In this document: positions 1 through 64,000 of the stretch, in pieces
How positions within the stretch are numbered: the first letter of the stretch is position 1
Layout: every line of letters starts with the position of its first letter
Assembly (NCBI RefSeq): GCF_902859745.1
Contig: NZ_CADIJW010000005.1
Location: forward strand, 1 to 64,000
From: Achromobacter dolens
GTDB lineage: Bacteria; Pseudomonadota; Gammaproteobacteria; Burkholderiales; Burkholderiaceae_B
DNA length: 64,000 nt
Direction: 5' to 3'
Translations under genes and position numbers: made by a program
Notes under the pieces: model-generated
Database searches by the model: none
The model's input: the letters and a program-made list of their open reading frames with translations, nothing else
What the model was told of the DNA's origin: nothing

Positions 1-2
1 GG

Positions 3-83
3 ATACGCTTTTATAACCACCGGCGCCCGCACCAGGCGCTCGGCATGAAGACCCCGGCTGAGGCATTTGCATTAGCCGCTTAA
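3..83 (+). mobile_element. IS transposase, 3' end (truncated by window edge)
   Basis: Reading frame 3 from the window edge ends at TAA 81-83 and carries YNHRRPHQALGMKTP near its end. That is the usual C-terminus of DDE transposases of the IS3/IS481 type, after the last catalytic Glu. Only about 27 codons are visible, so neither the family within IS3/IS481 nor intactness upstream can be judged. No clear terminal inverted repeat could be identified without the left end. Confidence 0.72.
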
Positions 84-119
84 ACTGAGCAGGTTCTGCT
101 GGGTCATTACAAAGCGCTC

Positions 120-296
120 ATGTCGCGTTCCTTCACCCGCTTTTACAGCGAGTCGGACAAGACTTTCCTGACCTATGCGGGACTGCTCGGCGACTATCGC
201 GGCGCGCGAGATGAACTGAGCGCCCGATTGAACTACTGGGCCGAGCCTGTCTACGCGCAGATTTTCCGATTTCCGGAAGCGGTCGCAGCAGAGTAG
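120..296 (+). pseudogene. Unidentified C-terminal gene fragment beside the IS end
   Basis: A 58-residue frame starts at ATG 120 and ends at TAG 294-296, with a protein-like composition (contains LLGDYRGARDELSARLNYW). The same frame stays open back to the transposase stop codon at 81-83. That is what one would expect if the IS had inserted into a gene and left its 3' portion behind. I do not recognise the family. It could also be a small independent ORF, but no ribosome binding site precedes the ATG. Confidence 0.35.
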
Positions 297-419
297 GCAG
301 CGCTCTTTCCCTGCCTTGCCGGCCGTGGTTTGATCGGCAGCGCAGGTCTTGCGTGGCCGAGCAGCGGTGTGGCGGCTATCTCCGAAACGTGTGAGCGCTA
401 AGGTTCGCCGCTTCGTCCG

Positions 420-1082
420 TCAAACCGGCCATTCCCCCAGCCGATACGCCGAATCCCAGAACATCCACTCCAACTGCGCCGCATGCGTATACGCCCGGTG
501 CATGTCCTCGCGCGTTTGCGCCGACGCCTTGTCCGCCGCCTGGTCCACCGATGCGATCACTTCGCGCACCAGGGTGTGGAATTCTTCTCCGGCGTAGGTA
601 TCGATCCACGCGCCATAGGGATTGGGACGCGTCGCGCGGGCGTGGATGTCGCGGCCGATTTCCGCGTAGATCCAGAAGCACGGCAGCAACGCGGCCAGGG
701 CCACGGGATAGGGCGCGCTCCACGCCGTGGCGATGAGAAAGCTGGTGTAGTGATGGCTGGCGGGCGATAGCGGGGTGCTGGCGAACGTGTCCCCGTCGAT
801 GCCGAACTGCTTCATGAACCCCTCATGCAGACTGCGCTCGACCACCACGGCGTTCTTGGCGGCGTCGGCGAACTGCACCACGCCGTCGGCATGGTCGGCC
901 TTGGCGGCGGTGACCGCCAGGGCGCGGCCGAAGGCCAGCAGGTAGTGGGCGTCCTGGATCATGTAGTGGCGGAACGCCCGTTCGCTGAGCTGGCCGCTGG
1001 CCAGTTCCTGGTTGAACGGCATGGTGCGCGTTTTTTCGTACAGCGCGGCGTTGCGCGTCCAGGCGTCGGTGCTGAAAGACAT
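420..1082 (-). CDS. tenA: TenA family aminopyrimidine aminohydrolase (thiaminase II)
   Basis: A 220-residue cytoplasmic protein of the TenA family. TenA hydrolyses the aminopyrimidine of degraded thiamine (salvage) and can also cleave thiamine. The three catalytic residues of Bacillus TenA fall at identical numbers here: Asp44 in YMIQDAHYL, Cys135 in LLPCFWIYAEIG and Glu205 in LEWMFWDSAY, so the enzyme should be active. The start at 1082 has GAGGA nearby upstream; the frame stays open further upstream but the added sequence has low complexity. It is monocistronic. No TPP riboswitch motif was found in the 249-base gap before it. Confidence 0.92.
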   Translation of the reverse strand: MSFSTDAWTRNAALYEKTRTMPFNQELASGQLSERAFRHYMIQDAHYLLAFGRALAVTAAKADHADGVVQFADAAKNAVVVERSLHEGFMKQFGIDGDTFASTPLSPASHHYTSFLIATAWSAPYPVALAALLPCFWIYAEIGRDIHARATRPNPYGAWIDTYAGEEFHTLVREVIASVDQAADKASAQTREDMHRAYTHAAQLEWMFWDSAYRLGEWPV

Positions 1083-1331
1083 GGCATTCCTCAAGACAGA
1101 TTCAGACGGCGCGCGTGCGCGCGTCGGGGTTGAGGATCCAAGGGTATCAACAATCGCGGGGCATGTCGGCGGGGCGCGTCGCCGTGCGCCGTTGTTCAGA
1201 TGTGCCGGGCGGAGGCGCGCCTGGAAAAAACCTCCGGGCCGGCGGCCAGCCCAGGTGGCTCCTTGTCGATTGTCGAGATTCGAAGCGGCGCACGGTCTGC
1301 CGCGAGCGCCGCTCTCCAAGTGGCGCACGGC

Positions 1332-2117
1332 CTACTGCATGTACCACCCATGGCTGACGACGAACGACTGCCCCGTGAACGCCGCGCTGGGGAAGGTCGA
1401 CAGGAACAGCGCCGTCTGCGCCACGTCCTCGACGGTGGTGAAGATGCCGTCGACGGTATCGCCCAGCATCACCTTCTTGACCACGTCTTCTTCGCTGATG
1501 CCCAGTTCCTTGGCCTGCTCGGGAATCTGCTTCTCGACCAGGGGCGTGCGCACGAAGCCGGGGCAGATGACGTGCGAACGCACGTTGTGCTTGGCGCCTT
1601 CCTTGGCCAGCACGCGCGCCAGGCCCAGCAGCGCGTGCTTGGCGGCGACGTAGGCGGACTTGAGCGGCGAGGCTTCGTGCGAGTGCACCGAGCCCATGTA
1701 GATCACGACGCCGCCGCGATCGTCCTTGTACATGTGCTTGAGCGCGGCCTTGGTGGTGAGGAAGGCGCCATCGACGTGGATGGCCTGCATCTTCTTCCAG
1801 TCGGCGAACGCGAAGTTCTCGATGGGGTTGACGATCTGGATGCCGGCGTTCGAGATCAGGATGTCGATGCTGCCGTAGGCGGTGGCGACGCGGTCGATGC
1901 CCTGGTTGACGGCGTCTTCGTTGGTGACGTCCATGGCCACGCCCATGGCCTTGCCGCCGGCCTGCTCGATTTCGCGGGCGACGGCGTCGGCGCCGGCCTG
2001 GTTCAGGTCGGCGATGGCGACCGCGGCGCCCGCGCGCGACAGGGTCAGCGCGATTTCCTTGCCGATGCCGCTGGCCGCGCCGGTGACGACGGCCACTTTT
2101 CCGTTCAGATTGCTCAT
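1332..2117 (-). CDS. bdhA: 3-hydroxybutyrate dehydrogenase (SDR family)
   Basis: A 261-residue short-chain dehydrogenase predicted to interconvert D-3-hydroxybutyrate and acetoacetate with NAD, as in polyhydroxybutyrate turnover. The Rossmann glycine motif TGAASGIG is at 12-19, NAG at 90-92, and the catalytic Ser143/Tyr156/Lys160 in YVAAK. The [11 protein letters not shown] segment and the C-terminal [13 protein letters not shown] ending match the 3-hydroxybutyrate dehydrogenase subfamily, whose length is also about 260. The gene stands alone, leftward, and is divergent from the amidase gene; its promoter should lie in 2118-2485. Confidence 0.9.
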
Positions 2118-2485
2118 GCTGGGAACCTCCGGGTAAGAATGCCGCGGGCCGGGGTGCGCCCGCGGATGCGAGGGGCATGGGTTGATGGTAGCGCTCCAGG
2201 ATGAGCGCAGCCTGAACGCGACAACGCGGGTAACTTTCTATGTCATTTGCTTCCGCCGCGTGTCCGCCCGGCGCGGGCGCGCTGTCGCGGTGAGGGCGCA
2301 AGGTGCATGTCTTCGGCGCCATGCCGACGGCCATGCCAGGCGGAGTTTGTTACCAACGCGCGCCACGCGGCGCATTCCGCCATTGCCGGTGGCGCCGGGC
2401 TGCGCGAGAATCCGCCGCATTCGGTCCTATCTCGGTGGGTGGGGACCTGGTTTCTTACAAAGCGAATTCAAGCGTGGCAACAGTC
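2118..2485. other. Intergenic region between divergent genes
   Basis: This 368-base spacer separates the leftward dehydrogenase from the rightward amidase and should hold both promoters. Several open frames cross it, but their translations are rich in Arg and Pro and resemble no protein. I see no convincing promoter, hairpin or small gene. Confidence 0.4.
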
Positions 2486-3196
2486 ATGAACGGTCGAGCG
2501 GGCAAGCAAGGGGCGGCAGGATGGGCGCGCGGCGTCGCGGCGGCCTTGCTGGGGGTGGCGGCGCTGTCGGCGCAGGCGGCCTACGTGGTGGTGGACACCG
2601 GCCACACGCCCAAGCAGCCGGGCGCCACGGGCGCCAGCGGCCGGGTGGAGTACCAGTACAACCTGGACCTGAGCGGCGCGGTGGCCACGGATCTGCTGGC
2701 GCTGGGCGACCGCGTGACGCGCGTGTCGGCCGATGGCGCCGAGATTGCGCTGGGCCGGCGCGCGTTGACCGCGCCGGACGCGGACTTCTTCATCTCTATC
2801 CACCACGATTCGATGCAGCAGAAGTACATCGATGCCGGCCGTCAGCGGGAATTCGCGGGCTTCGCCATCTTTGTCTCGCAGCTCAATCCCCGCTACGAGG
2901 ACAGCCTGCGATGCGCCAAGGCCATCGGCGAGGCGCTGGTGGCAGCGGGCGAAAAGCCGTCGCTGTACCACGCCGAGCCCATCGCGGGCGAGAACCGGCC
3001 TTTGCTCGATCGTCGCCTGGGCGTGCATCGCTACGATGGGCTGGCGGTGCTCAAGACGGCGGCGATGCCAGCGGTGCTGGTGGAGGCTGGCGTGATCGTG
3101 AATCCCGACGAAGAGGCGCGCCTGGCGCGGCCCGAGACAATCCAGCGCCTGGCGCGAGCGATCGCGGACGGCACGCACGCCTGTCAGCGGCGCTAG
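2486..3196 (+). CDS. N-acetylmuramoyl-L-alanine amidase (Amidase_3), exported
   Basis: A 236-residue protein with a Sec-type signal (RGVAAALLGVAALSAQA, about residues 13-30) and one Amidase_3 domain. These zinc enzymes cleave the amide bond between N-acetylmuramic acid and the stem peptide in periplasmic peptidoglycan. The likely zinc and catalytic residues are visible in DTGHTPKQPG, in the Glu of ASGRVEYQYN, in FISIHHDS and in AVLVEAGVI. There is no AMIN domain or LysM repeat, so it is a minimal AmiC-like enzyme. ATG 2486 was chosen because the signal peptide follows directly; the frame is open further upstream, and the ribosome binding site is weak. Confidence 0.85.
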   Translation: MNGRAGKQGAAGWARGVAAALLGVAALSAQAAYVVVDTGHTPKQPGATGASGRVEYQYNLDLSGAVATDLLALGDRVTRVSADGAEIALGRRALTAPDADFFISIHHDSMQQKYIDAGRQREFAGFAIFVSQLNPRYEDSLRCAKAIGEALVAAGEKPSLYHAEPIAGENRPLLDRRLGVHRYDGLAVLKTAAMPAVLVEAGVIVNPDEEARLARPETIQRLARAIADGTHACQRR

Positions 3197-3352
3197 CGCG
3201 GCGCGGGGCGGCTGGCGGACGAATGCGGGATGAAATGGCTGGGGATGGATAAAATCCGGCATTCGACTGGCGGGCCGCCGCGCCCGGGGCGACGCGGTTG
3301 CGCAGGGCGGGGTCGATGCCGTCCATGGCATGCGTTCCGAGAACAAGGACTG

Positions 3353-4549
3353 ATGATGCTGAAAAGAAAACTGACGATGTTGGCCGCGGGCCTGGCGCTG
3401 TCCATGGCCGGAGTGTCCGCCGCGGTGGCGCAGACGCAGGCGCCGGCGGCGCAGCAGGAGGAACCCGAGCGCTACGGCCCGTTCTTCTTCCTGCCCAGCC
3501 AGCCCAATCTGCTGGTCTACGTGGGCGCGGTGGGCGCCAACGACATGCTCAATCTGAAGAAAGCGCTGCGCGAGCATCCGACCATCTCCACCCTGATCCT
3601 GCAGAACAATGGCGGCGGCCTGGTGCATATCGGCTTGGTGGTGGCCGAAGAGGTTTACGAGCGCGGGCTGAACACCTATATCCCGAAGGACAGCTATTGC
3701 GCGTCGGCGTGTTCGTTTGTGTTCTTCGCCGGCCGCCAGCGCCTGGCCGAAGGCCGCCTGGGCGTGCACCAGATTTCCGCGCCCGAGATGACGGGCGAAC
3801 AGGCGCAGTTCGGCGTGTCGGACATCGTCGCGACCCTGCCGAAGTACGGCGTGTCGGCCGACGTGCTGGGGATCATGTTCAGCACGCCGTCCAAGGAGAT
3901 GTATTTCTTCTCGCCGCAGGAGATCATCAAGTACGGCATCAACCGCACCGGCAACGTCAGGACGGCCAGCAATGACGTGCAGCCGGGCACGGGCCAGCGC
4001 GCGGCGCCTGCCACGGCGCCTGCCGCGGCGGCCGCGCCGCAGGCGCAGTCGCCCGGGGATGCCAAGTTGCCGCCGCGCAAGCCGGCTTCGCCGGATGCCG
4101 CGCCGGCGCCGGCCGGCCCCGTGGCAAATCCGTACATGCCCAAGGAAACCGCGCCGGCCGCGATCACGGATGAGCAGAAGGCGATCAACGCCGCGGCCCT
4201 GATGATCCAGGCGGGCAGCGGCACCAACGAGGAAGCGCTGAAGTTCACGCGCGAGTTCTACGCCGATTCGGTCGACTACTTCAAGAAGCAGCGGCCGAAA
4301 TCCGAGATTCTGGCGGACAAGGAGGCGTACTTCGCGCGCTGGCCGGTGCGGCGTTTCGTGGTCGACCAGAGTTCGCTGCGGGCCAAGTGCCAGGACCAGA
4401 TGTGCATGGTCAAGGGCCTCTACGATTACAAGGTATCGAGCCCGGAGCGCGGCAAGACCGCGACCGGCACGTCGAATTTCACTTACGTCCTTGACCTGCG
4501 CAACCGTTACCGCATCGTCATGGAAGACAGCGAGGTCATCAGCCGCTGA
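3353..4549 (+). CDS. Exported ClpP/crotonase-fold protein (COG3904-like)
   Basis: A 398-residue protein with a signal peptide (about residues 1-27, ending AAVAQ). Residues 40-215 resemble the periplasmic ClpP-like family: LILQNNGGGLVHIGLVVAE, then SYCASACSFVFFAG, where the Ser between Ala residues occupies the nucleophile elbow, then GRLGVHQ. An Ala/Pro-rich linker (about 220-285) leads to a C-terminal domain with NTF2-like features (EEALKFTREFYADSVDYF). Substrates are unknown. AAGGA precedes the start; the next ATG, one codon on, is equally possible. It lies 30 bases ahead of the LprI-like gene and is probably cotranscribed with it. Confidence 0.75.
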   Translation: MMLKRKLTMLAAGLALSMAGVSAAVAQTQAPAAQQEEPERYGPFFFLPSQPNLLVYVGAVGANDMLNLKKALREHPTISTLILQNNGGGLVHIGLVVAEEVYERGLNTYIPKDSYCASACSFVFFAGRQRLAEGRLGVHQISAPEMTGEQAQFGVSDIVATLPKYGVSADVLGIMFSTPSKEMYFFSPQEIIKYGINRTGNVRTASNDVQPGTGQRAAPATAPAAAAAPQAQSPGDAKLPPRKPASPDAAPAPAGPVANPYMPKETAPAAITDEQKAINAAALMIQAGSGTNEEALKFTREFYADSVDYFKKQRPKSEILADKEAYFARWPVRRFVVDQSSLRAKCQDQMCMVKGLYDYKVSSPERGKTATGTSNFTYVLDLRNRYRIVMEDSEVISR

Positions 4550-4579
4550 CGCAGCGGCCCGATGCCAGGGAGAACTGCA

Positions 4580-5428
4580 ATGAGTTTCAGGAATCGCGCG
4601 GCGCAGTTGCTGTGCCTGGCGGGATTGGGCGTGGCGGCGGCGCCGGCCCTGGCGATCAACTGCCAGAAGGCCAGCACTCCCTCCGAGAAGCTGATCTGTT
4701 CGGATCGCAAGGCGGTGGCTGCCGATGGCGAGCTGAACCGCGCCTATGCGGCGGTGCTGAAGCAGGCGCCGGACGAGGAGATCCGCAAGATGCTGGTGGA
4801 TAGCCAGCGGCGCTGGATCGAGGCCCGCGACCAGGCGCTGAACGGGCTGACCGATGATTCCGATGCGCTGCAGGACGACCAGACGCCGGGCGGCCTCGCG
4901 GCGGACATGATCCTCAACCGCGTCGCCGCGCTCAAGGAGATCAGGAAGGGCGACAAGCTGCCCGCCATGATCGCCACGGCGCTGCGCCAGCGGGAGTTCA
5001 ACAAGCAGTTCACGGGCGGCCCCTATGCCGGTTTCGACGTGTCCTGCGACATCCTGCCGCCGGACTACAAGTACTACGCCTGTTTCGCGACCCGCCATTA
5101 CCAGAACAACGACCGCATCTGCAGCGTGGAGGAATACTGGGCCACGGGCTCGGTCTACGTGCAACGCTATGTGGCCAAGGTGGTCGACAACAAACCGGTG
5201 CCGGTGGCGTCCTGCTCGTTCAATGGCAACGACGCCAACTGCCCGGGCAGCATTGCCGATGACGCGCACTGGAACACCGGCCCCGAGGTGCACAAGGTGG
5301 ACTACTCCTCCAAGCCGCTGCCCAAGGTGGACGGCGAAGTGCACGACGACGATGAGTATGGCTGGCTCAAGTCCTGCCTGAGCGACGCGTCGTTCCCGCT
5401 GTCCAATCCGAAGGACGCCGGCCGCTAG
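4580..5428 (+). CDS. Exported LprI-like (DUF1311) protein
   Basis: A 282-residue protein with a signal peptide ending APALA (about residue 26). It is followed by a Cys-containing helical segment (INCQKASTPSEKLICSDRK, then LNRAYAAVLKQ) typical of the LprI/DUF1311 family, some members of which inhibit lysozyme. The C-terminal half is rich in Cys, Tyr and Asp and I do not recognise it. The start at 4580 has AGGGAG upstream. It follows the ClpP-like gene by 30 bases, suggesting a two-gene envelope operon. The function in cell-wall protection is inferred from the family only. Confidence 0.68.
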   Translation: MSFRNRAAQLLCLAGLGVAAAPALAINCQKASTPSEKLICSDRKAVAADGELNRAYAAVLKQAPDEEIRKMLVDSQRRWIEARDQALNGLTDDSDALQDDQTPGGLAADMILNRVAALKEIRKGDKLPAMIATALRQREFNKQFTGGPYAGFDVSCDILPPDYKYYACFATRHYQNNDRICSVEEYWATGSVYVQRYVAKVVDNKPVPVASCSFNGNDANCPGSIADDAHWNTGPEVHKVDYSSKPLPKVDGEVHDDDEYGWLKSCLSDASFPLSNPKDAGR

Positions 5429-5498
5429 CCGGGCCGGGCCGCGTCAGGCAGCGTCGTCGGCGGCGGCCCGGGCCAGGCGCTTGCGGTGGTGCCTGGCG

Positions 5499-6719
5499 TC
5501 AGGCCTTGGCGGCGGCTGGCACCGACGAGCCGCCAGTGCGCAAGAGCAGGAAGCCCGCCACCGCCGAGGCCAGCGAGCCGGTCAGGACGCCGATCTTGGT
5601 GGCATCGACCGCCGCTGGATCGCTGAAGGCCAGTGCGCCGATGAACAGGCTCATGGTGAAGCCGATGCCGCACAGCAGGGCCACGCCGTACAGTTGCGTG
5701 AAGCTGGCGTGGCGCGGCAGGCTGGCCACGCCGGTGCGGATGGCGAGCCACGCAAAGCCGAACACGCCCAGTTGCTTGCCCAGGAACAGGCCCAGCGCCA
5801 CGCCCAGCGGCACGGGCTGCGCCAGGCTCGACAGCCCCATGCCGGCGAACGACACGCCGGCGTTGGCGAAGCCGAACAGGGGAACGATCAGCAAGGCCAC
5901 GGGTTTGTGCAGCGCGTGTTCCAGCGCATGCAGCGGCGAATGCTCGCCCGCGCGGCCCTGGTTCCGCGGACGCAGCGGAATGGTCAGCGCCAGCGCCACG
6001 CCCGCGAGCGTGGCATGGACGCCGGACTTCAGCACGAAGTACCAGAGCACCGCGCCGATCAGCAGATAGGGCGCCAGGCGCAGCACGCCGGCCCGGTTCA
6101 GGCAGAACAGGCACGCCAGCAGGGCCCCTGCCATGCCCAGCGCGAACAGGTTCAGCTCGGAGGTATAGAACAGCGCGATGATGACGATGGCGCCCAGGTC
6201 GTCCAGGATCGCCAGCGCCGTCAGGAAGACCTTCAGCGAGGTCGGCACGCGGCTGCCCAGCAGGGCCAGGATGCCCAGTGCGAAAGCGATGTCGGTGGCG
6301 GCGGGGATGGCCCAGCCGCGCAGGGTGTCGGGGCTGCCCAGGTTCAGCAGCACGTAGATCAGCGCCGGCATGGCCATGCCGCCCAGGGCGGCGATGCCAG
6401 GCAGCACGATGCGAGCCGCGCCGCGCAACTGGCCGTCCAGCACCTCGCGCTTGATCTCCAGGCCGACCAGCAGGAAGAACACCGCCATCAGGCCATCGTT
6501 GATCCAGTGCAGCACCGATTCCTTGAGTAGCACGGGGCCGGCCTGGAAGCCGAGCTTGGCGCCGAGGATCTCGAAGTAGCCGGGCGCCAGGGGGCTGTTG
6601 GCGACGATCAGGGCGACCACCGCCGCCAGCATCAGCACGTAGCCGCCGAGGGCTTCGGAACGCAGGAACGCCTGCAGGAAAGAGACGGGCCGGGACGGGG
6701 GCGAGGCCTGCAGGGTCAC
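5499..6719 (-). CDS. nhaA: Na+/H+ antiporter NhaA
   Basis: A 406-residue inner-membrane protein with about 12 hydrophobic segments. NhaA exchanges external protons for internal sodium and controls internal pH. The Asp pair that binds cation is present in [20 protein letters not shown], and [12 protein letters not shown] and the C-terminal [16 protein letters not shown] are family hallmarks. The start is GTG 6719, placed by AGGAG six bases before it; another in-frame-independent GTG at 6726 belongs to a shadow frame. It is monocistronic, leftward and convergent with the LprI-like gene. Confidence 0.93.
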
Positions 6720-6837
6720 TATTCACTCCTTGCGTGCTGCGATACAGCGTAAAACCTGAATTTTACCTGAATTGAATGCGTCGCGAGGAGCGGAAGGTCT
6801 TGATTTCTATAGGATTTGGTGTGATCGTCTCGACAAT

Positions 6838-7302
6838 TCAATGCCACAGCAACGCGTTCATGGCCTCGACCAGCCGGTTGCGATAGCGCGGCAGCAGCGC
6901 CCGCACGCGCGCCTGGCGTTCGGACCATTCGGCCGGCTCGGCGCCGGCGGCGATGCGCGGCGACGCCCAGATCGGGTCGGGGAAATGGCGGTCGCCGCGC
7001 CAGCGCGGAATCACGTGCCAGTGCAGGTGCGGCACCATGTTGCCGAGCGAGGCCAGGTTGATCTTGTCGGGCGCCAGGATCGATTGCTGCGCTTCCTCGA
7101 CCACGTACACCGCGCGCATCAGCAGGTCGCGGCCGTGGGTCGACAGGCTGGTCATCTCGGCCAGGTGGGCGTTCCAGATGACGCGGGTGAAGCCGGGGTA
7201 GTCGGGTTCGTCCACCTCGATCAGGCGCAGGTGCGGGCCGCGCCACAGCAAGGTGCCGCCGTCGGTCTGGCACAGCGGACAGTCGGGGTCGCGCGCGCTC
7301 AA
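6838..7302 (-). CDS. HIT family protein (nucleotide hydrolase/transferase)
   Basis: A 154-residue HIT-superfamily protein, identified by its histidine triad in NMVPHLHWHVIPR, whose central His forms the nucleotidyl intermediate. The N-terminal CPLC is a common metal-binding feature of this branch. The start is read as TTG 7302-7300, which overlaps the stop codon of the upstream acetyltransferase as TTGA, implying translational coupling. No ATG lies between that point and the conserved N-terminus. The nucleotide substrate cannot be told from sequence. Confidence 0.8.
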   Translation of the reverse strand: MSARDPDCPLCQTDGGTLLWRGPHLRLIEVDEPDYPGFTRVIWNAHLAEMTSLSTHGRDLLMRAVYVVEEAQQSILAPDKINLASLGNMVPHLHWHVIPRWRGDRHFPDPIWASPRIAAGAEPAEWSERQARVRALLPRYRNRLVEAMNALLWH

Positions 7303-7748
7303 GGCAGCACCTTGCGGTATTGGATGAAGCCGGAACGGTCGGCGATGCGGTCGTATAGCTGCATCGCGGTGGCGTTGGTTTCGTGGGTCAGCCAGTAGAC
7401 ACGGGCGCAGTTGGCGGCGGCCGCTTGCGCATAGACGTGTTCGATCAGCTTGCGGCCGGCGCCGGTGCCGCGGGTTTCCGGATCGACGTAAAGGTCCTGC
7501 AGATAGCAGTAGTCGCCCGCCGTCCAGGTCGAGCGGTGGAAGATCCAATGGACCATTCCGACCGCGCGGCCGCCGTCGTAGGCCAGCGCGGCATTCACCG
7601 GCTCGGCCGGATCAAGGAAACGGGCCCAGGTGTTGCGCGTGACGGCGTCGGCGATGTCGACGCGGTAGAAGTCCTGATACCCCTTCCAGAGGGGCAGCCA
7701 GACATCAAAATCGGCGGCGACGACGGGACGGATTTCAGCCGAGCTCAT
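7299..7748 (-). CDS. GNAT family N-acetyltransferase
   Basis: A 149-residue protein with a single GNAT fold. The acetyl-CoA pyrophosphate loop is visible in LQDLYVDPETRGTGAGRKLI, followed by VYWLTHETNATAMQLYDR. The substrate is not predictable. The start at 7748 is preceded by AGGAG. Its stop overlaps the TTG start of the HIT gene (TTGA), so the two are probably translated together. It lies 19 bases downstream of the polyphosphate kinase gene on the same strand and may belong to its operon. Confidence 0.82.
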   Translation of the reverse strand: MSSAEIRPVVAADFDVWLPLWKGYQDFYRVDIADAVTRNTWARFLDPAEPVNAALAYDGGRAVGMVHWIFHRSTWTAGDYCYLQDLYVDPETRGTGAGRKLIEHVYAQAAAANCARVYWLTHETNATAMQLYDRIADRSGFIQYRKVLP

Positions 7749-7767
7749 GGGCAAGGTCTCCTGCGGG

Positions 7768-9234
7768 TCAGAGTTGGTTTTCCAGGGCTTCGACGATATG
7801 TCGCAGCACTTGAAGGCGAGCGTAGCGCTTGTCATTGGCCGACACCAGGTGCCACGGCGCATGCTTGACATCGGTGCGCGCCAGCATTTCGTTGGTGGCC
7901 GCGGCGTATTCCTTCCATTTGTCGCGGTTGCGCCAGTCGTCGGGCGTGATCTTGAAGTTCTTGAAGGGCGATTTCTCGCGGTCCTTGAAGCGTTCGAGCT
8001 GGACGTCGGCGGTGATCGCCAGCCAGAATTTCAGCACCAGCGCGCCGCTGCCGGCCAGTTGCGCCTCGAAGTCGTTGATCTCGGCGTAGGCGCGGCGCCA
8101 GTGGGCGGGCGGGGTGATTTTCTCGACTCGCTCGACCAGCACCCGGCCGTACCAGGAGCGGTCGAAGATGGCGATGCGCCCCTGGCGCGGCACGTGGCGC
8201 CAGAAGCGCCACAGGTAAGGGCGGGACAACTCGTAGCTGTTGGGCGCGGCCACCGGGGTGATGTCGAACTGGCGCGCATCGAGCGCGTGGGTGATGCGGC
8301 GGATGGCGCCGCCCTTGCCGGCGGCGTCCTGGCCTTCGAACACTAACACCAGCGAACGTTCCTGGAATTTCCTGGAGCGGGCCGCGCGCGCCAGCCGGCC
8401 CTGCAGCAGTCCCAGTTCGGATTCGTAGTCGTCACGGTCGAGCTTGGCGTCGTAGTCCAGTTGGCCCAGCCGGTCGAGGATGCGGGCCGGACCGGTGTGG
8501 GCCACGAACGACGCCGGGATGCGCGGCACGCGGTTCTGGCGCATGGCGGCCAGCACGGCCTCGGCGGTGCGCGCGGCGCGCATGTTCTCGTCGGCGCTGG
8601 GGATCACCACCCACGGCGCATGGCCGCTGTCGGTGTGGTTGATGACGACCTGGCCGCTGTTGCGGATGCGGTCATATTTCTTGTGCACCTTGAGGTCGAT
8701 CGGGCTGACCTGCCAGGAGGTCTCGGGGCTGGCCAGCAGGCGCTTGGCCCGCGCCTGCTGGGCCTCCGATGACAGGTGGAACCAGAGCTTGAGGATCTGC
8801 ACCCCCTCGGCGGCCAGCATTGCCTCGAAGCGGCGGATGGCGACCGACTGCGCCTCGATGCTGTCCTGATTGGGGTGTTTGCGCGCGGCTTCGCGGATCA
8901 GCGGCGTGTACCAGGAGCCAAAGACGATGCCCGTGCTGCCCTTGGGTGGCAGATCTTTCCAGTAGCGCCACATGGGCGGACGCTCGAGCTCGTCGCCTTC
9001 CGGAGGACCATAGGCCAGCGTCCTGATGTGGCGCGGGTCCATCCATTCGTTGAGCAGGTTGATCGTGGCGCCCTTGCCGGCGCCGTCGATGCCGGCCACC
9101 ACCACCAGCAGGGATTTCTCGGCCTTCTGCAGGCGCTGGTACTGCGCGTTCAGCAGCGCGACGCGCAGCCGGGCTTCCAGCGGCTTGAAGGCTTCCTTGG
9201 ACAGAACGGGGTCGGCTTCGGCTTCGGCGAACAT
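7768..9234 (-). CDS. pap: Two-domain polyphosphate kinase 2 / polyphosphate:AMP phosphotransferase
   Basis: A 488-residue cytoplasmic protein made of two PPK2 domains in tandem, the class II (Pap) arrangement that phosphorylates AMP with polyphosphate. Each half has a Walker A motif: GIDGAGKG at 48-55 and GQDAAGKG in the second half. The second domain keeps the lid motif FDRSWYGRVLVERVE, while the first has the altered FGSWYTPLI. That suggests the C-terminal domain is the active one and the first is structural, as reported for characterised two-domain enzymes. The start at 9234 is the first Met before the conserved region; the ribosome binding site is weak. Confidence 0.88.
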   Translation of the reverse strand: MFAEAEADPVLSKEAFKPLEARLRVALLNAQYQRLQKAEKSLLVVVAGIDGAGKGATINLLNEWMDPRHIRTLAYGPPEGDELERPPMWRYWKDLPPKGSTGIVFGSWYTPLIREAARKHPNQDSIEAQSVAIRRFEAMLAAEGVQILKLWFHLSSEAQQARAKRLLASPETSWQVSPIDLKVHKKYDRIRNSGQVVINHTDSGHAPWVVIPSADENMRAARTAEAVLAAMRQNRVPRIPASFVAHTGPARILDRLGQLDYDAKLDRDDYESELGLLQGRLARAARSRKFQERSLVLVFEGQDAAGKGGAIRRITHALDARQFDITPVAAPNSYELSRPYLWRFWRHVPRQGRIAIFDRSWYGRVLVERVEKITPPAHWRRAYAEINDFEAQLAGSGALVLKFWLAITADVQLERFKDREKSPFKNFKITPDDWRNRDKWKEYAAATNEMLARTDVKHAPWHLVSANDKRYARLQVLRHIVEALENQL

Positions 9235-9332
9235 GGGGGTTCCGTGGGATCGGCGATCTTGTGACCGGCCGATCTTGCGGGATATCCCGGCGGCGCGCAA
9301 GTGCGCCGCCGCGGGAACCTTGCGGGCGCTGG

Positions 9333-10196
9333 CTAGAGGGCGTCGACGGGGATCTTCAGGTAGCGCACACCGTTGTCTTCCGGCGGAGGGAAATGGCCGG
9401 CGCGGATATTGACCTGGATGGCCGGCAGGATCAGCGTGGGCATCGACAGGGTGGCGTCGCGCCGCGTGCGCATGGCGACGAATTCGTCTTCGGTGACGCC
9501 GTCGCGCACGTGGATGTTGGCGCGGCGCTGTTCGGCCACGGTGGTCTGCCACGCGGCCTCGCGGCCGGCGGGCGGATAGTCGTGGCACATGTAGAGGCGG
9601 GTGTCGTCCGGCAGGCTCAGCAGGTGCCGGATGGAGCGGTACAACTGGCGGGCGTCGCCGCCGGGAAAGTCGCAGCGCGCGGTGCCGACGTCCGGCATGA
9701 ACAGGGTGTCGCCGACGAAGACGGCGTCGCCGATGCGGTAGGCCATGTCGGCCGGCGTATGGCCGGGTACGTGCATGGCGCTCGCCGTGAGGGCGCCGAT
9801 CTGGAAGGTTTCGCCATCGGCGAACAGGCGGCCGAACTGCGAGCCGTCGAGCTGGAACTGCGGCTCTAGGTTGAAGATCTTCTTGAACACGCCCTGCACG
9901 GTGCGGATGCTCTGGCCGATGGCGATGACGCCGCCCAACTGGCGCTGCAGGTAGGGCGCGGCCGACAGGTGATCGGCGTGCGCGTGGGTCTCGAGCAGCC
10001 ATTCGGTGCGCAGGCCGCGTTCGCGGACGTAGGCGGCTACCCGGTCGGCGCTGGCGGTGCTGGTGCGGCCGGACTTGGGGTCGTAGTCGAGCACCGAATC
10101 GATGATGGCACAGGCGCCGCCGGGCGCGGGCTCGTGCACCACATAGGTAACGGTGGCGGTGGCCGGGTCGAAGAAGGCCTGGATATGCGGGTTCAT
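9333..10196 (-). CDS. Persulfide-dioxygenase-like metallo-hydrolase (Blh/ETHE1 family)
   Basis: A 287-residue metallo-beta-lactamase-fold protein. The metal motif THAHADH sits in ETHAHADHLSAAPYLQ, followed by HVPGHTPADMAY, VFVGDTLFMPDVGTARCDF and YMCHDY. These are the ligands of ETHE1-type persulfide dioxygenases, which oxidise glutathione persulfide to sulfite, rather than of glyoxalase II. It is divergent from bigR and shares an AT-rich operator region, matching the known Blh/BigR sulfide-stress arrangement. The start at 10196 is the first Met before MNPHIQAFFD; no good ribosome binding site is seen. Confidence 0.85.
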   Translation of the reverse strand: MNPHIQAFFDPATATVTYVVHEPAPGGACAIIDSVLDYDPKSGRTSTASADRVAAYVRERGLRTEWLLETHAHADHLSAAPYLQRQLGGVIAIGQSIRTVQGVFKKIFNLEPQFQLDGSQFGRLFADGETFQIGALTASAMHVPGHTPADMAYRIGDAVFVGDTLFMPDVGTARCDFPGGDARQLYRSIRHLLSLPDDTRLYMCHDYPPAGREAAWQTTVAEQRRANIHVRDGVTEDEFVAMRTRRDATLSMPTLILPAIQVNIRAGHFPPPEDNGVRYLKIPVDAL

Positions 10197-10231
10197 GGGG
10201 AGGCGCCTGGAGCAGAGGAGGGTGTGCGCAT

Positions 10232-10260
10232 AACAATATATATTTTTCAATAATATTGTT
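10232..10260. promoter_or_regulatory. Candidate BigR operator (AT-rich inverted repeat)
   Basis: Perfect 8-base arms, AACAATAT at 10232-10239 and ATATTGTT at 10253-10260, are separated by 13 bases, in a strikingly AT-rich patch between the divergent hydrolase and bigR. Half-site spacing of two helical turns suits an ArsR-type dimer. The patch also probably contains both promoters. Binding by BigR is inferred from position. Confidence 0.6.
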
Positions 10261-10319
10261 GGATAGTTTATCGGTCAATATAATGATCAAACTCTTTTAC
10301 GCCGATTGACCCCCATCAA

Positions 10320-10658
10320 ATGCTGACTGCCCTGAACGATTGCGAGGTCGCCGCGCTGCGCGAATCCGCCTCCCAGGCCTGCGCGCTGCTCAAGGCGCTG
10401 GCCAACGAAGACCGGCTGCTGCTGCTGTGCCAACTGGTGCAGGGCGAGCGCAACGTCGGCGAACTGGAATCCCTGACCGGCATCCGCCAGCCGACGCTGT
10501 CGCAGCAACTGGGCGTGCTGCGCGATGAGGGCCTGGTGAGCACCCGGCGCCAGGGCGAGTACGTGTACTACCAACTGGCCAGTTTCGAGGTCAACCAGGT
10601 CATGAAGACGCTGTCCAGCCTGTATTGCGGCCGTGCCATGGCGGCGCTCGCGTCATGA
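10320..10658 (+). CDS. bigR: ArsR-family sulfide/persulfide sensor BigR
   Basis: A 112-residue winged-helix repressor of the ArsR/SmtB family (helix-turn-helix around ELESLTGIRQPTLSQQLGVL). Cys37 in LLLLCQLV and Cys103 in LYCGR are 66 residues apart, the same spacing as the redox Cys pair that forms a polysulfide bridge in BigR/SqrR sensors. It should therefore release DNA when reactive sulfur accumulates. It begins the operon with two YeeE/YedE genes and sqr, and its stop overlaps the next start (ATGA at 10655-10658). Confidence 0.87.
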   Translation: MLTALNDCEVAALRESASQACALLKALANEDRLLLLCQLVQGERNVGELESLTGIRQPTLSQQLGVLRDEGLVSTRRQGEYVYYQLASFEVNQVMKTLSSLYCGRAMAALAS

Positions 10659-11083
10659 TCGACCTGTCCGCCTTCACGCCCGCAAGCGCGCTCGGCGGCG
10701 GTGCGGTCATTGGCGTGGCCGCCGTTCTCATGATGCTGGGCGCGGGCCGCATCGCCGGCATCAGCGGCATCCTCGGCGGGCTGTTGCCGCCTGATCGCAA
10801 TGCCGGCTGGCGCCTGGCGTTCCTGCTGGGGTTGTGCCTGTCTCCCTGGTTGTATCGGTTGGGCAGCGCGCTGCCGCCGATCGTGGTGGAAGCGGGCAAT
10901 GCAAGGCTGATCGCGGCCGGCCTGCTGGTCGGCATCGGCACGCGTTTCGCGTCGGGGTGCACCAGCGGCCACGGCGTCTGCGGGCTGGCGCGCGGCTCGC
11001 GCCGTTCCCTGGCGGCGACGGCGCTCTTCATGGCGGCGGGGTTTGCCACCGTGTATGTCGCGCGGCACCTGATCGGAGGCTGA
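10655..11083 (+). CDS. YeeE/YedE family membrane protein, first half-transporter
   Basis: A 142-residue protein with about four hydrophobic helices and the YeeE/YedE signature FASGCTSGHGVCGLARGSRRS. Members transport thiosulfate or other sulfur species; in BigR operons a split pair of such proteins is usual. Translation is coupled to bigR through an ATGA overlap, and the second half starts two bases after its stop. Substrate (for example export of sulfite or uptake of a sulfur anion) is inferred from context only. Confidence 0.82.
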   Translation: MIDLSAFTPASALGGGAVIGVAAVLMMLGAGRIAGISGILGGLLPPDRNAGWRLAFLLGLCLSPWLYRLGSALPPIVVEAGNARLIAAGLLVGIGTRFASGCTSGHGVCGLARGSRRSLAATALFMAAGFATVYVARHLIGG

Positions 11084-11084
11084 C

Positions 11085-11522
11085 ATGGTGGCCTTGTTCG
11101 CGTTTCTCTCGGGATTGGTGTTCGGGCTGGGACTGCTCGTTTCCGGCATGGCCAACCCCGCCAAGGTGTTGGGCTTCCTGGACCTGGCGGGAAGCTGGGA
11201 TCCTTCGCTGGCGTTGGTGATGGGCGGTGCGCTGGCCGTGACGGCAGCGGGCTTTGCCTGGTTGCGCCGTCGTCGTGCCAGCCTGTCCGGCGAGCCGCTG
11301 CATTGGCCCACGGCCACGCGTATCGATCCGCGGCTGGCGTTGGGCAGCCTGGCGTTCGGCGCGGGTTGGGGGCTGGCGGGTTTCTGCCCCGGCCCGGCGC
11401 TGGTGGCGGCGGCGGCCGGCGTGCGGGAGGCACTGATCTTCGTGGCGGCCATGGTGGCCGGCATGGCGCTGTACTCGGCAATTCAATATATGACGAACCG
11501 GCCGTCCCGGACCGGTCGATAG
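11085..11522 (+). CDS. YeeE/YedE family membrane protein, second half-transporter
   Basis: A 145-residue protein with about four hydrophobic helices. GLLVSGMANPAKVLGFLD and GWGLAGFCPGPALVA are conserved in the second half of split YeeE/YedE transporters; the Cys in GFCPGP lines the substrate path in studied homologues. It is packed between the first half (one-base gap) and sqr (13-base gap), so all four rightward genes form one operon. It probably forms a heteromer with its partner. Confidence 0.82.
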   Translation: MVALFAFLSGLVFGLGLLVSGMANPAKVLGFLDLAGSWDPSLALVMGGALAVTAAGFAWLRRRRASLSGEPLHWPTATRIDPRLALGSLAFGAGWGLAGFCPGPALVAAAAGVREALIFVAAMVAGMALYSAIQYMTNRPSRTGR

Positions 11523-11535
11523 CAGGGAGACGAGC

Positions 11536-12774
11536 ATGCAGACGGCAGCACAGGCGCAGCGCGATTTCGACGTGGTGGTGGTCGGAGGCGGTTCGGCGGG
11601 CATCGGCGTGACCGCCAGCCTGCTGCGCCGCCGTCCGGACCTGCGCATCGCGGTCATCGAACCCAGCGACAAGCACTACTACCAGCCGGCCTGGACGCTG
11701 GTCGGCGGCGGCGCGTTCGATGTGACCAAGACCGTGCGGCCGACAAGGGCGGTGATGCCGGGCCGCGCCACCTGGCTGCAGGTCGCGGCGGCCGGTTTCG
11801 AACCCGAGGCCAACCAGGTCCGGCTGGCCGATGGCAGCGCGGTCAGCTACCAGCAATTGATCGTGTGCCCCGGCCTGCGCCTGGCCTGGGACAAGGTCGA
11901 GGGCCTGTCGGAAACGCTGGGCCGCAATGGCGTCAGTTCCAACTACCGCTTCGACCTGGCGCCCTACACCTGGGAGCTGGTGCGCGGCCTGAAGGGCGGC
12001 AAGGCGCTGTTCACGCAGCCGGCCATGCCGATCAAGTGCGCCGGCGCGCCGCAGAAGGCCATGTACCTGGCGTGCGACCACTGGCGCCGCAGCGGCGTGC
12101 TGGATCGCATCGATGTCGAATTCGACCTGGCCGGCGCGGTGCTGTTCGGCGTGCCGACCTTCGTGCCGCCGCTGATGCGCTATGTGGAAAGCTACGGCAT
12201 TTCGCTGGCGTTCAATTCGGCGCTGGTGGCGGTGGACGGCCCGGCGCGCAAGGCGTGGTTCGACGTCAAGGACGCCGAGGGGGCGGTGACCCGTGTCGAG
12301 AAGTCATTCGACATGCTGCACGCGGTGCCGCCGCAGGTGCCGCACGAATTTCTGCGCCAGAGCGCGCTGGCCGATGCGGCCGGCTGGTGCGAGGTCGATC
12401 CGGCCACGCTGCGCCATGTGCGCTACGACAACATCTTCGGGCTGGGCGATGGCATCAGCACCACCAACGCCAAGACCGCGGCGGCGGCGCGCAAGCAGAT
12501 CGTCACGGTGGCCGAGAACCTGCTGGCGGTGCGCGAAGGGCATGCGCTGCCGGTCACGTACGATGGCTATGGCTCGTGCCCGCTGACGGTCGAGCGCGGC
12601 CGCATCGTGCTGGCCGAGTTCGGCTATGGCGGCAAGCTGCTGCCCACCTTCCCGCTGGACCCGACCGTGCCGCGCAAGAGCGCCTGGTTCCTGAAGGCGA
12701 CGATGCTGCCGTGGATCTACTGGAACGGCATGCTCAAGGGCCGCGAATGGCTGGCCCGTCCGTTGGGCAATTGA
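11536..12774 (+). CDS. sqr: Sulfide:quinone oxidoreductase, type II-like
   Basis: A 412-residue flavoprotein that oxidises sulfide at the membrane face and passes electrons to quinone, producing persulfide. The FAD motif VVVVGGGSAGIG covers 13-24. The two redox cysteines of the mitochondrial-type enzyme are present as Cys168 in PIKCAGAPQK and Cys348 in YGSCPLTVERGRIVLAEF. The persulfide product would feed the divergent dioxygenase-like hydrolase. A hairpin terminator follows the gene. Confidence 0.92.
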   Translation: MQTAAQAQRDFDVVVVGGGSAGIGVTASLLRRRPDLRIAVIEPSDKHYYQPAWTLVGGGAFDVTKTVRPTRAVMPGRATWLQVAAAGFEPEANQVRLADGSAVSYQQLIVCPGLRLAWDKVEGLSETLGRNGVSSNYRFDLAPYTWELVRGLKGGKALFTQPAMPIKCAGAPQKAMYLACDHWRRSGVLDRIDVEFDLAGAVLFGVPTFVPPLMRYVESYGISLAFNSALVAVDGPARKAWFDVKDAEGAVTRVEKSFDMLHAVPPQVPHEFLRQSALADAAGWCEVDPATLRHVRYDNIFGLGDGISTTNAKTAAAARKQIVTVAENLLAVREGHALPVTYDGYGSCPLTVERGRIVLAEFGYGGKLLPTFPLDPTVPRKSAWFLKATMLPWIYWNGMLKGREWLARPLGN

Positions 12775-12799
12775 GCCTGCCGTTGCCGGCGGCGATGCC

Positions 12800-12838
12800 G
12801 CGCCCGGGCTTTGCCGGTCCCGGGCGCGCCTTTCTTCT
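12800..12838 (+). terminator. Rho-independent terminator after sqr
   Basis: GCGCCCGGG (12800-12808) pairs with CCCGGGCGC (12819-12827) across a 10-base loop, and a T-rich run follows (12831-12838). It sits 26 bases after the sqr stop and just before the convergent ligase gene. Confidence 0.7.
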
Positions 12839-12846
12839 TACCCTTG

Positions 12847-14115
12847 TTATTCGTAGGTGCGGATGTCGTCGATGACCTTGCCGTCGTTCGGCAGGGAGCC
12901 GGCCTCGGCCCATTCGACGTCGCTGCGCAGCTTGGTCACGTCGCGCACCGATTCGGCGATGCGGGCGCCGAGGTCTTCGCCGCGCACGCGTGATTCCACC
13001 CGCAGCACCATTTTGTCCGAACCGGTGGTGCCGCTGATCACCAGGCGTGCCCGCAGGATTTCCGGATGGCGGCGCACCACGTCGGCCACCTGCGACGGAT
13101 GCACGAACATGCCGCGCACCTTGGTGGTCTGGTCGGCGCGGCCCATCCAGCCCTTGATGCGGGTGTTGGTGCGGCCGCAGGGCGAGATGCCGGGCATCAC
13201 CGCCGACAGGTCGCCGGTGCCGAAGCGCACCAGCGGGTAGTCGGGGTTCAGCGTGGTGACCACGACTTCGCCCACTTCGCCATCAGGCACGGGTTCGCCG
13301 GTACCGGGCCGCACGATCTCGACGATGATGTCCTCGCCCAGCACCAGGCCCTGGCGCGCCGGCGTCTCGAACGCGATCATGCCCAGGTCGGCGCTGCCGT
13401 AGGCCTGGTAGCCCTCGATGCCGCGCGCGGCCAGCCAGTCGCGCAGCGACGGCGGGAAGGCCTCGCCGGACACCAGGGCGCGGCGCAGCGAATCCAGCTT
13501 CACGCCGAGTTCATCGGCCTTTTCCAGGATGATCTTCAGGAAGCTGGGCGTGCCGGTGTAGCCGCTGGGCGCCAGGTCCTGGATGGCGCGCACCTGCTGT
13601 TCGGTCTGGCCGGTGCCGCCGGGGAACACGGTGCAGCCGACGGCATGGGCGGCGGTCTCCATCATCGAGCCGGCCGGCGTGAAGTGGTAGGAAAAGCAGT
13701 TGTAGGCCAACTCGCCGGCGCGAAAGCCTGCGGCGTACAGCGCGCGGGCAAAGCGCCAGTAGTCGGCGCGGGCGCTTTCAGGTTCATAGATCGGGCCGGG
13801 CGAGGCGAACACGCGCATGGCTTCGCCCCAGCCGATGGCCGAGAAGCCGCCGAAAGCCTTTTGCGGTCCGGCCGGTTGCGCGGCCTGTTCGCGGCTGTGC
13901 TGCTGGCGTTCCAGCAGCTCGTGCTTGCGCAGCACCGGCAGGCGCGCCAGCGCGGCGCGCGAGGTGACCGTGGCGGGGTCGGTGCCGCGCAGTTGCTCGG
14001 CAATGGCCGGCGCGCGGGCGATGGCGCGGGCGATGGCGTCGGGCAGGGCCGCCATCAGGTCGCGCTCGCGTTGCTCGGGCGCTCGGGTTTCCAGGACATC
14101 GAAAAACTCGGACAT
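12847..14115 (-). CDS. Phenylacetate-CoA ligase-like AMP-forming enzyme
   Basis: A 422-residue acyl/aryl-adenylating enzyme of the PaaK type, about the family's usual length. Visible motifs are SGYTGTPSFLKIILEK (nucleotide region), GYQAYGSADLGMIAFE, LVRFGTGDLSAV and the C-terminal GRADQTTKVRGMFVHPSQ. It would activate an aromatic or related carboxylate to its CoA thioester. It is the last gene of the leftward HAAT transporter operon, which also begins with a CoA ligase. The acid is therefore probably the transporter's cargo or a derivative. Which acid is not evident. Confidence 0.82.
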   Translation of the reverse strand: MSEFFDVLETRAPEQRERDLMAALPDAIARAIARAPAIAEQLRGTDPATVTSRAALARLPVLRKHELLERQQHSREQAAQPAGPQKAFGGFSAIGWGEAMRVFASPGPIYEPESARADYWRFARALYAAGFRAGELAYNCFSYHFTPAGSMMETAAHAVGCTVFPGGTGQTEQQVRAIQDLAPSGYTGTPSFLKIILEKADELGVKLDSLRRALVSGEAFPPSLRDWLAARGIEGYQAYGSADLGMIAFETPARQGLVLGEDIIVEIVRPGTGEPVPDGEVGEVVVTTLNPDYPLVRFGTGDLSAVMPGISPCGRTNTRIKGWMGRADQTTKVRGMFVHPSQVADVVRRHPEILRARLVISGTTGSDKMVLRVESRVRGEDLGARIAESVRDVTKLRSDVEWAEAGSLPNDGKVIDDIRTYE

Positions 14116-14197
14116 GGGATCGCACCCTCTCGTGTGCCGTACTGCGGTGTCGTTGCCGGCGGCGAGCCGGACCGCGCCGGCGTCGCCGCTCCAGGGA

Positions 14198-15040
14198 TCA
14201 GGCCAGCCAGCGTTTGCGGCGGCGGTAGAACTTGTTGTCGCGGAAACTCTTGCGCTCGCCGCTGGAAATGCCCAGGTAGAACTCTTTCACGTCCTCGTTC
14301 TGGGCCAGGTCCTGCGCGGCGCCGTCCATCATCACGCGGCCGTTCTCCAGGATGTAGCCGTAGTCGGCATAGCGCAGCGCGATGTTGGTGTTCTGCTCGG
14401 CCAGCAGGAAGCTGACGCGCTCGCGCTGGTTCAGGTCGCGCACGATCTCGAAGATCTCCTCGACGATCTGCGGCGCCAGTCCCATGGACGGCTCGTCCAG
14501 CAGGATCATGTTGGGGTTGGCCATCAGCGCGCGGCCGATGGCGGTCATCTGTTGTTCGCCGCCCGAGGTGTAGCCGGCCTGGCTGGCGCGGCGCTGCTTC
14601 AGGCGCGGGAAATACTGGTAGACGCGCTCCAGCGCCGCGCTGGTGTCGCCGCGGCTGAGGTCGCGGGTGTAGGCGCCCGTCAGCAGGTTCTCTTCGATGG
14701 TGAGGTGGGCGAAGCAATGGCGGCCCTCCATCACCTGCACCACGCCGCGCTTGACCAGTTCGGCCGGCGACAGCTTTTCGATGCGCTGGTCGCGGTACTG
14801 GATGTGGCCCTTGGTGACGTCGCCGCGCTCGCCCTTGAGCAGGTTCGAGATGGCGCGCAACGTGGTGGTCTTGCCGGCGCCGTTGGCGCCCAGCAGGGCC
14901 ACGATCCGGCCTTCCGGCACCTGCAGGGACACGCCCTTGAGCACCAGGATGACGTGGTTGTAGATCACCTCGATGCCGTTCACATCGAGCAGTACCTTGG
15001 GGGTGTCGGCGGTAGTAGCGGTAGTCGTTGCTGCGGTCAT
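14198..15040 (-). CDS. livF: HAAT ABC transporter ATP-binding protein, LivF type (system 1)
   Basis: A 280-residue ABC ATPase with Walker A GANGAGKTT, signature SGGEQQ and Walker B MILLDEPS. It has the LivF-type ending plus about 30 extra C-terminal residues rich in Lys/Arg. It powers import through the LivH/LivM pair encoded upstream in this operon. The start at 15040 follows AGGAA; an extra upstream Met (15097) would overlap nothing but has poor sequence. The Thr/Ala-rich N-terminus is variable. The cargo is likely an acid activated by the neighbouring ligases rather than leucine. Confidence 0.88.
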   Translation of the reverse strand: MTAATTTATTADTPKVLLDVNGIEVIYNHVILVLKGVSLQVPEGRIVALLGANGAGKTTTLRAISNLLKGERGDVTKGHIQYRDQRIEKLSPAELVKRGVVQVMEGRHCFAHLTIEENLLTGAYTRDLSRGDTSAALERVYQYFPRLKQRRASQAGYTSGGEQQMTAIGRALMANPNMILLDEPSMGLAPQIVEEIFEIVRDLNQRERVSFLLAEQNTNIALRYADYGYILENGRVMMDGAAQDLAQNEDVKEFYLGISSGERKSFRDNKFYRRRKRWLA

Positions 15041-15098
15041 GGCGGTTCCTGCGGCTTGGTGGCGGCCGACGCCGTGGGGCGCCGGCCGCCGGTTCACA

Positions 15099-16433
15099 TC
15101 AGTTCTCGCAAGTGCGGGGCGTGATGTTCTTTTCCTTGGCGTACTTCGCCGCGGCTTCCTTCACCATCGGGTCCAGCAGGGTCTTGTCGGCCTGGTACCA
15201 ATCCGAGACGACCTTGAACTTGGCGCCGTCCCACTGCACGATGCGGGCCCAGTCGTCGCCCTTGTGGTTGCTGCATGAGGTCTTGACCGGGCGCATGATC
15301 TGGCCGAAGCCCAACTGGTTCAGGCGTTCCTGCGTCAGGTTCAGGTTCTCGAAGCCCCAGCGCACCTGGTCGGGCGTGAGCGCCTTGCCCTTGCCGAACT
15401 TTTCCTGCGCGGTGCGGATCGCCTCGACCTGCAGCATCGAGATCATCATGCCGCGGGTGTGGGCGATGGTGCCGAGCGTGGTCTTGCCCGTCTTGTCCGA
15501 ACCCTGGCCCTTGTCGTAGACGTACTTCTTCAGATCGTCATAGACCTTGTCGTGGTCGGCGCCGCTGTTGTGGATGGTGATGGCGTTGTAGCCCTTGGCG
15601 ACATCGCCCAGGTCCTTGACGTCGCCTTCGGAGCCGGCCCACCAGATCGCGTACATCTTGTCGCGCGGGTAGCCGCTGGCCTGCGCTTCGCGGATGGCGG
15701 TGGGCGTCATGATGCCCGCGCTCCACAGCAGCACATAGGCCGGGCGCGCCTGGCGGATCTGCAGCCAGGTGGACTTCTGTTCCACGCCGGGGGCGGTCAC
15801 CGGATACAGCAGCAGCTCGAAGCCTTCCTTGGCGGCGCGCTTCTGCAGCAGCGGGATCGGTTCCTTGCCGTAGGGCGAGTCGTGGTAGACCAGGGCGATC
15901 TTCTTGCCCTTGAGCTTGTCCATGCCGCCTTCTTTCTTGGCGATGTCCTGGATCATCACGTCGGCGGCGGTCCAGTAGGTGCCCAGCAGCGGGAAGTTCC
16001 ACTCGAACACGCTGCCGTCGACCGATTGCGACAGGCCGTAGCCCATCGTCTCGACCGGCACCTTGTCCACCATGGCCTTGTCGCTGACCGCGAAGGTGAT
16101 GCCGGTCGATTGCGTGTCGAAGCCCGACGCGCCGGTGCCCTTGCCCTTCAGGCGTTCGTAGCACTCGACGCCGCGATCGGTGGCGTAGGCGGTTTCGCAT
16201 TCCTCGTAGGTGATCTTGACGCCGTTGACGCCGCCGTCGCGTTCGTTGACCAGCTTCAGGTAATCCAGCTTGCCATCGGCCCAGGGAATGCCCAGCGGCG
16301 CGAACGACCCGGTCCGGTACACCAGCAACGGAACGAACTGCTCTTCCGCCGCCATTGCCGGCGTGGCCACGGCGCCCACGGCGCCGGCTGCGGCCACCAA
16401 GGCTGCCGCCAACTTCAGGTTAAGACGCTTCAT
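15099..16433 (-). CDS. HAAT ABC transporter substrate-binding protein (system 1)
   Basis: A 444-residue periplasmic binding protein with a signal peptide ending TPAMA (about residue 28). It belongs to the Leu/Ile/Val-binding fold class 1 but is longer than LivJ (about 370) and has a Cys-rich ending (TSCSNHKGDD, TPRTCEN). The second Met (16433) was chosen because AGGAGG lies nine bases before it; the first Met at 16439 is only three bases from that site. The divergence from LivJ supports a cargo other than branched-chain amino acids. Confidence 0.87.
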   Translation of the reverse strand: MKRLNLKLAAALVAAAGAVGAVATPAMAAEEQFVPLLVYRTGSFAPLGIPWADGKLDYLKLVNERDGGVNGVKITYEECETAYATDRGVECYERLKGKGTGASGFDTQSTGITFAVSDKAMVDKVPVETMGYGLSQSVDGSVFEWNFPLLGTYWTAADVMIQDIAKKEGGMDKLKGKKIALVYHDSPYGKEPIPLLQKRAAKEGFELLLYPVTAPGVEQKSTWLQIRQARPAYVLLWSAGIMTPTAIREAQASGYPRDKMYAIWWAGSEGDVKDLGDVAKGYNAITIHNSGADHDKVYDDLKKYVYDKGQGSDKTGKTTLGTIAHTRGMMISMLQVEAIRTAQEKFGKGKALTPDQVRWGFENLNLTQERLNQLGFGQIMRPVKTSCSNHKGDDWARIVQWDGAKFKVVSDWYQADKTLLDPMVKEAAAKYAKEKNITPRTCEN

Positions 16434-16605
16434 CTCCATTTACCTCCTGCGTGGTGTTTGGGTCATAAACCCTCGGACACCGGGGTTGGCCCGGTCTGGA
16501 GCCGGGTATTCAGGATGTCGGTCGTGGCGCGGATACCGCTACTACCGACGATGATCACAACGGGAGCCGCACCGTCCGGGCCGCGGCGGATCCGGCTTTG
16601 CCGGT

Positions 16606-16660
16606 CCCCAGCGGCGCCCCCTTGAGGGGGGAAGCGCCGCAGGCGCTTTCGGGGGTGGGC
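16606..16660. repeat. GC-rich palindromic intercistronic element
   Basis: GCGGCG-CCCCC pairs with GGGGG-GCGCCGC around 16611-16640, and a second overlapping hairpin AAGCGCC/GGCGCTT follows. It sits between the permease stop (16667) and the binding-protein gene. On the transcribed strand it could stabilise or attenuate the mRNA. It resembles REP-type scattered elements, but only this copy and a looser relative at 18721 were seen. Confidence 0.5.
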
Positions 16661-16666
16661 CCATCA

Positions 16667-17731
16667 TTAGTGGGGGAAGGGCCAGATGCGGAGCTTTTCC
16701 TTGCCGATGCTCCACAACCGCGCCAGCCCGTGCGGCTCGGCGATCAGGAAGAACACGATCAGCGCGCCGAACACCATGTGCTCGACGTGCGCGGCCGTGT
16801 CCACCGACAGCGACAGGCCCAGCATGTGCGGCACGTTGGTCAGCGCCACCGGCACCAGCACGATGAAGGCCGCGCCGAAGAAGCTGCCGATGATGGAACC
16901 CAGTCCGCCGATGATGACCATGAACAGCAACTGGAACGAACGCGTCAGGTCGAAGGCCAGCGGCTCCCACGAGCCCAGGTGGATGTAGCCCCACAGCGCG
17001 CCGGCCACGCCGACGATGAATGAGCTGACCGCGAACGCGGTGAGCTTGGCGTACATCGGGCGGATGCCGATGACCGAGGCGGCCACGTCCATGTCGCGGA
17101 TCGCCATCCACTGGCGGCCGATGGCGCCGCGCACCAGGTTCTTGGCCAACAGGCTGAAGACCACCACCAGGATCAGCACGAACAGGTACTTTTCCAGCGC
17201 GCTCTGCACCGGCAGGCCGAAGGCGGTCAGCGGCGGCACCGAGACGTTGCCCGACGACGAGTAGTTGGTGAAGAACGGGATGCGCAGGAACGCCCAGTCG
17301 ACGAAGAACTGCGCGGCCAGCGTGGCCACGGCCAGGTACAGGCCGCGGATGCGCAGGCTGGGAATGCCGAAGATCACGCCGACGATGGTGGCGAAGCACC
17401 CGCCCAGCAGGATCTGGACGATCAGCGGCATGCCCGGGAAGCGCACGCCGAAGTTCCAGGCGGCATACGCGCCCACCGCCATGAAGGCGCCCGTGCCCAG
17501 CGAGATCTGGCCGCAATAGCCCACCAGGATGTTCAGGCCGACGGCGGCCAGCGACAGGATCAGGAACGGGATCAGGATGGCGCGCAGCAGATAGTCGCTG
17601 GACAGCGCCGGGATGGCGATGAACGCCACCGCCAGCAACAGCCAGATGAAGACGCGGTCCTGGCGGATCGGGAAGATCTGCTGGTCGGCGCGATAGCTGG
17701 TCTTGAATTGGCCGTTTTCGCGATAGAACAT
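16667..17731 (-). CDS. livM: HAAT ABC transporter permease, LivM type (system 1)
   Basis: A 354-residue inner-membrane permease with about nine hydrophobic helices. NILVGYCGQISLGTGAFMAVGAYAA and LRIRGLYLAVATLA are LivM hallmarks, and the IGRQWMAIRDMDVAASVIGI stretch is the cytoplasmic loop that contacts the ATPase. It pairs with the LivH-type permease encoded 23 bases upstream. A 233-base spacer with a palindromic element separates it from the binding-protein gene downstream. Confidence 0.9.
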   Translation of the reverse strand: MFYRENGQFKTSYRADQQIFPIRQDRVFIWLLLAVAFIAIPALSSDYLLRAILIPFLILSLAAVGLNILVGYCGQISLGTGAFMAVGAYAAWNFGVRFPGMPLIVQILLGGCFATIVGVIFGIPSLRIRGLYLAVATLAAQFFVDWAFLRIPFFTNYSSSGNVSVPPLTAFGLPVQSALEKYLFVLILVVVFSLLAKNLVRGAIGRQWMAIRDMDVAASVIGIRPMYAKLTAFAVSSFIVGVAGALWGYIHLGSWEPLAFDLTRSFQLLFMVIIGGLGSIIGSFFGAAFIVLVPVALTNVPHMLGLSLSVDTAAHVEHMVFGALIVFFLIAEPHGLARLWSIGKEKLRIWPFPH

Positions 17732-17754
17732 GTTTTTATCCTAGAAGGCCGTGG

Positions 17755-18684
17755 TCAGACGCGGTCGATGATCTTCTCGCCGAACAGCCCTTGCGGACGG
17801 AACAGCAGGAACACCAGCGCCAGCACATAGGCGAACCAGATTTCGATGCCGCCGCCCACCAGCGACCCCAGGTAGACTTCGGACAGCTTTTCGCCCACGC
17901 CGATGATCAGGCCGCCGAGAATGGCGCCCGGCACCGAGGTCAGGCCGCCCAGGATCACCACCGGCAGCGCCCGCAGCGCCGCGGTCGAGAGCGTGAACTG
18001 CACGCCGAACTTGGAACCCCAGATGATGCCGGCCACCAGCGCCACCACGCCGGCCACGCTCCAGACGATGACCCAGATGCGGTTCAGCGGAATGCCGATG
18101 GACTGCGCCGCCTGGTGGTCGTCCGCCACGGCGCGCAGCGCGCGGCCGGTGGAGGTGAACTGGAAGAACAGCGCCAGCGCGGCCACCAGCAGCGCGGCGA
18201 TGACGGCGGCGGTCAGGTCTTCGAGGTTGATGAGCAGGCCGCCTTCGAACACCGAGTCCAGGATCATCAACGGATCCTTCGGCATGCCGACGTTGATGGA
18301 ATAGACCGAGCTGCCGAAGGAGATCTGGCCCAGGCCGTCGAGGAAATAGCTGATGCCCAGGGTGGCCATGAGCAGGGTGGTGGCCTCCTGGTTGACCAGG
18401 TGGCGCAGCACGAAGCGCTCGATCGCCACGGCCAGCAGGAACATGAGGATGGCGCTGACGATGAACGCCAGCACGTTGGCCAGGATCATGTTTTCGAAGC
18501 CGAACCAGCGCGGTATCCACTCCGAGAAGCGCGCCATCGACAGCGCCGCCACCAGCACCATGGCGCCCTGCGCGAAGTTGAACACGCCCGACGCCTTGAA
18601 GATCAGCACGAAGCCCAGGCCGATCAGGGCGTACAGCATGCCGCTCATCAGGCCGCCGAACAAGGTTTCCAGAAAAAATCCCAT
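17755..18684 (-). CDS. livH: HAAT ABC transporter permease, LivH type (system 1)
   Basis: A 309-residue inner-membrane permease. LIGLGFVLIFKASGVFNFAQGAM and the loop GRALRAVADDHQAAQSIGI identify the LivH class. Start: two adjacent Met codons occur at 18687 and 18684; the second sits at better distance from AAGGGG. The frame stays open upstream through a GC-rich repeat, but that part is the 3' end of livG in another frame. The livG stop at 18695 is only a few bases away, so the two are coupled. Confidence 0.9.
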   Translation of the reverse strand: MGFFLETLFGGLMSGMLYALIGLGFVLIFKASGVFNFAQGAMVLVAALSMARFSEWIPRWFGFENMILANVLAFIVSAILMFLLAVAIERFVLRHLVNQEATTLLMATLGISYFLDGLGQISFGSSVYSINVGMPKDPLMILDSVFEGGLLINLEDLTAAVIAALLVAALALFFQFTSTGRALRAVADDHQAAQSIGIPLNRIWVIVWSVAGVVALVAGIIWGSKFGVQFTLSTAALRALPVVILGGLTSVPGAILGGLIIGVGEKLSEVYLGSLVGGGIEIWFAYVLALVFLLFRPQGLFGEKIIDRV

Positions 18685-18694
18685 CATTCGCCCC

Positions 18695-19591
18695 TTAAGT
18701 CCGTGCAGCCAGTGAGTTTTCTCCCTTCCCCTCGGGGGGAGGGTTAGGGGCGGGGGCTGTTGCCTGCGCTTCGGCGTCCTGGGTGACGGCGGCTTCGCCG
18801 CCGACGCCAAGGTACGCTCGGATGACGTCTTCGTTGGCACGAACCTCGTCCGGCTTGCCGTCGCCGATCTTCTTGCCGTAGTCCAGCACCACCACGCGGT
18901 CGGAGATGTCCATGACCACGCCCATGTCGTGCTCGATCAGCACGATGGTGGTGCCGAATTCGTCGTTCACGTCGAGGATGAAGCGGCTCATGTCCTGCTT
19001 CTCCTCGATGTTCATGCCGGCCATCGGCTCGTCCAGCAGCAGCAGGCGTGGTTCCATGGCGAGCGCGCGGCCCAGGTCGACGCGCTTTTGCAGGCCGTAG
19101 GGCAGGCGCCCCACCGGCGTCTTGCGATACGCCTGGATCTCGAGGAAGTCGATGATGTTCTCGACGAACTGGCGGTGCTCGATCTCTTCGCGTTCGGCGG
19201 CGCCCAGGCGGAAGGCCTGCGCCAGCAGCCCGCACTTCATGCGCAGGTTGCGGCCGGTCATGATGTTGTCCAGCACGCTCATGCCCTTGAACAGGGCCAG
19301 GTTCTGGAAGGTGCGCGCGATACCCATTTCGGCGGCGCGGCGCGGATTCATGCGCGAAAAGCGCTCGCCGCGGAAGGCGATGCCGCCCTGCTGCGGCGTG
19401 TAGACGCCGTTGATGACGTTCAGCATCGAACTCTTGCCCGCGCCGTTGGGGCCGATGATGGCGCGGATCTCATGCTCGCGCACATTGAAGGAAATGTCCG
19501 TCAGCGCCTTGACGCCGCCGAAGGACAGCGAGATGTTCTGCATGTCCAGCATCACGTCGCCGATGCGCTGGTCGCGGTCGTTGTTGCTCAT
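18695..19591 (-). CDS. livG: HAAT ABC transporter ATP-binding protein, LivG type (system 1)
   Basis: A 298-residue ABC ATPase with Walker A GPNGAGKSS, the LivG-type insert (ARTFQNLALFKGMSVLDNIM), and Walker B LLLLDEPMAG. The LivG core ends around DVIRAYLG. Another 30 or so residues (Ala/Pro-rich, PAPNPPPEGKGE) follow, encoded across a GC-rich hairpin at 18721-18743. This tail is atypical and probably arose from repeat sequence read in frame. The fatty-acyl-CoA ligase gene ends five bases upstream of its next neighbour, and all are cotranscribed. Confidence 0.9.
   Translation of the reverse strand: MSNNDRDQRIGDVMLDMQNISLSFGGVKALTDISFNVREHEIRAIIGPNGAGKSSMLNVINGVYTPQQGGIAFRGERFSRMNPRRAAEMGIARTFQNLALFKGMSVLDNIMTGRNLRMKCGLLAQAFRLGAAEREEIEHRQFVENIIDFLEIQAYRKTPVGRLPYGLQKRVDLGRALAMEPRLLLLDEPMAGMNIEEKQDMSRFILDVNDEFGTTIVLIEHDMGVVMDISDRVVVLDYGKKIGDGKPDEVRANEDVIRAYLGVGGEAAVTQDAEAQATAPAPNPPPEGKGENSLAART
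18721..18743. repeat. GC-rich hairpin inside the 3' end of livG
   Basis: CCCTTCCCC (18723-18731) pairs with GGGGGAGGG (18735-18743), nine pairs with one G-T, across a three-base loop. Such CCCTTCCCC/GGGGGAGGG hairpins normally lie between genes; here one lies within the coding tail of livG, just upstream of the livH start. Confidence 0.55.
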
Positions 19592-19596
19592 GGTCT

Positions 19597-21573
19597 CTAC
19601 GCGGCTCGGGCGGTGATGGCGGGGAACGTCTTGACCGGGCGGATCTTCAGGTCGGCGGAGATCTTGCCGCTGCGGCCGTCCTCGAACTTCACTTCGGTTT
19701 CGATGTACTGGGACTGCTTGCCTTCGAACAGGGCGTCGATCAGCACGCCGTACTTCTGCGCGATGAAGGCGCGCCGCACCTTGCGGGTGCGCGTCAGTTC
19801 GTCGTCATCCGGATCCAGTTCCTTGTGCAGGATCAGGAAGCGGCTGATCTGCGAGGCCGACAGCTTCGGATCGGTGGCCAGGTCGGCATTGACCTGTTCG
19901 ACGCAATCGGCGATGAGCTGGTAGACCTCGTCCTTGCCCGCCAGGTCGGTATAGCCGGCGTAGGGCAGGCCGCGGCGCTCGGCCCAGTTGCCCACGGCTT
20001 CCAGGTCGATGTTGATGAAGGCGCACACGTCCTGGCGGCCGGCGCCGAACGCCACCGCTTCCTTGATGTGCGGGAAGAACTTGAGCTTGTTCTCCAGGTA
20101 CTTGGGCGCGAACAGGCTGCCGTCGGCCAGCTTGCCGACGTCCTTGGCGCGGTCGATGATCTTGAGCTGGCCGTCGGTGTCCAGGTAGCCCGCGTCGCCC
20201 GTGTGGAACCAGCCGTCGGCGCTGCGCGCTTCCTGCGTGGCGTCCGGGTTGCGGTAATACTCCTTGAACAGGCCGGGGCTCTTGACCAGGATCTCGCCGT
20301 TGTCGGCCACGCGGATCTCCACGCCGGCCACGGGCGGGCCGACCGTGTCGTCGCGCACCTGGCCGTCCGGCTGCACGCAGACGAATACCGAGGTTTCGGT
20401 GGAGCCGTAGAGCTGCTTGAGGTTGATGCCGATGGAGCGATAGAACACGAACAGGTCGGGGCCAATCGCCTCGCCGGCGGTGTAGGCCACTCGCACGCGG
20501 CTCATGCCCAGCGCATTGCGCAGCGGACCGTAGATCAGCACATTGCCCAGCGCGTAGCGCAGGCGGTCCCAGGCGTTGACCGATTCGCCATCCAGGATGC
20601 GGGTGCCGACGCGGCGCGCCAGCTTCATGCAGGCATGGAACAGCTTGCGCTTGAGGTAGCCGGCGTCCTCCATGCGGATCATCACATGGGTCAGCAGGCC
20701 TTCCAGCACGCGCGGCGGCGCGAAGTAGTAGGTGGGGCCGATGTCGCGCATGTCGATCGACACGGTATCGGGCGACTCCGGATGGTTCACGGTGAAGCCC
20801 GTGACCAGCAGTTGCGTGTACGAGAACATGTTCTGCCCGATCCAGGCCGGCGGCAGGTAGGCCAGCACGTCCTCGCGGTCGGTCAGGTTCTCCATCTCGG
20901 ACACGGCCCGGGCGCGGTCGATCAGCGCATGGTGCGTCAGCACCACGCCCTTGGGCTTGCCGGTGGTGCCGGAGGTATAGAACATCGCGGCCGCGTGGTG
21001 CGGCTGCACCGCGGCCACGGCGCGGGCGAAGAAGTCGGGATGCTGCGTGGCGTACTCGCGGCCAATCTCCTCGAGCCGGTCGTACGACAGCAGCATCGCA
21101 TCGGTGTAGTGGCGCAGGCCGCGCGGATCGTCATAGACCACGTGCTTGAGCGCGGGGCATTGTTCGCGCACCTCCAGCATCTTGTCGACCTGCTCCTGGT
21201 CCTCGACCACCGCGACGCTGATTTCGGCGTCCTGCAGCACGTAGACCATTTCCTGGGCCACGGCGTCCTGGTAGAGCGGCACGGGGATGGCGCCGAGCGA
21301 TTGCGTGGCCATCATGGCCATGTACAGGCGCGGCCGGTTCTCGCCGATCACGGCCACGTGCATGCCGGGCTGGATGCCCAGCGACGCGAGTCCGTGGGCG
21401 ACCTGGCGCACGTGCTCCGCCACTTGCGACCAGGTAAGGGTTTGCCAGATACCCAGGTCTTTCTCACGTATCGCGGGCCGCGACCCGCGTACGTCGGCAT
21501 GCGCGAACAGCAGCGCCGGAAAAGTATCCAGCGCCGCCGGCATCGTTGCGGATGCGGGCGATGAATGTGCCAC
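19597..21573 (-). CDS. AMP-dependent long-chain acyl-CoA synthetase
   Basis: A 658-residue AMP-forming ligase, the long FadD15/AMP-dependent synthetase type. The P-loop-like motif YTSGTTGKPKGV, the AMP-binding LYGSTETS, and GWFHTGDAGYLDTDGQLKIIDR are intact. Start: GTG 21573, placed by GGAGGAGA seven bases before it; the first Met codon in frame lies ten codons further in. It is the first gene of the HAAT operon and would trap the imported acid as a CoA ester. The regulator gene is divergent, 169 bases away. Chain-length preference cannot be read from sequence. Confidence 0.88.
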   Translation of the reverse strand: MAHSSPASATMPAALDTFPALLFAHADVRGSRPAIREKDLGIWQTLTWSQVAEHVRQVAHGLASLGIQPGMHVAVIGENRPRLYMAMMATQSLGAIPVPLYQDAVAQEMVYVLQDAEISVAVVEDQEQVDKMLEVREQCPALKHVVYDDPRGLRHYTDAMLLSYDRLEEIGREYATQHPDFFARAVAAVQPHHAAAMFYTSGTTGKPKGVVLTHHALIDRARAVSEMENLTDREDVLAYLPPAWIGQNMFSYTQLLVTGFTVNHPESPDTVSIDMRDIGPTYYFAPPRVLEGLLTHVMIRMEDAGYLKRKLFHACMKLARRVGTRILDGESVNAWDRLRYALGNVLIYGPLRNALGMSRVRVAYTAGEAIGPDLFVFYRSIGINLKQLYGSTETSVFVCVQPDGQVRDDTVGPPVAGVEIRVADNGEILVKSPGLFKEYYRNPDATQEARSADGWFHTGDAGYLDTDGQLKIIDRAKDVGKLADGSLFAPKYLENKLKFFPHIKEAVAFGAGRQDVCAFINIDLEAVGNWAERRGLPYAGYTDLAGKDEVYQLIADCVEQVNADLATDPKLSASQISRFLILHKELDPDDDELTRTRKVRRAFIAQKYGVLIDALFEGKQSQYIETEVKFEDGRSGKISADLKIRPVKTFPAITARAA

Positions 21574-21683
21574 GTTGTCTCCTCCGGTTTGGGCACATCG
21601 CGCCCGTTGCCGCGAGACGCGGCGCGCGAGCGGTTGCGCTTGACCAGTTGGTTTTAGATTTACGGCAGGAGTTAAGGTATAAG

Positions 21684-21700
21684 GTTGGGTTGCTACCAAC
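21684..21700. promoter_or_regulatory. Candidate operator between the ligase operon and the Crp/Fnr gene
   Basis: GTTGG (21684-21688) and CCAAC (21696-21700) form a 5-7-5 inverted repeat midway in the divergent spacer. The seven-base gap is a little longer than the usual six of Crp/Fnr sites. Assignment to the neighbouring regulator rests on position only. Confidence 0.35.
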
Positions 21701-21742
21701 TGTCACCATCGCGACATTCAAGGAACTTTTAGGGTATTCCCG

Positions 21743-22450
21743 ATGCAGCTATCCGACTCCCTGCAACTGGCCGCGGCCTGGTTTCGCGTACTCGACGCCG
21801 AGCAGCAAGCGCGCGTCGAGCGAGACCTGTCCGTGCAGCAGGTTGCCGCCGGGTCGATCATAGAGCGCAAAGGCGAACTCGCCCAGGCTTGGATCGGCGT
21901 GCTGGCCGGCCTGGTGAAGGTGTCGGTGGGAAATGCCGAAGGCAAGGTCGCATCGCTGACCGGCGTGCCCGCCGGCGGCTGGATCGGCGAGGGCTCGCTG
22001 CTCAAGCGCGAAGTCCGCAAGTACGACATCGTGGCGCTGCGCGATTCCGTCGTCGCGCGCCTGCCGGCAGCCACTTTCGATTGGCTGCTGGACACCAGCA
22101 TTCCCTTCAACCGCTACCTGCTGCACCAATTGAACGAACGCGTCGCCCAGTTCATCGGCAAGGCCGAATACGACCGCCTGCTCGATCCGGATGCGCGCGT
22201 GGCGCGCTGCCTGGCCGAGCTGTTCAACCCGCTGCTGTACCCCGGCATGGGCATGCGCCTGACGATCACGCAGGAAGAGGTCGGTTACCTCGCGCGCGTC
22301 TCGCGCCAGCGCGCCAACCAGGCGCTGCGCAAGCTGGAAGAGGCCGGCCTGCTGAATGTCGAGTACGGCGCCGTGCGGGTGCTGGACCTGGACGGCCTGA
22401 AGCGCTACGGTTCCGACCGCGGGGCGCTGGAAGGCGAGCACGCTGTCTGA
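21743..22450 (+). CDS. Crp/Fnr family transcriptional regulator
   Basis: A 235-residue regulator with an N-terminal cyclic-nucleotide-binding-like barrel (about 25-125), a dimer helix and a C-terminal winged helix (LTITQEEVGYLARVSRQRANQALRKLEEAGL). The four Cys of oxygen-sensing FNR are absent, so the signal is unlikely to be an Fe-S cluster. It is divergent from the acyl-CoA ligase/HAAT operon and is its probable regulator. Confidence 0.85.
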   Translation: MQLSDSLQLAAAWFRVLDAEQQARVERDLSVQQVAAGSIIERKGELAQAWIGVLAGLVKVSVGNAEGKVASLTGVPAGGWIGEGSLLKREVRKYDIVALRDSVVARLPAATFDWLLDTSIPFNRYLLHQLNERVAQFIGKAEYDRLLDPDARVARCLAELFNPLLYPGMGMRLTITQEEVGYLARVSRQRANQALRKLEEAGLLNVEYGAVRVLDLDGLKRYGSDRGALEGEHAV

Positions 22451-22516
22451 ACGGGGCCGAGACGCCAGCCTTGGTCGACACGGCGCGGGGCTCAGGCGCT
22501 GGGGGTGTCGCCTGAT

Positions 22517-22539
22517 CCCCGTCACCCTCTTCGACGGGG
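22517..22539. other. Hairpin after the Crp/Fnr gene
   Basis: CCCCGTC (22517-22523) and GACGGGG (22533-22539) pair across nine bases. No T-run follows, so it is at best a weak terminator for the regulator gene that ends at 22450. Confidence 0.35.
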
Positions 22540-22624
22540 TCTCCCTGCCGCAGCGCAACAGGCGAGGGGACGCCAACCGCCCAACAACCATGGCGGATAC
22601 AAAAGCCAAAAAAGTGCTTGACGA

Positions 22625-22642
22625 TAAATAGCGCGCTATTTA
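22625..22642. promoter_or_regulatory. OhrR operator upstream of ohrR (perfect palindrome)
   Basis: TAAATAGCGCGCTATTTA is an 18-base perfect palindrome ending ten bases before the ohrR start. A MarR-family repressor bound here would block its own promoter. A related imperfect palindrome precedes ohr. Confidence 0.75.
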
Positions 22643-22652
22643 ATATTGCACA

Positions 22653-23114
22653 ATGAAATCCAGATCCCAGCCCAAAAGCGCGTTCAACCCGCTGCTGCTA
22701 GACAGCCAACTGTGTTTCGCCCTGTACTCGACCTCCCTGGCGATGAACAAGGTGTACCGCAAGCTGCTGCGCGGCCTGGATCTGACGTATCCGCAGTACC
22801 TGGTCATGCTGGTGCTGTGGGAACGCGACGCAATCACGGTCACCGACATCGGCGAACGCCTGTTCCTGGATTCGGCCACCCTGACGCCCCTGCTCAAGCG
22901 GCTGGAGGCGGCAGGCCTGGTCACCCGGACCCGCGCGCAGGATGACGAACGCCAGGTCATCGTCACCCTGACCCGGCAGGGCCGCGACCTGCGCAACCAG
23001 GCCGAAGCCGTGCCCCACGCCATCGCCGCAGCGGCCCAGTGTTCGCTGGAAGAGGCGCAGGGCACCATGAAGTCGTTGCACGAATTGCGGGAAAAGTTGG
23101 TCAGCAGTCTTTGA
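22653..23114 (+). CDS. ohrR: Organic-peroxide-sensing MarR-family repressor OhrR
   Basis: A 153-residue MarR-type winged-helix protein. The reactive Cys of OhrR is present as Cys21 in [11 protein letters not shown]; its oxidation by organic peroxide releases DNA. The helix-turn-helix and wing are in [20 protein letters not shown] and [16 protein letters not shown]. Additional cysteines are few (one near position 130 in AAAQCSLEE), compatible with either one- or two-Cys sensing. It lies 154 bases upstream of ohr on the same strand, each gene having its own palindromic operator. Confidence 0.92.
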
Positions 23115-23165
23115 TTCGCAGTCTTTGCGGAGGATGATGGCAATCGCTGTCATTCCCGGTTATAA

Positions 23166-23192
23166 ATAGTGCGCGATGTAATCGTGCGCTAT
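23166..23192. promoter_or_regulatory. OhrR operator upstream of ohr (imperfect palindrome)
   Basis: ATAGTGCGCGAT (23166-23177) and ATCGTGCGCTAT (23181-23192) match in 10 of 12 positions as inverted arms around a three-base centre. The arms share the TAG-GCGC pattern of the perfect palindrome upstream of ohrR, which supports one repressor serving both. Confidence 0.7.
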
Positions 23193-23268
23193 CAATTCAG
23201 TAAGGGTCGAAGCGGGAACGTTCCCGCCAGCCCGGCAGTCCCTCACCTTCATCCAAAAGGAAAGCACC

Positions 23269-23697
23269 ATGTCCATCGAAAAAGTCCTCTACCGCGCCCA
23301 CGCCCACGTCACCGGCGGCCGTGAAGGCACTGGCGTCTCCAGCGACGGCAATCTGAACGTCAAGCTGACCACCCCGAAGGAACTGGGCGGCGCCGGCGCG
23401 GCCGGCACCAACCCCGAGCAACTGTTCGCCGTCGGCTACTCCGCCTGCTTCATGGGCGCCATGAAGTTCGTCGCCGGCCGCGACAAGATCGCCATGCCCG
23501 CCAACGCCACCATCGACGGCTCGGTCGGCATCGGCCCCATCCCCACCGGTTTCGGTATCGAAGCCGAACTGAAGATCTCGCTGCCCGGCATGGACCGCGC
23601 CGAAGCCGAAAAGCTCGTCGCCGCCGCCCACATCGTCTGCCCCTACTCGAACGCCACCCGCGGCAACATCGACGTCACCCTGACCATCACCGTCTAA
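23269..23697 (+). CDS. ohr: Organic hydroperoxide resistance protein Ohr
   Basis: A 142-residue Ohr/OsmC-family thiol peroxidase that reduces organic hydroperoxides in the cytoplasm. Its two catalytic cysteines are Cys60 in [10 protein letters not shown] and Cys124 in [13 protein letters not shown], at the usual Ohr positions, and [12 protein letters not shown] supplies the conserved Arg. The start is supported by AAAAGGAAA upstream. It is under the ohrR-type palindrome and ends with a strong terminator. Confidence 0.96.
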
Positions 23698-23727
23698 GCA
23701 AAGCGCGCGTCCCGCGCGCCAAAAGCA

Positions 23728-23764
23728 AAGGCAGGATTGCGCCAAGCGCAATCCTGCCTTTTTT
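23728..23764 (+). terminator. Rho-independent terminator after ohr
   Basis: A 16-base stem (AAAGGCAGGATTGCGC at 23728-23743 with its complement at 23747-23762), a three-base loop and a short T-run to 23764. It is perfectly paired. Confidence 0.9.
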
Positions 23765-23847
23765 CATCCGCTCCACTCCCAAGAACAGGCGGCCCACCAA
23801 GCCGTCCGTCACCCGCGCGCAGCGTCATCCGCCAACGCTAAACCAGC

Positions 23848-24144
23848 GCGTAAGCCCAAAAAGGCCGCCCGCGCGGCCGCCTTTGGGCGGGCCCCGCAAG
23901 ATCTTCGGCGATAAGCACTCGCGCCATAAAAACGCCAAGCACACCACCCGTCACTGCAACGCAGGAACCAAAGCAATCGCGAGCACGGTGGGGCGGCGGG
24001 CGGTGGCGGGCGGGGCGTGTAGATGCGCCCGAGGGAAACCGTAGGGAGCCGAAGGCGTACGAGGTTGACGCAGGGGCAGTCCGGAGCGAACGCTCCGGAC
24101 CGCAATCGTAGCCCCGCCCGCCACCGCCCGCCGCCCCGCCGTGC
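23848..24144. repeat. Long-stem repeat, copy A (94-nt core, 34-bp stem) with leading hairpin
   Basis: The element has three parts. First is a hairpin block (23848 to about 23903; GCCCAAA pairs with TTTGGGC around GGCCGC/GCGGCC). Next is about 80 bases with patchy similarity to copy B. Last is the long-stem unit: arms 23983-24016 and 24111-24144 pair over 34 positions with one G-T, enclosing core 24017-24110. The core contains a 10-base-arm palindrome at 24079-24100. Core identity is 91/94 to copy B and 86/94 to copy C, but the stem arms differ from both. It fills the space between the ohr terminator and the convergent livF. Confidence 0.85.
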
Positions 24145-24180
24145 GTCTCAAGAACTCAATCCCACGCAACCGCAAAAGAA

Positions 24181-24903
24181 CTAATGCCCCCCCCCAAGAT
24201 AAGCCGCCACCACAGCCGGATCATGCTTCAACTTCTCCGCACTCCCATGCACAGAAATCCGCCCATTCTCCAACACATACCCATAATCCGCGACATTCAA
24301 CGCCGCCGCCGCAAACTGCTCGACCAGCAACATCGTCACCCCTTCATCCTTGAGCCGCGCGATGATCCGGAAAACCTCCTCCACCAGGATCGGCGCCAAC
24401 CCCATCGACGGCTCATCCAGCAACACCAGCTCCGGATTCAGCATCACCGCCCGCGCCATCGCCAGCATCTGCTGCTCGCCGCCAGACAGCGTTCCCGCCA
24501 ACTGATCGCGCCGTTCCTTCAGCCGAGGAAACAGATCCATCGCCCGCCCCAGGTCCGCCTGCACGTCGCCCTTGGGCCGGCTCCCCGTCAACCGGGGAAA
24601 TGCGCCCAGCAGCAGATTGTCGGTGACGGAAAGCGTGGGAAACACCCGCCGCCCTTCCGGCGAATGCGCCAACCCCAGCCGCGCGATCCGATGCGACTCC
24701 AGCCCGTCGATGCGCTTGCCGCCCAGCGTCACTTCGCCCGCGGTCGGCCGGATCATCCCCGACAGCGCCCGCATCGTCGTCGTCTTGCCGGCCCCGTTCG
24801 AGCCGATCAGCGTCACCACCTTGGCCTTCGGGACCTCCATGCTGATGCCGTGCAGCACCTTCACCTTCCCGTAGCCCGCTTCCAGATTCTTGATCGATAG
24901 CAT
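24181..24903 (-). CDS. livF: HAAT ABC transporter ATP-binding protein, LivF type (system 2)
   Basis: A 240-residue ABC ATPase of LivF length. Walker A GSNGAGKTT, signature LSGGEQQM and Walker B LVLLDEPSMG are intact. It is the last gene of the second leftward HAAT operon, 16 bases after the LivM-LivG fusion gene. The C-terminal coding part near 24181-24300 is less GC-rich at third positions than the rest of the operon. With LivH, the fusion protein and the binding protein it completes one importer. Confidence 0.9.
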   Translation of the reverse strand: MLSIKNLEAGYGKVKVLHGISMEVPKAKVVTLIGSNGAGKTTTMRALSGMIRPTAGEVTLGGKRIDGLESHRIARLGLAHSPEGRRVFPTLSVTDNLLLGAFPRLTGSRPKGDVQADLGRAMDLFPRLKERRDQLAGTLSGGEQQMLAMARAVMLNPELVLLDEPSMGLAPILVEEVFRIIARLKDEGVTMLLVEQFAAAALNVADYGYVLENGRISVHGSAEKLKHDPAVVAAYLGGGH

Positions 24904-24919
24904 GTTGTCGTCCTTGGCG

Positions 24920-26845
24920 TCAGGCGGGCGCGCCGCCCAGATACGCCTCGATAACCTTGGCGTTGCTCTGCACTTCGTTGGGCAGCCCCTCGGCGATCTT
25001 CTGGCCGAAGTCCAGCACCGACACGGTGTCGCACACTCCCATCACGACGTCCATGTGGTGCTCGATCAGGATCAGCGTGATGCCGTGGTCGCGCACCTTG
25101 CGGATGATGGCCAGCAGCTCGACGATGTCGGGCGCCGTCAGGCCGGCCGCCGGCTCATCCAGCAGCAGCAATTGCGGATCCAGCGCCAGCGCGCGGGCGA
25201 TCTCCAGCAACCGCTGCTTGCCGTAGGGCAGGTTGCGCGCCTCCTCGTTGGCCATGCTGTCCAGCCCGACGAACTCCAGCAGCGCCAGCGCGCGGGCGCG
25301 GGCGCCTTGCTCCTCGCCCTTCCACTTGGACGTGCGCAGCGCGATGCCCGCCAGCCCGGTGGTGAACGTATGGTGCAGGCCCACCAGCACGTTCTCCAGC
25401 GCCGTCATTTCGCCGAACAGTTGCACGTTCTGGAACGTGCGGGCGATGCCCGATGCGGCGATGTCGGCCGGCGCCAGCCCCACCAGCGACTTGCCCGAGA
25501 ACTCCACCGAGCCGGCCGTCGGCACGTAGATGCCGGTCAGCACGTTCATCATGGTGCTCTTGCCCGAGCCGTTCGGGCCGATCAGCCCGTGGATGGTGCC
25601 GCGCTTGATGGTCAGGTCGACCTGGTTGAGCGCCTTCAGGCCGCCGAACTGCATCAGCACCTGCTTGGTCGCCAACAGGGTCTCGCCCTGGCCGCGCGCG
25701 CTTTCGGGCGCGACTGCCTCCTGCTCCTTGACCAGGTCCTTCTTGACCGACAGCGCCGCGCGGCGGGTCGAGAAGAACAGGTTGCGCACGAAGCCGACGA
25801 TGCCGTCGGGCAGGTAGTACACGACGAACAGGATCATGGCGCCGAAGATCGTCAGGCGCCAGTCGGTCACCGCGTCCAGCCAGTAGGAGAACACCGCCAG
25901 CAGGATGGTGCCGACCACCGGCACCGCCACGCGGCGGGCCTCGGTGCGGCCCTTGGAGATGGCGATGGCGCTGCCCACCGTCACCAGGATCGCCACGCCC
26001 AGCGCGATCAGGCGGAAGGTGCCGATGTCGTCCAGCATCTTGGGCAGCAGCACGATGATCGACGCGCCCAGCAGCGCGCCGGTGCGGCTCTTGCGTCCGC
26101 CCATGATGATGGCCAGCAGGAACAGGATGGTCAGCTCGAAGTTGTAGGTGTTGGGCGAGATGTACTGCTCGGAATACGAGTACAACGCGCCCGCCAGGCC
26201 GGCGAAGCCGGCGCTGATGACGAAGGCGAACACCTTGTGCCGGTAGACCGACACGCCCATGCAGTCCGATGCGATCGGGCTGTCCCGCAGGGCCTCGAAC
26301 GAGCGGCCCAGGTGCGACTTGAGGATGCGGTGCACCACGATCAGCGACAGCACCAGCAACGCCGCCACCAGCCAGAAGTACTCGCTCTTGGTCAGGATGT
26401 GCCCGCCGATCGACGGCTTGGGGATCTTGATGCCGAGGGGGCCTTCGGTCATGAAGGTCATCTCGTTGATCAGGATCTGGATGATGGTGCCGAACGCCAG
26501 CGTCACCATCGCCAGATACGGGCCGGTGACCCGCAGCGCCGGCAGCGCCAGCACCGCGCCGAACGCCGCCGCGATCAGGATGGCCGCCGGCAGCGTCACC
26601 CAGATCGGCATCTGCAGGTGGAAGAACAGCACGCCGGCCACATACGAGCCGATGCCGAACAGGCCGGCGTGGCCCAGCGACACCTGGCCGGTATAGCCCA
26701 CCACGATATCGAGCCCGAACAGCAGGATCGAATAGATCATGATGGTTTCGATAAGGTGCAGGTAGTACGTGTTGGTCACGCCCAGCGGCACGGCGGCCAG
26801 GCAGGCCACGGCCACGATGGATAGCACAAGGTGCAGGGGTTTCAT
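24920..26845 (-). CDS. HAAT ABC transporter permease-ATPase fusion, LivM-LivG (system 2)
   Basis: A 641-residue single protein joining a LivM-type permease (residues 1 to about 350; GLDIVVGYTGQVSLGHAGLF, LRVTGPYLAMVTLAFG) to a LivG-type ATPase (from about 385; Walker A GPNGSGKST, IARTFQNVQLF, Walker B LLLLDEPAAG). The linker is charged. Fusion fixes the 1:1 ratio of the two parts. It follows livH by three bases and precedes livF. The frame is uninterrupted, so this is a true fusion and not two genes missed. Confidence 0.92.
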   Translation of the reverse strand: MKPLHLVLSIVAVACLAAVPLGVTNTYYLHLIETIMIYSILLFGLDIVVGYTGQVSLGHAGLFGIGSYVAGVLFFHLQMPIWVTLPAAILIAAAFGAVLALPALRVTGPYLAMVTLAFGTIIQILINEMTFMTEGPLGIKIPKPSIGGHILTKSEYFWLVAALLVLSLIVVHRILKSHLGRSFEALRDSPIASDCMGVSVYRHKVFAFVISAGFAGLAGALYSYSEQYISPNTYNFELTILFLLAIIMGGRKSRTGALLGASIIVLLPKMLDDIGTFRLIALGVAILVTVGSAIAISKGRTEARRVAVPVVGTILLAVFSYWLDAVTDWRLTIFGAMILFVVYYLPDGIVGFVRNLFFSTRRAALSVKKDLVKEQEAVAPESARGQGETLLATKQVLMQFGGLKALNQVDLTIKRGTIHGLIGPNGSGKSTMMNVLTGIYVPTAGSVEFSGKSLVGLAPADIAASGIARTFQNVQLFGEMTALENVLVGLHHTFTTGLAGIALRTSKWKGEEQGARARALALLEFVGLDSMANEEARNLPYGKQRLLEIARALALDPQLLLLDEPAAGLTAPDIVELLAIIRKVRDHGITLILIEHHMDVVMGVCDTVSVLDFGQKIAEGLPNEVQSNAKVIEAYLGGAPA

Positions 26846-26848
26846 CGA

Positions 26849-27721
26849 TTACACCTTCTTGATCGCGGTCTTGCCGAACAGGCCGGCGGGCTTGAAGGTC
26901 AGTACGAGCAGCAGCAGGACCAGTCCCGGCACGTCTTTGTACCCCGTCGAAAGATAGAAACCGGTGGTGGTTTCGGCGATCCCCAGGATCAGGCCGCCGA
27001 CCACCACGCCCATGCCGCTGGACAGGCCGCCGATGATGGCGACCGCGAAGGCCTTCAGGCCCAGCACCGCGCCCATGGTGGCGCCGGTCAGCGTCAGCGG
27101 CGCCACCAGCACGCCCGCGAAGGCGGCGGTCAGCGACGACAGGGCATACGAAAACGTGATCACCATGCCGGTGTTGATGCCCATCAGGCCGGCGGCGTCG
27201 CGGTCATTGGAGGTGGCGACGAAGGCCTTGCCGTAGATGGATTTGCGGTTGAACACTTCCACCAGCAGCATCATCGCCAGCGCGCCGAACACCACCAATA
27301 GCTCCATCGGCAGCACGTTGGCGCCAAGCACCTGGATCGGCGCCTCGGGCAGCGGCGAGGGAAAGCGCAGGTCGTCGCGGCCCCAGACGTTCTCGGCCAC
27401 GTTCTTGAAGATGATGCCCAGCGCGATGGTGGCCATGATCCAGCCGAACTCCGACCGCGTCTTGATGGCGGGCCGCACGCCGACGCGTTCGACCAGCACG
27501 CCTTGCGCGAAGCCGAAGATGCAGACGATGGGGATCATGACCCAGTAGTTCACGCCCAGTCCGACCAGCGTGAGCCCGACCAGCGCGCCCAGCATCAGGG
27601 CTTCGCCCTGGCCGAAGTTCAGGGTGCCGGATGTGGCGAAGGTGAGCTGGTATCCGAACGCGATGACGGCATAGATCATGCCTAGCGCGATACCGCTATA
27701 GATAAGCTGTAGAAGAATCAT
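26849..27721 (-). CDS. livH: HAAT ABC transporter permease, LivH type (system 2)
   Basis: A 290-residue inner-membrane permease with about eight hydrophobic segments. AFGYQLTFATSGTLNFGQGEA and the ATPase-contact loop FVATSNDRDAAGLMGI identify the LivH class. It is cotranscribed with the downstream fusion gene (three-base gap) and follows the binding-protein gene after a 142-base spacer containing a strong hairpin. Confidence 0.92.
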   Translation of the reverse strand: MILLQLIYSGIALGMIYAVIAFGYQLTFATSGTLNFGQGEALMLGALVGLTLVGLGVNYWVMIPIVCIFGFAQGVLVERVGVRPAIKTRSEFGWIMATIALGIIFKNVAENVWGRDDLRFPSPLPEAPIQVLGANVLPMELLVVFGALAMMLLVEVFNRKSIYGKAFVATSNDRDAAGLMGINTGMVITFSYALSSLTAAFAGVLVAPLTLTGATMGAVLGLKAFAVAIIGGLSSGMGVVVGGLILGIAETTTGFYLSTGYKDVPGLVLLLLVLTFKPAGLFGKTAIKKV

Positions 27722-27819
27722 GGTATGTGTCGTGAGGCGCTGTGTTCCGTCCCAACCCCCTTGGGCAGAACGCTGTTGTCAGGCGACTGCATGCCGGCGC
27801 CCCGCGCACGGGGACGCCG

Positions 27820-27847
27820 GCGGCGGCGGCCGGGCAGCCGCCGCCGC
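27820..27847 (-). other. Intercistronic hairpin between binding protein and permease genes
   Basis: Eleven-base perfect arms (27820-27830 and 27837-27847) of GCGGCGGCGGC type around a six-base loop, with no T-run. Placed just after the binding-protein gene, it may protect the upstream mRNA or attenuate read-through, so that the binding protein is made in excess over the permeases. Confidence 0.55.
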
Positions 27848-27863
27848 ATTGCTGCGGACGAAC

Positions 27864-29027
27864 TTAGTTGGCCTTGACCACGCGGCCGCCCTTGACCTCG
27901 CCGATGACCACTTCCTTGGCGGTAATCGCGTCGTGGTTGTCGTGGGTGAAGGGCTTGTTGTAGGTCATCACCACGCCTTCGACGGGCGTCTGCAGGTTCT
28001 CGAGCGCCTCGCGGATCTTCGGGCCATCCGTGGAGTTGGCCTGCTTGATGGCCGCGGCCAGCAGGAAGATCGAGTCATAGCCCTGGGCTGCCGACACCGG
28101 CGAGTCGATGCGGTTGTTCTTGGGCTTGAACTTGGCCAGGTAGGCGTCGATGAACGCCTTGCGCTTGGGCGTGTCCGGGTCCTGGATGAAGGTCTGCGGC
28201 ATGCGCGCGCCTTCGCCATTGGCGCCGGAGTTGTCGATGTAGTTGGCCATCGACAGCGTCCAGCTACCGATGATCGGCACCTTCCAGCCCAGCTTGGCCA
28301 TGCCGTTGGCGATCTGCGCCAGCTCGGGGCCGATGCCGTAGGTCAGCACGGCTTCTGCGCCCGCGGCCTTGGCCTTGAGCAACTGGGCCGTCATGTCGAC
28401 GTCCTTGATGTTGAACTTCTCGACGGCCACCGGCTTGATGCCCTTGGCGTCCAGGGCCTTTTCCAGGTCCTCGCGGCCGAGCTGGCCGTAGTTGGTGGAG
28501 TCGGCCAGGATCGCGACCTTCTTGAAGCCGCGGCGCGTGATGGCTTCTTCGACGATCATCGGCGCCTGGATGCTGTCGTGCGCCGCGTTGCGGAACACGT
28601 AGTTGTCCGGGTATTCCGGCGCCTTGAACTGGTGCGTGATGACGCTGCCGGTGGCGACGTTGTTGAACACCGGAATCTTGGCGTCCTGATAGAAGCGCTG
28701 CGAGGCCAGCGCCACGCCGGTATTGATGTAGCCGACCGTGGCCGTGACCTGTTCCTTGTTGATCAGCTCCTGGGCGATCTGCACGCCGCGTTCGTTCTTG
28801 GCTTCGTCGTCGCGCTCCACCGCGACCAGTTGCCGGCCGAGCACGCCGCCGCTCTTGTTGATTTCCTCGATGGCCAGGCGCACGCCGTCGCGCATGCTGA
28901 CGCCCATGGAGGACGAGCCTCCGGTGTAGGGACCGGCCACGCCGATCTTGATGGGGTCGGCGGCGTAGCCCGCGGCCGATACGGCAAAAGCAAGGGTTCC
29001 TGCAAGCAGCTTCAAACGAAAATCCAT
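27864..29027 (-). CDS. HAAT ABC transporter substrate-binding protein (system 2)
   Basis: A 387-residue periplasmic binding protein with a signal peptide ending AAGYA (about 22), close to the LivJ/LivK length. The N-terminal lobe (IKIGVAGPYTGGSSSMGVSM) and GGVLGRQLVAVERDDEA are typical of the branched-chain/amide binding class. It is the first gene of system 2, so the promoter should lie in 29028-29360. No CoA ligase accompanies this system, so an amino acid or amide is the more likely cargo. Confidence 0.92.
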   Translation of the reverse strand: MDFRLKLLAGTLAFAVSAAGYAADPIKIGVAGPYTGGSSSMGVSMRDGVRLAIEEINKSGGVLGRQLVAVERDDEAKNERGVQIAQELINKEQVTATVGYINTGVALASQRFYQDAKIPVFNNVATGSVITHQFKAPEYPDNYVFRNAAHDSIQAPMIVEEAITRRGFKKVAILADSTNYGQLGREDLEKALDAKGIKPVAVEKFNIKDVDMTAQLLKAKAAGAEAVLTYGIGPELAQIANGMAKLGWKVPIIGSWTLSMANYIDNSGANGEGARMPQTFIQDPDTPKRKAFIDAYLAKFKPKNNRIDSPVSAAQGYDSIFLLAAAIKQANSTDGPKIREALENLQTPVEGVVMTYNKPFTHDNHDAITAKEVVIGEVKGGRVVKAN

Positions 29028-29360
29028 GGATGTCTCCGTTGTAATTAGTAGAACTGCGTGGAAAACCGTGTGCCGGCGCCAGGCGGCGAGGAAAGAGGTT
29101 GGTGGCGCGCTCCTGTGTTGCGTGTTGTGACTGTCTGCTTAATCGCTTACGCGAATCTGACCGCGCGGGGTTTTTCCGCGTAAATACCTAGTACGGGCGC
29201 ACGGGCGCCGGATTCGGGCGCTGCGATGCAGCATGCGATGGAAAAAGATCCGGGAACGCCGAGACGCGACGCCTGCCTGTCGCGCGCGGCCATATTCGGC
29301 GCATCCTAGCCAGCGATGCGCCAGGGTGCGCGGAATTTCCTTCCGCCCGGGGCTGGAAAT
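29028..29360. promoter_or_regulatory. Spacer upstream of HAAT system 2, with inverted repeat
   Basis: The 333 bases between the binding-protein start and the LysR stop contain inverted arms TTACGCG (29147-29153) and CGCGTAA (29177-29183), about 30 bases centre to centre. This is a candidate operator or leader hairpin for the transporter operon. No gene is supported here. Confidence 0.4.
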
Positions 29361-30302
29361 TTATTCCGGCTTGGCCGGCAGGCCGCGCGGCCATTGGGAT
29401 GCGCGTTCGCAGACCTCGGCCAGCCATAGGGAAAACGCTTGGGCCGCGCCGCCGGGCGGGCGCGAGATTTCGGTGCACAGGTGGTACTGGGATTCACCCG
29501 GTGTTTCGATGTCGAGCACGCGCAGCAATTTGCCTTCATCGAGCCATTCGGCGGCGAGGGTGCGGCGGGTCAAGGCGATGCCCTGGCCGGCGCGGGCCGC
29601 CGCCAGCATCATGCCCAGGTCGACCAGCCAGACGCCGCGGGCGGGCTCGGGCCAGTCCAATCCCGCCGCGGCCAGCCATGGACGCCAGGGTTCCATCGGG
29701 CAGCGCAGCAGCGCGGCGCGCGCCAGGTCCTGGGGACGGTCGAACGGGCCGTGGGCGTCGCGATAGGCCGGCGAGCACACGGCGAACACCGGGTCGGTGG
29801 TCAGCGGCCGGGCATGCAGGCCGGGGTATTTGCCGCTGCCGAAGCGGATCCAGACATCGGCGTTTGGCGGCGTGATGTCCAGGTAGGGAATCGACAGCAT
29901 GATCTCCAGCTCGACGTCCGGATGGGCGGCGGTGAAACCGGGCAGCGCGGGGATCAGCACCTGGCGGGCGAAGGTGGGCGTGGAAACGACCCGCAGGGGC
30001 TCGAGCTTGGGTTCGCCGCGCTTGTGCAGCGAGGCGTCCGACAGCAGGTCGAGCGCGGTGCGCACCTGCTCCAGGTATTCGCGCCCGGCGGCGCTCAGGG
30101 TGGCGCCTCGGCTGCTGCGGATGAACAGGGTGACGTCGAGCTGCGCTTCCAGCGCGGCGATGCGCTTGCCGATGGCGCTGGCGGTGACGAAGAGTTCTTC
30201 GCTGGCGCGCTCGAACGAACCGAGCCGGGCGGCCGCCTCGAAGGCCTGGATGGCGGCCAGCGGCGGCAGGCGCACGTCTTTGGAAGGGGAGGGTCCGCGC
30301 AT
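29361..30302 (-). CDS. LysR family transcriptional regulator (GcvA-like)
   Basis: A 313-residue LysR regulator: an N-terminal winged helix (LAAIQAFEAAARLGSFERASEELFVTASAIGKRIAALE) and a two-lobed effector domain from about residue 95. The N-terminus starting with PPLAAIQAFEAAAR matches the GcvA-like branch. Its target is not clear: it points the same way as the HAAT operon ahead of it and is not divergent from a metabolic gene. The Met at 30302 is the first sensible start. Confidence 0.85.
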   Translation of the reverse strand: MRGPSPSKDVRLPPLAAIQAFEAAARLGSFERASEELFVTASAIGKRIAALEAQLDVTLFIRSSRGATLSAAGREYLEQVRTALDLLSDASLHKRGEPKLEPLRVVSTPTFARQVLIPALPGFTAAHPDVELEIMLSIPYLDITPPNADVWIRFGSGKYPGLHARPLTTDPVFAVCSPAYRDAHGPFDRPQDLARAALLRCPMEPWRPWLAAAGLDWPEPARGVWLVDLGMMLAAARAGQGIALTRRTLAAEWLDEGKLLRVLDIETPGESQYHLCTEISRPPGGAAQAFSLWLAEVCERASQWPRGLPAKPE

Positions 30303-30354
30303 GATCGTCTGGCGGGCCGGCCATGCGCCCGACGAAAGAGTGGCAACCCGGCGA

Positions 30355-30720
30355 TTATAAAAGTGCTGGACCGGGCAGTCCGTCCCCGTATTCCCTAAGC
30401 ACCTGGGCGATGATCACCCGGTAGCCGTCCAGCCAGCGCGACTGCGCGGCCTTGGCCTGCTGGTGGGCAGGGTGGCGGATCAGGGCCTCCAGGGCTTCAA
30501 GCGATTCCCAGTAGTAGACATTGGCGTACAGGCCGCGCGCGGGATCTTCCCAGGCTTCCTCGCCCAGGTAGCCCGGAGTGGTCCGCGCCGCCGTGGCGAT
30601 GGCCTGGTCGAGCCGGTGGAAGTCGTCGTCGAACTGCTTCTTGGCGAAGATGAAGGTGGCGGTGTAGCGCGCCGGCCCCGGGTGGGCGGGGCCAGCAGGA
30701 CAGGCGGCGGTATCGGGCAT
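30355..30720 (-). CDS. Antibiotic biosynthesis monooxygenase (ABM) domain protein
   Basis: A 121-residue small protein with an ABM-type dimeric alpha-beta barrel: YTATFIFAKKQFDDDFHRLD, then PGYLGEEAWEDPARGLYANVYYWESLEALEAL. Members include small monooxygenases and heme-degrading enzymes, but most, including this one, have no assigned substrate. It is six bases downstream of the LysE-type exporter gene and may be cotranscribed. The Ala/Pro-rich first 18 residues may be non-native if translation starts later. Confidence 0.7.
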   Translation of the reverse strand: MPDTAACPAGPAHPGPARYTATFIFAKKQFDDDFHRLDQAIATAARTTPGYLGEEAWEDPARGLYANVYYWESLEALEALIRHPAHQQAKAAQSRWLDGYRVIIAQVLREYGDGLPGPALL

Positions 30721-30726
30721 GGCCGG

Positions 30727-31359
30727 TCAGACGCCCTTTACCGCCAGGCTGATCGCCAGGCCGGCCATGACCACGGCGATGACGCCGTCCAGCACGCGCC
30801 AGGCCGAGGCGCTGGCGAAAAAGCGCGCGAACAGGCGCGAGCCGATGCCCAGCACGGCCAGCCACAGCAGGCTGGCGGTGAAGGCGCCGGCGGCGAACGC
30901 CATGCGGGCGTCCTCGAAGCCGTGGGCCAGCGAGCCCACCACCACCATGTCGAGCCAGAAATGCGGGTTCAGCAGCGAAAAGCCCAGCGCGCCCAGCATC
31001 GCGGCGCGGCGCGAGGGCACCACGTCGCGCGCGGCGGCCAGGCCGCCGGTGGCGGTCCAGGCGCGGCGCGCCGATTGCAACGCGTACCAGGACAGGAACG
31101 CCACGCCGAACCACAGCACCGCGGTGGTCAGCCATGGGAACCAGGCGGTCAGGGCCTGCAGGCCCGAGACGCTGGCGAAGATGAAGATGGCGTCGATCAG
31201 GGCGCAGATGGCGACCACCGACAGCAGGTGCGCGCGCATCAATCCCTGGCGCAGGATGAATGCGCTCTGCGCGCCGACGACGGCGAACAGGCCCAGCCCG
31301 GTGGCCGTGCCGCTGGCCCAGGCGGTGAGGAAGAGGGGGGAGGACAACGTGGCGAACAT
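30727..31359 (-). CDS. LysE/ArgO family amino acid exporter
   Basis: A 210-residue inner-membrane protein with about six hydrophobic segments. GLGLFAVVGAQSAFILRQGL and LGFSLLNPHFWLDMVVVGSLA are LysE/ArgO hallmarks for export of basic amino acids. The start at 31359 has AAAGG upstream; the longer open frame lacks a good start. It is divergent from an ArgP/LysG-type regulator, the standard arrangement in which the regulator activates the exporter on lysine or arginine excess. Confidence 0.9.
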   Translation of the reverse strand: MFATLSSPLFLTAWASGTATGLGLFAVVGAQSAFILRQGLMRAHLLSVVAICALIDAIFIFASVSGLQALTAWFPWLTTAVLWFGVAFLSWYALQSARRAWTATGGLAAARDVVPSRRAAMLGALGFSLLNPHFWLDMVVVGSLAHGFEDARMAFAAGAFTASLLWLAVLGIGSRLFARFFASASAWRVLDGVIAVVMAGLAISLAVKGV

Positions 31360-31508
31360 GACTGCGAACCTTTTGACTGCAACGCCTTGTGGCGGCGCTT
31401 GAATACCGGGCCGGCAGCGTCGCGCATGCCGGCAATGCAACATTTTCGCTTGCCGCCAATATGAAATACAGCTAATTTTCCTTCACTATATTAAGCAAAA
31501 CTAATCCA

Positions 31509-32408
31509 ATGAAAATCGATCATGGCAACCTGCGCGCCCTGGCCGCGGTGGTGCGCGAAGGCAGTTTCGAACGGGCCGCGCTGGCGTTGAGCGTGACGCC
31601 GTCGGCGGTGTCGCAGCGGATCAAGGCGCTCGAAGACCGCATGGGCCGGCTGCTGGTCCAGCGCACCGTGCCGGCCGCCGCCACCGCCGACGGTCAGGTA
31701 CTGGTGCAATTGGCCGAGCAGACCGCGCTGCTGGAGCACGACGCGCTGAACCGGCTGGGCGTGGCGGACGACGATGTGCCGCACGCCAGCATCCCCATCG
31801 CCGTCAACCACGACAGCCTGGAGACCTGGTTCGTCGACGCGGCGCTGCAGTTTTCCAACCGCACCCGCGCCACGCTCGACATGCAGTCCGAAGACCAGGA
31901 CCACACCGCCGCGCTGCTGCGCAACGGCTCGGTGCTGGGCGCGGTGACGACGCTGGCCGATCCGGTGCAGGGCTGCCGCATCCATGCGCTGGGCAGCATG
32001 CGCTACGTAGCGACGTGCACGCCGGCTTTCCACAAACGCTACTTCGCGCAAGGCGTGAACGCGCAGACGCTGGCGCAGGCGCCAGTGCTGGTGTTCAACC
32101 GCAAGGACGCCTTGCAGGCCCGCTTCGCCCACAAGATCTCCGACCCGGCGCCGTGGCAGCCGCCGGTCTGGTGGGTGCCGTCCACGCGCGCCTTCGTGCA
32201 GGCTACGCTGGGCGGGCTGGGCTGGACGATGAATCCGCTGCCGCTGGTGCAGGAACATCTTGACGCAGGTCATCTGGTGCTGCTGCGGGGCCGCGCCTGG
32301 GAGGATGTGCCCCTGTATTGGCAGCATTGGCGGGTAAACTCCGAGGCCATGGAAGCTTTGACCGACTCGGTTCTGTCAGCCGCCCGCAGCCTGGTCCGGC
32401 GGCGTTAA
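31509..32408 (+). CDS. argP: LysR-family regulator ArgP/LysG
   Basis: A 299-residue LysR regulator of the ArgP (IciA/LysG) branch. The N-terminal helix-turn-helix is in GSFERAALALSVTPSAVSQRIKALE, and LLVQRTVPAAATADGQVL follows as in ArgP. It senses basic amino acids and controls the divergent lysE-type exporter; both promoters lie in the AT-rich 149-base spacer. The copper chaperone gene follows 19 bases later but is functionally unrelated and probably has its own expression. Confidence 0.9.
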   Translation: MKIDHGNLRALAAVVREGSFERAALALSVTPSAVSQRIKALEDRMGRLLVQRTVPAAATADGQVLVQLAEQTALLEHDALNRLGVADDDVPHASIPIAVNHDSLETWFVDAALQFSNRTRATLDMQSEDQDHTAALLRNGSVLGAVTTLADPVQGCRIHALGSMRYVATCTPAFHKRYFAQGVNAQTLAQAPVLVFNRKDALQARFAHKISDPAPWQPPVWWVPSTRAFVQATLGGLGWTMNPLPLVQEHLDAGHLVLLRGRAWEDVPLYWQHWRVNSEAMEALTDSVLSAARSLVRRR

Positions 32409-32427
32409 CCCTTTAGGAGAACACCTC

Positions 32428-32919
32428 ATGAACATCCGCAAGTTCGCCGCTGTCGCCATCCTGGGCCTGTGCGCGGCCGGGTCCGCCTGGGCCAAGGACT
32501 ACAAGGTTGGCGAGGTCGAGGTCGATGATCTCTGGGTGCGCGCGTCCGCGCCGGGCCAGTCCAACGGCGCCGGCTACATGGATATCGACAACGATGCCAA
32601 GACGCCCGATCGCCTGCTATCGATCTCTTCCGACGCCGCCGAGCGCGTCGAGCTGCATACGGTCGAAACCGCCAACGGCGTGGCCAAGATGCGCCAGGTC
32701 GAGGGCGGCATCCCGCTGCCGGCCAATGGCGAGGTCAAACTTTCGCCGGGCGGCTATCACGTCATGTTCATCAAGCTGAAGGCGCCGTTCGCCGAGGGCG
32801 CCACCGTGCCGGCCACGCTCAAGTTTGAAAAGGCGGGCGAGGTGGCGGTGCAGTTCAAGGTCAAGCCGGCTTCGCACAATCCCGGCATGAGCCATGACCA
32901 CGGGACGATGAAGCACTGA
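32428..32919 (+). CDS. pccA: Periplasmic copper chaperone PCu(A)C
   Basis: A 163-residue protein with a signal peptide ending GSAWA (about 22) and a PCu(A)C domain. The copper ligands fit the family motif: His and Met in ELHTVETANGVAKMRQV and His and Met in GGYHVMFI. A His/Met-rich tail (PGMSHDHGTMKH) may hold further Cu(I)/Cu(II). These proteins deliver copper to the CuA site of cytochrome oxidase. No SCO gene is nearby. A bidirectional terminator follows. Confidence 0.92.
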   Translation: MNIRKFAAVAILGLCAAGSAWAKDYKVGEVEVDDLWVRASAPGQSNGAGYMDIDNDAKTPDRLLSISSDAAERVELHTVETANGVAKMRQVEGGIPLPANGEVKLSPGGYHVMFIKLKAPFAEGATVPATLKFEKAGEVAVQFKVKPASHNPGMSHDHGTMKH

Positions 32920-32943
32920 TCCCGCCAGGCGGTCCGGAATAAA

Positions 32944-32982
32944 GAAAGGCGGCAGGCTGTTCGAGCCTGCCGCCTTTCTTTT
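32944..32982. terminator. Bidirectional terminator between pccA and gdhA
   Basis: GAAAGGCGGCAGGCT (32944-32958) pairs with its complement (32964-32978) across GTTCG, with T-runs on the + strand side and A-runs on the other. It serves the two convergent genes. Confidence 0.88.
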
Positions 32983-33017
32983 GCCGCCAGCCGGCGCACG
33001 GGGCGCCGGCATGTCGA

Positions 33018-34364
<1,347 letters not shown>

Positions 34365-34815
34365 GATCTCCTTGGGGGCGCTTCGAATGAGTGCGGAGAT
34401 GCGCTTTTTTGGGGCGTCGAATCTCCGGATTGGTGCAATACGCACCGGCTTGGTGCGAGATTGTAGGGCTAATTTGTTGCCCTGCGCAAAGCCGGGAGGC
34501 GCGCCATCATCTTGATATCAAAGCACTTTTTTCTTATTTTATTGGTGACGTATCATACTTTGGCGAGTGGGCGGAGAACCCGAGATTTCATAGGTGAAGC
34601 CATGGGGCATTGAATTCACAGGGAAAATTTATATGTCCCCAATATAATTGAGATCTCGGGCGCGGTGTGGGATCGCCGCCTCATAGGGGAATCCGGCCTT
34701 TTGGCGGGATATGGTCCTCATCTTGCGAGGTCAGTTCTGCTTTATATGTCCCTAATTTTATTTTGAGCCGAATCATGCTCGGGCGGCGGACTTCGGCTCC
34801 CCGCCGCCCGCGTCT
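34365..34815. promoter_or_regulatory. AT-rich spacer upstream of gdhA with direct repeats and a hairpin
   Basis: This 451-base gap between xthA and gdhA is unusually AT-rich from about 34510 to 34765. A 21-base motif beginning TTTATATGTCCC occurs twice (34628-34648 and 34741-34761, three mismatches), 113 bases apart. A 10-base-arm hairpin (CGGGCGGCGG 34780-34789 with 34801-34810) closes the xthA end and may end that transcript. No gene is supported. gdhA promoter elements are probably here. Confidence 0.55.
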
Positions 34816-35604
34816 TCAGAGCGTGGCGTCGTAGTCGATGGTCAGCGGCGCGTGGTCGGAAAAGCGTTCGTCCTTGTAGATGGCGACGCTGCGCGCGCGG
34901 GCGGCGATGCCCGGCGTGGCGATCTGGTAGTCGATGCGCCACCCGACGTTCTTGGCCCAGGCCTGGCCTCGGTTGCTCCACCAGGTGTATTGGTCGGGGC
35001 GGTCGTCGATGGTGCGGAACACGTCCACAAAGCCGCGCTTGTCGAAGACGTCGGTCAGCCAGGCGCGTTCCTCGGGCAGGAAGCCGGAGTTCTTCAGGTT
35101 GCCCTTCCAGTTCTTGAGGTCGATTTCCTTGTGGGCGATGTTCCAATCGCCACAGATGATGAATTCGCGGCCGGTCTTCTTGTGTTCGTGCATCAACTCG
35201 TCGATCCATGGGCCGAAGCGGTCCAGGAAGCGGTACTTGGCCTGCTGGCGTTCGTCGCCGCTGGAGCCGGAGGGCAGGTAGGCGCTGATCACGGACAGGT
35301 TTTTCCAGTCGGCGCGGATGACGCGGCCTTCCGGGTCGAACTCCTCGCAGCCCAGGCCGATATTGACGCGCTCGGCCGCGTCGCGCAGGTAGATGCCGAC
35401 GCCGCTGTAGCCTTTCTTGACGGCATGGTGGAAGTGGCCGGTGTAGCCCGGCGGGTGGCGCAGGTCGTCGGTCAGGTCCTCGTCGGACACCTTGATTTCC
35501 TGCAGGCACAGCACGTCGGCGGCGTGCTTTTCCATCCAGGGTTGCAGGCCCTTGCGGAAGGCGGACCGGATGCCATTGAGGTTGATCGACGTGATGCGCA
35601 GCAA
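34816..35604 (-). CDS. xthA: Exodeoxyribonuclease III
   Basis: A 262-residue exonuclease/endonuclease/phosphatase-fold enzyme of the ExoIII class that repairs abasic sites. Catalytic motifs are visible: NLNGIRSA, LCLQEIKVSD (Glu), YSGVGIYLR, ICGDWNIAH (Asp, Asn), WRIDYQIAT and SDHAPL (terminal His). The start MLRITSINLNGIRSAFRKG is the standard N-terminus. It is divergent from pyrE with a 134-base spacer. Confidence 0.94.
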   Translation of the reverse strand: MLRITSINLNGIRSAFRKGLQPWMEKHAADVLCLQEIKVSDEDLTDDLRHPPGYTGHFHHAVKKGYSGVGIYLRDAAERVNIGLGCEEFDPEGRVIRADWKNLSVISAYLPSGSSGDERQQAKYRFLDRFGPWIDELMHEHKKTGREFIICGDWNIAHKEIDLKNWKGNLKNSGFLPEERAWLTDVFDKRGFVDVFRTIDDRPDQYTWWSNRGQAWAKNVGWRIDYQIATPGIAARARSVAIYKDERFSDHAPLTIDYDATL

Positions 35605-35738
35605 AGCGGGACTCCTGTAGAGCGGCCGGAAACGGCCGGAACAATGCCAGGAATTTAACCGACTGGGCGACGTTGTCCGGGAAAGGCCCCGACAGCGGAT
35701 AAAATGCCGGGGTTTGCCACCTCCCGGATCCTCCTCGC

Positions 35739-36428
35739 ATGTCTGCCGCCCACACCGCCTCCGCCACCTCGCTCGACTTTGTCCGCTTCGCCCTGAACGA
35801 AGGCGTGCTGCGCTTTGGCAGCTTCAAGGTGAAGTCCGGTCGTATCAGTCCCTATTTCTTTAATGCGGGCCTGTTCAACAGCGGCGCATCGGTCGGCAAG
35901 CTGGCGGGTTTCTACGCCCAGGCGCTCCTGGATTCGGGCGTGGCCTTCGACATGCTGTTCGGCCCGGCCTACAAGGGCATCCCGCTGGCCACGGCAACCG
36001 CTGTCGCGCTGGCCAGCCATCCCGAGATGCAGGGCCGCAGCGACGTGCCGTTTGCCTACAACCGCAAGGAAGCCAAGGACCACGGCGAAGGCGGCACCCT
36101 GGTGGGCGCGCCGCTCAAGGGCAAGGTCGTCATCATCGACGATGTGATCACTGCGGGCACCTCGGTGCGCGAGTCGGTGGAGATCATCCGCAGCGCCGGC
36201 GCCGAGCCGGCCGCGGTGCTGATCGCCATGGACCGCATGGAACGCGCGGGCGCCGACGACGCGCTGTCGGCGCACTCGGCGGTGCAGGACGTGGCCAAGA
36301 CCTATGGCATTCCGGTGGTGGCGATTGCATCGCTGGCGGACATCATGGCGTTGCTGCAGGACGACGCCGCGTTCGCCGAGCACCGCGAGGCGGTGCAGGC
36401 GTACCGGACGAAGTACGGGGTGAAGTAA
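35739..36428 (+). CDS. pyrE: Orotate phosphoribosyltransferase
   Basis: A 229-residue pyrimidine-synthesis enzyme that joins orotate to PRPP to give OMP. The PRPP loop [13 protein letters not shown] is intact, as are [12 protein letters not shown] and [10 protein letters not shown]. Slightly longer than E. coli PyrE (213) through an N-terminal extension. Its 3' end (36343-36428) is overlapped on the other strand by the extended PIN-domain toxin gene. Confidence 0.96.
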
Positions 36429-36915
36429 GCGCGAGTCGGCCAAGGCATTGCCGGCCACCGTATCGCGCGACAGGCTCGTCAAGCCTGTGGGTCGGCTCAT
36501 GCCCAACGACCAACACGCCGCTCGCATGTGCCGCTTGCGCCAGACGTTTGTCGAACGTGGCCAGCGCCGCACCGCGCCATAACGCGAGTTCCAGGTACGA
36601 GGCGTCGTAAACGGTAAGCCCGTGTTCGCGGGCGAGCCGCTCGCATTGAGGCAACCAGGCGGTAGAGGGGCGCGATTCGTTGACGACGGGTACGCTGTTC
36701 AGCACGGCAGAGAATTTGGCCAATATGGCTGCCGTGGCCTGTTGCTGCCGCTCGACGCGCAAGGTGCCTTGAGCCACTTCCATTGGCCAGATCTGCGGGA
36801 CAAGGATGGCTTCGCCGTTCAGGTCGTCCAGGATGGCAAACGCCTGTTCGCTGCAGGTTTGACTGGGCAATCGCAGCCAGCTCAACGCAACCGAGGCATC
36901 GAGCACGAGCTTCAT
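36343..36915 (-). CDS. PIN-domain (VapC-like) toxin with extended C-terminus
   Basis: A 190-residue protein whose first 135 or so residues form a PIN RNase domain. Acidic residues are in [10 protein letters not shown] (Asp6), [20 protein letters not shown] and [10 protein letters not shown]. VapC toxins cut RNA when freed from antitoxin. The last 55 residues are low-complexity (Arg/Pro/Ser-rich) and run 86 bases into pyrE in antisense, so the original stop has probably been lost. Start 36915 overlaps the antitoxin stop (ATGA). The longer Met at 36942 is less likely. Confidence 0.8.
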
Positions 36916-37163
36916 TCGCGGACCCCTTTGACGGCGTACCACCAGGTGGCTTCGTCGGTGTACGGGATGGCCGGGAACCGTTTCAGTTCTTCTATCGCAT
37001 TGTGACCCGCTTCGGTCATCAGGGGATTGACCCGCCTGAGCTGCGCTTGCGCCAGACCGTCATGGGTGATGACAACGAACACACCATCGTTTGCGGCTTG
37101 GATCATTTCGTCGAGTCGATCCGCAACTTGTTCGCGTGGGATGGATAGGTAGGGGGCGTTCAT
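36912..37163 (-). CDS. Antitoxin of PIN toxin (Phd/YefM-like)
   Basis: An 83-residue acidic-to-neutral protein directly upstream of the PIN toxin gene, overlapping it by four bases, the classical type II arrangement. The N-terminal half (YLSIPREQVADRLDEMIQAANDGVFVVITHDGLAQAQL) resembles the Phd/YefM DNA-binding fold; the C-terminal part would wrap the toxin. Family assignment is tentative. It would bind its own promoter just upstream of 37163. Confidence 0.72.
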   Translation of the reverse strand: MNAPYLSIPREQVADRLDEMIQAANDGVFVVITHDGLAQAQLRRVNPLMTEAGHNAIEELKRFPAIPYTDEATWWYAVKGVRE

Positions 37164-37207
37164 GGCCGAAATCTCCAGTCGGAATTGACCGGATCATTCT
37201 TGGCCAA

Positions 37208-37236
37208 GCAAAAGGCCGCGACAAGATGCCGCGGCC
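37208..37236 (-). terminator. Terminator of the gatCAB operon
   Basis: GGCCGCG (37214-37220) and CGCGGCC (37230-37236) form the stem; read leftward, a TTTT run follows at 37210-37213. It lies 55 bases after the gatB stop. Confidence 0.8.
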
Positions 37237-37290
37237 ATAGGAGTGGTCTGATCTTGCGCGCCGCCTCGAGGTCGGGGTGGCGCAGAGGGA

Positions 37291-38748
37291 TCAGTTGTCC
37301 AGCTTCTGCTTGAGCAGGTCGTTGACCTGCTGCGGGTTGGCCTTGCCGCGCGCGGCCTTCATGATCTGGCCGACCAGCGAGTTGAACGCCTTCTGCTTGC
37401 CGGCGCGGTATTCCTCGACGATGGCCGGATTGGCCGCCAGCACCTCGTCGATCATGGCGCCGATGGCGCCGGTGTCGCTGATCTGCTTCAGGCCGCGGGC
37501 CTCGATGATGGCGTCGGGCTCACCGCCGTTTTCGCCTGCCCACATGGCGCCGAACACTTCGCGCGCGATCTTGTTGGAGATCGTGCCGTCGATGATGCGG
37601 TTGATCAGCGCGGCCAGGGCCGGCGCCTGCACCGGCGCGTCGGCGATGGCCTTTTCTTCCTTGTTCAGGGTGGCGGCCACTTCGCCCATGATCCAGTTGG
37701 CGGCCAGCTTGGCCTGGCCGGCCGGCAGCGCGTGCGCCACGGCCTCGAAATAGGCGGCCAGGTCGCGGCTGACGGTCAGTTGCGCGGCGTCGTAGGCCGG
37801 CAGGCCATACTCGGACTCGAAGCGGGCGCGCTGGGCGGCCGGCAGTTCGGGCATGGCGGCGCGGACCTGGTCGACCCATTCGCGCGAGATCACGAGCGTG
37901 GGCAGGTCGGGATCGGGGAAGTAACGGTAGTCGTGCGCGTCTTCCTTGCTGCGCATGCTGCGGGTTTCGTCGCGGTCGGCGTCGTACAGGCGGGTTTCCT
38001 GGACCACGGTGCCGCCGTCCTCGATCAGCTCGATCTGGCGCCGCGCTTCATACGTGATGGCGCGTTCCAGGAAGCGGAACGAGTTGACGTTCTTGATCTC
38101 GGTGCGGGTGCCGAATTCCTTCTGGCCGACCGGACGCACGGAGACGTTGGCGTCGCAGCGGAACGAGCCTTCCTGCATGTTGCCGTCGCAGATGCCGAGC
38201 CACACCACCAGGCTGTGCAGGGCGCGGGCGTAGGCCACGGCCTCGGCGGCCGAGCGCATTTCCGGTTCCGTGACGATTTCCAGCAGCGGCGTGCCGGCGC
38301 GGTTCAGGTCGATGCCGCTGGCCGGCGAGCCGTTGGCCAGGGTGAAATTGTCGTGCGAGGACTTGCCCGCGTCTTCTTCCAGGTGCGCGCGCGTCAGGTT
38401 GACGGTCTTTTCTTCCTCGCCGACGAAGAACGACAGCGAACCGCCCACCACCACCGGCAGTTCGTACTGGCTGATCTGGTAGCCCTTGGGCAGGTCGGGG
38501 TAGAAGTAGTTCTTGCGGGCGAACACCGAACGCGGCGCGATCTCGGCGCCGACCGCCAGGCCGAAGCGGATGGCGCGTTCGGCGGCGCCGCGGTTCATGA
38601 CCGGCAGGCTGCCGGGCAGGGCCAGGTCGACTTCGTTGGCGTGGGTGTTGGGCGCGGCGCCGAACTCGGTGCTGCTGCCCGAAAAGATCTTGGAGTCGGT
38701 GGAAAGCTGCGTATGCGTTTCCAGGCCGATGACGATTTCCCAGTTCAT
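37291..38748 (-). CDS. gatB: Asp-tRNA(Asn)/Glu-tRNA(Gln) amidotransferase subunit B
   Basis: A 485-residue subunit that binds mischarged Glu-tRNA(Gln) or Asp-tRNA(Asn) and activates it by ATP phosphorylation. [33 protein letters not shown] and [16 protein letters not shown] are GatB signatures, and the C-terminal GatB/YqeY tail domain (from about 330) is complete. It starts two bases after the gatA stop. Presence of GatCAB implies that one or both amide tRNAs are made by transamidation. Confidence 0.96.
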
Positions 38749-38750
38749 GC

Positions 38751-40289
38751 TTAGGCGTCCTGCTGGGCCGGCGTGGCCTTGTGCCACGTCGTGACTTGTT
38801 GGTAGCGGTCGGCGATGGCCAGGAGGCGGCCTTCGTCGAAGTAATTGCCGATGATCTGCAGGCCGACGGGGCGGCGATTCTCGCTTCCTCCGAAACCGCA
38901 CGGAACCGACATGGCCGGCAGGCCCGCCAGGCTGACGCCCAGCGTGTAGACGTCGGCCAGCCAGTCGGCGGTGGGGTCGTCGCGGTTGTCGCCGATGTTC
39001 TTGGCCACCGTCGGGGTCACCGGGCCCATGATGACGTCGCACTGGCCGGCGAAGGCGCGCTGGAAGTCCTGGGCGATCATGCGGCGCAGGCGCTGGGCCT
39101 GCAGGTAATAGGCGTCGTAATAGCCGTGCGACAGCACGTAGGTGCCGATCAGGATGCGGCGCTTGACCTCGTCGCCGAAACCTTCGGCGCGCGAGCGGCT
39201 GATCATCTCGTTCAGGTCGCCGTACTGCTTGGCGCGGTGGCCGTAGCGCACGCCGTCGTAGCGCGCCAGGTTGCTCGACGCTTCGGCGGGGGCGATGACG
39301 TAGTAGGCGGGGATGGCCAGCTCGGTGCGCGGCAGCGACACCGGCACGCGCACCGCGCCCAGGGCTTCGAACTGGGCCAGAGCGGCCTGCACCGCGGCGG
39401 CCACGTCCGGGGCCAGGCCGGCGCCGAAGTATTCCTCGGGCACGCCGATGCGCAGGCCCTTCAGGGGCTGGCTGCCGGCGGCGTCGAACTTGCCTTGCGC
39501 GGCGTCGAAATCGCGCCGCACGCGGCCCGGTTCGTTGATGGCGGCGTCGCATTTCTCCAGGCTGGTGGCGTCGCGCGGGTCGAAGCCGCTGATGACGTCC
39601 AGCAGTTCGAGCAGATCGCGGCTGCTGGGGGCCAGCGGGCCGGCCTGGTCCAGGCTGGAGCCGAAGGCGACCATGCCGTAGCGCGACACGGTGCCGTAGG
39701 TCGGCTTGATGCCGCTGACGCCGCACAGCGCGGCGGGCTGGCGGACCGAGCCACCGGTGTCGGTGCCCGTGGTGGCGGCCACCAGGCGGGCGGCGACGGC
39801 CGCGGCCGAACCGCCCGACGAGCCGCCGGGCACGGCGGCCGGATCCCAGGGGTTGCGGACCGCGCCGTAGGCCGAGTTCTCGTTGCCCGAGCCCATGGCG
39901 AACTCGTCGCAGTTGAGCTTGCCCAGCGACACGGCGCCGGCGGCCTGCAGGCGCTCGACCACGGTGGCGTCGAACGGGCTGACGTAGCCGTCCAGCATCT
40001 TGCTGCCGGCGGTGGTGCGCCAGCCGCGGGTGACGAAGGCGTCCTTGTGGGCGATGGGCACGCCGGCCAGCGGGCCGGCATTGCCGGCAGCCAGCGCGGC
40101 GTCGGCGGCGCGGGCCTGGGCCAGCGTCAATTCGGCGTCAATATGTAAGAAGGCGTTCAGGCCGCTGGCCGCTTCGGCGGCCGCGAGCGAGCTTTGCGCC
40201 AGCTCGACGGCGCTGACCTGGCGTTGGTCGAGGGCCGCGCGCAGGGCGGCGATCCCCTCGAATTGGGTGTGCAGGGCGGGTTGGGTCAT
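38751..40289 (-). CDS. gatA: Asp-tRNA(Asn)/Glu-tRNA(Gln) amidotransferase subunit A
   Basis: A 512-residue amidase-signature subunit that releases ammonia from glutamine for the GatB reaction. The Ser-cisSer-Lys triad is visible: Lys in [10 protein letters not shown], and the serines in [16 protein letters not shown] followed by [16 protein letters not shown]. It lies three bases after gatC. The C-terminal part ([20 protein letters not shown]) is conserved. Confidence 0.96.
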
Positions 40290-40292
40290 GGC

Positions 40293-40601
40293 TTAATCGA
40301 GAACCTTGGGGACCAGGAAAAGACCGTCCTGGGCATCGGGGGCGTTGGCCAGCAGTTCGGCGCGGCGGGCCTCCGAGGCGGATTCGGTCACGGCGTCCTG
40401 GCGCAGGCGCAGCACGATGTCCTCGTGGGCCGACAGCGGGTGGGCGAGGGGTTCGACGCCCTGGGTGTCGACGGCCTGCAGCCGTTCGATCAGGTGGAGG
40501 ATGCCATTGAGCTCGGCCTGCGCGTGGCCGCGCTGGTCCGGGGTCAGTTCGATTCTGGCCAGCCTGGCAATGCGGGCCACATCTGTGTCATTGAGCGCCA
40601 T
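40293..40601 (-). CDS. gatC: Asp-tRNA(Asn)/Glu-tRNA(Gln) amidotransferase subunit C
   Basis: A 102-residue clamp subunit that wraps around GatA and touches GatB. The N-terminus MALNDTDVARIARLARIEL and the ending DGLFLVPKVL are typical. It opens the gatCAB operon and is divergent from mreB. The start at 40601 is the conserved one; the frame upstream is open for 18 codons but not conserved-looking. The 226-base spacer to mreB is AT-rich near 40715-40740 and should hold both promoters. Confidence 0.95.
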   Translation of the reverse strand: MALNDTDVARIARLARIELTPDQRGHAQAELNGILHLIERLQAVDTQGVEPLAHPLSAHEDIVLRLRQDAVTESASEARRAELLANAPDAQDGLFLVPKVLD

Positions 40602-40821
40602 GGGGATTGCAAATATAGAGAAGCGGAGGCCGAGGGGGGACTGGGCAGTATGCACATGCCAAACCCGTTACAAAGCTTGAATAGCCTGCATTTATGCGCT
40701 ATTTCCGGGGAAATTATAAGTTATGATTCACGGTTTAATCGCCGTGATGACAGGCGCACCCAGGCTTTCCTGGGCCGTACGCCCCGCGGCATGACCCCAA
40801 TTCCCCCCAGAATTTAGCTGA

Positions 40822-41871
<1,050 letters not shown>

Positions 41872-41885
41872 TTCCGCCCGCCAGC

Positions 41886-41913
41886 CCGGAGCCCCGCTTT
41901 TTCCAGGCTCCGG
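41886..41913 (+). other. Intercistronic hairpin between mreB and mreC
   Basis: CCGGAGCC (41886-41893) pairs with GGCTCCGG (41906-41913) across a 12-base loop that contains the T-run. Lacking a trailing T-run it is unlikely to terminate fully, but it could damp read-through so that MreB exceeds MreC. Confidence 0.5.
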
Positions 41914-41955
41914 CCGCTGCGGGGGCTGCGGGCGCGGGCGCCCGGGCTGAGATTC

Positions 41956-42840
41956 ATGCAACGACAAGGGACTCCCCCCCTATTCAGGCGCGGCCCTCCC
42001 GCGGAGGTGCGGCTGGTCATCCTGGTCGTCCTGGCACTGGCTCTGATCATCATGGATTCGCAGTGGCGCATGCTGGAACCGGCGCGCCGCGCGATGTCCG
42101 TGGCGCTGTATCCCTTCCAGCGCGCCGTCATGGCGCCGCGCGACCTGGTCCAACAGGTCAACGAGTGGGTCAATGCCGCCAACCTCATCCGCACTGAAAA
42201 CGAAGCCCTGCAGCGCCAGCGCATCGAGTTGGCCCAGGTTGCCACGCACGCGGCCCAGTTGGCCGCCGAAAACGCGCAATTGCGCCGCCTGCTTGGCGTG
42301 ACCGATACCGTGGCGCAGTCGGCCGTGGTGGTGGAAGTGCTGTACGAGCCCACCAACGCCTTCAACCAGCGGCTGGTGTTCAACAAGGGCAGCAAGGCCG
42401 GCCTGGCGCCGGGCATGCCCGTGATCGATGAAGGCGGCGTGGTCGGCCAGATCGTGCGCGTGACCCCCATGACGGCCGAAGCCGCCCTGGTCACCGACGA
42501 GCAGGTGTCCATTCCGGTGCAACTGCTGCGCAATGGCCTGCGGCTGATCGCCTTTGGCGGGAACTCTCCCGGCAAGATGGAGGTCCGTTACCTCGCGGCC
42601 AATGCCGACATCAAGGAAGGCGATACGATCGTCACCAGCGGTGTCGGCGGGCTGTTTCCCGCCGGCCTGCCGGTGGCCAAAGTAACCTCGGTCGAGCGCG
42701 ATACCGCTTCCGGCTTCGCGCGCGCCGTCTGCGAACCGCTGGCCCACCCTGAACGCTATCGCCACTTCCTGGTCCTGCAGGTGGACGTGGAACGTGCCGA
42801 GTCCAACCGTCAGGAGGTCGATTCCGGTGGATCGGACTAA
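41956..42840 (+). CDS. mreC: Rod-shape-determining protein MreC
   Basis: A 294-residue bitopic protein: one transmembrane helix (VRLVILVVLALALIIMDSQW), a periplasmic coiled coil (about 65-110; ENEALQRQRIELAQVATHAAQ) and a beta-domain with LVFNKGSKAGLAPGMPVID. It links MreB to PBP2 and RodA in the periplasm. Its 3' end overlaps the GTG start of mreD by 14 bases. Confidence 0.95.
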   Translation: MQRQGTPPLFRRGPPAEVRLVILVVLALALIIMDSQWRMLEPARRAMSVALYPFQRAVMAPRDLVQQVNEWVNAANLIRTENEALQRQRIELAQVATHAAQLAAENAQLRRLLGVTDTVAQSAVVVEVLYEPTNAFNQRLVFNKGSKAGLAPGMPVIDEGGVVGQIVRVTPMTAEAALVTDEQVSIPVQLLRNGLRLIAFGGNSPGKMEVRYLAANADIKEGDTIVTSGVGGLFPAGLPVAKVTSVERDTASGFARAVCEPLAHPERYRHFLVLQVDVERAESNRQEVDSGGSD

Positions 42841-43396
42841 CCAACAATCATCCGGGCAACCGCGGCGCCGGCTGGGCACGCCCAGCAACGTCCACCCGGA
42901 ACGCCTGTCGGGCCCCGCGCACGGGGTGTTCGTCTGGGGCACCATCCTGCTGGTCTGGCTGGTGTCGCTGCTGCCCTGGCGCCTGTGGCAGGGCGCGCCG
43001 GACGTCCTGATCCTGATCATCGCCTTCTGGTGCGTGCACGAGCCGCGCCGTGTCGGCCTGTTCACCGCCTTCTTTTTCGGCCTGCTGATGGACGTGCATG
43101 ACGCCGGCCTGCTCGGCGAGCACGCGCTGTCCTACACCTTGGTCGCCTACGGCGCCGTGGTGCTGCACCGCCGCCTGCAACGGTTCGACCTCTGGAGCCA
43201 GGCCATGCACATGCTGCCTGTGTTCCTGATCGCCCGTTTCCTCACCCAGATCATCCACGCCTGGCTGGCCGGCAAGTGGCCGGGTTGGGATTGGGGCGTC
43301 AGCGTGGCCATCACGGCTGCTCTGTGGCCGCTGGCGGGCTGGGTGCTGCACTTGCCGCAGCGCGGCGCCGACGACGCCGAATCTTCCTCCGCCTGA
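42827..43396 (+). CDS. mreD: Rod-shape-determining protein MreD
   Basis: A 189-residue integral membrane protein with about five hydrophobic helices (GVFVWGTILLVWLVSLLPW, APDVLILIIAFWCVHEPRRVG, FFFGLLMDV). MreD completes the MreCD complex. The start is GTG 42827, nine bases after AGGAGG at 42812-42817; another in-frame GTG at 42794 lacks a site. It overlaps the end of mreC and is followed 17 bases later by mrdA. Confidence 0.92.
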   Translation: MDRTNQQSSGQPRRRLGTPSNVHPERLSGPAHGVFVWGTILLVWLVSLLPWRLWQGAPDVLILIIAFWCVHEPRRVGLFTAFFFGLLMDVHDAGLLGEHALSYTLVAYGAVVLHRRLQRFDLWSQAMHMLPVFLIARFLTQIIHAWLAGKWPGWDWGVSVAITAALWPLAGWVLHLPQRGADDAESSSA

Positions 43397-43413
43397 CGGC
43401 GGCGCCGCGTCTC

Positions 43414-45342
43414 ATGTTCGAATTCAAGAAAACCGGCCAGCAGCAGAAGCAGCGCTTTCGCCTGCGCGCCTGGGTGGGCGGCGTGTTCGCGCTGGCCTGC
43501 TTCGGCGTGCTGGTGGGCCGGTTCTGGTACCTGCAGGTCGACCGCTACGAAGGCCTGTCCGAGCGCGCCGACCGCAACCGCATCGCGGTGGTGCCGATCC
43601 CGCCGCGCCGCGGCGAGATCCTCGACCGCAACGGCGAGGTGCTGGCGCGCAACTACCGCACCTACACGCTTGAAGTGGTGCCGGCGCAGGCCGGCAACAT
43701 GAATGCGCTGTTCGAGCGGTTGACGCAGGTGGTCTACATCAGCCCGGCCGACCAACGCCGCTTCAAGCGCCGCGCGGCCGAGTCCAGCCGTTACGCCAGC
43801 CTGCAACTGCGCAACAACCTCAATGAAACCGAGGCCGCCTGGTTCGCCGCCCACGCCTTCCAGTTTCCGGGTGTCGAGCTGCGCGCGCGCTGGGTGCGCG
43901 AGTATCCGCAAGGCCAGTCCGCCGCCCACGTGGTCGGCTACATCGGCCGCATTGCCGAGGGCGACATCGAGGAACTCGAGCGCGCCGGCCAATTGGGCAA
44001 TTACCGGGGCACTGACGTCATCGGCAAGAAGGGCATCGAGAAAACCTGGGAAGAAGCCCTGCACGGCCGCACCGGCCTCGAAGAAGTGGAAGTGACCGCG
44101 GGCGGACGCCCCATGCGCACGCTGCGCAGGATCGATCCCGTGCCTGGTTCGGACATCATGCTGTCGATCGACCTGGGCCTGCAGAAGGTGGCCGAGGAAG
44201 CCTTCGTCGGCCAGCGTGGCGCGCTGGTGGCGATCGATCCCGACACCGGCGAGGTGCTGGCCTTCGTATCGCAGCCTTCGTTCGACCCCAACCTGTTCGT
44301 CGATGGCATCGACGTGGACAACTGGCGCATGCTGAACGAATCGCCGGACCACCCGCTGATCAATCGGCCTCTGTACGGCACCTATCCGATCGGCTCGACC
44401 TACAAGCCCTTCGTTGGCCTGGCGGCGCTGGAGCTGGGCAAGCGCCGCGCCACCGACCGCATCTCCGATCCCGGCTACTTCGAGTTCGGCGGCCAGAAAT
44501 TCCGCAACGCCGGCGGCGCCGCCTACGGCATGACCGACATGCACAAGGCCATCGTGGTGTCGTCGGATACGTATTTCTATTCGCTGGGCCCCGAGATCGG
44601 CGTGAACGCGCTGCACGATTTCACCAAGCAATTCGGCTTCGGCCAGATCACCGGCATCGACCTCGAAGGCGAAAAGCGCGGCGTGCTGCCGTCCACCGAC
44701 TGGAAGCGTTCGGCCTACAAGGACAAGGAACGCCAGCGCTGGTACGCCGGCGAGACCATCTCCGTCGCCGTGGGCCAGGGCTACAACGCCTTCACATTGC
44801 TGCAGTTGGCGCAGGGCACCTCGACGCTGGCCAACGACGGGCTGTACCGCCGTCCGCACCTGGTGCACGCGGTGCGGGATCCGCGCTCGGGCGTGGCCAA
44901 GCCCACCGAGTCCGCGCCCGACTACCGCATCCCGCTCAAGCAGGCCAACGTCGACGTCATCAAGAACGCCATGGCCGACGTGGTCCGCGCCGGCACGGCG
45001 CGCCGCGCGTTTGCCAATGCACCCTACCAGGCCGCCGGCAAGACCGGCACGGCCCAGGTTTTCAGCCTGCGTGGCGGCCACTACCGCGCCAGCGCCATCG
45101 ACGAACGCCTGCGCGACCACGCGCTGTTCATGGGTTTCGCGCCGCTGGAACACCCGCGCATCGCGGTCGCCCTGATCGTCGAGAACGCCGGCTGGGGCGC
45201 CAGCGTGGCCGCGCCGGTGGCGCGCAAGGTATTCGACTACTGGTTGTCCAAGGACCGCCAGGACAAGATCCAGCGCCCCGAGCGCAACGCGTCGACGGCC
45301 TCGGTCGAAACCATCACCTCCGACCTGGTGCGCCAACAATGA
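43414..45342 (+). CDS. mrdA: Penicillin-binding protein 2 (peptidoglycan transpeptidase)
   Basis: A 642-residue class B PBP, the transpeptidase of the elongasome. One N-terminal transmembrane helix (AWVGGVFALACFGVLVGRFWYL), a pedestal domain, then the catalytic domain with SxxK in PIGSTYKPFVG, the SSD motif in IVVSSDTYFYSLG and KTGTAQ. The 3' end overlaps rodA by four bases (ATGA), coupling synthesis of the PBP2-RodA pair. Confidence 0.96.
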   Translation: MFEFKKTGQQQKQRFRLRAWVGGVFALACFGVLVGRFWYLQVDRYEGLSERADRNRIAVVPIPPRRGEILDRNGEVLARNYRTYTLEVVPAQAGNMNALFERLTQVVYISPADQRRFKRRAAESSRYASLQLRNNLNETEAAWFAAHAFQFPGVELRARWVREYPQGQSAAHVVGYIGRIAEGDIEELERAGQLGNYRGTDVIGKKGIEKTWEEALHGRTGLEEVEVTAGGRPMRTLRRIDPVPGSDIMLSIDLGLQKVAEEAFVGQRGALVAIDPDTGEVLAFVSQPSFDPNLFVDGIDVDNWRMLNESPDHPLINRPLYGTYPIGSTYKPFVGLAALELGKRRATDRISDPGYFEFGGQKFRNAGGAAYGMTDMHKAIVVSSDTYFYSLGPEIGVNALHDFTKQFGFGQITGIDLEGEKRGVLPSTDWKRSAYKDKERQRWYAGETISVAVGQGYNAFTLLQLAQGTSTLANDGLYRRPHLVHAVRDPRSGVAKPTESAPDYRIPLKQANVDVIKNAMADVVRAGTARRAFANAPYQAAGKTGTAQVFSLRGGHYRASAIDERLRDHALFMGFAPLEHPRIAVALIVENAGWGASVAAPVARKVFDYWLSKDRQDKIQRPERNASTASVETITSDLVRQQ

Positions 45343-46475
45343 AGCGTCTCGGCCTAATCCTGCTGCGCGTCTTCACGGCCTTCGACTGGCCGCTGCTGGC
45401 GATCCTGATGATGTTCGCCGCGCTCGGCCTGACCGTCATGCATTCGGCGGTGGGCGGCACCGACTGGCGCTTTGCCGAGCAGTCGCGCAATTTCATCATC
45501 GCCTTCTTCGCCATGTGGACCATGGCCCTGATCCCGCCCAAGTGGCTGATGAAGCTGGCGCTGCCGTTCTACGTGGTCGGCGTGGTGCTGCTGCTGGGCG
45601 TGGAATTCTTTGGCGAGACCAGCAAGGGCGCTACGCGTTGGCTCAACCTGGGCGTGACCCGCATCCAGCCGTCCGAGATGATGAAGATCGCCGTGCCCAT
45701 GATGCTGGCCTGGTACTTCCAGCGCCACGAGGGCGCGGTCCGCATCCGCGACTTCCTGGCCGCCGCCGCGATGCTGGCGGCCCCTTTCGGCCTGATCGTG
45801 CTGCAACCCGACCTGGGCACCGCGCTGCTGGTGTTCGGCGCCGGTTTCTTCGTCATCTACTTCGCCGGCCTCTCATTCAAGCTGCTGGTCCCGGTCATGC
45901 TGGCCGGCATCATCGGCATCGGCACGCTGGTGTACTACGAAGACCAGTTATGCGAACCGGACGTCAACTGGGTGGTGCTGCACGACTACCAGAAGCACCG
46001 CGTCTGCACGCTGCTCAACCCCAGTTCCGACCCGCTCGGCAAGGGCTTCCACACGATCCAGTCGATGATCGCGGTGGGCTCGGGCGGCGTCTACGGCAAG
46101 GGTTACATGAAGGGCACGCAGACCCATCTGGACTTCATTCCCGAACGCACGACCGACTTCATCTTCGCCGTCTACGCCGAGGAATTCGGCCTGTACGGCG
46201 GCATCGCCATCCTGGTGCTGTACGGCCTGATGATGGCCCGCGGCCTGACCATCGCTTCGCGCGCGTCATCGCAGTTCGGGCGGTTGCTGTCCGGGGCGTT
46301 GACGATGATGCTGTTCATCTATGTATTTGTGAACGTGGGTATGGTGACGGGGATTCTGCCTGTGGTCGGGGTGCCATTGCCGTTCATGAGCTATGGGGGG
46401 ACGGCCCTGTTCACCATGGGGATCGCGTTTGGGATCATGATGAGCATTAGTCGGCATCGGTCGGTCAAGAGCTGA
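45339..46475 (+). CDS. rodA: Peptidoglycan glycosyltransferase RodA (MrdB)
   Basis: A 378-residue SEDS-family membrane glycosyltransferase with ten predicted helices that polymerises glycan strands for the elongasome with PBP2. FFGETSKGATRWLNLGVTRIQPSE contains the family's GATRW-type core; LQPDLGTALLVFGAGFFVIYFAG, FIPERTTDFIFAVYAEEFG and PLPFMSYGGTALFTMGIAFG are hallmarks. It is the last gene of the operon. Copy C of the long-stem repeat begins 19 bases after its stop and may act as the transcript end. Confidence 0.96.
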   Translation: MKRLGLILLRVFTAFDWPLLAILMMFAALGLTVMHSAVGGTDWRFAEQSRNFIIAFFAMWTMALIPPKWLMKLALPFYVVGVVLLLGVEFFGETSKGATRWLNLGVTRIQPSEMMKIAVPMMLAWYFQRHEGAVRIRDFLAAAAMLAAPFGLIVLQPDLGTALLVFGAGFFVIYFAGLSFKLLVPVMLAGIIGIGTLVYYEDQLCEPDVNWVVLHDYQKHRVCTLLNPSSDPLGKGFHTIQSMIAVGSGGVYGKGYMKGTQTHLDFIPERTTDFIFAVYAEEFGLYGGIAILVLYGLMMARGLTIASRASSQFGRLLSGALTMMLFIYVFVNVGMVTGILPVVGVPLPFMSYGGTALFTMGIAFGIMMSISRHRSVKS

Positions 46476-46493
46476 TTTTTTCTTCGTAGGCCG

Positions 46494-46651
46494 CCCGGGG
46501 CGGTGGGCGCACGGGTGGGCGCGCCTACGATTGCGGTCCGGAGCGTTCGCTCCGGACTTCCCCGTCCTCAACCTCGTCCGCCTTCGGCTCCCTACGGTTT
46601 CCGTCGGGCGCATCTGAACGGCGCGCCCCCCCGTGCGCCCACCGCCCCGGG
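46494..46651. repeat. Long-stem repeat, copy C (94-nt core, 32-bp stem), inverted orientation
   Basis: Arms 46494-46525 and 46620-46651 pair at 31 of 32 positions and enclose a core of exactly 94 bases (46526-46619). Read on the - strand, the core matches copy A at 86/94 positions, including the palindrome with GTCCGGAGCG arms. The arm sequence (starting CCCGGGGCGG) is unlike the arms of copies A and B. It follows rodA directly. Confidence 0.85.
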
Positions 46652-46721
46652 CTACCGGTGTCGAGGAATGTGACGCTGCTGCAGCGTGGGGTAAGGAGAG
46701 AGTCTTGCGTCGCCCGCCGAT

Positions 46722-46743
46722 GATGGCCGCGCGGGCGGCCATC
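46722..46743. repeat. Hairpin accompanying copy C
   Basis: GATGGCCGC (46722-46730) and GCGGCCATC (46735-46743) pair around a four-base loop. The GGCCGC/GCGGCC centre is the same as in the hairpin block that precedes copies A and B, and it lies on the corresponding side once orientation is considered. Confidence 0.5.
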
Positions 46744-46840
46744 AACGGCATACATGGTGTCTGGCGTCGGGGCGGGGTTCGCTGCGCGTGGGTGACGAGT
46801 GGGGTTCTGATAACTCCGCATGGTCAGGGGAGGGGCGGTG

Positions 46841-46895
46841 GTGGTCGGCGCGGCGTAGAACGTATTGCGCGTGACGGACCTCTCGCGCCGACCAC
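46841..46895. repeat. Additional long inverted repeat with 31-base centre
   Basis: Perfect 12-base arms GTGGTCGGCGCG (46841-46852) and its complement (46884-46895) flank 31 bases unrelated to the 94-nt core. It lies between copies C and B. It may be a decayed or different member of the same class of structure. The rest of 46652-46959 shows no credible gene. Confidence 0.55.
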
Positions 46896-46959
46896 GCCGA
46901 TGAACATCACACGTCCCTCACCAGCGGCTACGCCGCCACCCCCTCGACGTTTCCACATC

Positions 46960-47252
46960 GCGTAAGCCCAAAAAGGCCGCCCGCGCGGCCGGCTTTGGGC
47001 GGGCCCCGCAAGATCCTCCCCTCCATTCCAGTCGTTGGCAAAAACGCCAAGCACACTGCTCGTCCCTGCAATGGCGAAACCAAGACGACGTGAGCCCGTT
47101 GCGTTGGCGGGCGGGGGCGGCGGGGCGTGTAGATGCGCCCGAGGGAAACCGTAGGGAGCCGAAGGCGTACGAGGTTGACAACGGGGCAGTCCGGAGCGAA
47201 CGCTCCGGACCGCAATCGTAGCCCCGCCGCCCCCGCCCGCCAACGCAACGGG
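46960..47252. repeat. Long-stem repeat, copy B (94-nt core, 32-bp stem) with leading hairpin
   Basis: Same architecture and orientation as copy A. A hairpin block (46960 to about 47016) is nearly identical to that at 23848. A partly similar middle follows. Then come arms 47095-47126 and 47221-47252, perfectly complementary over 32 positions, around core 47127-47220. The core differs from copy A at three positions. Beyond the stem a TGAG/CTCA pairing resumes after a three-base bulge. It lies 51 bases from the stop of the convergent Ldh-family gene. Confidence 0.85.
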
Positions 47253-47303
47253 CGGCTCAAGAACCCCTGAGCCGCCCGCAAAAACAACCGTAAACACAAA
47301 CCC

Positions 47304-48353
47304 TCAAGGCAACGCTTCAGGCACCCCTAAGTCCGCGGCCAGCTTCTTCAACCCCTCCCAGATGGGAGGCGCGAATTCCAGCGACTCCGCGTTCAGCTCG
47401 CGGTTGCGGGCTTCGTACTCGCCCGGATACTGGACGCCGTCCACGCCCGGTTGCGGCGGGCAGGCATGCAGGTAGTCGATGAACGCGCCCACTTCCATCG
47501 AGCGCCAGTCCGTATTGAAGTCCACCTGCGGATCCAGCAGCAGCGCGAACATGTTGTTCGTCGCCACCCCGTTGCGCGGATGCTCCGGCTGGATCGTGCC
47601 GCCGCCGGACAGCACGCCCGCCAGCAGCTCGGCCACCAGGCCCATCGCGTAACCCTTGTGGCCGCCGAACGGCAGCAGGGCGCCCGGCGGATCGGTGAAC
47701 AGCGCGCCCGGATCCGTGGTCGGGTTGCCCTGCGCATCGATCAGCGACCCCGGAGGCGCCTGCTCGCCCTTGGCCGCCAGCACGCGCGCCTTGTTCACCG
47801 CGATCGAGCTGGTCGCCATGTCGACGATGAACGGCGGGCGGCCGCCCGGCAGCGGGCCCGCGAAGCACAGCGGATTGGTCGTCAGGCAGGCGCGCGCGCC
47901 GCCGAACGGCGCCACCGTGGGGGCGCGGTTGATTACGTTGGTGAAGGCCAGCAGGATCAGGCCCTTGGCCGCCACCATCTCGCCGTAATGGCCCATGCGG
48001 CCCAGGTGATGGCTGCGGCGCAGCGTCAGGATGCACTGGCCGTGCTCCTGCGTGCGCTCGATGGCCTTCTCGATCACGACCTTGCCGATGTACTGGCCCA
48101 GGCCGTTGTGGCCGTCGTAGGCCAGCATGGCGCCACGGTCGTTGAGCAGCTCGGGGCGGCCGTCGGCCTGCGCCAGGCCTTCGCCCAGCACACGCCGGTA
48201 GTTGGTCAGGATCGACAGGCCGTGGCTGGTGTAGCCGACCCGGTCGGACTCCACCAGGTGCTCGGCCACGTCGCGGGCGATGTCTTCCGGCACGCCTTGC
48301 GCCATCAGCACGCGGCGACCGTATTCATTGGCTTGGGCAATGGAGATCTTCAT
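47304..48353 (-). CDS. Ldh-family NAD(P)-dependent 2-hydroxyacid dehydrogenase
   Basis: A 349-residue enzyme of the malate/L-lactate/ureidoglycolate dehydrogenase (type 2) family, which has its own fold unrelated to classical LDH. RRSHHLGRMGHYGEMVA (catalytic His), TNPLCFAGP, PPFIVDMATSSIAVNKAR and PFGGHKGYAMGLVAELLAG are characteristic. The 2-hydroxyacid is not evident. It is 12 bases after a dicarboxylate-type (DASS) transporter gene, suggesting uptake and oxidation of a hydroxy-dicarboxylate. Confidence 0.87.
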   Translation of the reverse strand: MKISIAQANEYGRRVLMAQGVPEDIARDVAEHLVESDRVGYTSHGLSILTNYRRVLGEGLAQADGRPELLNDRGAMLAYDGHNGLGQYIGKVVIEKAIERTQEHGQCILTLRRSHHLGRMGHYGEMVAAKGLILLAFTNVINRAPTVAPFGGARACLTTNPLCFAGPLPGGRPPFIVDMATSSIAVNKARVLAAKGEQAPPGSLIDAQGNPTTDPGALFTDPPGALLPFGGHKGYAMGLVAELLAGVLSGGGTIQPEHPRNGVATNNMFALLLDPQVDFNTDWRSMEVGAFIDYLHACPPQPGVDGVQYPGEYEARNRELNAESLEFAPPIWEGLKKLAADLGVPEALP

Positions 48354-48365
48354 GATGCGACCTCC

Positions 48366-49859
48366 TTACAGCCAGCCGAGCCAGCGCCAGTAGGTCATGC
48401 CCATCAGCATCATCAGCGCATAGCCGATGACGGTGACCAGGATGCCGACCTTGGCGAACTGCTTGGCGTTGAAGGTTTCCGTGCCCAGGCACACCATGTT
48501 CTGCGGCGCGTTGATCGGCAGGATGAAGCCATAGCTCACCACGAAGCCCAGCAGCATGGTCATGCCCAGGCGGCTGAAGTCGCCCGGCAGCGTGGCCAGC
48601 ACCGAGATCAGGATCGGCAGCATCGCCGAGGTCAGCGCGGTGGCGCTGGCGAACCCCAGGTGGATGATGATCAGGAAGGCCGACAGGATCGCGAAGATGG
48701 CCAGCGGGCCGAGGTGGTCCAGACCCGTGTGCGCCACCACCTGGTTGCCCAGCCACTGGCCGGCCTGCGTGGTCAGCAACGCGGTGCCCAGGCTGATGCC
48801 GACGCCGAACACGATCACGGTGCCCCATGGAATGCGCGATTGCACGTCTTTCCACGTCATCACGCCAAAGCGCGGCAGCAGCAACAGGACCAGGCCGAAG
48901 TAGGTGGTCGAGGTGGTGTCGAACTTGTGCAGCTTGCCTTCGGTCGACCAGAACAGCAGCAGCATGACCGATACGGCCATCAGGCGCTTTTGCGCGCCCG
49001 TCATCGGGCCAAGCTCGAGCAGCGATTTCTCGACGGCTTCCTTGCCCCCCGCGATGCTGTCGCTCTCCGGCGGCAGCAGCTTGAGCACGATGATGATCAG
49101 CACGGCCGACATGATCAGCGACCACGGTGCGCCCGCGATCAGCCAGTCCGACCAGGCCACGCGCTGGCCCAGCATCTTTTCCATGAAGCCGACGGTCAGC
49201 AGGTTCTGCGCGGCGGCGGTCTGGATGCCGACGTTCCAGATGCTGGTGGCCTGCGCCACGATGATCATGATGCCGGCGGCGATGTTCGAGCGCTTGTCCA
49301 CGCCGAAGGCCGCGATCACGCCCATCATGATGGGCACCACGGCGGCGCTGCGGGCGGTCGCGCTGGGCACCACCAGGCTCAGCACGATGGTCACCGCGAT
49401 ACATCCGATCAGGATGCGGCGCGTGCTGGTGCCGACCTTGGACAGCGTCACCAGCGCGATGCGCCGGTCCAGCCCGGTGAAGGTCATGGCCGCGGCGATG
49501 AACAGGGCGCCGGTGACCAGCGCGAGCGCCGAGTTGGCAAAGCCGGTCAAGGCCATGCTGATGGCAGCCGAGGTGCCGTACAGCACCTGCGGATCCTTGA
49601 TGGTGGGCGCGGTGCCCAGCAGGAAGGCCATCAGCGTCGTGATCATGATCGCGCTGGCTTCGTAGGACACGGCTTCCGTGATCCACACCACCACCGCGAA
49701 GGCCAGGATGGCCAGCATGCGATGCCCTGCGACCGGCAGGTCGGCGGGCAGCGGCAGCATCAGCACGCCGATCATGACGATGAAGCCGGCGACCAGGCCG
49801 ATCGGGATTTTTGTTTTCTTGGGGGCTTGCGAGGCAGGGACGGCGGTTTCCGCAGTCAT
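48366..49859 (-). CDS. DASS/SLC13 family anion symporter
   Basis: A 497-residue inner-membrane transporter with about 12 hydrophobic segments, of the divalent anion:Na+ symporter family (di- and tricarboxylates, sulfate). VVWITEAVSYEASAIMITTLM and FVVSYGFILPINAPQNMVCLG (the second substrate loop) are family features. The second Met (49859) is preferred because GGAG lies six bases before it; the first Met at 49865 abuts that site. It forms a two-gene operon with the dehydrogenase downstream. Confidence 0.87.
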   Translation of the reverse strand: MTAETAVPASQAPKKTKIPIGLVAGFIVMIGVLMLPLPADLPVAGHRMLAILAFAVVVWITEAVSYEASAIMITTLMAFLLGTAPTIKDPQVLYGTSAAISMALTGFANSALALVTGALFIAAAMTFTGLDRRIALVTLSKVGTSTRRILIGCIAVTIVLSLVVPSATARSAAVVPIMMGVIAAFGVDKRSNIAAGIMIIVAQATSIWNVGIQTAAAQNLLTVGFMEKMLGQRVAWSDWLIAGAPWSLIMSAVLIIIVLKLLPPESDSIAGGKEAVEKSLLELGPMTGAQKRLMAVSVMLLLFWSTEGKLHKFDTTSTTYFGLVLLLLPRFGVMTWKDVQSRIPWGTVIVFGVGISLGTALLTTQAGQWLGNQVVAHTGLDHLGPLAIFAILSAFLIIIHLGFASATALTSAMLPILISVLATLPGDFSRLGMTMLLGFVVSYGFILPINAPQNMVCLGTETFNAKQFAKVGILVTVIGYALMMLMGMTYWRWLGWL

Positions 49860-50144
49860 ATCCATCTCCGGTTGAGGTCAAACTGACGGCGCCTCGTTGC
49901 CAAGCCTTGGCTGGTGCAGAACGAAGTGCCGACGCTACAGAATGATCGTGACGGCATTAAGGAAAACCCGTATTGATAGATGTCAATTTGGGGGACAATC
50001 GTGCTTGTCGGAAAACCGATCCGGAGATTATGCTCGTCGGCTGCCGAAAATCGCAACCCTGCGACTGTTGCATAAAAACAAACAAATGCAGGGATCGCAG
50101 TCGCACAAGACCGCTAATTCGTTCGTGTTATGACGCGAATAAGG

Positions 50145-50720
50145 TCAACCCAGCGCCAGGCGCAACTGTTCGTCCAGGTGCTGTGTGGGTAACACGCGCC
50201 AGCCGCTCTGGGCGTAGCGCAGCCATCGGCCCAGCACCAGGTGCGTCAGCAGGCTTGCGTGCGCGGCCACGTTGGCCTCGGGCGGCAGGCCGCCATCGCT
50301 GACGGCGATGCGCAGCGATTGCTTCAACGACGCCTCGATGCGGTCGTTGATGTGGTTGATCCGTTCCTGCAGGCGATTGTCCTCCGTGACCAGGGCGTCC
50401 CCGGTCAGCACCCGCGTCATGCCCTTGTTGCGTTCCGAGAACGTGAGCAGCATCGATACCGTCTGGTGGGCCTGCGACAGGCCGTAGGGCTCGGCGGTCG
50501 CGATCTGGTTCACCAGCGTGAAGATGCTGGTCTCGATGAACTCGATCAATCCCTCGAACATCTGCGCCTTGCTGGCGAAGTGCCGGTACAACGCGGCTTC
50601 CGAGACTGCCAGGCGCGCGGCCAGCGCCGCCGTGGTGATGCGCGAAGCGTGCGGCTGCTCCAGCATTTCGGCCAGGGTCTGCAGAATCTGGGTCTTGCGC
50701 TCGCCGGGTTTGCTCGCCAT
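50145..50720 (-). CDS. slmA: Nucleoid occlusion factor SlmA (TetR fold)
   Basis: A 191-residue TetR-family protein. The N-terminal region ILQTLAEMLEQPHASRITTAALAARLAVSEAALYRHFASKAQMF and ERNKGMTRVLTGDALVTEDNRLQERIN closely follow SlmA, which binds chromosomal sites and blocks FtsZ assembly over the nucleoid. The length is near E. coli SlmA (198). It sits 46 bases after the argB-HAD pair; a 285-base spacer to the DASS gene shows no other gene. Confidence 0.87.
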   Translation of the reverse strand: MASKPGERKTQILQTLAEMLEQPHASRITTAALAARLAVSEAALYRHFASKAQMFEGLIEFIETSIFTLVNQIATAEPYGLSQAHQTVSMLLTFSERNKGMTRVLTGDALVTEDNRLQERINHINDRIEASLKQSLRIAVSDGGLPPEANVAAHASLLTHLVLGRWLRYAQSGWRVLPTQHLDEQLRLALG

Positions 50721-50765
50721 GGACGGGTCTGGTGTTACGCAGGCAGGGGGTGGGAGAGGAGGGCG

Positions 50766-51511
50766 CTAGCCCCGCAAGGGACGCCGGCGCAGCAGCAGAT
50801 CACTGACGCAGTTTACCCGCAAGTCGACGTACGACGGTCGCTGCGCGCGGCCCCGTCCGAACGGCGTGCCGGGATGGAATACGTGCACCGTGCGCAGTCC
50901 GGCGCGACGGGCGCCGCGCAGGTTTGCAAGCGTGTCTTCGACCAGCACCGCCTGGCGCGCCGGCACGCCTTCGCGCGCCAGCACGTGGCGCAGCAGGGCG
51001 GGTGAAGGCTTGGGACGGAATTCGCCGTGCAGCCGCATGTGCTCGATGGCCCACAGGCTGTCGAACTGTCGCAGGATGCCCAGCCGCCGCAGCACGGCGC
51101 GCGCGTAATGCAGCGGCGCGTTGGTCAGCAGCACCTTGCGGCCCGGCAACTGCCGCAGCTTGTAGGCCAGCGCCTTCTCGGCGCGCACCAGCGGGTTGAC
51201 ATCGAAGTCGTGGCTGCGGTGCAGGAAGGCGTGCGGATCGATGCCATGGTTGCGCACCATGCCGATCATCGTCGCGCCGTAGCGCTGCCAGTATTGCTTG
51301 CGCACGGCGTTGGCGGTATCGACGTCCACGTCCAGCGCCTCGGCCACGGCCATGGTCATGCCGTGATCGATCTGCGGAAAGATGGCGTGCGAGGTGTCGT
51401 GGAGCGTGTTGTCCAGGTCAAACAACCACAGGCGCCCGGGGGCGCCTGTGGCGGTGCGGCGCGAGCGGCGCTGGCGCACCGCCGGCCGCAGCAGGGTGCG
51501 CAGCGCTCGCA

Positions 51512-51512
<1 letters not shown>
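50766..51512 (-). CDS. HAD-superfamily pyrimidine 5'-nucleotidase-like phosphatase
   Basis: A 248-residue haloacid-dehalogenase-fold phosphatase. Motif I FDLDNTLHDTS (nucleophile Asp), motif II VLLTNAPLHYAR, motif III Lys in RPKPSPALLRHV and motif IV VLVEDTLANLRGA are intact. The length and helical cap resemble the pyrimidine 5'-nucleotidase (SDT1/YjjG-like) group. Its ATG shares one base with the argB stop (TGATG at 51510-51514), so it is coupled to argB. The Arg-rich first 25 residues precede the fold. Confidence 0.83.
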
Positions 51513-52748
<1,236 letters not shown>

Positions 52749-53537
52749 ATGCGTTTGAATTTCGTCCGTTCCGCCCTGGTGGCGTCGGCCCTGCTGGTGG
52801 CGGCCACCGCCGCCCACGCCGAAAAGATCGTCGTCGGCGCCACCCAGGTGCCGCACGCCGAGATCCTGGAAGTGGTCAAGCCGCAACTGGCCAAGGAAGG
52901 CGTGGAACTCGACATCAAGGTCTTCAACGACTACGTCCAGCCCAACCTGCAACTGGCTGACAAGCAGCTCGACGCCAACTTCTTCCAGCACAAGCCGTAC
53001 CTGGACACCTTCAACAAGGACCGCAAGGCCACGCTGGTGCCGGTCGCCCTGGTGCACGTCGAACCCTTCGGCGGCTACTCCAAGAAGATCAAGACCCTGG
53101 CCGAACTGAAGGACGGCGCCACCGTCGCCATCCCGAACGACCCCTCCAACGGCGGCCGCGCGCTGGTGCTGCTGCAGAAGCAGGGCGTCATCAAGCTGAA
53201 GGATCCGTCCAACATCCTGGCGACCGCCGCCGATGTGGTCGAGAACCCCAAGAAGCTGAAGTTCCGCGAACTCGAAGCCGCGATGCTGCCGCGCTCGCTG
53301 GACGACGTCGACCTGGCCCTGATCAACACCAACTACGCGCTCGAAGCCGGCCTGGTGCCGACCAAGGACGCGCTGTTCATCGAAGGCGCCGATTCGCCCT
53401 ACGCCAACATCCTGGTGACCCGCGCCGACAACAAGGACGCGCCGGGCATCAAGAAGCTGGTCAACGCGCTGCACTCGCCCGAGGTGAAGAAGTTCATCCT
53501 CGACAAGTACAAAGGCGCCGTGGTGCCGGCGTTCTGA
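52749..53537 (+). CDS. metQ: MetQ/NlpA-family substrate-binding protein
   Basis: A 262-residue periplasmic binding protein of the methionine ABC importer family: signal peptide ending AAHAE (about 24), then KIVVGATQVPHAEILEVVKPQL, QPNLQLADKQLDANFFQHKPYLD and ALINTNYALEAGL. Unlike E. coli MetQ there is no lipobox Cys, so it should be soluble. No metN or metI gene is adjacent, so partner genes must be elsewhere or the protein serves another purpose. A terminator follows. Confidence 0.88.
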   Translation: MRLNFVRSALVASALLVAATAAHAEKIVVGATQVPHAEILEVVKPQLAKEGVELDIKVFNDYVQPNLQLADKQLDANFFQHKPYLDTFNKDRKATLVPVALVHVEPFGGYSKKIKTLAELKDGATVAIPNDPSNGGRALVLLQKQGVIKLKDPSNILATAADVVENPKKLKFRELEAAMLPRSLDDVDLALINTNYALEAGLVPTKDALFIEGADSPYANILVTRADNKDAPGIKKLVNALHSPEVKKFILDKYKGAVVPAF

Positions 53538-53565
53538 TCGCGACGCGGGCCTGATTCCCCGCCAA

Positions 53566-53596
53566 GGCCGCCCGCTCATGCGGGCGGTTTCTTTTT
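53566..53596 (+). terminator. Rho-independent terminator after metQ
   Basis: CCGCCCGC (53568-53575) and GCGGGCGG (53580-53587) with a TCAT loop, followed by a T-rich run to 53596. Confidence 0.88.
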
Positions 53597-53613
53597 GCAG
53601 GCCAGGCCGCGGC

Positions 53614-53644
53614 CAAATGAAAACCGCCCGACAGGCGGGCGGTT
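53614..53644 (-). terminator. Terminator of the tlpA-side operon
   Basis: AACCGCCCG (53622-53630) pairs with CGGGCGGTT (53636-53644) around five bases; read leftward it is followed by TTTTCATTT. It ends the leftward cluster from yraN to the thioredoxin-like gene. Confidence 0.82.
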
Positions 53645-53670
53645 CATGGTGGCGGCAAAGGGGACCGGGA

Positions 53671-54165
53671 TCAGCCCGCGGCCAGCGCCTTCTCGACGGT
53701 GGCGTGGAATTCAGCCACGTCGTATTCACCCAGGTAACGCTTGATAATGCGTCCCTGCTTGTCGATCAGGAACGCGGTGGGCGTCAGGCGGATGTCGCCG
53801 AAGGCGCGGGCGATCTCGCCCTTGGTGTCCAGGGCCACCGGGAACGGCAGCTTGCGGCTTTCCTTGAAGTTGAGCACGAAGTTGGGCGGATCGTAGTCCA
53901 TGGCGACAGCGATGGCCTCGTAGCCCTTGCCCGCGTATTCGTTGTAGGCGGAGATCGTCTCGGGCATCTGCTTGACGCAGGTCACGCAACTGGTGGCCCA
54001 GAACTTGACCAGCACCACCTTGCCGCGCAGGTCCTGCATGGAGAAAGTCTTGCCTTCCAGCGTGGTGAAGGTGACATCCGGCGCGGCTTGCGTGGGGCGC
54101 AGGGTGAACCAGGCGCCGATACCGACCGCCACCAGGACGGCCAGGGCTACGATGGCTTTTTTCAT
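53671..54165 (-). CDS. TlpA/ResA-like thioredoxin-fold protein, membrane-anchored
   Basis: A 164-residue protein with one N-terminal hydrophobic segment (AIVALAVLVAVGIGAWFTL), acting as an anchor or signal, and a periplasmic thioredoxin fold with the redox pair in FWATSCVTCVKQMPE. The cis-Pro region is TPTAFLIDKQGRI. Likely reduces disulfides for cytochrome c maturation or defends against oxidants; the partner is unknown. Its start overlaps the dolP stop by four bases, so it is coupled to the dolP cluster. Confidence 0.85.
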   Translation of the reverse strand: MKKAIVALAVLVAVGIGAWFTLRPTQAAPDVTFTTLEGKTFSMQDLRGKVVLVKFWATSCVTCVKQMPETISAYNEYAGKGYEAIAVAMDYDPPNFVLNFKESRKLPFPVALDTKGEIARAFGDIRLTPTAFLIDKQGRIIKRYLGEYDVAEFHATVEKALAAG

Positions 54166-54905
54166 TTGATGGGCATGGCCTCTACGGCACTGCCACCGCT
54201 GGGCGCGCTGCTGCCGCCGCCGGCAGCACTCGTGTCGCTCTCGATGGGGGCCTTGGTTTCGGTGGTGGTCGATTTGCCGCCGCTGTTCGACAGGCGAATC
54301 GCTTCCTCGCGGCTGATGGTCTCGAACAGTTTAACCACCTTTGCGACGCCGCTGAGATCCGCGACCGCGTTGGCGGCGTAGTCGCCCTCGGCCTGCGTCA
54401 CCTTGCCCATCAGGTAGACCACGCTGTGGTCGGTGGTGACGGCGATGGTGCCGGAGGGCACGTACTTGGTGTTGAGCAGGGCGGTCTTGGCTTTGGAGGT
54501 GAGCCAGGTGTCGTTCGAACGCACGCCGAAGGACGCGATCGGGCCCACGGTGAGCTGGTTTATCACCTGCTTGACGTTCTCGACGCTCTGGGCGATGGCG
54601 GTGGCCTGCGACTTGGCTTCCTCGGTGGGCACGTCTCCGGTCAGCAGCAGGTGCCCGCCATAGGCCATGGCGTTGACGCGCGCGGTTTCACCCAGCTTTT
54701 GGGAGATCTGGCTCTGGGCCTTGAAGGCCATGTTCTGGTCTTCGAGCTGGATACCCGAGGTGCGCCGGTCGGTCACGACCACGGCCGTGGTGGCGGCCGC
54801 GCCACCCACGATCAGGGGCGCGCATGCGGACAGCGACAGGGCCGCGCCGGACAGGGCCGCGGCGAGCAGCAGGGGGCGGGCGGCGGTTCTGACGTCTGAA
54901 ATCAT
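54162..54905 (-). CDS. dolP: BON-domain outer-membrane lipoprotein DolP
   Basis: A 247-residue lipoprotein (lipobox LSAC, Cys28) with two BON domains at about 50-115 and 130-200; DRRTSGIQLEDQNM and GHLLLTGDVPTEEAKSQA fit DolP/YraP. DolP binds anionic lipid, supports outer-membrane integrity and localises to the division site. A Ser/Gly-rich tail of about 35 residues is extra. It overlaps diaA upstream and the thioredoxin-like gene downstream by four bases each. The gene order diaA-dolP is the one found in enterics. Confidence 0.87.
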   Translation of the reverse strand: MISDVRTAARPLLLAAALSGAALSLSACAPLIVGGAAATTAVVVTDRRTSGIQLEDQNMAFKAQSQISQKLGETARVNAMAYGGHLLLTGDVPTEEAKSQATAIAQSVENVKQVINQLTVGPIASFGVRSNDTWLTSKAKTALLNTKYVPSGTIAVTTDHSVVYLMGKVTQAEGDYAANAVADLSGVAKVVKLFETISREEAIRLSNSGGKSTTTETKAPIESDTSAAGGGSSAPSGGSAVEAMPIK

Positions 54906-55495
54906 TCGGTGTCTCCAAGCAGAAGAGCGTCAATGCCGTCGCAAAGCGCATGCAACAGCAGTATATGGACTTCCTGGATCCGCATGGTGCGATCGCTGGG
55001 AACACATAGATGGACGTCCATCGGCGTAATGAGTTCCCCCATGACGCCGCCGCCCTTGCCCGTCAAGGCCAGGACGTGCATTTCGCGGCTGGCGGCGGCT
55101 TCCATGGCGCGCACCACATTGGGCGAGTTGCCGCTGGTGGAGATGGCCACCAGCACGTCGCCAGCCTGGCCGAAGGCGTTGACCTGGCGTTCGAAGACTT
55201 CATCGAAGCCGTAGTCGTTGCCGACCGCGGTGAGGATCGAGGTGTCGGTGTTCAGGGCGATGCCGGCCAGGGGCAGGCGTTCGCGTTCGAAGCGGCCCAC
55301 CAGCTCGGCGATGAAATGTTGCGCGTCGGCGGCCGAGCCACCGTTGCCGCAAGCCAGAATCTTGCCGTTGTTGGCCAGGGCGCCAAACAGCACGTCCACC
55401 GCGATCGCCAGCGGCTCGGCCAGCACGTTCATGCTTTGTTCGTACGTGGCCATGGCGTCGCGAAAGTGCGACGTCATTCGAGAGGTCATATCCAT
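54902..55495 (-). CDS. diaA: SIS-domain protein DiaA (GmhA-like)
   Basis: A 197-residue protein with one SIS domain: NGKILACGNGGSAADAQHFIAEL, then VLVAISTSGNSPNVVRAM. In E. coli the homologue next to dolP and yraN is DiaA, which binds DnaA and promotes timely initiation. Sequence alone cannot exclude sedoheptulose-7-phosphate isomerase (GmhA), so the assignment rests on the neighbours. Start: two Met codons (MDM) are close together. The gene ends within the dolP start. Confidence 0.85.
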   Translation of the reverse strand: MDMTSRMTSHFRDAMATYEQSMNVLAEPLAIAVDVLFGALANNGKILACGNGGSAADAQHFIAELVGRFERERLPLAGIALNTDTSILTAVGNDYGFDEVFERQVNAFGQAGDVLVAISTSGNSPNVVRAMEAAASREMHVLALTGKGGGVMGELITPMDVHLCVPSDRTMRIQEVHILLLHALCDGIDALLLGDTE

Positions 55496-55525
55496 GGCCG
55501 CGATTATCTCACGGGCGGACCCGAA

Positions 55526-56011
55526 TCAAGCCAGCTCGAACGCCGCGCGCAGCCACCGGACCTGGTCGCCGTCGAACAGCACGGCGTCGAAGCGGGCCGG
55601 CGGCACGGCGCCCTGCCAATGGCGCTGGGCCAGGGTGGGCAGCCAGTGCGCCGCGGCGCGCGCCAGGCGCGCCTGCTTGTCGCGGCCGATGCTGGCCGCC
55701 GCGCCGCCGTAGGCGTCGCTCTGGCGTGAGCGCACCTCGACGAACACCAGCACATCGCCGTCGCGCATGACCAGGTCGATCTCCCCGGCGCGGCAGCCCA
55801 GGTTGCGGGCCAGCAGCACCAGGCCGGCGGCCCGCAACAGGCGCAGGGCGGCGTCTTCGTGGCCGTCGCCAATACGCTGGCGCGGCGAGCGCCGGGGCGC
55901 CGGGCGGTGGTGGTGGTCGGCCGTGGCGCGCGTTCCAGCGCGCCGGCGCCGCTTTTGCGCGCGGCGGCGCGCCGCCAGGGCCAGCTCGAAAGCGAATGTG
56001 TCATCCGGCAT
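55526..56011 (-). CDS. yraN: YraN family (UPF0102) nuclease-fold protein
   Basis: A 161-residue protein. The C-terminal 115 residues form the UPF0102 domain with the restriction-endonuclease-like core [21 protein letters not shown]. About 40 Arg/His-rich residues precede it, which may reflect a start placed too far upstream; the internal alternative would be a GTG or later codon. The role is unknown; the gene habitually sits between rsmI and diaA, as here. rsmI is on the opposite strand, 66 bases away. Confidence 0.82.
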
Positions 56012-56077
56012 GCCGGTTCCGAAATGGGGGGGCGATGGCGGCTACACTGACATGGTTTTCCGCGTGAGTAGGCAGCA

Positions 56078-57007
56078 ATGAATCAAAATGTCTCATCCCC
56101 GGTGGCCGGCGACGCCTGGGCCCGCGTCGCTGAACGCGTGGCCGGACAGCATTGGCCCGCCTCGACGCTGTATGTGGTGGCCACACCGATCGGCAATCTG
56201 GGCGACCTGGGGCTGCGCGCCTGGCATGCGTTGCAACGCGCCGACGTGATCGCGGCCGAAGACACCCGCGCCAGCCGCACGCTGCTGGACGCCTGGGGCG
56301 TCAGCACGCCGCTGATGGCGGCCCACCGGCACAACGAGGCCGCGGCGGCGCAGGCCATCTGTGAACGCCTGGCCCAGGGTCAGCGCGTGGCGCTGGTGTC
56401 GGATGCCGGCGCGCCGGCGGTCAGCGATCCCGGCGCGCGCGTGGTGCGCGCCGTGCGCGAGGCCGGTTTCGCGGTGGTGCCGGTGCCCGGCCCCAGCGCC
56501 GTGATCGCCGCGCTGATGGGCAGCGGCGTCACCACCGACGAGAATCCCGCCTACGCCTTCGCCGGCTTTCCGCCGTCCAAGGCCACCGCGCGCCAGCGCT
56601 GGCTGCGAACCTGGTGCGCACTGCCGGCGCCGGTGGTGATGTTCGAATCGCCGCATCGGCTGGCCGCGACGCTGGCCGACCTGCTGGAGGTCTGCGGTCC
56701 CGCCCGCCTGCTGACCGTGGCGCGCGAACTGACCAAGCGCTTCGAGGAGATCGCCACGTTTCCGCTGGGCGAGGCCGCCGCCTGGCTGGCGGCCGATGCG
56801 CACCGCGAGCAGGGCGAGTTCGTGCTGATCGCGCATGCCCAGGCCGGCCAGCAGGCCGATGAAGACGCCGACCCGCGCGCCGATGCCTTGCTGGATGCGC
56901 TGCTCGAAACCCTGTCGGTGCGCGACGCCTCGAAAATCGCCGCCAAGGTCACCGGCCTGTCGCGCGACGTCCTGTACAACCGGGCCCTGGCCCGCAAGAA
57001 TCCGTAA
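56078..57007 (+). CDS. rsmI: 16S rRNA (cytidine-1402-2'-O)-methyltransferase RsmI
   Basis: A 309-residue SAM-dependent methyltransferase that modifies C1402 of 16S rRNA. LYVVATPIGNLGDLGLRA, AAEDTRASRTLL, LVSDAGAPAVSDPGARVVRA and VPGPSAVIAALMGSG are RsmI motifs of the tetrapyrrole-methylase fold. It is divergent from yraN and is followed three bases later by ogt, probably cotranscribed. Confidence 0.95.
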   Translation: MNQNVSSPVAGDAWARVAERVAGQHWPASTLYVVATPIGNLGDLGLRAWHALQRADVIAAEDTRASRTLLDAWGVSTPLMAAHRHNEAAAAQAICERLAQGQRVALVSDAGAPAVSDPGARVVRAVREAGFAVVPVPGPSAVIAALMGSGVTTDENPAYAFAGFPPSKATARQRWLRTWCALPAPVVMFESPHRLAATLADLLEVCGPARLLTVARELTKRFEEIATFPLGEAAAWLAADAHREQGEFVLIAHAQAGQQADEDADPRADALLDALLETLSVRDASKIAAKVTGLSRDVLYNRALARKNP

Positions 57008-57010
57008 GCC

Positions 57011-57628
57011 ATGATCTACACCGCAGAGACCCGCAAGCGTCCCGGCGAAGCGGCGGAGCCGATCGTCTACCGTGACATCCCCACGCCGCTGGGCGAAATG
57101 CGACTGGTCGCCAGCGCCAAGGGGCTGCGGGGCGCCTGGTTCACTGACCAGACCCTGCTGCCGTCCGCCGAAGGCTGGACCCGCGACGAAGCCGATCCCA
57201 TTCTGGAACAGGCGCGGCGCGAGCTGGACGAATGGTTCGCCGGCCGGCGCCGCGAGTTCGAGGTGGCGCTGGATCCGGTCGGCACGCCGTTCCAGCATGA
57301 AGTCTGGCGCGCCTTGTGCAAACTGGATTTCGGCCAGCTCGCCAGCTACGGCGAACTGGCGCGCATCGTCGGCCGGCCCAAGGGCGCCCAGGCCATCGGC
57401 GGGGCGGTGGGTCGCAATCCCGTCATCATCATCATTCCGTGTCATCGCATCATCGGCGCGGATACCTCGCTGACCGGTTTCGGCGGCGGCCTGCCACGCA
57501 AGCAGGCGCTGCTCAAGCACGAAGGCAGCGAGTACCTGAGCCGCAATGCGCGCGCGCGACGGGTCTGTGACGGTCAGGCGCAACTGCCGTTCGAGCAGCC
57601 CTCGTTCGACTGGCCGCCGGGGCCGTAG
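57011..57628 (+). CDS. ogt: Methylated-DNA-[protein]-cysteine S-methyltransferase
   Basis: A 205-residue suicide repair protein that moves the methyl group of O6-methylguanine to its own Cys. The active site is in VIIIIPCHRIIGAD, preceded by GELARIVGRPKGAQAIGGAVGRNP (DNA recognition helix). There is no Ada N-terminal metal domain. About 35 residues follow the usual C-terminus (after LLKHEG). It is adjacent to rsmI and convergent with rlpA, 13 bases away. Confidence 0.93.
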   Translation: MIYTAETRKRPGEAAEPIVYRDIPTPLGEMRLVASAKGLRGAWFTDQTLLPSAEGWTRDEADPILEQARRELDEWFAGRRREFEVALDPVGTPFQHEVWRALCKLDFGQLASYGELARIVGRPKGAQAIGGAVGRNPVIIIIPCHRIIGADTSLTGFGGGLPRKQALLKHEGSEYLSRNARARRVCDGQAQLPFEQPSFDWPPGP

Positions 57629-57641
57629 GCGACGGGCCGCG

Positions 57642-58601
57642 TTATTGCGCGGCGATGCTGGGCGTGATGCCGATGCGGTCCGACACCAGTTGCACCGCGT
57701 TCAGGGCGCTCTGGCGATCCGGATAGGGGCCGATCTTGACCCGGTACAGGTTGTTCGATTGCTCCACGGCCGCCGGTGGCGCGCCTGCCGCGCCCAGTTG
57801 GGTGTTGATGCGGCTGACCAGCGACTGCGCGTTGGCCGGCTGGCTGAACGCGCCCACCTGCAGATAGACATTGCCGATGCCGCCAGCCGCCGGTTGCCGC
57901 ACCGGCGCGCTGCCCGGCGCGGGCGCCGGTTGCTGCGCCAGCGGTTGCGGCTCGAGCGCCACGGGGGCGGCCGCCACGGGCGTGGCCACCGGCGTCGAGC
58001 TGGTCGCCGAGGCGGGCTCGGGGGCGGGCCCTTGCGAGGCCCAGCGGCGGATCTCGTCCTGCTGGATGCTTTCCACCACCACCTGGCCGCTGCCCGGCCC
58101 GATGATGCCCAGCTTGTAGGCCGCCACGTACGACAGGTCCATGATGCGGTCGCTGTGGAACGGCCCGCGGTCGTTGACCCGCACGATGATGGTCTTGCCG
58201 TTGACCAGGCTGGTGACCCGCGCGTAGCTGGGAATCGGCAGCGTGGTGTGGGCTGCGGTCATGGCGTACATGTCATAGGGCTCGCCGATCGAGGTCGAGT
58301 TGCCGTGGAATTTCTTGCCGTACCACGAGGCGATGCCCTGGCGCTTGTAGGGCTGGCCGGTGGTATCCGGCACATAGCGCTGGCCGAACACCACGTACGG
58401 ACGATTGGCGCCGCTGGCGTAAGGTTCGATGCGCGGCACCGCGTCCGGCACCTGGTCCAGGTTGGACGGCGGATTGGCGTCCGGGCCGTCGTCCTTGTAG
58501 TACCCGCCGCCCTTTTTACGTCCCCCGGTGGAAGAGCAGCCGGCCACGGCAATGGCCAGCAACAGCATCATCAGGATATGGAGCGGTCGGGACAGGATCA
58601 T
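57642..58601 (-). CDS. rlpA: Septal-ring lytic transglycosylase RlpA (lipoprotein)
   Basis: A 319-residue outer-membrane lipoprotein (lipobox VAGC, Cys22). The RlpA double-psi beta-barrel is in GIASWYGKKFHGNSTSIGE through RVNDRGPFHSDRIMDLSYVAA. An Ala/Pro-rich linker (about 205-245) leads to a C-terminal SPOR domain (NVYLQVGAFSQPANAQSLVSRI) that binds denuded septal glycan. It starts inside the rapZ stop (ATGA at 58598-58601), an unexpected coupling of a wall enzyme to an RNA adaptor gene. Confidence 0.93.
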   Translation of the reverse strand: MILSRPLHILMMLLLAIAVAGCSSTGGRKKGGGYYKDDGPDANPPSNLDQVPDAVPRIEPYASGANRPYVVFGQRYVPDTTGQPYKRQGIASWYGKKFHGNSTSIGEPYDMYAMTAAHTTLPIPSYARVTSLVNGKTIIVRVNDRGPFHSDRIMDLSYVAAYKLGIIGPGSGQVVVESIQQDEIRRWASQGPAPEPASATSSTPVATPVAAAPVALEPQPLAQQPAPAPGSAPVRQPAAGGIGNVYLQVGAFSQPANAQSLVSRINTQLGAAGAPPAAVEQSNNLYRVKIGPYPDRQSALNAVQLVSDRIGITPSIAAQ

Positions 58602-59470
58602 GCGGATTCGTCGGGCAGTTGGGTGCGATGGCGCACCAGCAGCGGGTCGTGGTCGGCAAAGCGCTTGGCCAGTTGTTCGACCACGTAGACCGAACGGTGC
58701 TGGCCACCGGTGCAGCCGATGGCGACGGTGAGGTAATTGCGGGTGTCTTGCGTGTACTGGGGCAGCCAGCGGTTCAGGAAGCCGGCGATGTCGTCGATCA
58801 TCAGCCCCACTTGTTCATAACCTGCCAACCAGGCGGCGACGGGTTCGTCGCGGCCGGTCAGCGGACGCAGGTTACGGTCGTAATAGGGGTTGGGCAGGCA
58901 GCGCACGTCGAACACCAGGTCGGCGTCGCGCGGCACGCCGCGCTTGTACGCGAACGATTCGAAGGTCAGCACCAGCGGCGCGCGGTCGGCCTGGATCAGG
59001 TCGCGGATCCAGGCGCGCAGTTGGCCCGGCGTGAGCTCCGAGGTGTCGATGACATGTTCCTGCTCGCGCAGTGGCGCCAGCAGTTCGCGCTCGAGCGCGA
59101 TGCAGTCGGTCAGCGACGGCGCGGTGCCGCCGCGTTGCAGGCGGTCGGTCAGCGGATGGCGGCGGCGGGATTCGGAATAGCGCTGCACCAGGGTGTCAGT
59201 GCTGGCGTCCAGGAACACCACGCGCAGGCTGGTGCCCATGGCGCGCAGCGCGGTGACCACGTCGGGCAGTTCGGCCAGCTCGCCGGGCGAGCGCACGTCG
59301 ATGGCGACCGCGACGCGCTCCAGGCCATCGTCGCGGGCATTGGCCACGAACTCGGTCAGGAACCGCACGGGCAGGTTGTCGACGCAGGTGTAGCTGGCGT
59401 CCTCGAGCATGCGCAGGGCAACGGACTTGCCTGAGCCTGAGATGCCGGTAACGAGGACGACTTTCAACAT
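58598..59470 (-). CDS. rapZ: RNase adapter protein RapZ
   Basis: A 290-residue P-loop protein (Walker A GISGSGKS, residues 9-16) with the RapZ C-terminal domain (GCTGGQHRSVYVVEQLA). In enterics RapZ binds small RNAs and glucosamine-6-phosphate to control GlmS; in this lineage the target is untested. Start: the Met at 59470 is chosen for its conserved N-terminus (MLKVVLVTG); another at 59476 adds two residues. It normally neighbours hprK, which here lies 3.7 kb away. Confidence 0.94.
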   Translation of the reverse strand: MLKVVLVTGISGSGKSVALRMLEDASYTCVDNLPVRFLTEFVANARDDGLERVAVAIDVRSPGELAELPDVVTALRAMGTSLRVVFLDASTDTLVQRYSESRRRHPLTDRLQRGGTAPSLTDCIALERELLAPLREQEHVIDTSELTPGQLRAWIRDLIQADRAPLVLTFESFAYKRGVPRDADLVFDVRCLPNPYYDRNLRPLTGRDEPVAAWLAGYEQVGLMIDDIAGFLNRWLPQYTQDTRNYLTVAIGCTGGQHRSVYVVEQLAKRFADHDPLLVRHRTQLPDESA

Positions 59471-59669
59471 GGACATGATTGTGGCACGCTTTTCCAGGAG
59501 GATGCCGGCGGGTTGGCATCTGATATGGCCGTAAACTGCGAATCTGCGCCTGTACTGCCGCGCGGGCCCTGGCGTAAGCTTGGGCACCCGCACACGACCG
59601 ATTCATCTACGCGCCCCGCCGCCATGCGCCTTCGGGGTTGGAATTCGACTTAGTGTTAACTGGCCCTAG

Positions 59670-60425
59670 ATGTTAGCCCTCATTTCCTTTCGTAGTGTTT
59701 CACTGCCGCGGTTTTGGGCAAAATCCCGCCTTCTGGCCGCCGTCGTTGTTGCCTTTTCGGCAGCGCCCGCGCTGGCCCAGGACACCCCCCAGGTGCTGCA
59801 GCCGGGCACTATGGCGGCGCGGGTGGCGGCCTGTACGGCCTGTCATGGCGAACAGGGCCGCGCCGGCGCCGACGGTTACTACCCGCGCCTGGCCGGCAAG
59901 CCGCAGGAATACCTCTACCACCAGTTGCTGAACTTCCGCGACGACCGGCGCCAGTACCGCCCCATGGCGCACCTGCTGGCGGGCCTGCCCGACGCCTACT
60001 TGCACGAAATGGCCGCCTATTTCTCGGCACAGCATGTGCCGTATCCGCCGCCGGTGCGCGCGGAAGTGTCGGCCGCCACGCTCGAGGCCGGCCGCAAGCT
60101 GGCGCTGTCGGGCGACGCCGCCCGCGGCCTGCCGGCCTGTGCCGCCTGTCATGGCGCCTCACTGGGCGGGGCGCTGCCGGCCATCCCCGGCCTGCTGGGC
60201 CTGCCGCGCGATTACGTCGGCTCGCAGATCGGCAGTTGGAAGAACGGCCTGCGCCGCGCCGACGCGCCGGACTGCATGGCGGATATCGCCGGCAAGCTCA
60301 CGCCTGAAGACATCGGCGCGCTGGCGGCATGGCTGTCGTCGCAGCCGGTGGCCGACACCTATGCGCCCGAGCCCGCCGGGGCTCTGCGGTTGCCTGCCGA
60401 GTGTGGCAGCCAGGCGCAACGTTGA
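59670..60425 (+). CDS. Diheme cytochrome c, exported
   Basis: A 251-residue protein with a signal segment (LLAAVVVAFSAAPALAQ) and two heme-binding CxxCH sites (CTACHG and CAACHG), each in a class I cytochrome c domain; GYYPRLAGKPQEYLYHQL is typical of c4-like proteins. Likely carries electrons in the periplasm to an oxidase or from a dehydrogenase. The start at 59670 lacks a good binding site; translation could begin up to 14 codons later. It is 11 bases ahead of the triheme gene and cotranscribed with it. Confidence 0.84.
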   Translation: MLALISFRSVSLPRFWAKSRLLAAVVVAFSAAPALAQDTPQVLQPGTMAARVAACTACHGEQGRAGADGYYPRLAGKPQEYLYHQLLNFRDDRRQYRPMAHLLAGLPDAYLHEMAAYFSAQHVPYPPPVRAEVSAATLEAGRKLALSGDAARGLPACAACHGASLGGALPAIPGLLGLPRDYVGSQIGSWKNGLRRADAPDCMADIAGKLTPEDIGALAAWLSSQPVADTYAPEPAGALRLPAECGSQAQR

Positions 60426-60436
60426 AGGATTGCCGG

Positions 60437-61720
60437 ATGAAACTGATGAAGCGAATCCTTGGCACCCTGCTGGCGCTGGCCGTGATCGCGGTGGGCGCCC
60501 TCTACTGGCTCGGCACGCGCGACGACGCCAGCACCGGCGCTGCCGCGGCGCCCGCCGATCCGCAGCAGCGCCTCGAACGCGGACGTTATCTGGCGCTGGC
60601 CGGCAATTGCATGGCCTGCCACACCGCGCGTGGCGGCCAGGCCTATGCGGGCGGCACGCCCATTCCGACCCCGTTCGGCACGATCTACGGTCCCAACATC
60701 ACGCCGGACGAGAAGACCGGCATCGGCGCCTGGAGCGCGGACGATTTCTGGCAGGCGCTGCATAACGGCAAGTCGCGTGACGGCACGTTGCTGTATCCAG
60801 CCTTTCCGTACACCGAGTACACCCGCGTGACGCGAGCCGACGCCGATGCGCTGTTCGCCTATCTGCGCACGATCACGCCGGTGAGCCAACCCAGCCGCGC
60901 GCCGGATCTCGATTTCCCGTATGACCAACGCCTGCTGCTGGCCGCCTGGCGCGCCCTGTATTTCCGGCCGGGCGTGCAGGAAGCCGATCCCGGCCAGTCG
61001 ACGCAGTGGAACCGCGGCCGCTACCTGGTCGAAGGCCTGGGCCATTGCGCCGCCTGCCACGCGCCGCGCAACAGCCTGGGCGCGACGCGCGCGGCCGATG
61101 GCCTGGCCGGCGGCCTTATCCCGATGCTGGACTGGTACGCGCCGCCGCTGACCAATGATCCGCAGGCGGGCCTGGGGCGCTGGTCGGCCGAAGACATCGC
61201 GGCGTTGCTGCGCACCGGCATGGCGGCGCACTCCAGCGCCAGCGGTCCGATGGCCGAGGTGGTGCTGGGCAGCACCCAGCACCTGACCGAGGAAGATGCG
61301 CTCGCAATGGGCGTGTATCTCAAGTCGTTGCCGGCCACGCCCGTGGCCTCATCGCGGCCCGCCGTGCCGGTTTCCCCGGCGGCCATGGAGCTGGGCGGCA
61401 AGATCTACCGCCAGCAATGCGCGCAATGCCACCAACCGCAAGGCGAAGGCAGCGCGGGCGCCTGGCCCGCGCTGGCCGGCAATCCGACGGTGACCGCGCC
61501 GTCGCCCGTCAATGCGATCCGCATCGTGCTGGACGGCGGCTTCGCGCCCGCCACCGCGGCCAATCCGCGGCCGCATGGCATGCCGCCCTTCGGCCAACTG
61601 CTCAACGACAACGACGTCGCGATGCTGGTGTCCTACATCCGCAATAGCTGGGGCAACGAGGCCGGCGGCGTGACGCCCCTCGAGGTCAAGCGCGCCCGCG
61701 CCGCCTCGACCCGCAACTGA
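60437..61720 (+). CDS. Triheme membrane-anchored cytochrome c (alcohol-dehydrogenase-subunit type)
   Basis: A 427-residue protein with an N-terminal hydrophobic anchor (ILGTLLALAVIAVGALYWL) and three CxxCH sites (CMACHT, CAACHA, CAQCHQ), the layout of the cytochrome subunit of membrane-bound alcohol/aldehyde/gluconate dehydrogenases. AFPYTEYTRVTRADADALFAYL and NPRPHGMPPFGQLLND are family features. No dehydrogenase gene is adjacent, so its electron donor is unknown. AAGGA precedes the start. Its stop abuts the stop of the convergent regulator gene (TGATCA). Confidence 0.87.
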   Translation: MKLMKRILGTLLALAVIAVGALYWLGTRDDASTGAAAAPADPQQRLERGRYLALAGNCMACHTARGGQAYAGGTPIPTPFGTIYGPNITPDEKTGIGAWSADDFWQALHNGKSRDGTLLYPAFPYTEYTRVTRADADALFAYLRTITPVSQPSRAPDLDFPYDQRLLLAAWRALYFRPGVQEADPGQSTQWNRGRYLVEGLGHCAACHAPRNSLGATRAADGLAGGLIPMLDWYAPPLTNDPQAGLGRWSAEDIAALLRTGMAAHSSASGPMAEVVLGSTQHLTEEDALAMGVYLKSLPATPVASSRPAVPVSPAAMELGGKIYRQQCAQCHQPQGEGSAGAWPALAGNPTVTAPSPVNAIRIVLDGGFAPATAANPRPHGMPPFGQLLNDNDVAMLVSYIRNSWGNEAGGVTPLEVKRARAASTRN

Positions 61721-63178
61721 TCAGGACGGTCGCGCGGCCAGTTGGCAGGCCGCGCGCGCCATCTCTCCCAGGGAGCGGATGGCATCGGCCTTGGCGTCGT
61801 CCCACGGGTGGCCGTAGTTCAGCCGCAGCGCATTGCCGAACTGGCCGCTCGCCGAGAAGATCGGGCCGGGTGCCACGCTGATGCCGCGCGCCAACGCCTG
61901 CCGGTGCAGCGCCAGCGCATCGACCGCCGCCGGCATTTCCAGCCAAAGGAAAAAGCCGCCTTGCGGCCGGGTCACGCGAGTGCCCGCGGGAAACTCGCGC
62001 GCGATCGCATTGGCCATCAGGTCCTGCTGCGCCTGCAGCGTTTCGCGCAGGCGGCGCAGGTGGCGGTCGTAGCCGCCTTGTTCCAGGTATTCGGCGATGG
62101 CGCCCTGCGCCGGACTCGACGCCGACAGCGTGGACGACAGCTTCAGGCGCTGCACGCGTTGCGCGTAGCGTCCAGCGCTGGCCCAGCCGATGCGGTAGCC
62201 CGGCGCCAGGCATTTTGAGAACGACGAGCAGTGCAGCACCAGCCCCTGCTTGTCGAAGGCCTTGGCGGGCACCGGCCGCGTCGCGCCGAAATACAGCTCG
62301 CCGTAGACGTCGTCCTCGATCAGCGGGATCTGGTGGCGCGCAAGCAGTTCCACCAGTTGCCGTTTCTTTTCTTCGGGCATCAGGCTGCCCAGCGGATTCT
62401 GGAACTGCGTCATCAGCCAGCAGGCCGTGGGCGCGTGGCGCTGGATCGCGGTTTCAATCGCGCCCAGGTCGACGCCGGTGCGCGGATGCGTGGGCACTTC
62501 CAGCGCCTTCAGGCCGTGGCGTTCCAGCGCCTTCAGGCCGTGGCGTTCCAGCGCCTGCAGCGCCCCGTAGAAGGTGGGGGCCTCGACAATGACCGTGTCG
62601 CCCGGCCGCGTCACCGCCTGCAGGCAGAGGTTGAGCGCTTCCAGCGCGCCGTTGGTGACGACGATATCGCTGGCCGGCACGTTGATGCCGGCGATCAGGT
62701 AACGCAGCGCGATCTGTCGGCGCAGGCCGGGATTGCCGGGCGACAGGTCTTCCATCGTGTCCAGCGGGTCCTGGCGCTTGAGATGTGCCGACATGGCCTG
62801 GGCCAGCCGCGGCAGCGGGAACAGCAGAGGGGAAGGGAAGGCCGAACCCAGCGGGGTGACATCGCGGTTGCGCACCGAGTCCAGGATGTCGAAGATGCGC
62901 TCGCTGATCGCGAGTTCGGTCGATTCGCCGTCGGGACAGGAAGTGTCGGGTTCTGGGGGCAGGCAGTCGCCGCGCGCGTTGACGTAGTAGCCGGAACGGG
63001 GACGGGCGCGGATCAGACCGCGCGCTTCCAGCAGGTAGTAGGCCTGGAATACCGTCGACGGACTGACGCCGCGGCTGGCGCAGGCCTCGCGCACCGACGG
63101 CAGTTTGTCGCCCACGCGCAGCACGCCGTCGCGGATCGACCTGGCGATCTCGTTGGCGAGTTTCTCGTACAGGCTCAC
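61721..63178 (-). CDS. MocR-type (GntR/aminotransferase) transcriptional regulator
   Basis: A 485-residue fusion of a GntR winged helix (residues 1-75; GDKLPSVREACASRGVSPSTVF) and a class I/II aminotransferase-like domain with the PLP lysine in SSFSKCLAPGYRIGW. MocR regulators bind PLP or its aldimines as signal. The target is unclear; neither cytochrome gene is a usual MocR target. An eight-residue tandem duplication (ALERHGLK repeated) occurs in the aminotransferase domain near residues 212-230. It is 22 bases downstream of hprK. Confidence 0.87.
   Translation of the reverse strand: MSLYEKLANEIARSIRDGVLRVGDKLPSVREACASRGVSPSTVFQAYYLLEARGLIRARPRSGYYVNARGDCLPPEPDTSCPDGESTELAISERIFDILDSVRNRDVTPLGSAFPSPLLFPLPRLAQAMSAHLKRQDPLDTMEDLSPGNPGLRRQIALRYLIAGINVPASDIVVTNGALEALNLCLQAVTRPGDTVIVEAPTFYGALQALERHGLKALERHGLKALEVPTHPRTGVDLGAIETAIQRHAPTACWLMTQFQNPLGSLMPEEKKRQLVELLARHQIPLIEDDVYGELYFGATRPVPAKAFDKQGLVLHCSSFSKCLAPGYRIGWASAGRYAQRVQRLKLSSTLSASSPAQGAIAEYLEQGGYDRHLRRLRETLQAQQDLMANAIAREFPAGTRVTRPQGGFFLWLEMPAAVDALALHRQALARGISVAPGPIFSASGQFGNALRLNYGHPWDDAKADAIRSLGEMARAACQLAARPS
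62498..62560. repeat. In-frame 24-base tandem duplication inside the MocR-type gene
   Basis: Two identical 24-base units (62498-62521 and 62522-62545) are followed by 15 bases of a third copy with one mismatch. They encode the repeated octapeptide of the aminotransferase domain. The exact identity of the units suggests recent slippage or assembly-level variation. Confidence 0.85.
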
Positions 63179-63200
63179 GGTTCCGCGCGGTAACGCGCGT

Positions 63201-64000
63201 TTACTTGCTGCTTTGCAGGATCGCCATGGCCTGGCGTTCCATGAATTCGCCCAGGGTGTCGATGCCGCGAAGCTTGAGGATGGTGTTGCGCACCGCGGCT
63301 TCGACCAGCACCGCCAGGTTGCGGCCGGCTGCCACCTGCAGCATGACCTTGCGCACCGGCAGGCCCAGCATGTCCTGGGTGATGTCCTGCAGCGGCAGGC
63401 GTTCGAACTTGTCCTGCGCGGTGGCGCGCACCAGGTGCACGATCAGCTTCAGGCGCATCTTGCGACGCACCGAGGTCTCGCCGAAGATGGTGCGGATGTC
63501 GAGCAGGCCCAGGCCGCGCACTTCCAGCAGGTTCTGCAGCAGTTGCGGGCAGTGGCCTTCGATCATGTTGGGCGCGGTGCGCGAGAATTCGACCGCGTCG
63601 TCGGCCACCAGCCCGTGGCCGCGCGAGATCAGTTCCAGCGCCAGTTCGCTCTTGCCCAGGCCGGATTCGCCGGTGATCAGGACGCCCAGGCCCAGCACGT
63701 CCAGGAACACGCCGTGCACGGTGGTGGTGGGCGCGAGTTTCTTGCCCAGGTAGATGCGCAGCAGGTCGATCAACTGCGCGGCCGCCACCGGAGTGGACAG
63801 CAAAGGCACCTGGTGCTGGTCGCACTGGTCCACCAGGTCCTGCGGCGGCGTCAGGCCGTCGGCCAGCAGGATGGCGGGCACGCCGCCGATCAGCAGCTCG
63901 TCCATGTGATGCATGCGGCGGCGCAGGTCGAAGCGGGTGTAGTACGCCAGCTCTTCCTGGCCGAACACCTGGATGCGCGACGGGTGGATCAGGTTCAGGT
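63201..64000 (-). CDS. hprK: HPr kinase/phosphorylase (5' end beyond window)
   Basis: At least 266 residues of HprK, which phosphorylates and dephosphorylates HPr at Ser. The P-loop [14 protein letters not shown], the signature [16 protein letters not shown] and the C-terminal [20 protein letters not shown] are intact. The frame continues through the window edge ([16 protein letters not shown]), so the N-terminal domain is only partly seen; an internal GTG at 63968 is not the start. In related genomes it lies beside rapZ, but here a cytochrome/regulator block intervenes. Confidence 0.95.

Follow-up and report, generated by a model that had tools for sequence, protein, structure and literature searches.

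Repeats such as bcr1 and ERIC occur in many intergenic copies that presumably fold as RNA and influence the ends or the stability of mRNAs. These elements belong to different lineages from the Achromobacter units described here, and we know of none of this type that combines a conserved core, a copy-specific stem of about 32 bp, inverted pairing and a preferred distance from an opposing stop codon. The RNase III stalks of pre-rRNA, in which a long double-stranded stalk of free sequence surrounds a conserved RNA, offer another likeness: the Achromobacter unit, known here from sequence alone, also has a conserved core on a free-sequence stalk. REP/BIME elements, which go with RAYT transposases, are likewise intergenic palindromes in alternating orientation, but the Achromobacter units are far larger, have a complex core and occur in a host without Y1_Tnp. 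Families of stem-loops in the bordetellae were reportedly described by Petrillo et al. in 2008. To the extent of the available description (PMC2267715), the bordetellae families are similar in being repeated stem-loops of related bacteria.

The nearest described repeat that we found is the Betaproteobacterial repeat element (BRE; Hot et al. 2011, PMC3110155), which the available part of that report presents as a ~90-bp, mostly intergenic element of Bordetella, associated there with a small RNA that was detected, frequently found in head-to-tail arrays of up to eight and reported also from the Comamonadaceae and Azoarcus; bcr1 of Bacillus cereus and ERIC are named there among intergenic repeats. 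BRE and the Achromobacter units are alike as multi-copy, mostly intergenic repeats. However, whereas BRE is arranged in tandem, the Achromobacter units are inverted (45 neighbouring pairs with facing 5′ ends, two in the same direction) and have long copy-specific stems. They may also be narrower in spread than BRE, which is reported more widely: searches of 399 genomes of the order and 369 of the class with a covariance model of the units (R2, strict filters) gave no match outside the family. BRE was set aside as the identity of the units on the difference of arrangement, as judged from the partial description, and the two may be identical in some part. No tandem array with a unit of at least 60 nt was found in 14 lexA loci of genomes of the family. 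A literature search covering titles and abstract openings, with most subscription journals outside its scope, found no description of the repeat family in Achromobacter. Rfam 15 gave no matches in the window or in 11 loci from other genera, and two loci searched at E values up to 5 gave five matches, all below the gathering score; a known RNA family was rejected, as nothing exceeded the Rfam gathering threshold.

The window is a 64,000-nt stretch of Achromobacter dolens (contig NZ_CADIJW010000005.1, positions 1 to 64,000). A sequence-only reading of it had picked out three repeat units, A (23983-24144), B (47095-47252) and C (46494-46651, minus strand), with self-complementary arms around a common core, and all three were recovered at these positions. 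Our main reading, to which we give a probability of roughly 0.55, is that the three units belong to a multi-copy structured-RNA family of Achromobacter and its relatives that may act as an RNA 3′-end module. The 34 arm positions of unit A form 33 Watson-Crick pairs and one T.G, those of unit B pair at 32/32 and those of unit C at 31/32; over the 94 core positions, identity is 91 for A and B and 86 for A and C, all as originally described, and 87 for B and C. The parts of the three units are as follows.

23816..23824, plus strand: HP0 of unit A, a small 5′ hairpin (CGC-GCA-GCG); the HP0 pattern lies upstream of HP1 in 137 copies
23854..23888, plus strand: HP1 of unit A, a conserved tip GGCCGCCCGCGCGGCC within copy-specific arms (136 distinct arm pairs among 186)
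23983..24016, plus strand: 5′ arm of P1 of unit A, 34 nt, from the arm-pairing analysis
24017..24110, plus strand: core of unit A (P2, P3, P4 and junctions), 94 nt, from pairing and covariation; the same core of unit B was folded
24111..24144, plus strand: 3′ arm of P1 of unit A, 34 nt, from the arm-pairing analysis
24146..24155, plus strand: conserved 3′ end motif of unit A, CTCAAGAAC, followed by a C/A-rich tail
46482..46490, minus strand: conserved 3′ end motif of unit C, CCTACGAAG
46494..46651, minus strand: P1 arms (32 nt each) and 94-nt core of unit C; model R2 matches 46506-46638, minus, at 100.2 bits
46716..46749, minus strand: HP1 of unit C
46780..46788, minus strand: HP0 of unit C, a small 5′ hairpin
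46841..46895, no strand assigned: central hairpin between the facing units C and B, with arms at 46841-46852 and 46884-46895
46966..47000, plus strand: HP1 of unit B
47095..47252, plus strand: P1 arms (32 nt each) and 94-nt core of unit B; model R2 matches 47108-47240 at 106.2 bits
47255..47264, plus strand: conserved 3′ end motif of unit B, CTCAAGAAC

At the spot of the central hairpin (46841-46895), other species have, by eye, hairpins with different but still matched arms, and the hairpin may be another covarying element between facing units.

The full unit, at about 330 nt, is larger than the feature originally described and includes upstream a second hairpin with copy-specific arms. Its order from 5′ to 3′ is a small hairpin (HP0), HP1, a C-rich spacer, P1 (~32 bp) enclosing the core, and a C/A-rich tail. 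HP1 was found in 195 of the 224 copies that have room for it and was missing from the other 29; it precedes the core anchor by 105-114 nt in 79 copies and by 135-149 nt in 115, with one further out. The core consists of P2, with a GAAGG/ACGA internal loop, a variable hairpin P3 and a hairpin P4. Its described length of exactly 94 bases applies to A, B and C but not genome-wide: the distance from GAT to ATCG in 40 host copies was 87 nt (13 copies), 91 nt (14), 92 nt (5), 93 nt (6) or 105 nt (2), and over all copies it ran from 87 to 106 nt. A core pattern with P2 quartets that covary (such as ATCC/GGAT, ATCT/AGAT, AACC/GGTT and ATCG/CGAT) fitted 177 of 233 copies, the remaining 56 being dropped; among the fitted copies a single P2 pair switches between G-C (142), C-G (30), G-T (3) and G-G (2), and P3 with its flanking tetranucleotides takes 57 forms. 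The unit ends in CTYAAGAAC or CCTACGAAG and then the C/A-rich tail, in which A makes up 55-61% at 18-20 nt past the end motif (207 copies). By eye, the parts most constant across genera are the GAAGG and ACGA sides of the loop and the tip of P4, with exceptions.

A search with the core, which the sequence-only reading had proposed, showed it to be multi-copy in the genome and present across Achromobacter. The host genome (6.29 Mb in 114 contigs) has 40 copies according to the DNA search, and model R2 counts 41. Among relatives, a DNA search matched 36 of 61 genomes, all within the genus, of which G003 was the sole member without a match among 37; all 80 loci from named genomes among the matches listed were Achromobacter, and at least 110 stretches carried the repeat overall. 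A first covariance model (R1, in which P3 was placed two columns off) was positive in 53 of 268 family genomes, comprising 42 of the 43 Achromobacter genomes and 11 from five other genera, and a second search of those 11 found up to 39 matches in one genome (G121). Copy number by R1 was uneven: none in G003, two to four in six genus members and at least 12 in 29 of 43. Model R2, whose source alignment A3 includes one false antisense row (window 47160-47244, minus), matched four of 399 genomes of the order, all in the same family, and only the host (G000) among 369 genomes of the class; both searches used stricter filters that lose weak matches. No match was found in the viral contigs (searched with an exact pattern), plasmids or phages, and carriage by phage or plasmid was rejected for this reason. 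The genera carrying the repeat include opportunistic pathogens. The host genome thus offers some 40 natural replicates in which an RNA stem evolves together with its partner strand, and if the main reading is true the units would form an RNA family, so far undescribed, at the ends of genes in Achromobacter and its relatives.

In all 40 host copies the two arms are complementary, with a median of 28/28 positions paired and a minimum of 26 (best ungapped), whereas arms taken from different copies paired at a median of 17/28, and only 52 of 1560 combinations reached 24 or more. There were 38 distinct 5′ arm sequences among the 40, and the median identity between copies was 0.50 in the arms, compared with 0.80 in the core's first 30 nt. 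Neither copies lacking complementary arms nor a common arm sequence was thus seen, and simple duplication was rejected because the arms are distinct. Over all 233 distinct copies, 219 reached 24/28 arm pairs and two fell below 20. The covariation across P1 first noticed in the three units, with arms specific to each copy and complementary within it, therefore extends beyond the window. When 31 Achromobacter copies were aligned, 95.5% of cells paired and 22 of 45 pairs had two-sided changes, the innermost P1 columns (17-19) being frequently unpaired; the covariation score was 0.419, compared with 0.083 for shuffled alignments (0/500 as high) and 0.044-0.065 for slid ones. In an alignment of 61 matches that included other genera (one match being false), 92.3% of cells paired, two-sided changes occurred in 42/45 pairs and the score was 0.655 against 0.135 shuffled and 0.068-0.099 slid; having been fitted to the structure, this alignment is biased towards it, and P3 paired in only 64.9% of cells in its register. 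Base-pair covariation above shuffled and slid controls, as expected of a structured RNA, was thus found, and it extends from P1 to the short inner helices.

A symmetric mutation process should give equal numbers of G.T and A.C mismatches in the stem. Interior P1 mismatches in Achromobacter, counted when flanked by three Watson-Crick pairs on each side, fell into 55 distinct contexts for G.T but only 12 for A.C (raw counts 90 and 12; p 1e-7). The sense strand therefore shows the asymmetry of a structured RNA, in which G.U is tolerated and A.C is not, and the presence of G.T rather than A.C on one strand indicates that it is this strand that folds. RNA is the simplest form for it to fold in, but single-stranded DNA tolerates G.T too, and the bias does not prove a folded RNA over a folded DNA strand. 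Consistent with this, the sense strand had the more stable fold in 226 of 233 copies, and the stretch around unit B gave a z of -7.26. The G.T excess arose from C to T changes on the sense strand (36) far more than from G to A (5), and strand-biased deamination could add to it. C-to-T mutation pressure was held a less likely cause, since outside the pairs the sense strand is rich in C (0.40-0.45) and poor in T (0.09-0.12), which argues against strong pressure of this kind. HP1 mismatches (G.T 5, A.C 3) were too few for a strand test. In other genera the few P1 mismatches were G.U 6 and A.C 3, and the inner pairs of the structure-fitted alignment had more A.C (27) than G.U (8); the strand asymmetry is accordingly established for P1 of Achromobacter only. 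Three explanations had been offered at the outset, a structured RNA, a hairpin substrate of a transposase-like enzyme and arms kept alike by template switching, and the first is now the best supported through G.U tolerance on one strand, sense-strand stability and inner-helix covariation; this support is for folding, while function is inferred.

The second of these explanations, and the search for a RAYT- or IS200-like gene that went with it, fared worst. Some stems do have GTAG at their foot, on the strand opposite sense (as at the end of unit C in the window), and GTAG-tagged palindromes are a known class, as the available part of one account has it (PMC3733652). However, the Y1_Tnp domain (PF01797) was absent from the host genome and occurred in only 10 of 43 genus genomes, although units are present in 42 of 43; the strand that folds, by the G.T bias, is the other one; and many copies end in CTYAAGAAC without GTAG there. 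A RAYT was rejected on its absence from the host, and we regard a hairpin substrate of a RAYT/IS200-type transposase as very improbable.

The copies also make it testable whether pairing of a long stem is kept by two-step compensation or by template switching in a single event. If compensation proceeds in two steps, mostly one-sided changes are expected at the shortest distance. An earlier ortholog comparison had set aside 100 of 403 pairs; here 72 disjoint ortholog pairs were used, of which seven were set aside because their arms were too different for alignment, and stems were trimmed to four identical pairs at each end, so that changes at stem ends are not counted. In the closest bin (flanks at least 96% identical; 10 pairs, 321 stem columns) there were 13 double Watson-Crick changes, eight of them transversions, and three paired indels, against three one-sided changes, while the adjoining spacer differed at 78 of 875 sites. 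With flanks of 93-96% (12 pairs) there were 11 double changes, one double non-Watson-Crick change and one paired indel versus 16 one-sided changes and one one-sided indel; at 88-93% (18 pairs) there were 39 double and 15 one-sided changes, and below 88% (25 pairs) 47 and 24. One-sided changes thus predominate in the second bin but not in the closest. In one paired indel, unit B and its ortholog in G015 differ by an extra G in one arm and an extra C in the other. The excess of double over one-sided changes in the closest orthologs suggests that template switching probably helps to keep the P1 arms matched. The idea that it alone keeps them alike fits less well: it is supported as a contributor by the closest bin (13 against 3) but not by the next (11 against 16), and it leaves the strand bias and the short inner helices unexplained, which indicates that selection and template switching both act. 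Monttinen and Loytynoja (2022, PMC8794818) put template switching forward as a source of compensatory changes of several bases in RNA stems, a process that fits the coupled changes of the Achromobacter stems; as far as the available part of that work goes, it covers rRNA hairpins, whereas the Achromobacter stems are ~32 bp around ~94 nt and belong to a repeat family.

Within the window the units all lie between convergent genes, unit A between OsmC (+) and a branched-chain ABC ATPase (-), and C and B, an inverted pair with facing 5′ ends, between FtsW/RodA (+) and Ldh_2 (-). The corresponding claim is only partly true beyond the window: among 140 copies with genes on both sides (called with a simple gene caller, copies lacking a called gene on a side being excluded), 84 were convergent, 53 codirectional and three divergent. 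On the 5′ side a same-strand gene was present in 120 of 145 copies. On the 3′ side, 114 of 157 copies face an opposing gene, whose stop codon lies at a median of 53.5 nt and, in 92 of the 114, within 100 nt of the 3′ end of the unit; in the other 43 the next gene is on the same strand, a median of 228 nt away, which counts against a 3′-end module. Neighbouring copies less than 1.6 kb apart were inverted with facing 5′ ends in 45 of 47 cases, and in the same direction in two. In 137 copies the sequence upstream of HP0 had no promoter-like signal in a constant position, and an own promoter was rejected on this basis; the unit is therefore taken to be carried in transcripts of the upstream gene. 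It seems to us likely that selection favours folding of the sense strand as RNA within such transcripts, and that the two-sided P1 changes arise partly by template switching.

The lack of a positioned -10/-35 signal upstream of HP0 in these 137 copies also bears on the idea that the repeats encode a multi-copy trans-acting small RNA, transcribed from an own promoter between facing units and cut from its stalk by RNase III as rRNAs are. Facing 5′ ends would suit divergent promoters, and a conserved core in a stem of free sequence would resemble, by analogy, an RNase III processing stalk; conservation, however, reaches beyond the core, and we consider a trans-acting RNA improbable.

Anatomy, strand, placement and paired arrangement fit instead a structured RNA on read-through transcripts that end before the opposing gene. 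Read-through from one gene would reach a sense-oriented unit just ahead of the opposing gene's stop codon. The long P1 stem might then block or direct ribonucleases, most naturally RNase III given the length of the stem and its free sequence, and Rho could act on the stretches that are rich in C and poor in G. Transcripts would in this way end before turning antisense to the neighbouring gene, one inverted pair would serve both convergent genes, and the two-sided P1 changes would arise partly through template switching at replication. The available part of one report (PMC7821165) describes convergent bacterial genes whose 3′ UTRs overlap and are processed by RNase III. The specific assignment of the unit as a 3′-end module between convergent genes is tentative. 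About as tentative is an undescribed RNA class in which a core on a ~32-bp stalk would be a two-sided transcript insulator at dozens of convergent ends, with template switching letting the stalks drift and yet stay perfect. At the osmC locus, a terminator-like hairpin with a T-run (23727-23764) precedes unit A, so that unit A is unnecessary for ending osmC transcripts.

The spacers of the window were compared across 30 genomes. The ftsW spacer had matches to both cores in 11 genomes and to one core in 11 (five of these loci stopping short of the far gene); G027 had the two units fused through the P4 palindrome, and seven genomes had no match. For the osmC spacer the counts were four genomes with both cores, 10 with one and 15 with no match, and G024 had a fusion. 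The 15 osmC spacers without a matched core and the uneven copy number count against a 3′-end module, while the presence of both ftsW-spacer units in 11 of 30 genomes speaks for persistence. These observations also bear on the possibility that the unit is a non-autonomous mobile DNA hairpin, MITE- or REP-like, that spreads into the 3′ regions of genes without a cellular role, its arms kept alike only by template switching. Such an element would account for the high and variable copy number, with zero in G003, for insertion-like placement past stop codons, for the coupled double changes and paired indels in the stems and for the IS genes beside or between units in G128. It would also suit two host copies (L005 and L007) that match at 96% over 563 nt and have a common end just past the CTTAAGAAC motif, the likeness running from the upstream contig end to just past the 3′ end motif. 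However, template switching alone predicts no strand bias, yet G.T exceeds A.C by 55 to 12, and it does not explain covariation of inner helices of 3-4 bp. Neither a clean empty site nor a target duplication was found in the ftsW and osmC spacers, which were read closely and had deletions or ambiguous junctions; two of the shorter sites, those in G024 and G027, resemble deletions with a fusion across the P4 palindrome, the ftsW spacer retains both units in the 11 genomes noted, and no transposase is tied to the repeat family. We regard a mobile hairpin as the main rival explanation, though a somewhat unlikely one. An autonomous carrier, considered for pairs 2.5-3.6 kb apart in G128, was rejected because the inner gene is an IS256-type Transposase_mut that also lies beside one single unit. 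This gene encodes 398 aa and lies between unit halves or beside a single unit (L288, L289, L290 and L293). A shorter gap was seen in 954 of 2023 flank comparisons.

In the five closest genomes, the arms at the osmC spacer were nearly the same but there were four different P2/P3 variants, which suggests that pieces of the core are exchanged between copies. At one osmC spacer (L207, in G065) both units have the same extra GC-rich insert near P4, as if it had been copied from one paired unit to the other. In several species palindromic GTGTCTGACACC repeats share the spacers with the units, namely the ftsW spacers of L217, L219 and L223 and the osmC spacers of L193, L194, L195 and L203. Directly after ftsW, L217 and L219 have a row of TTCTTCGTAGG-like motifs ahead of the unit. 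Contig ends lie within about 1 kb of six copies (L005, L006, L007, L017, L019 and L026), and the ftsW match is near contig ends in G004, G006, G028 and G031. As several copies are near contig ends, the hairpins of the unit may break short-read assemblies and so explain some of these ends.
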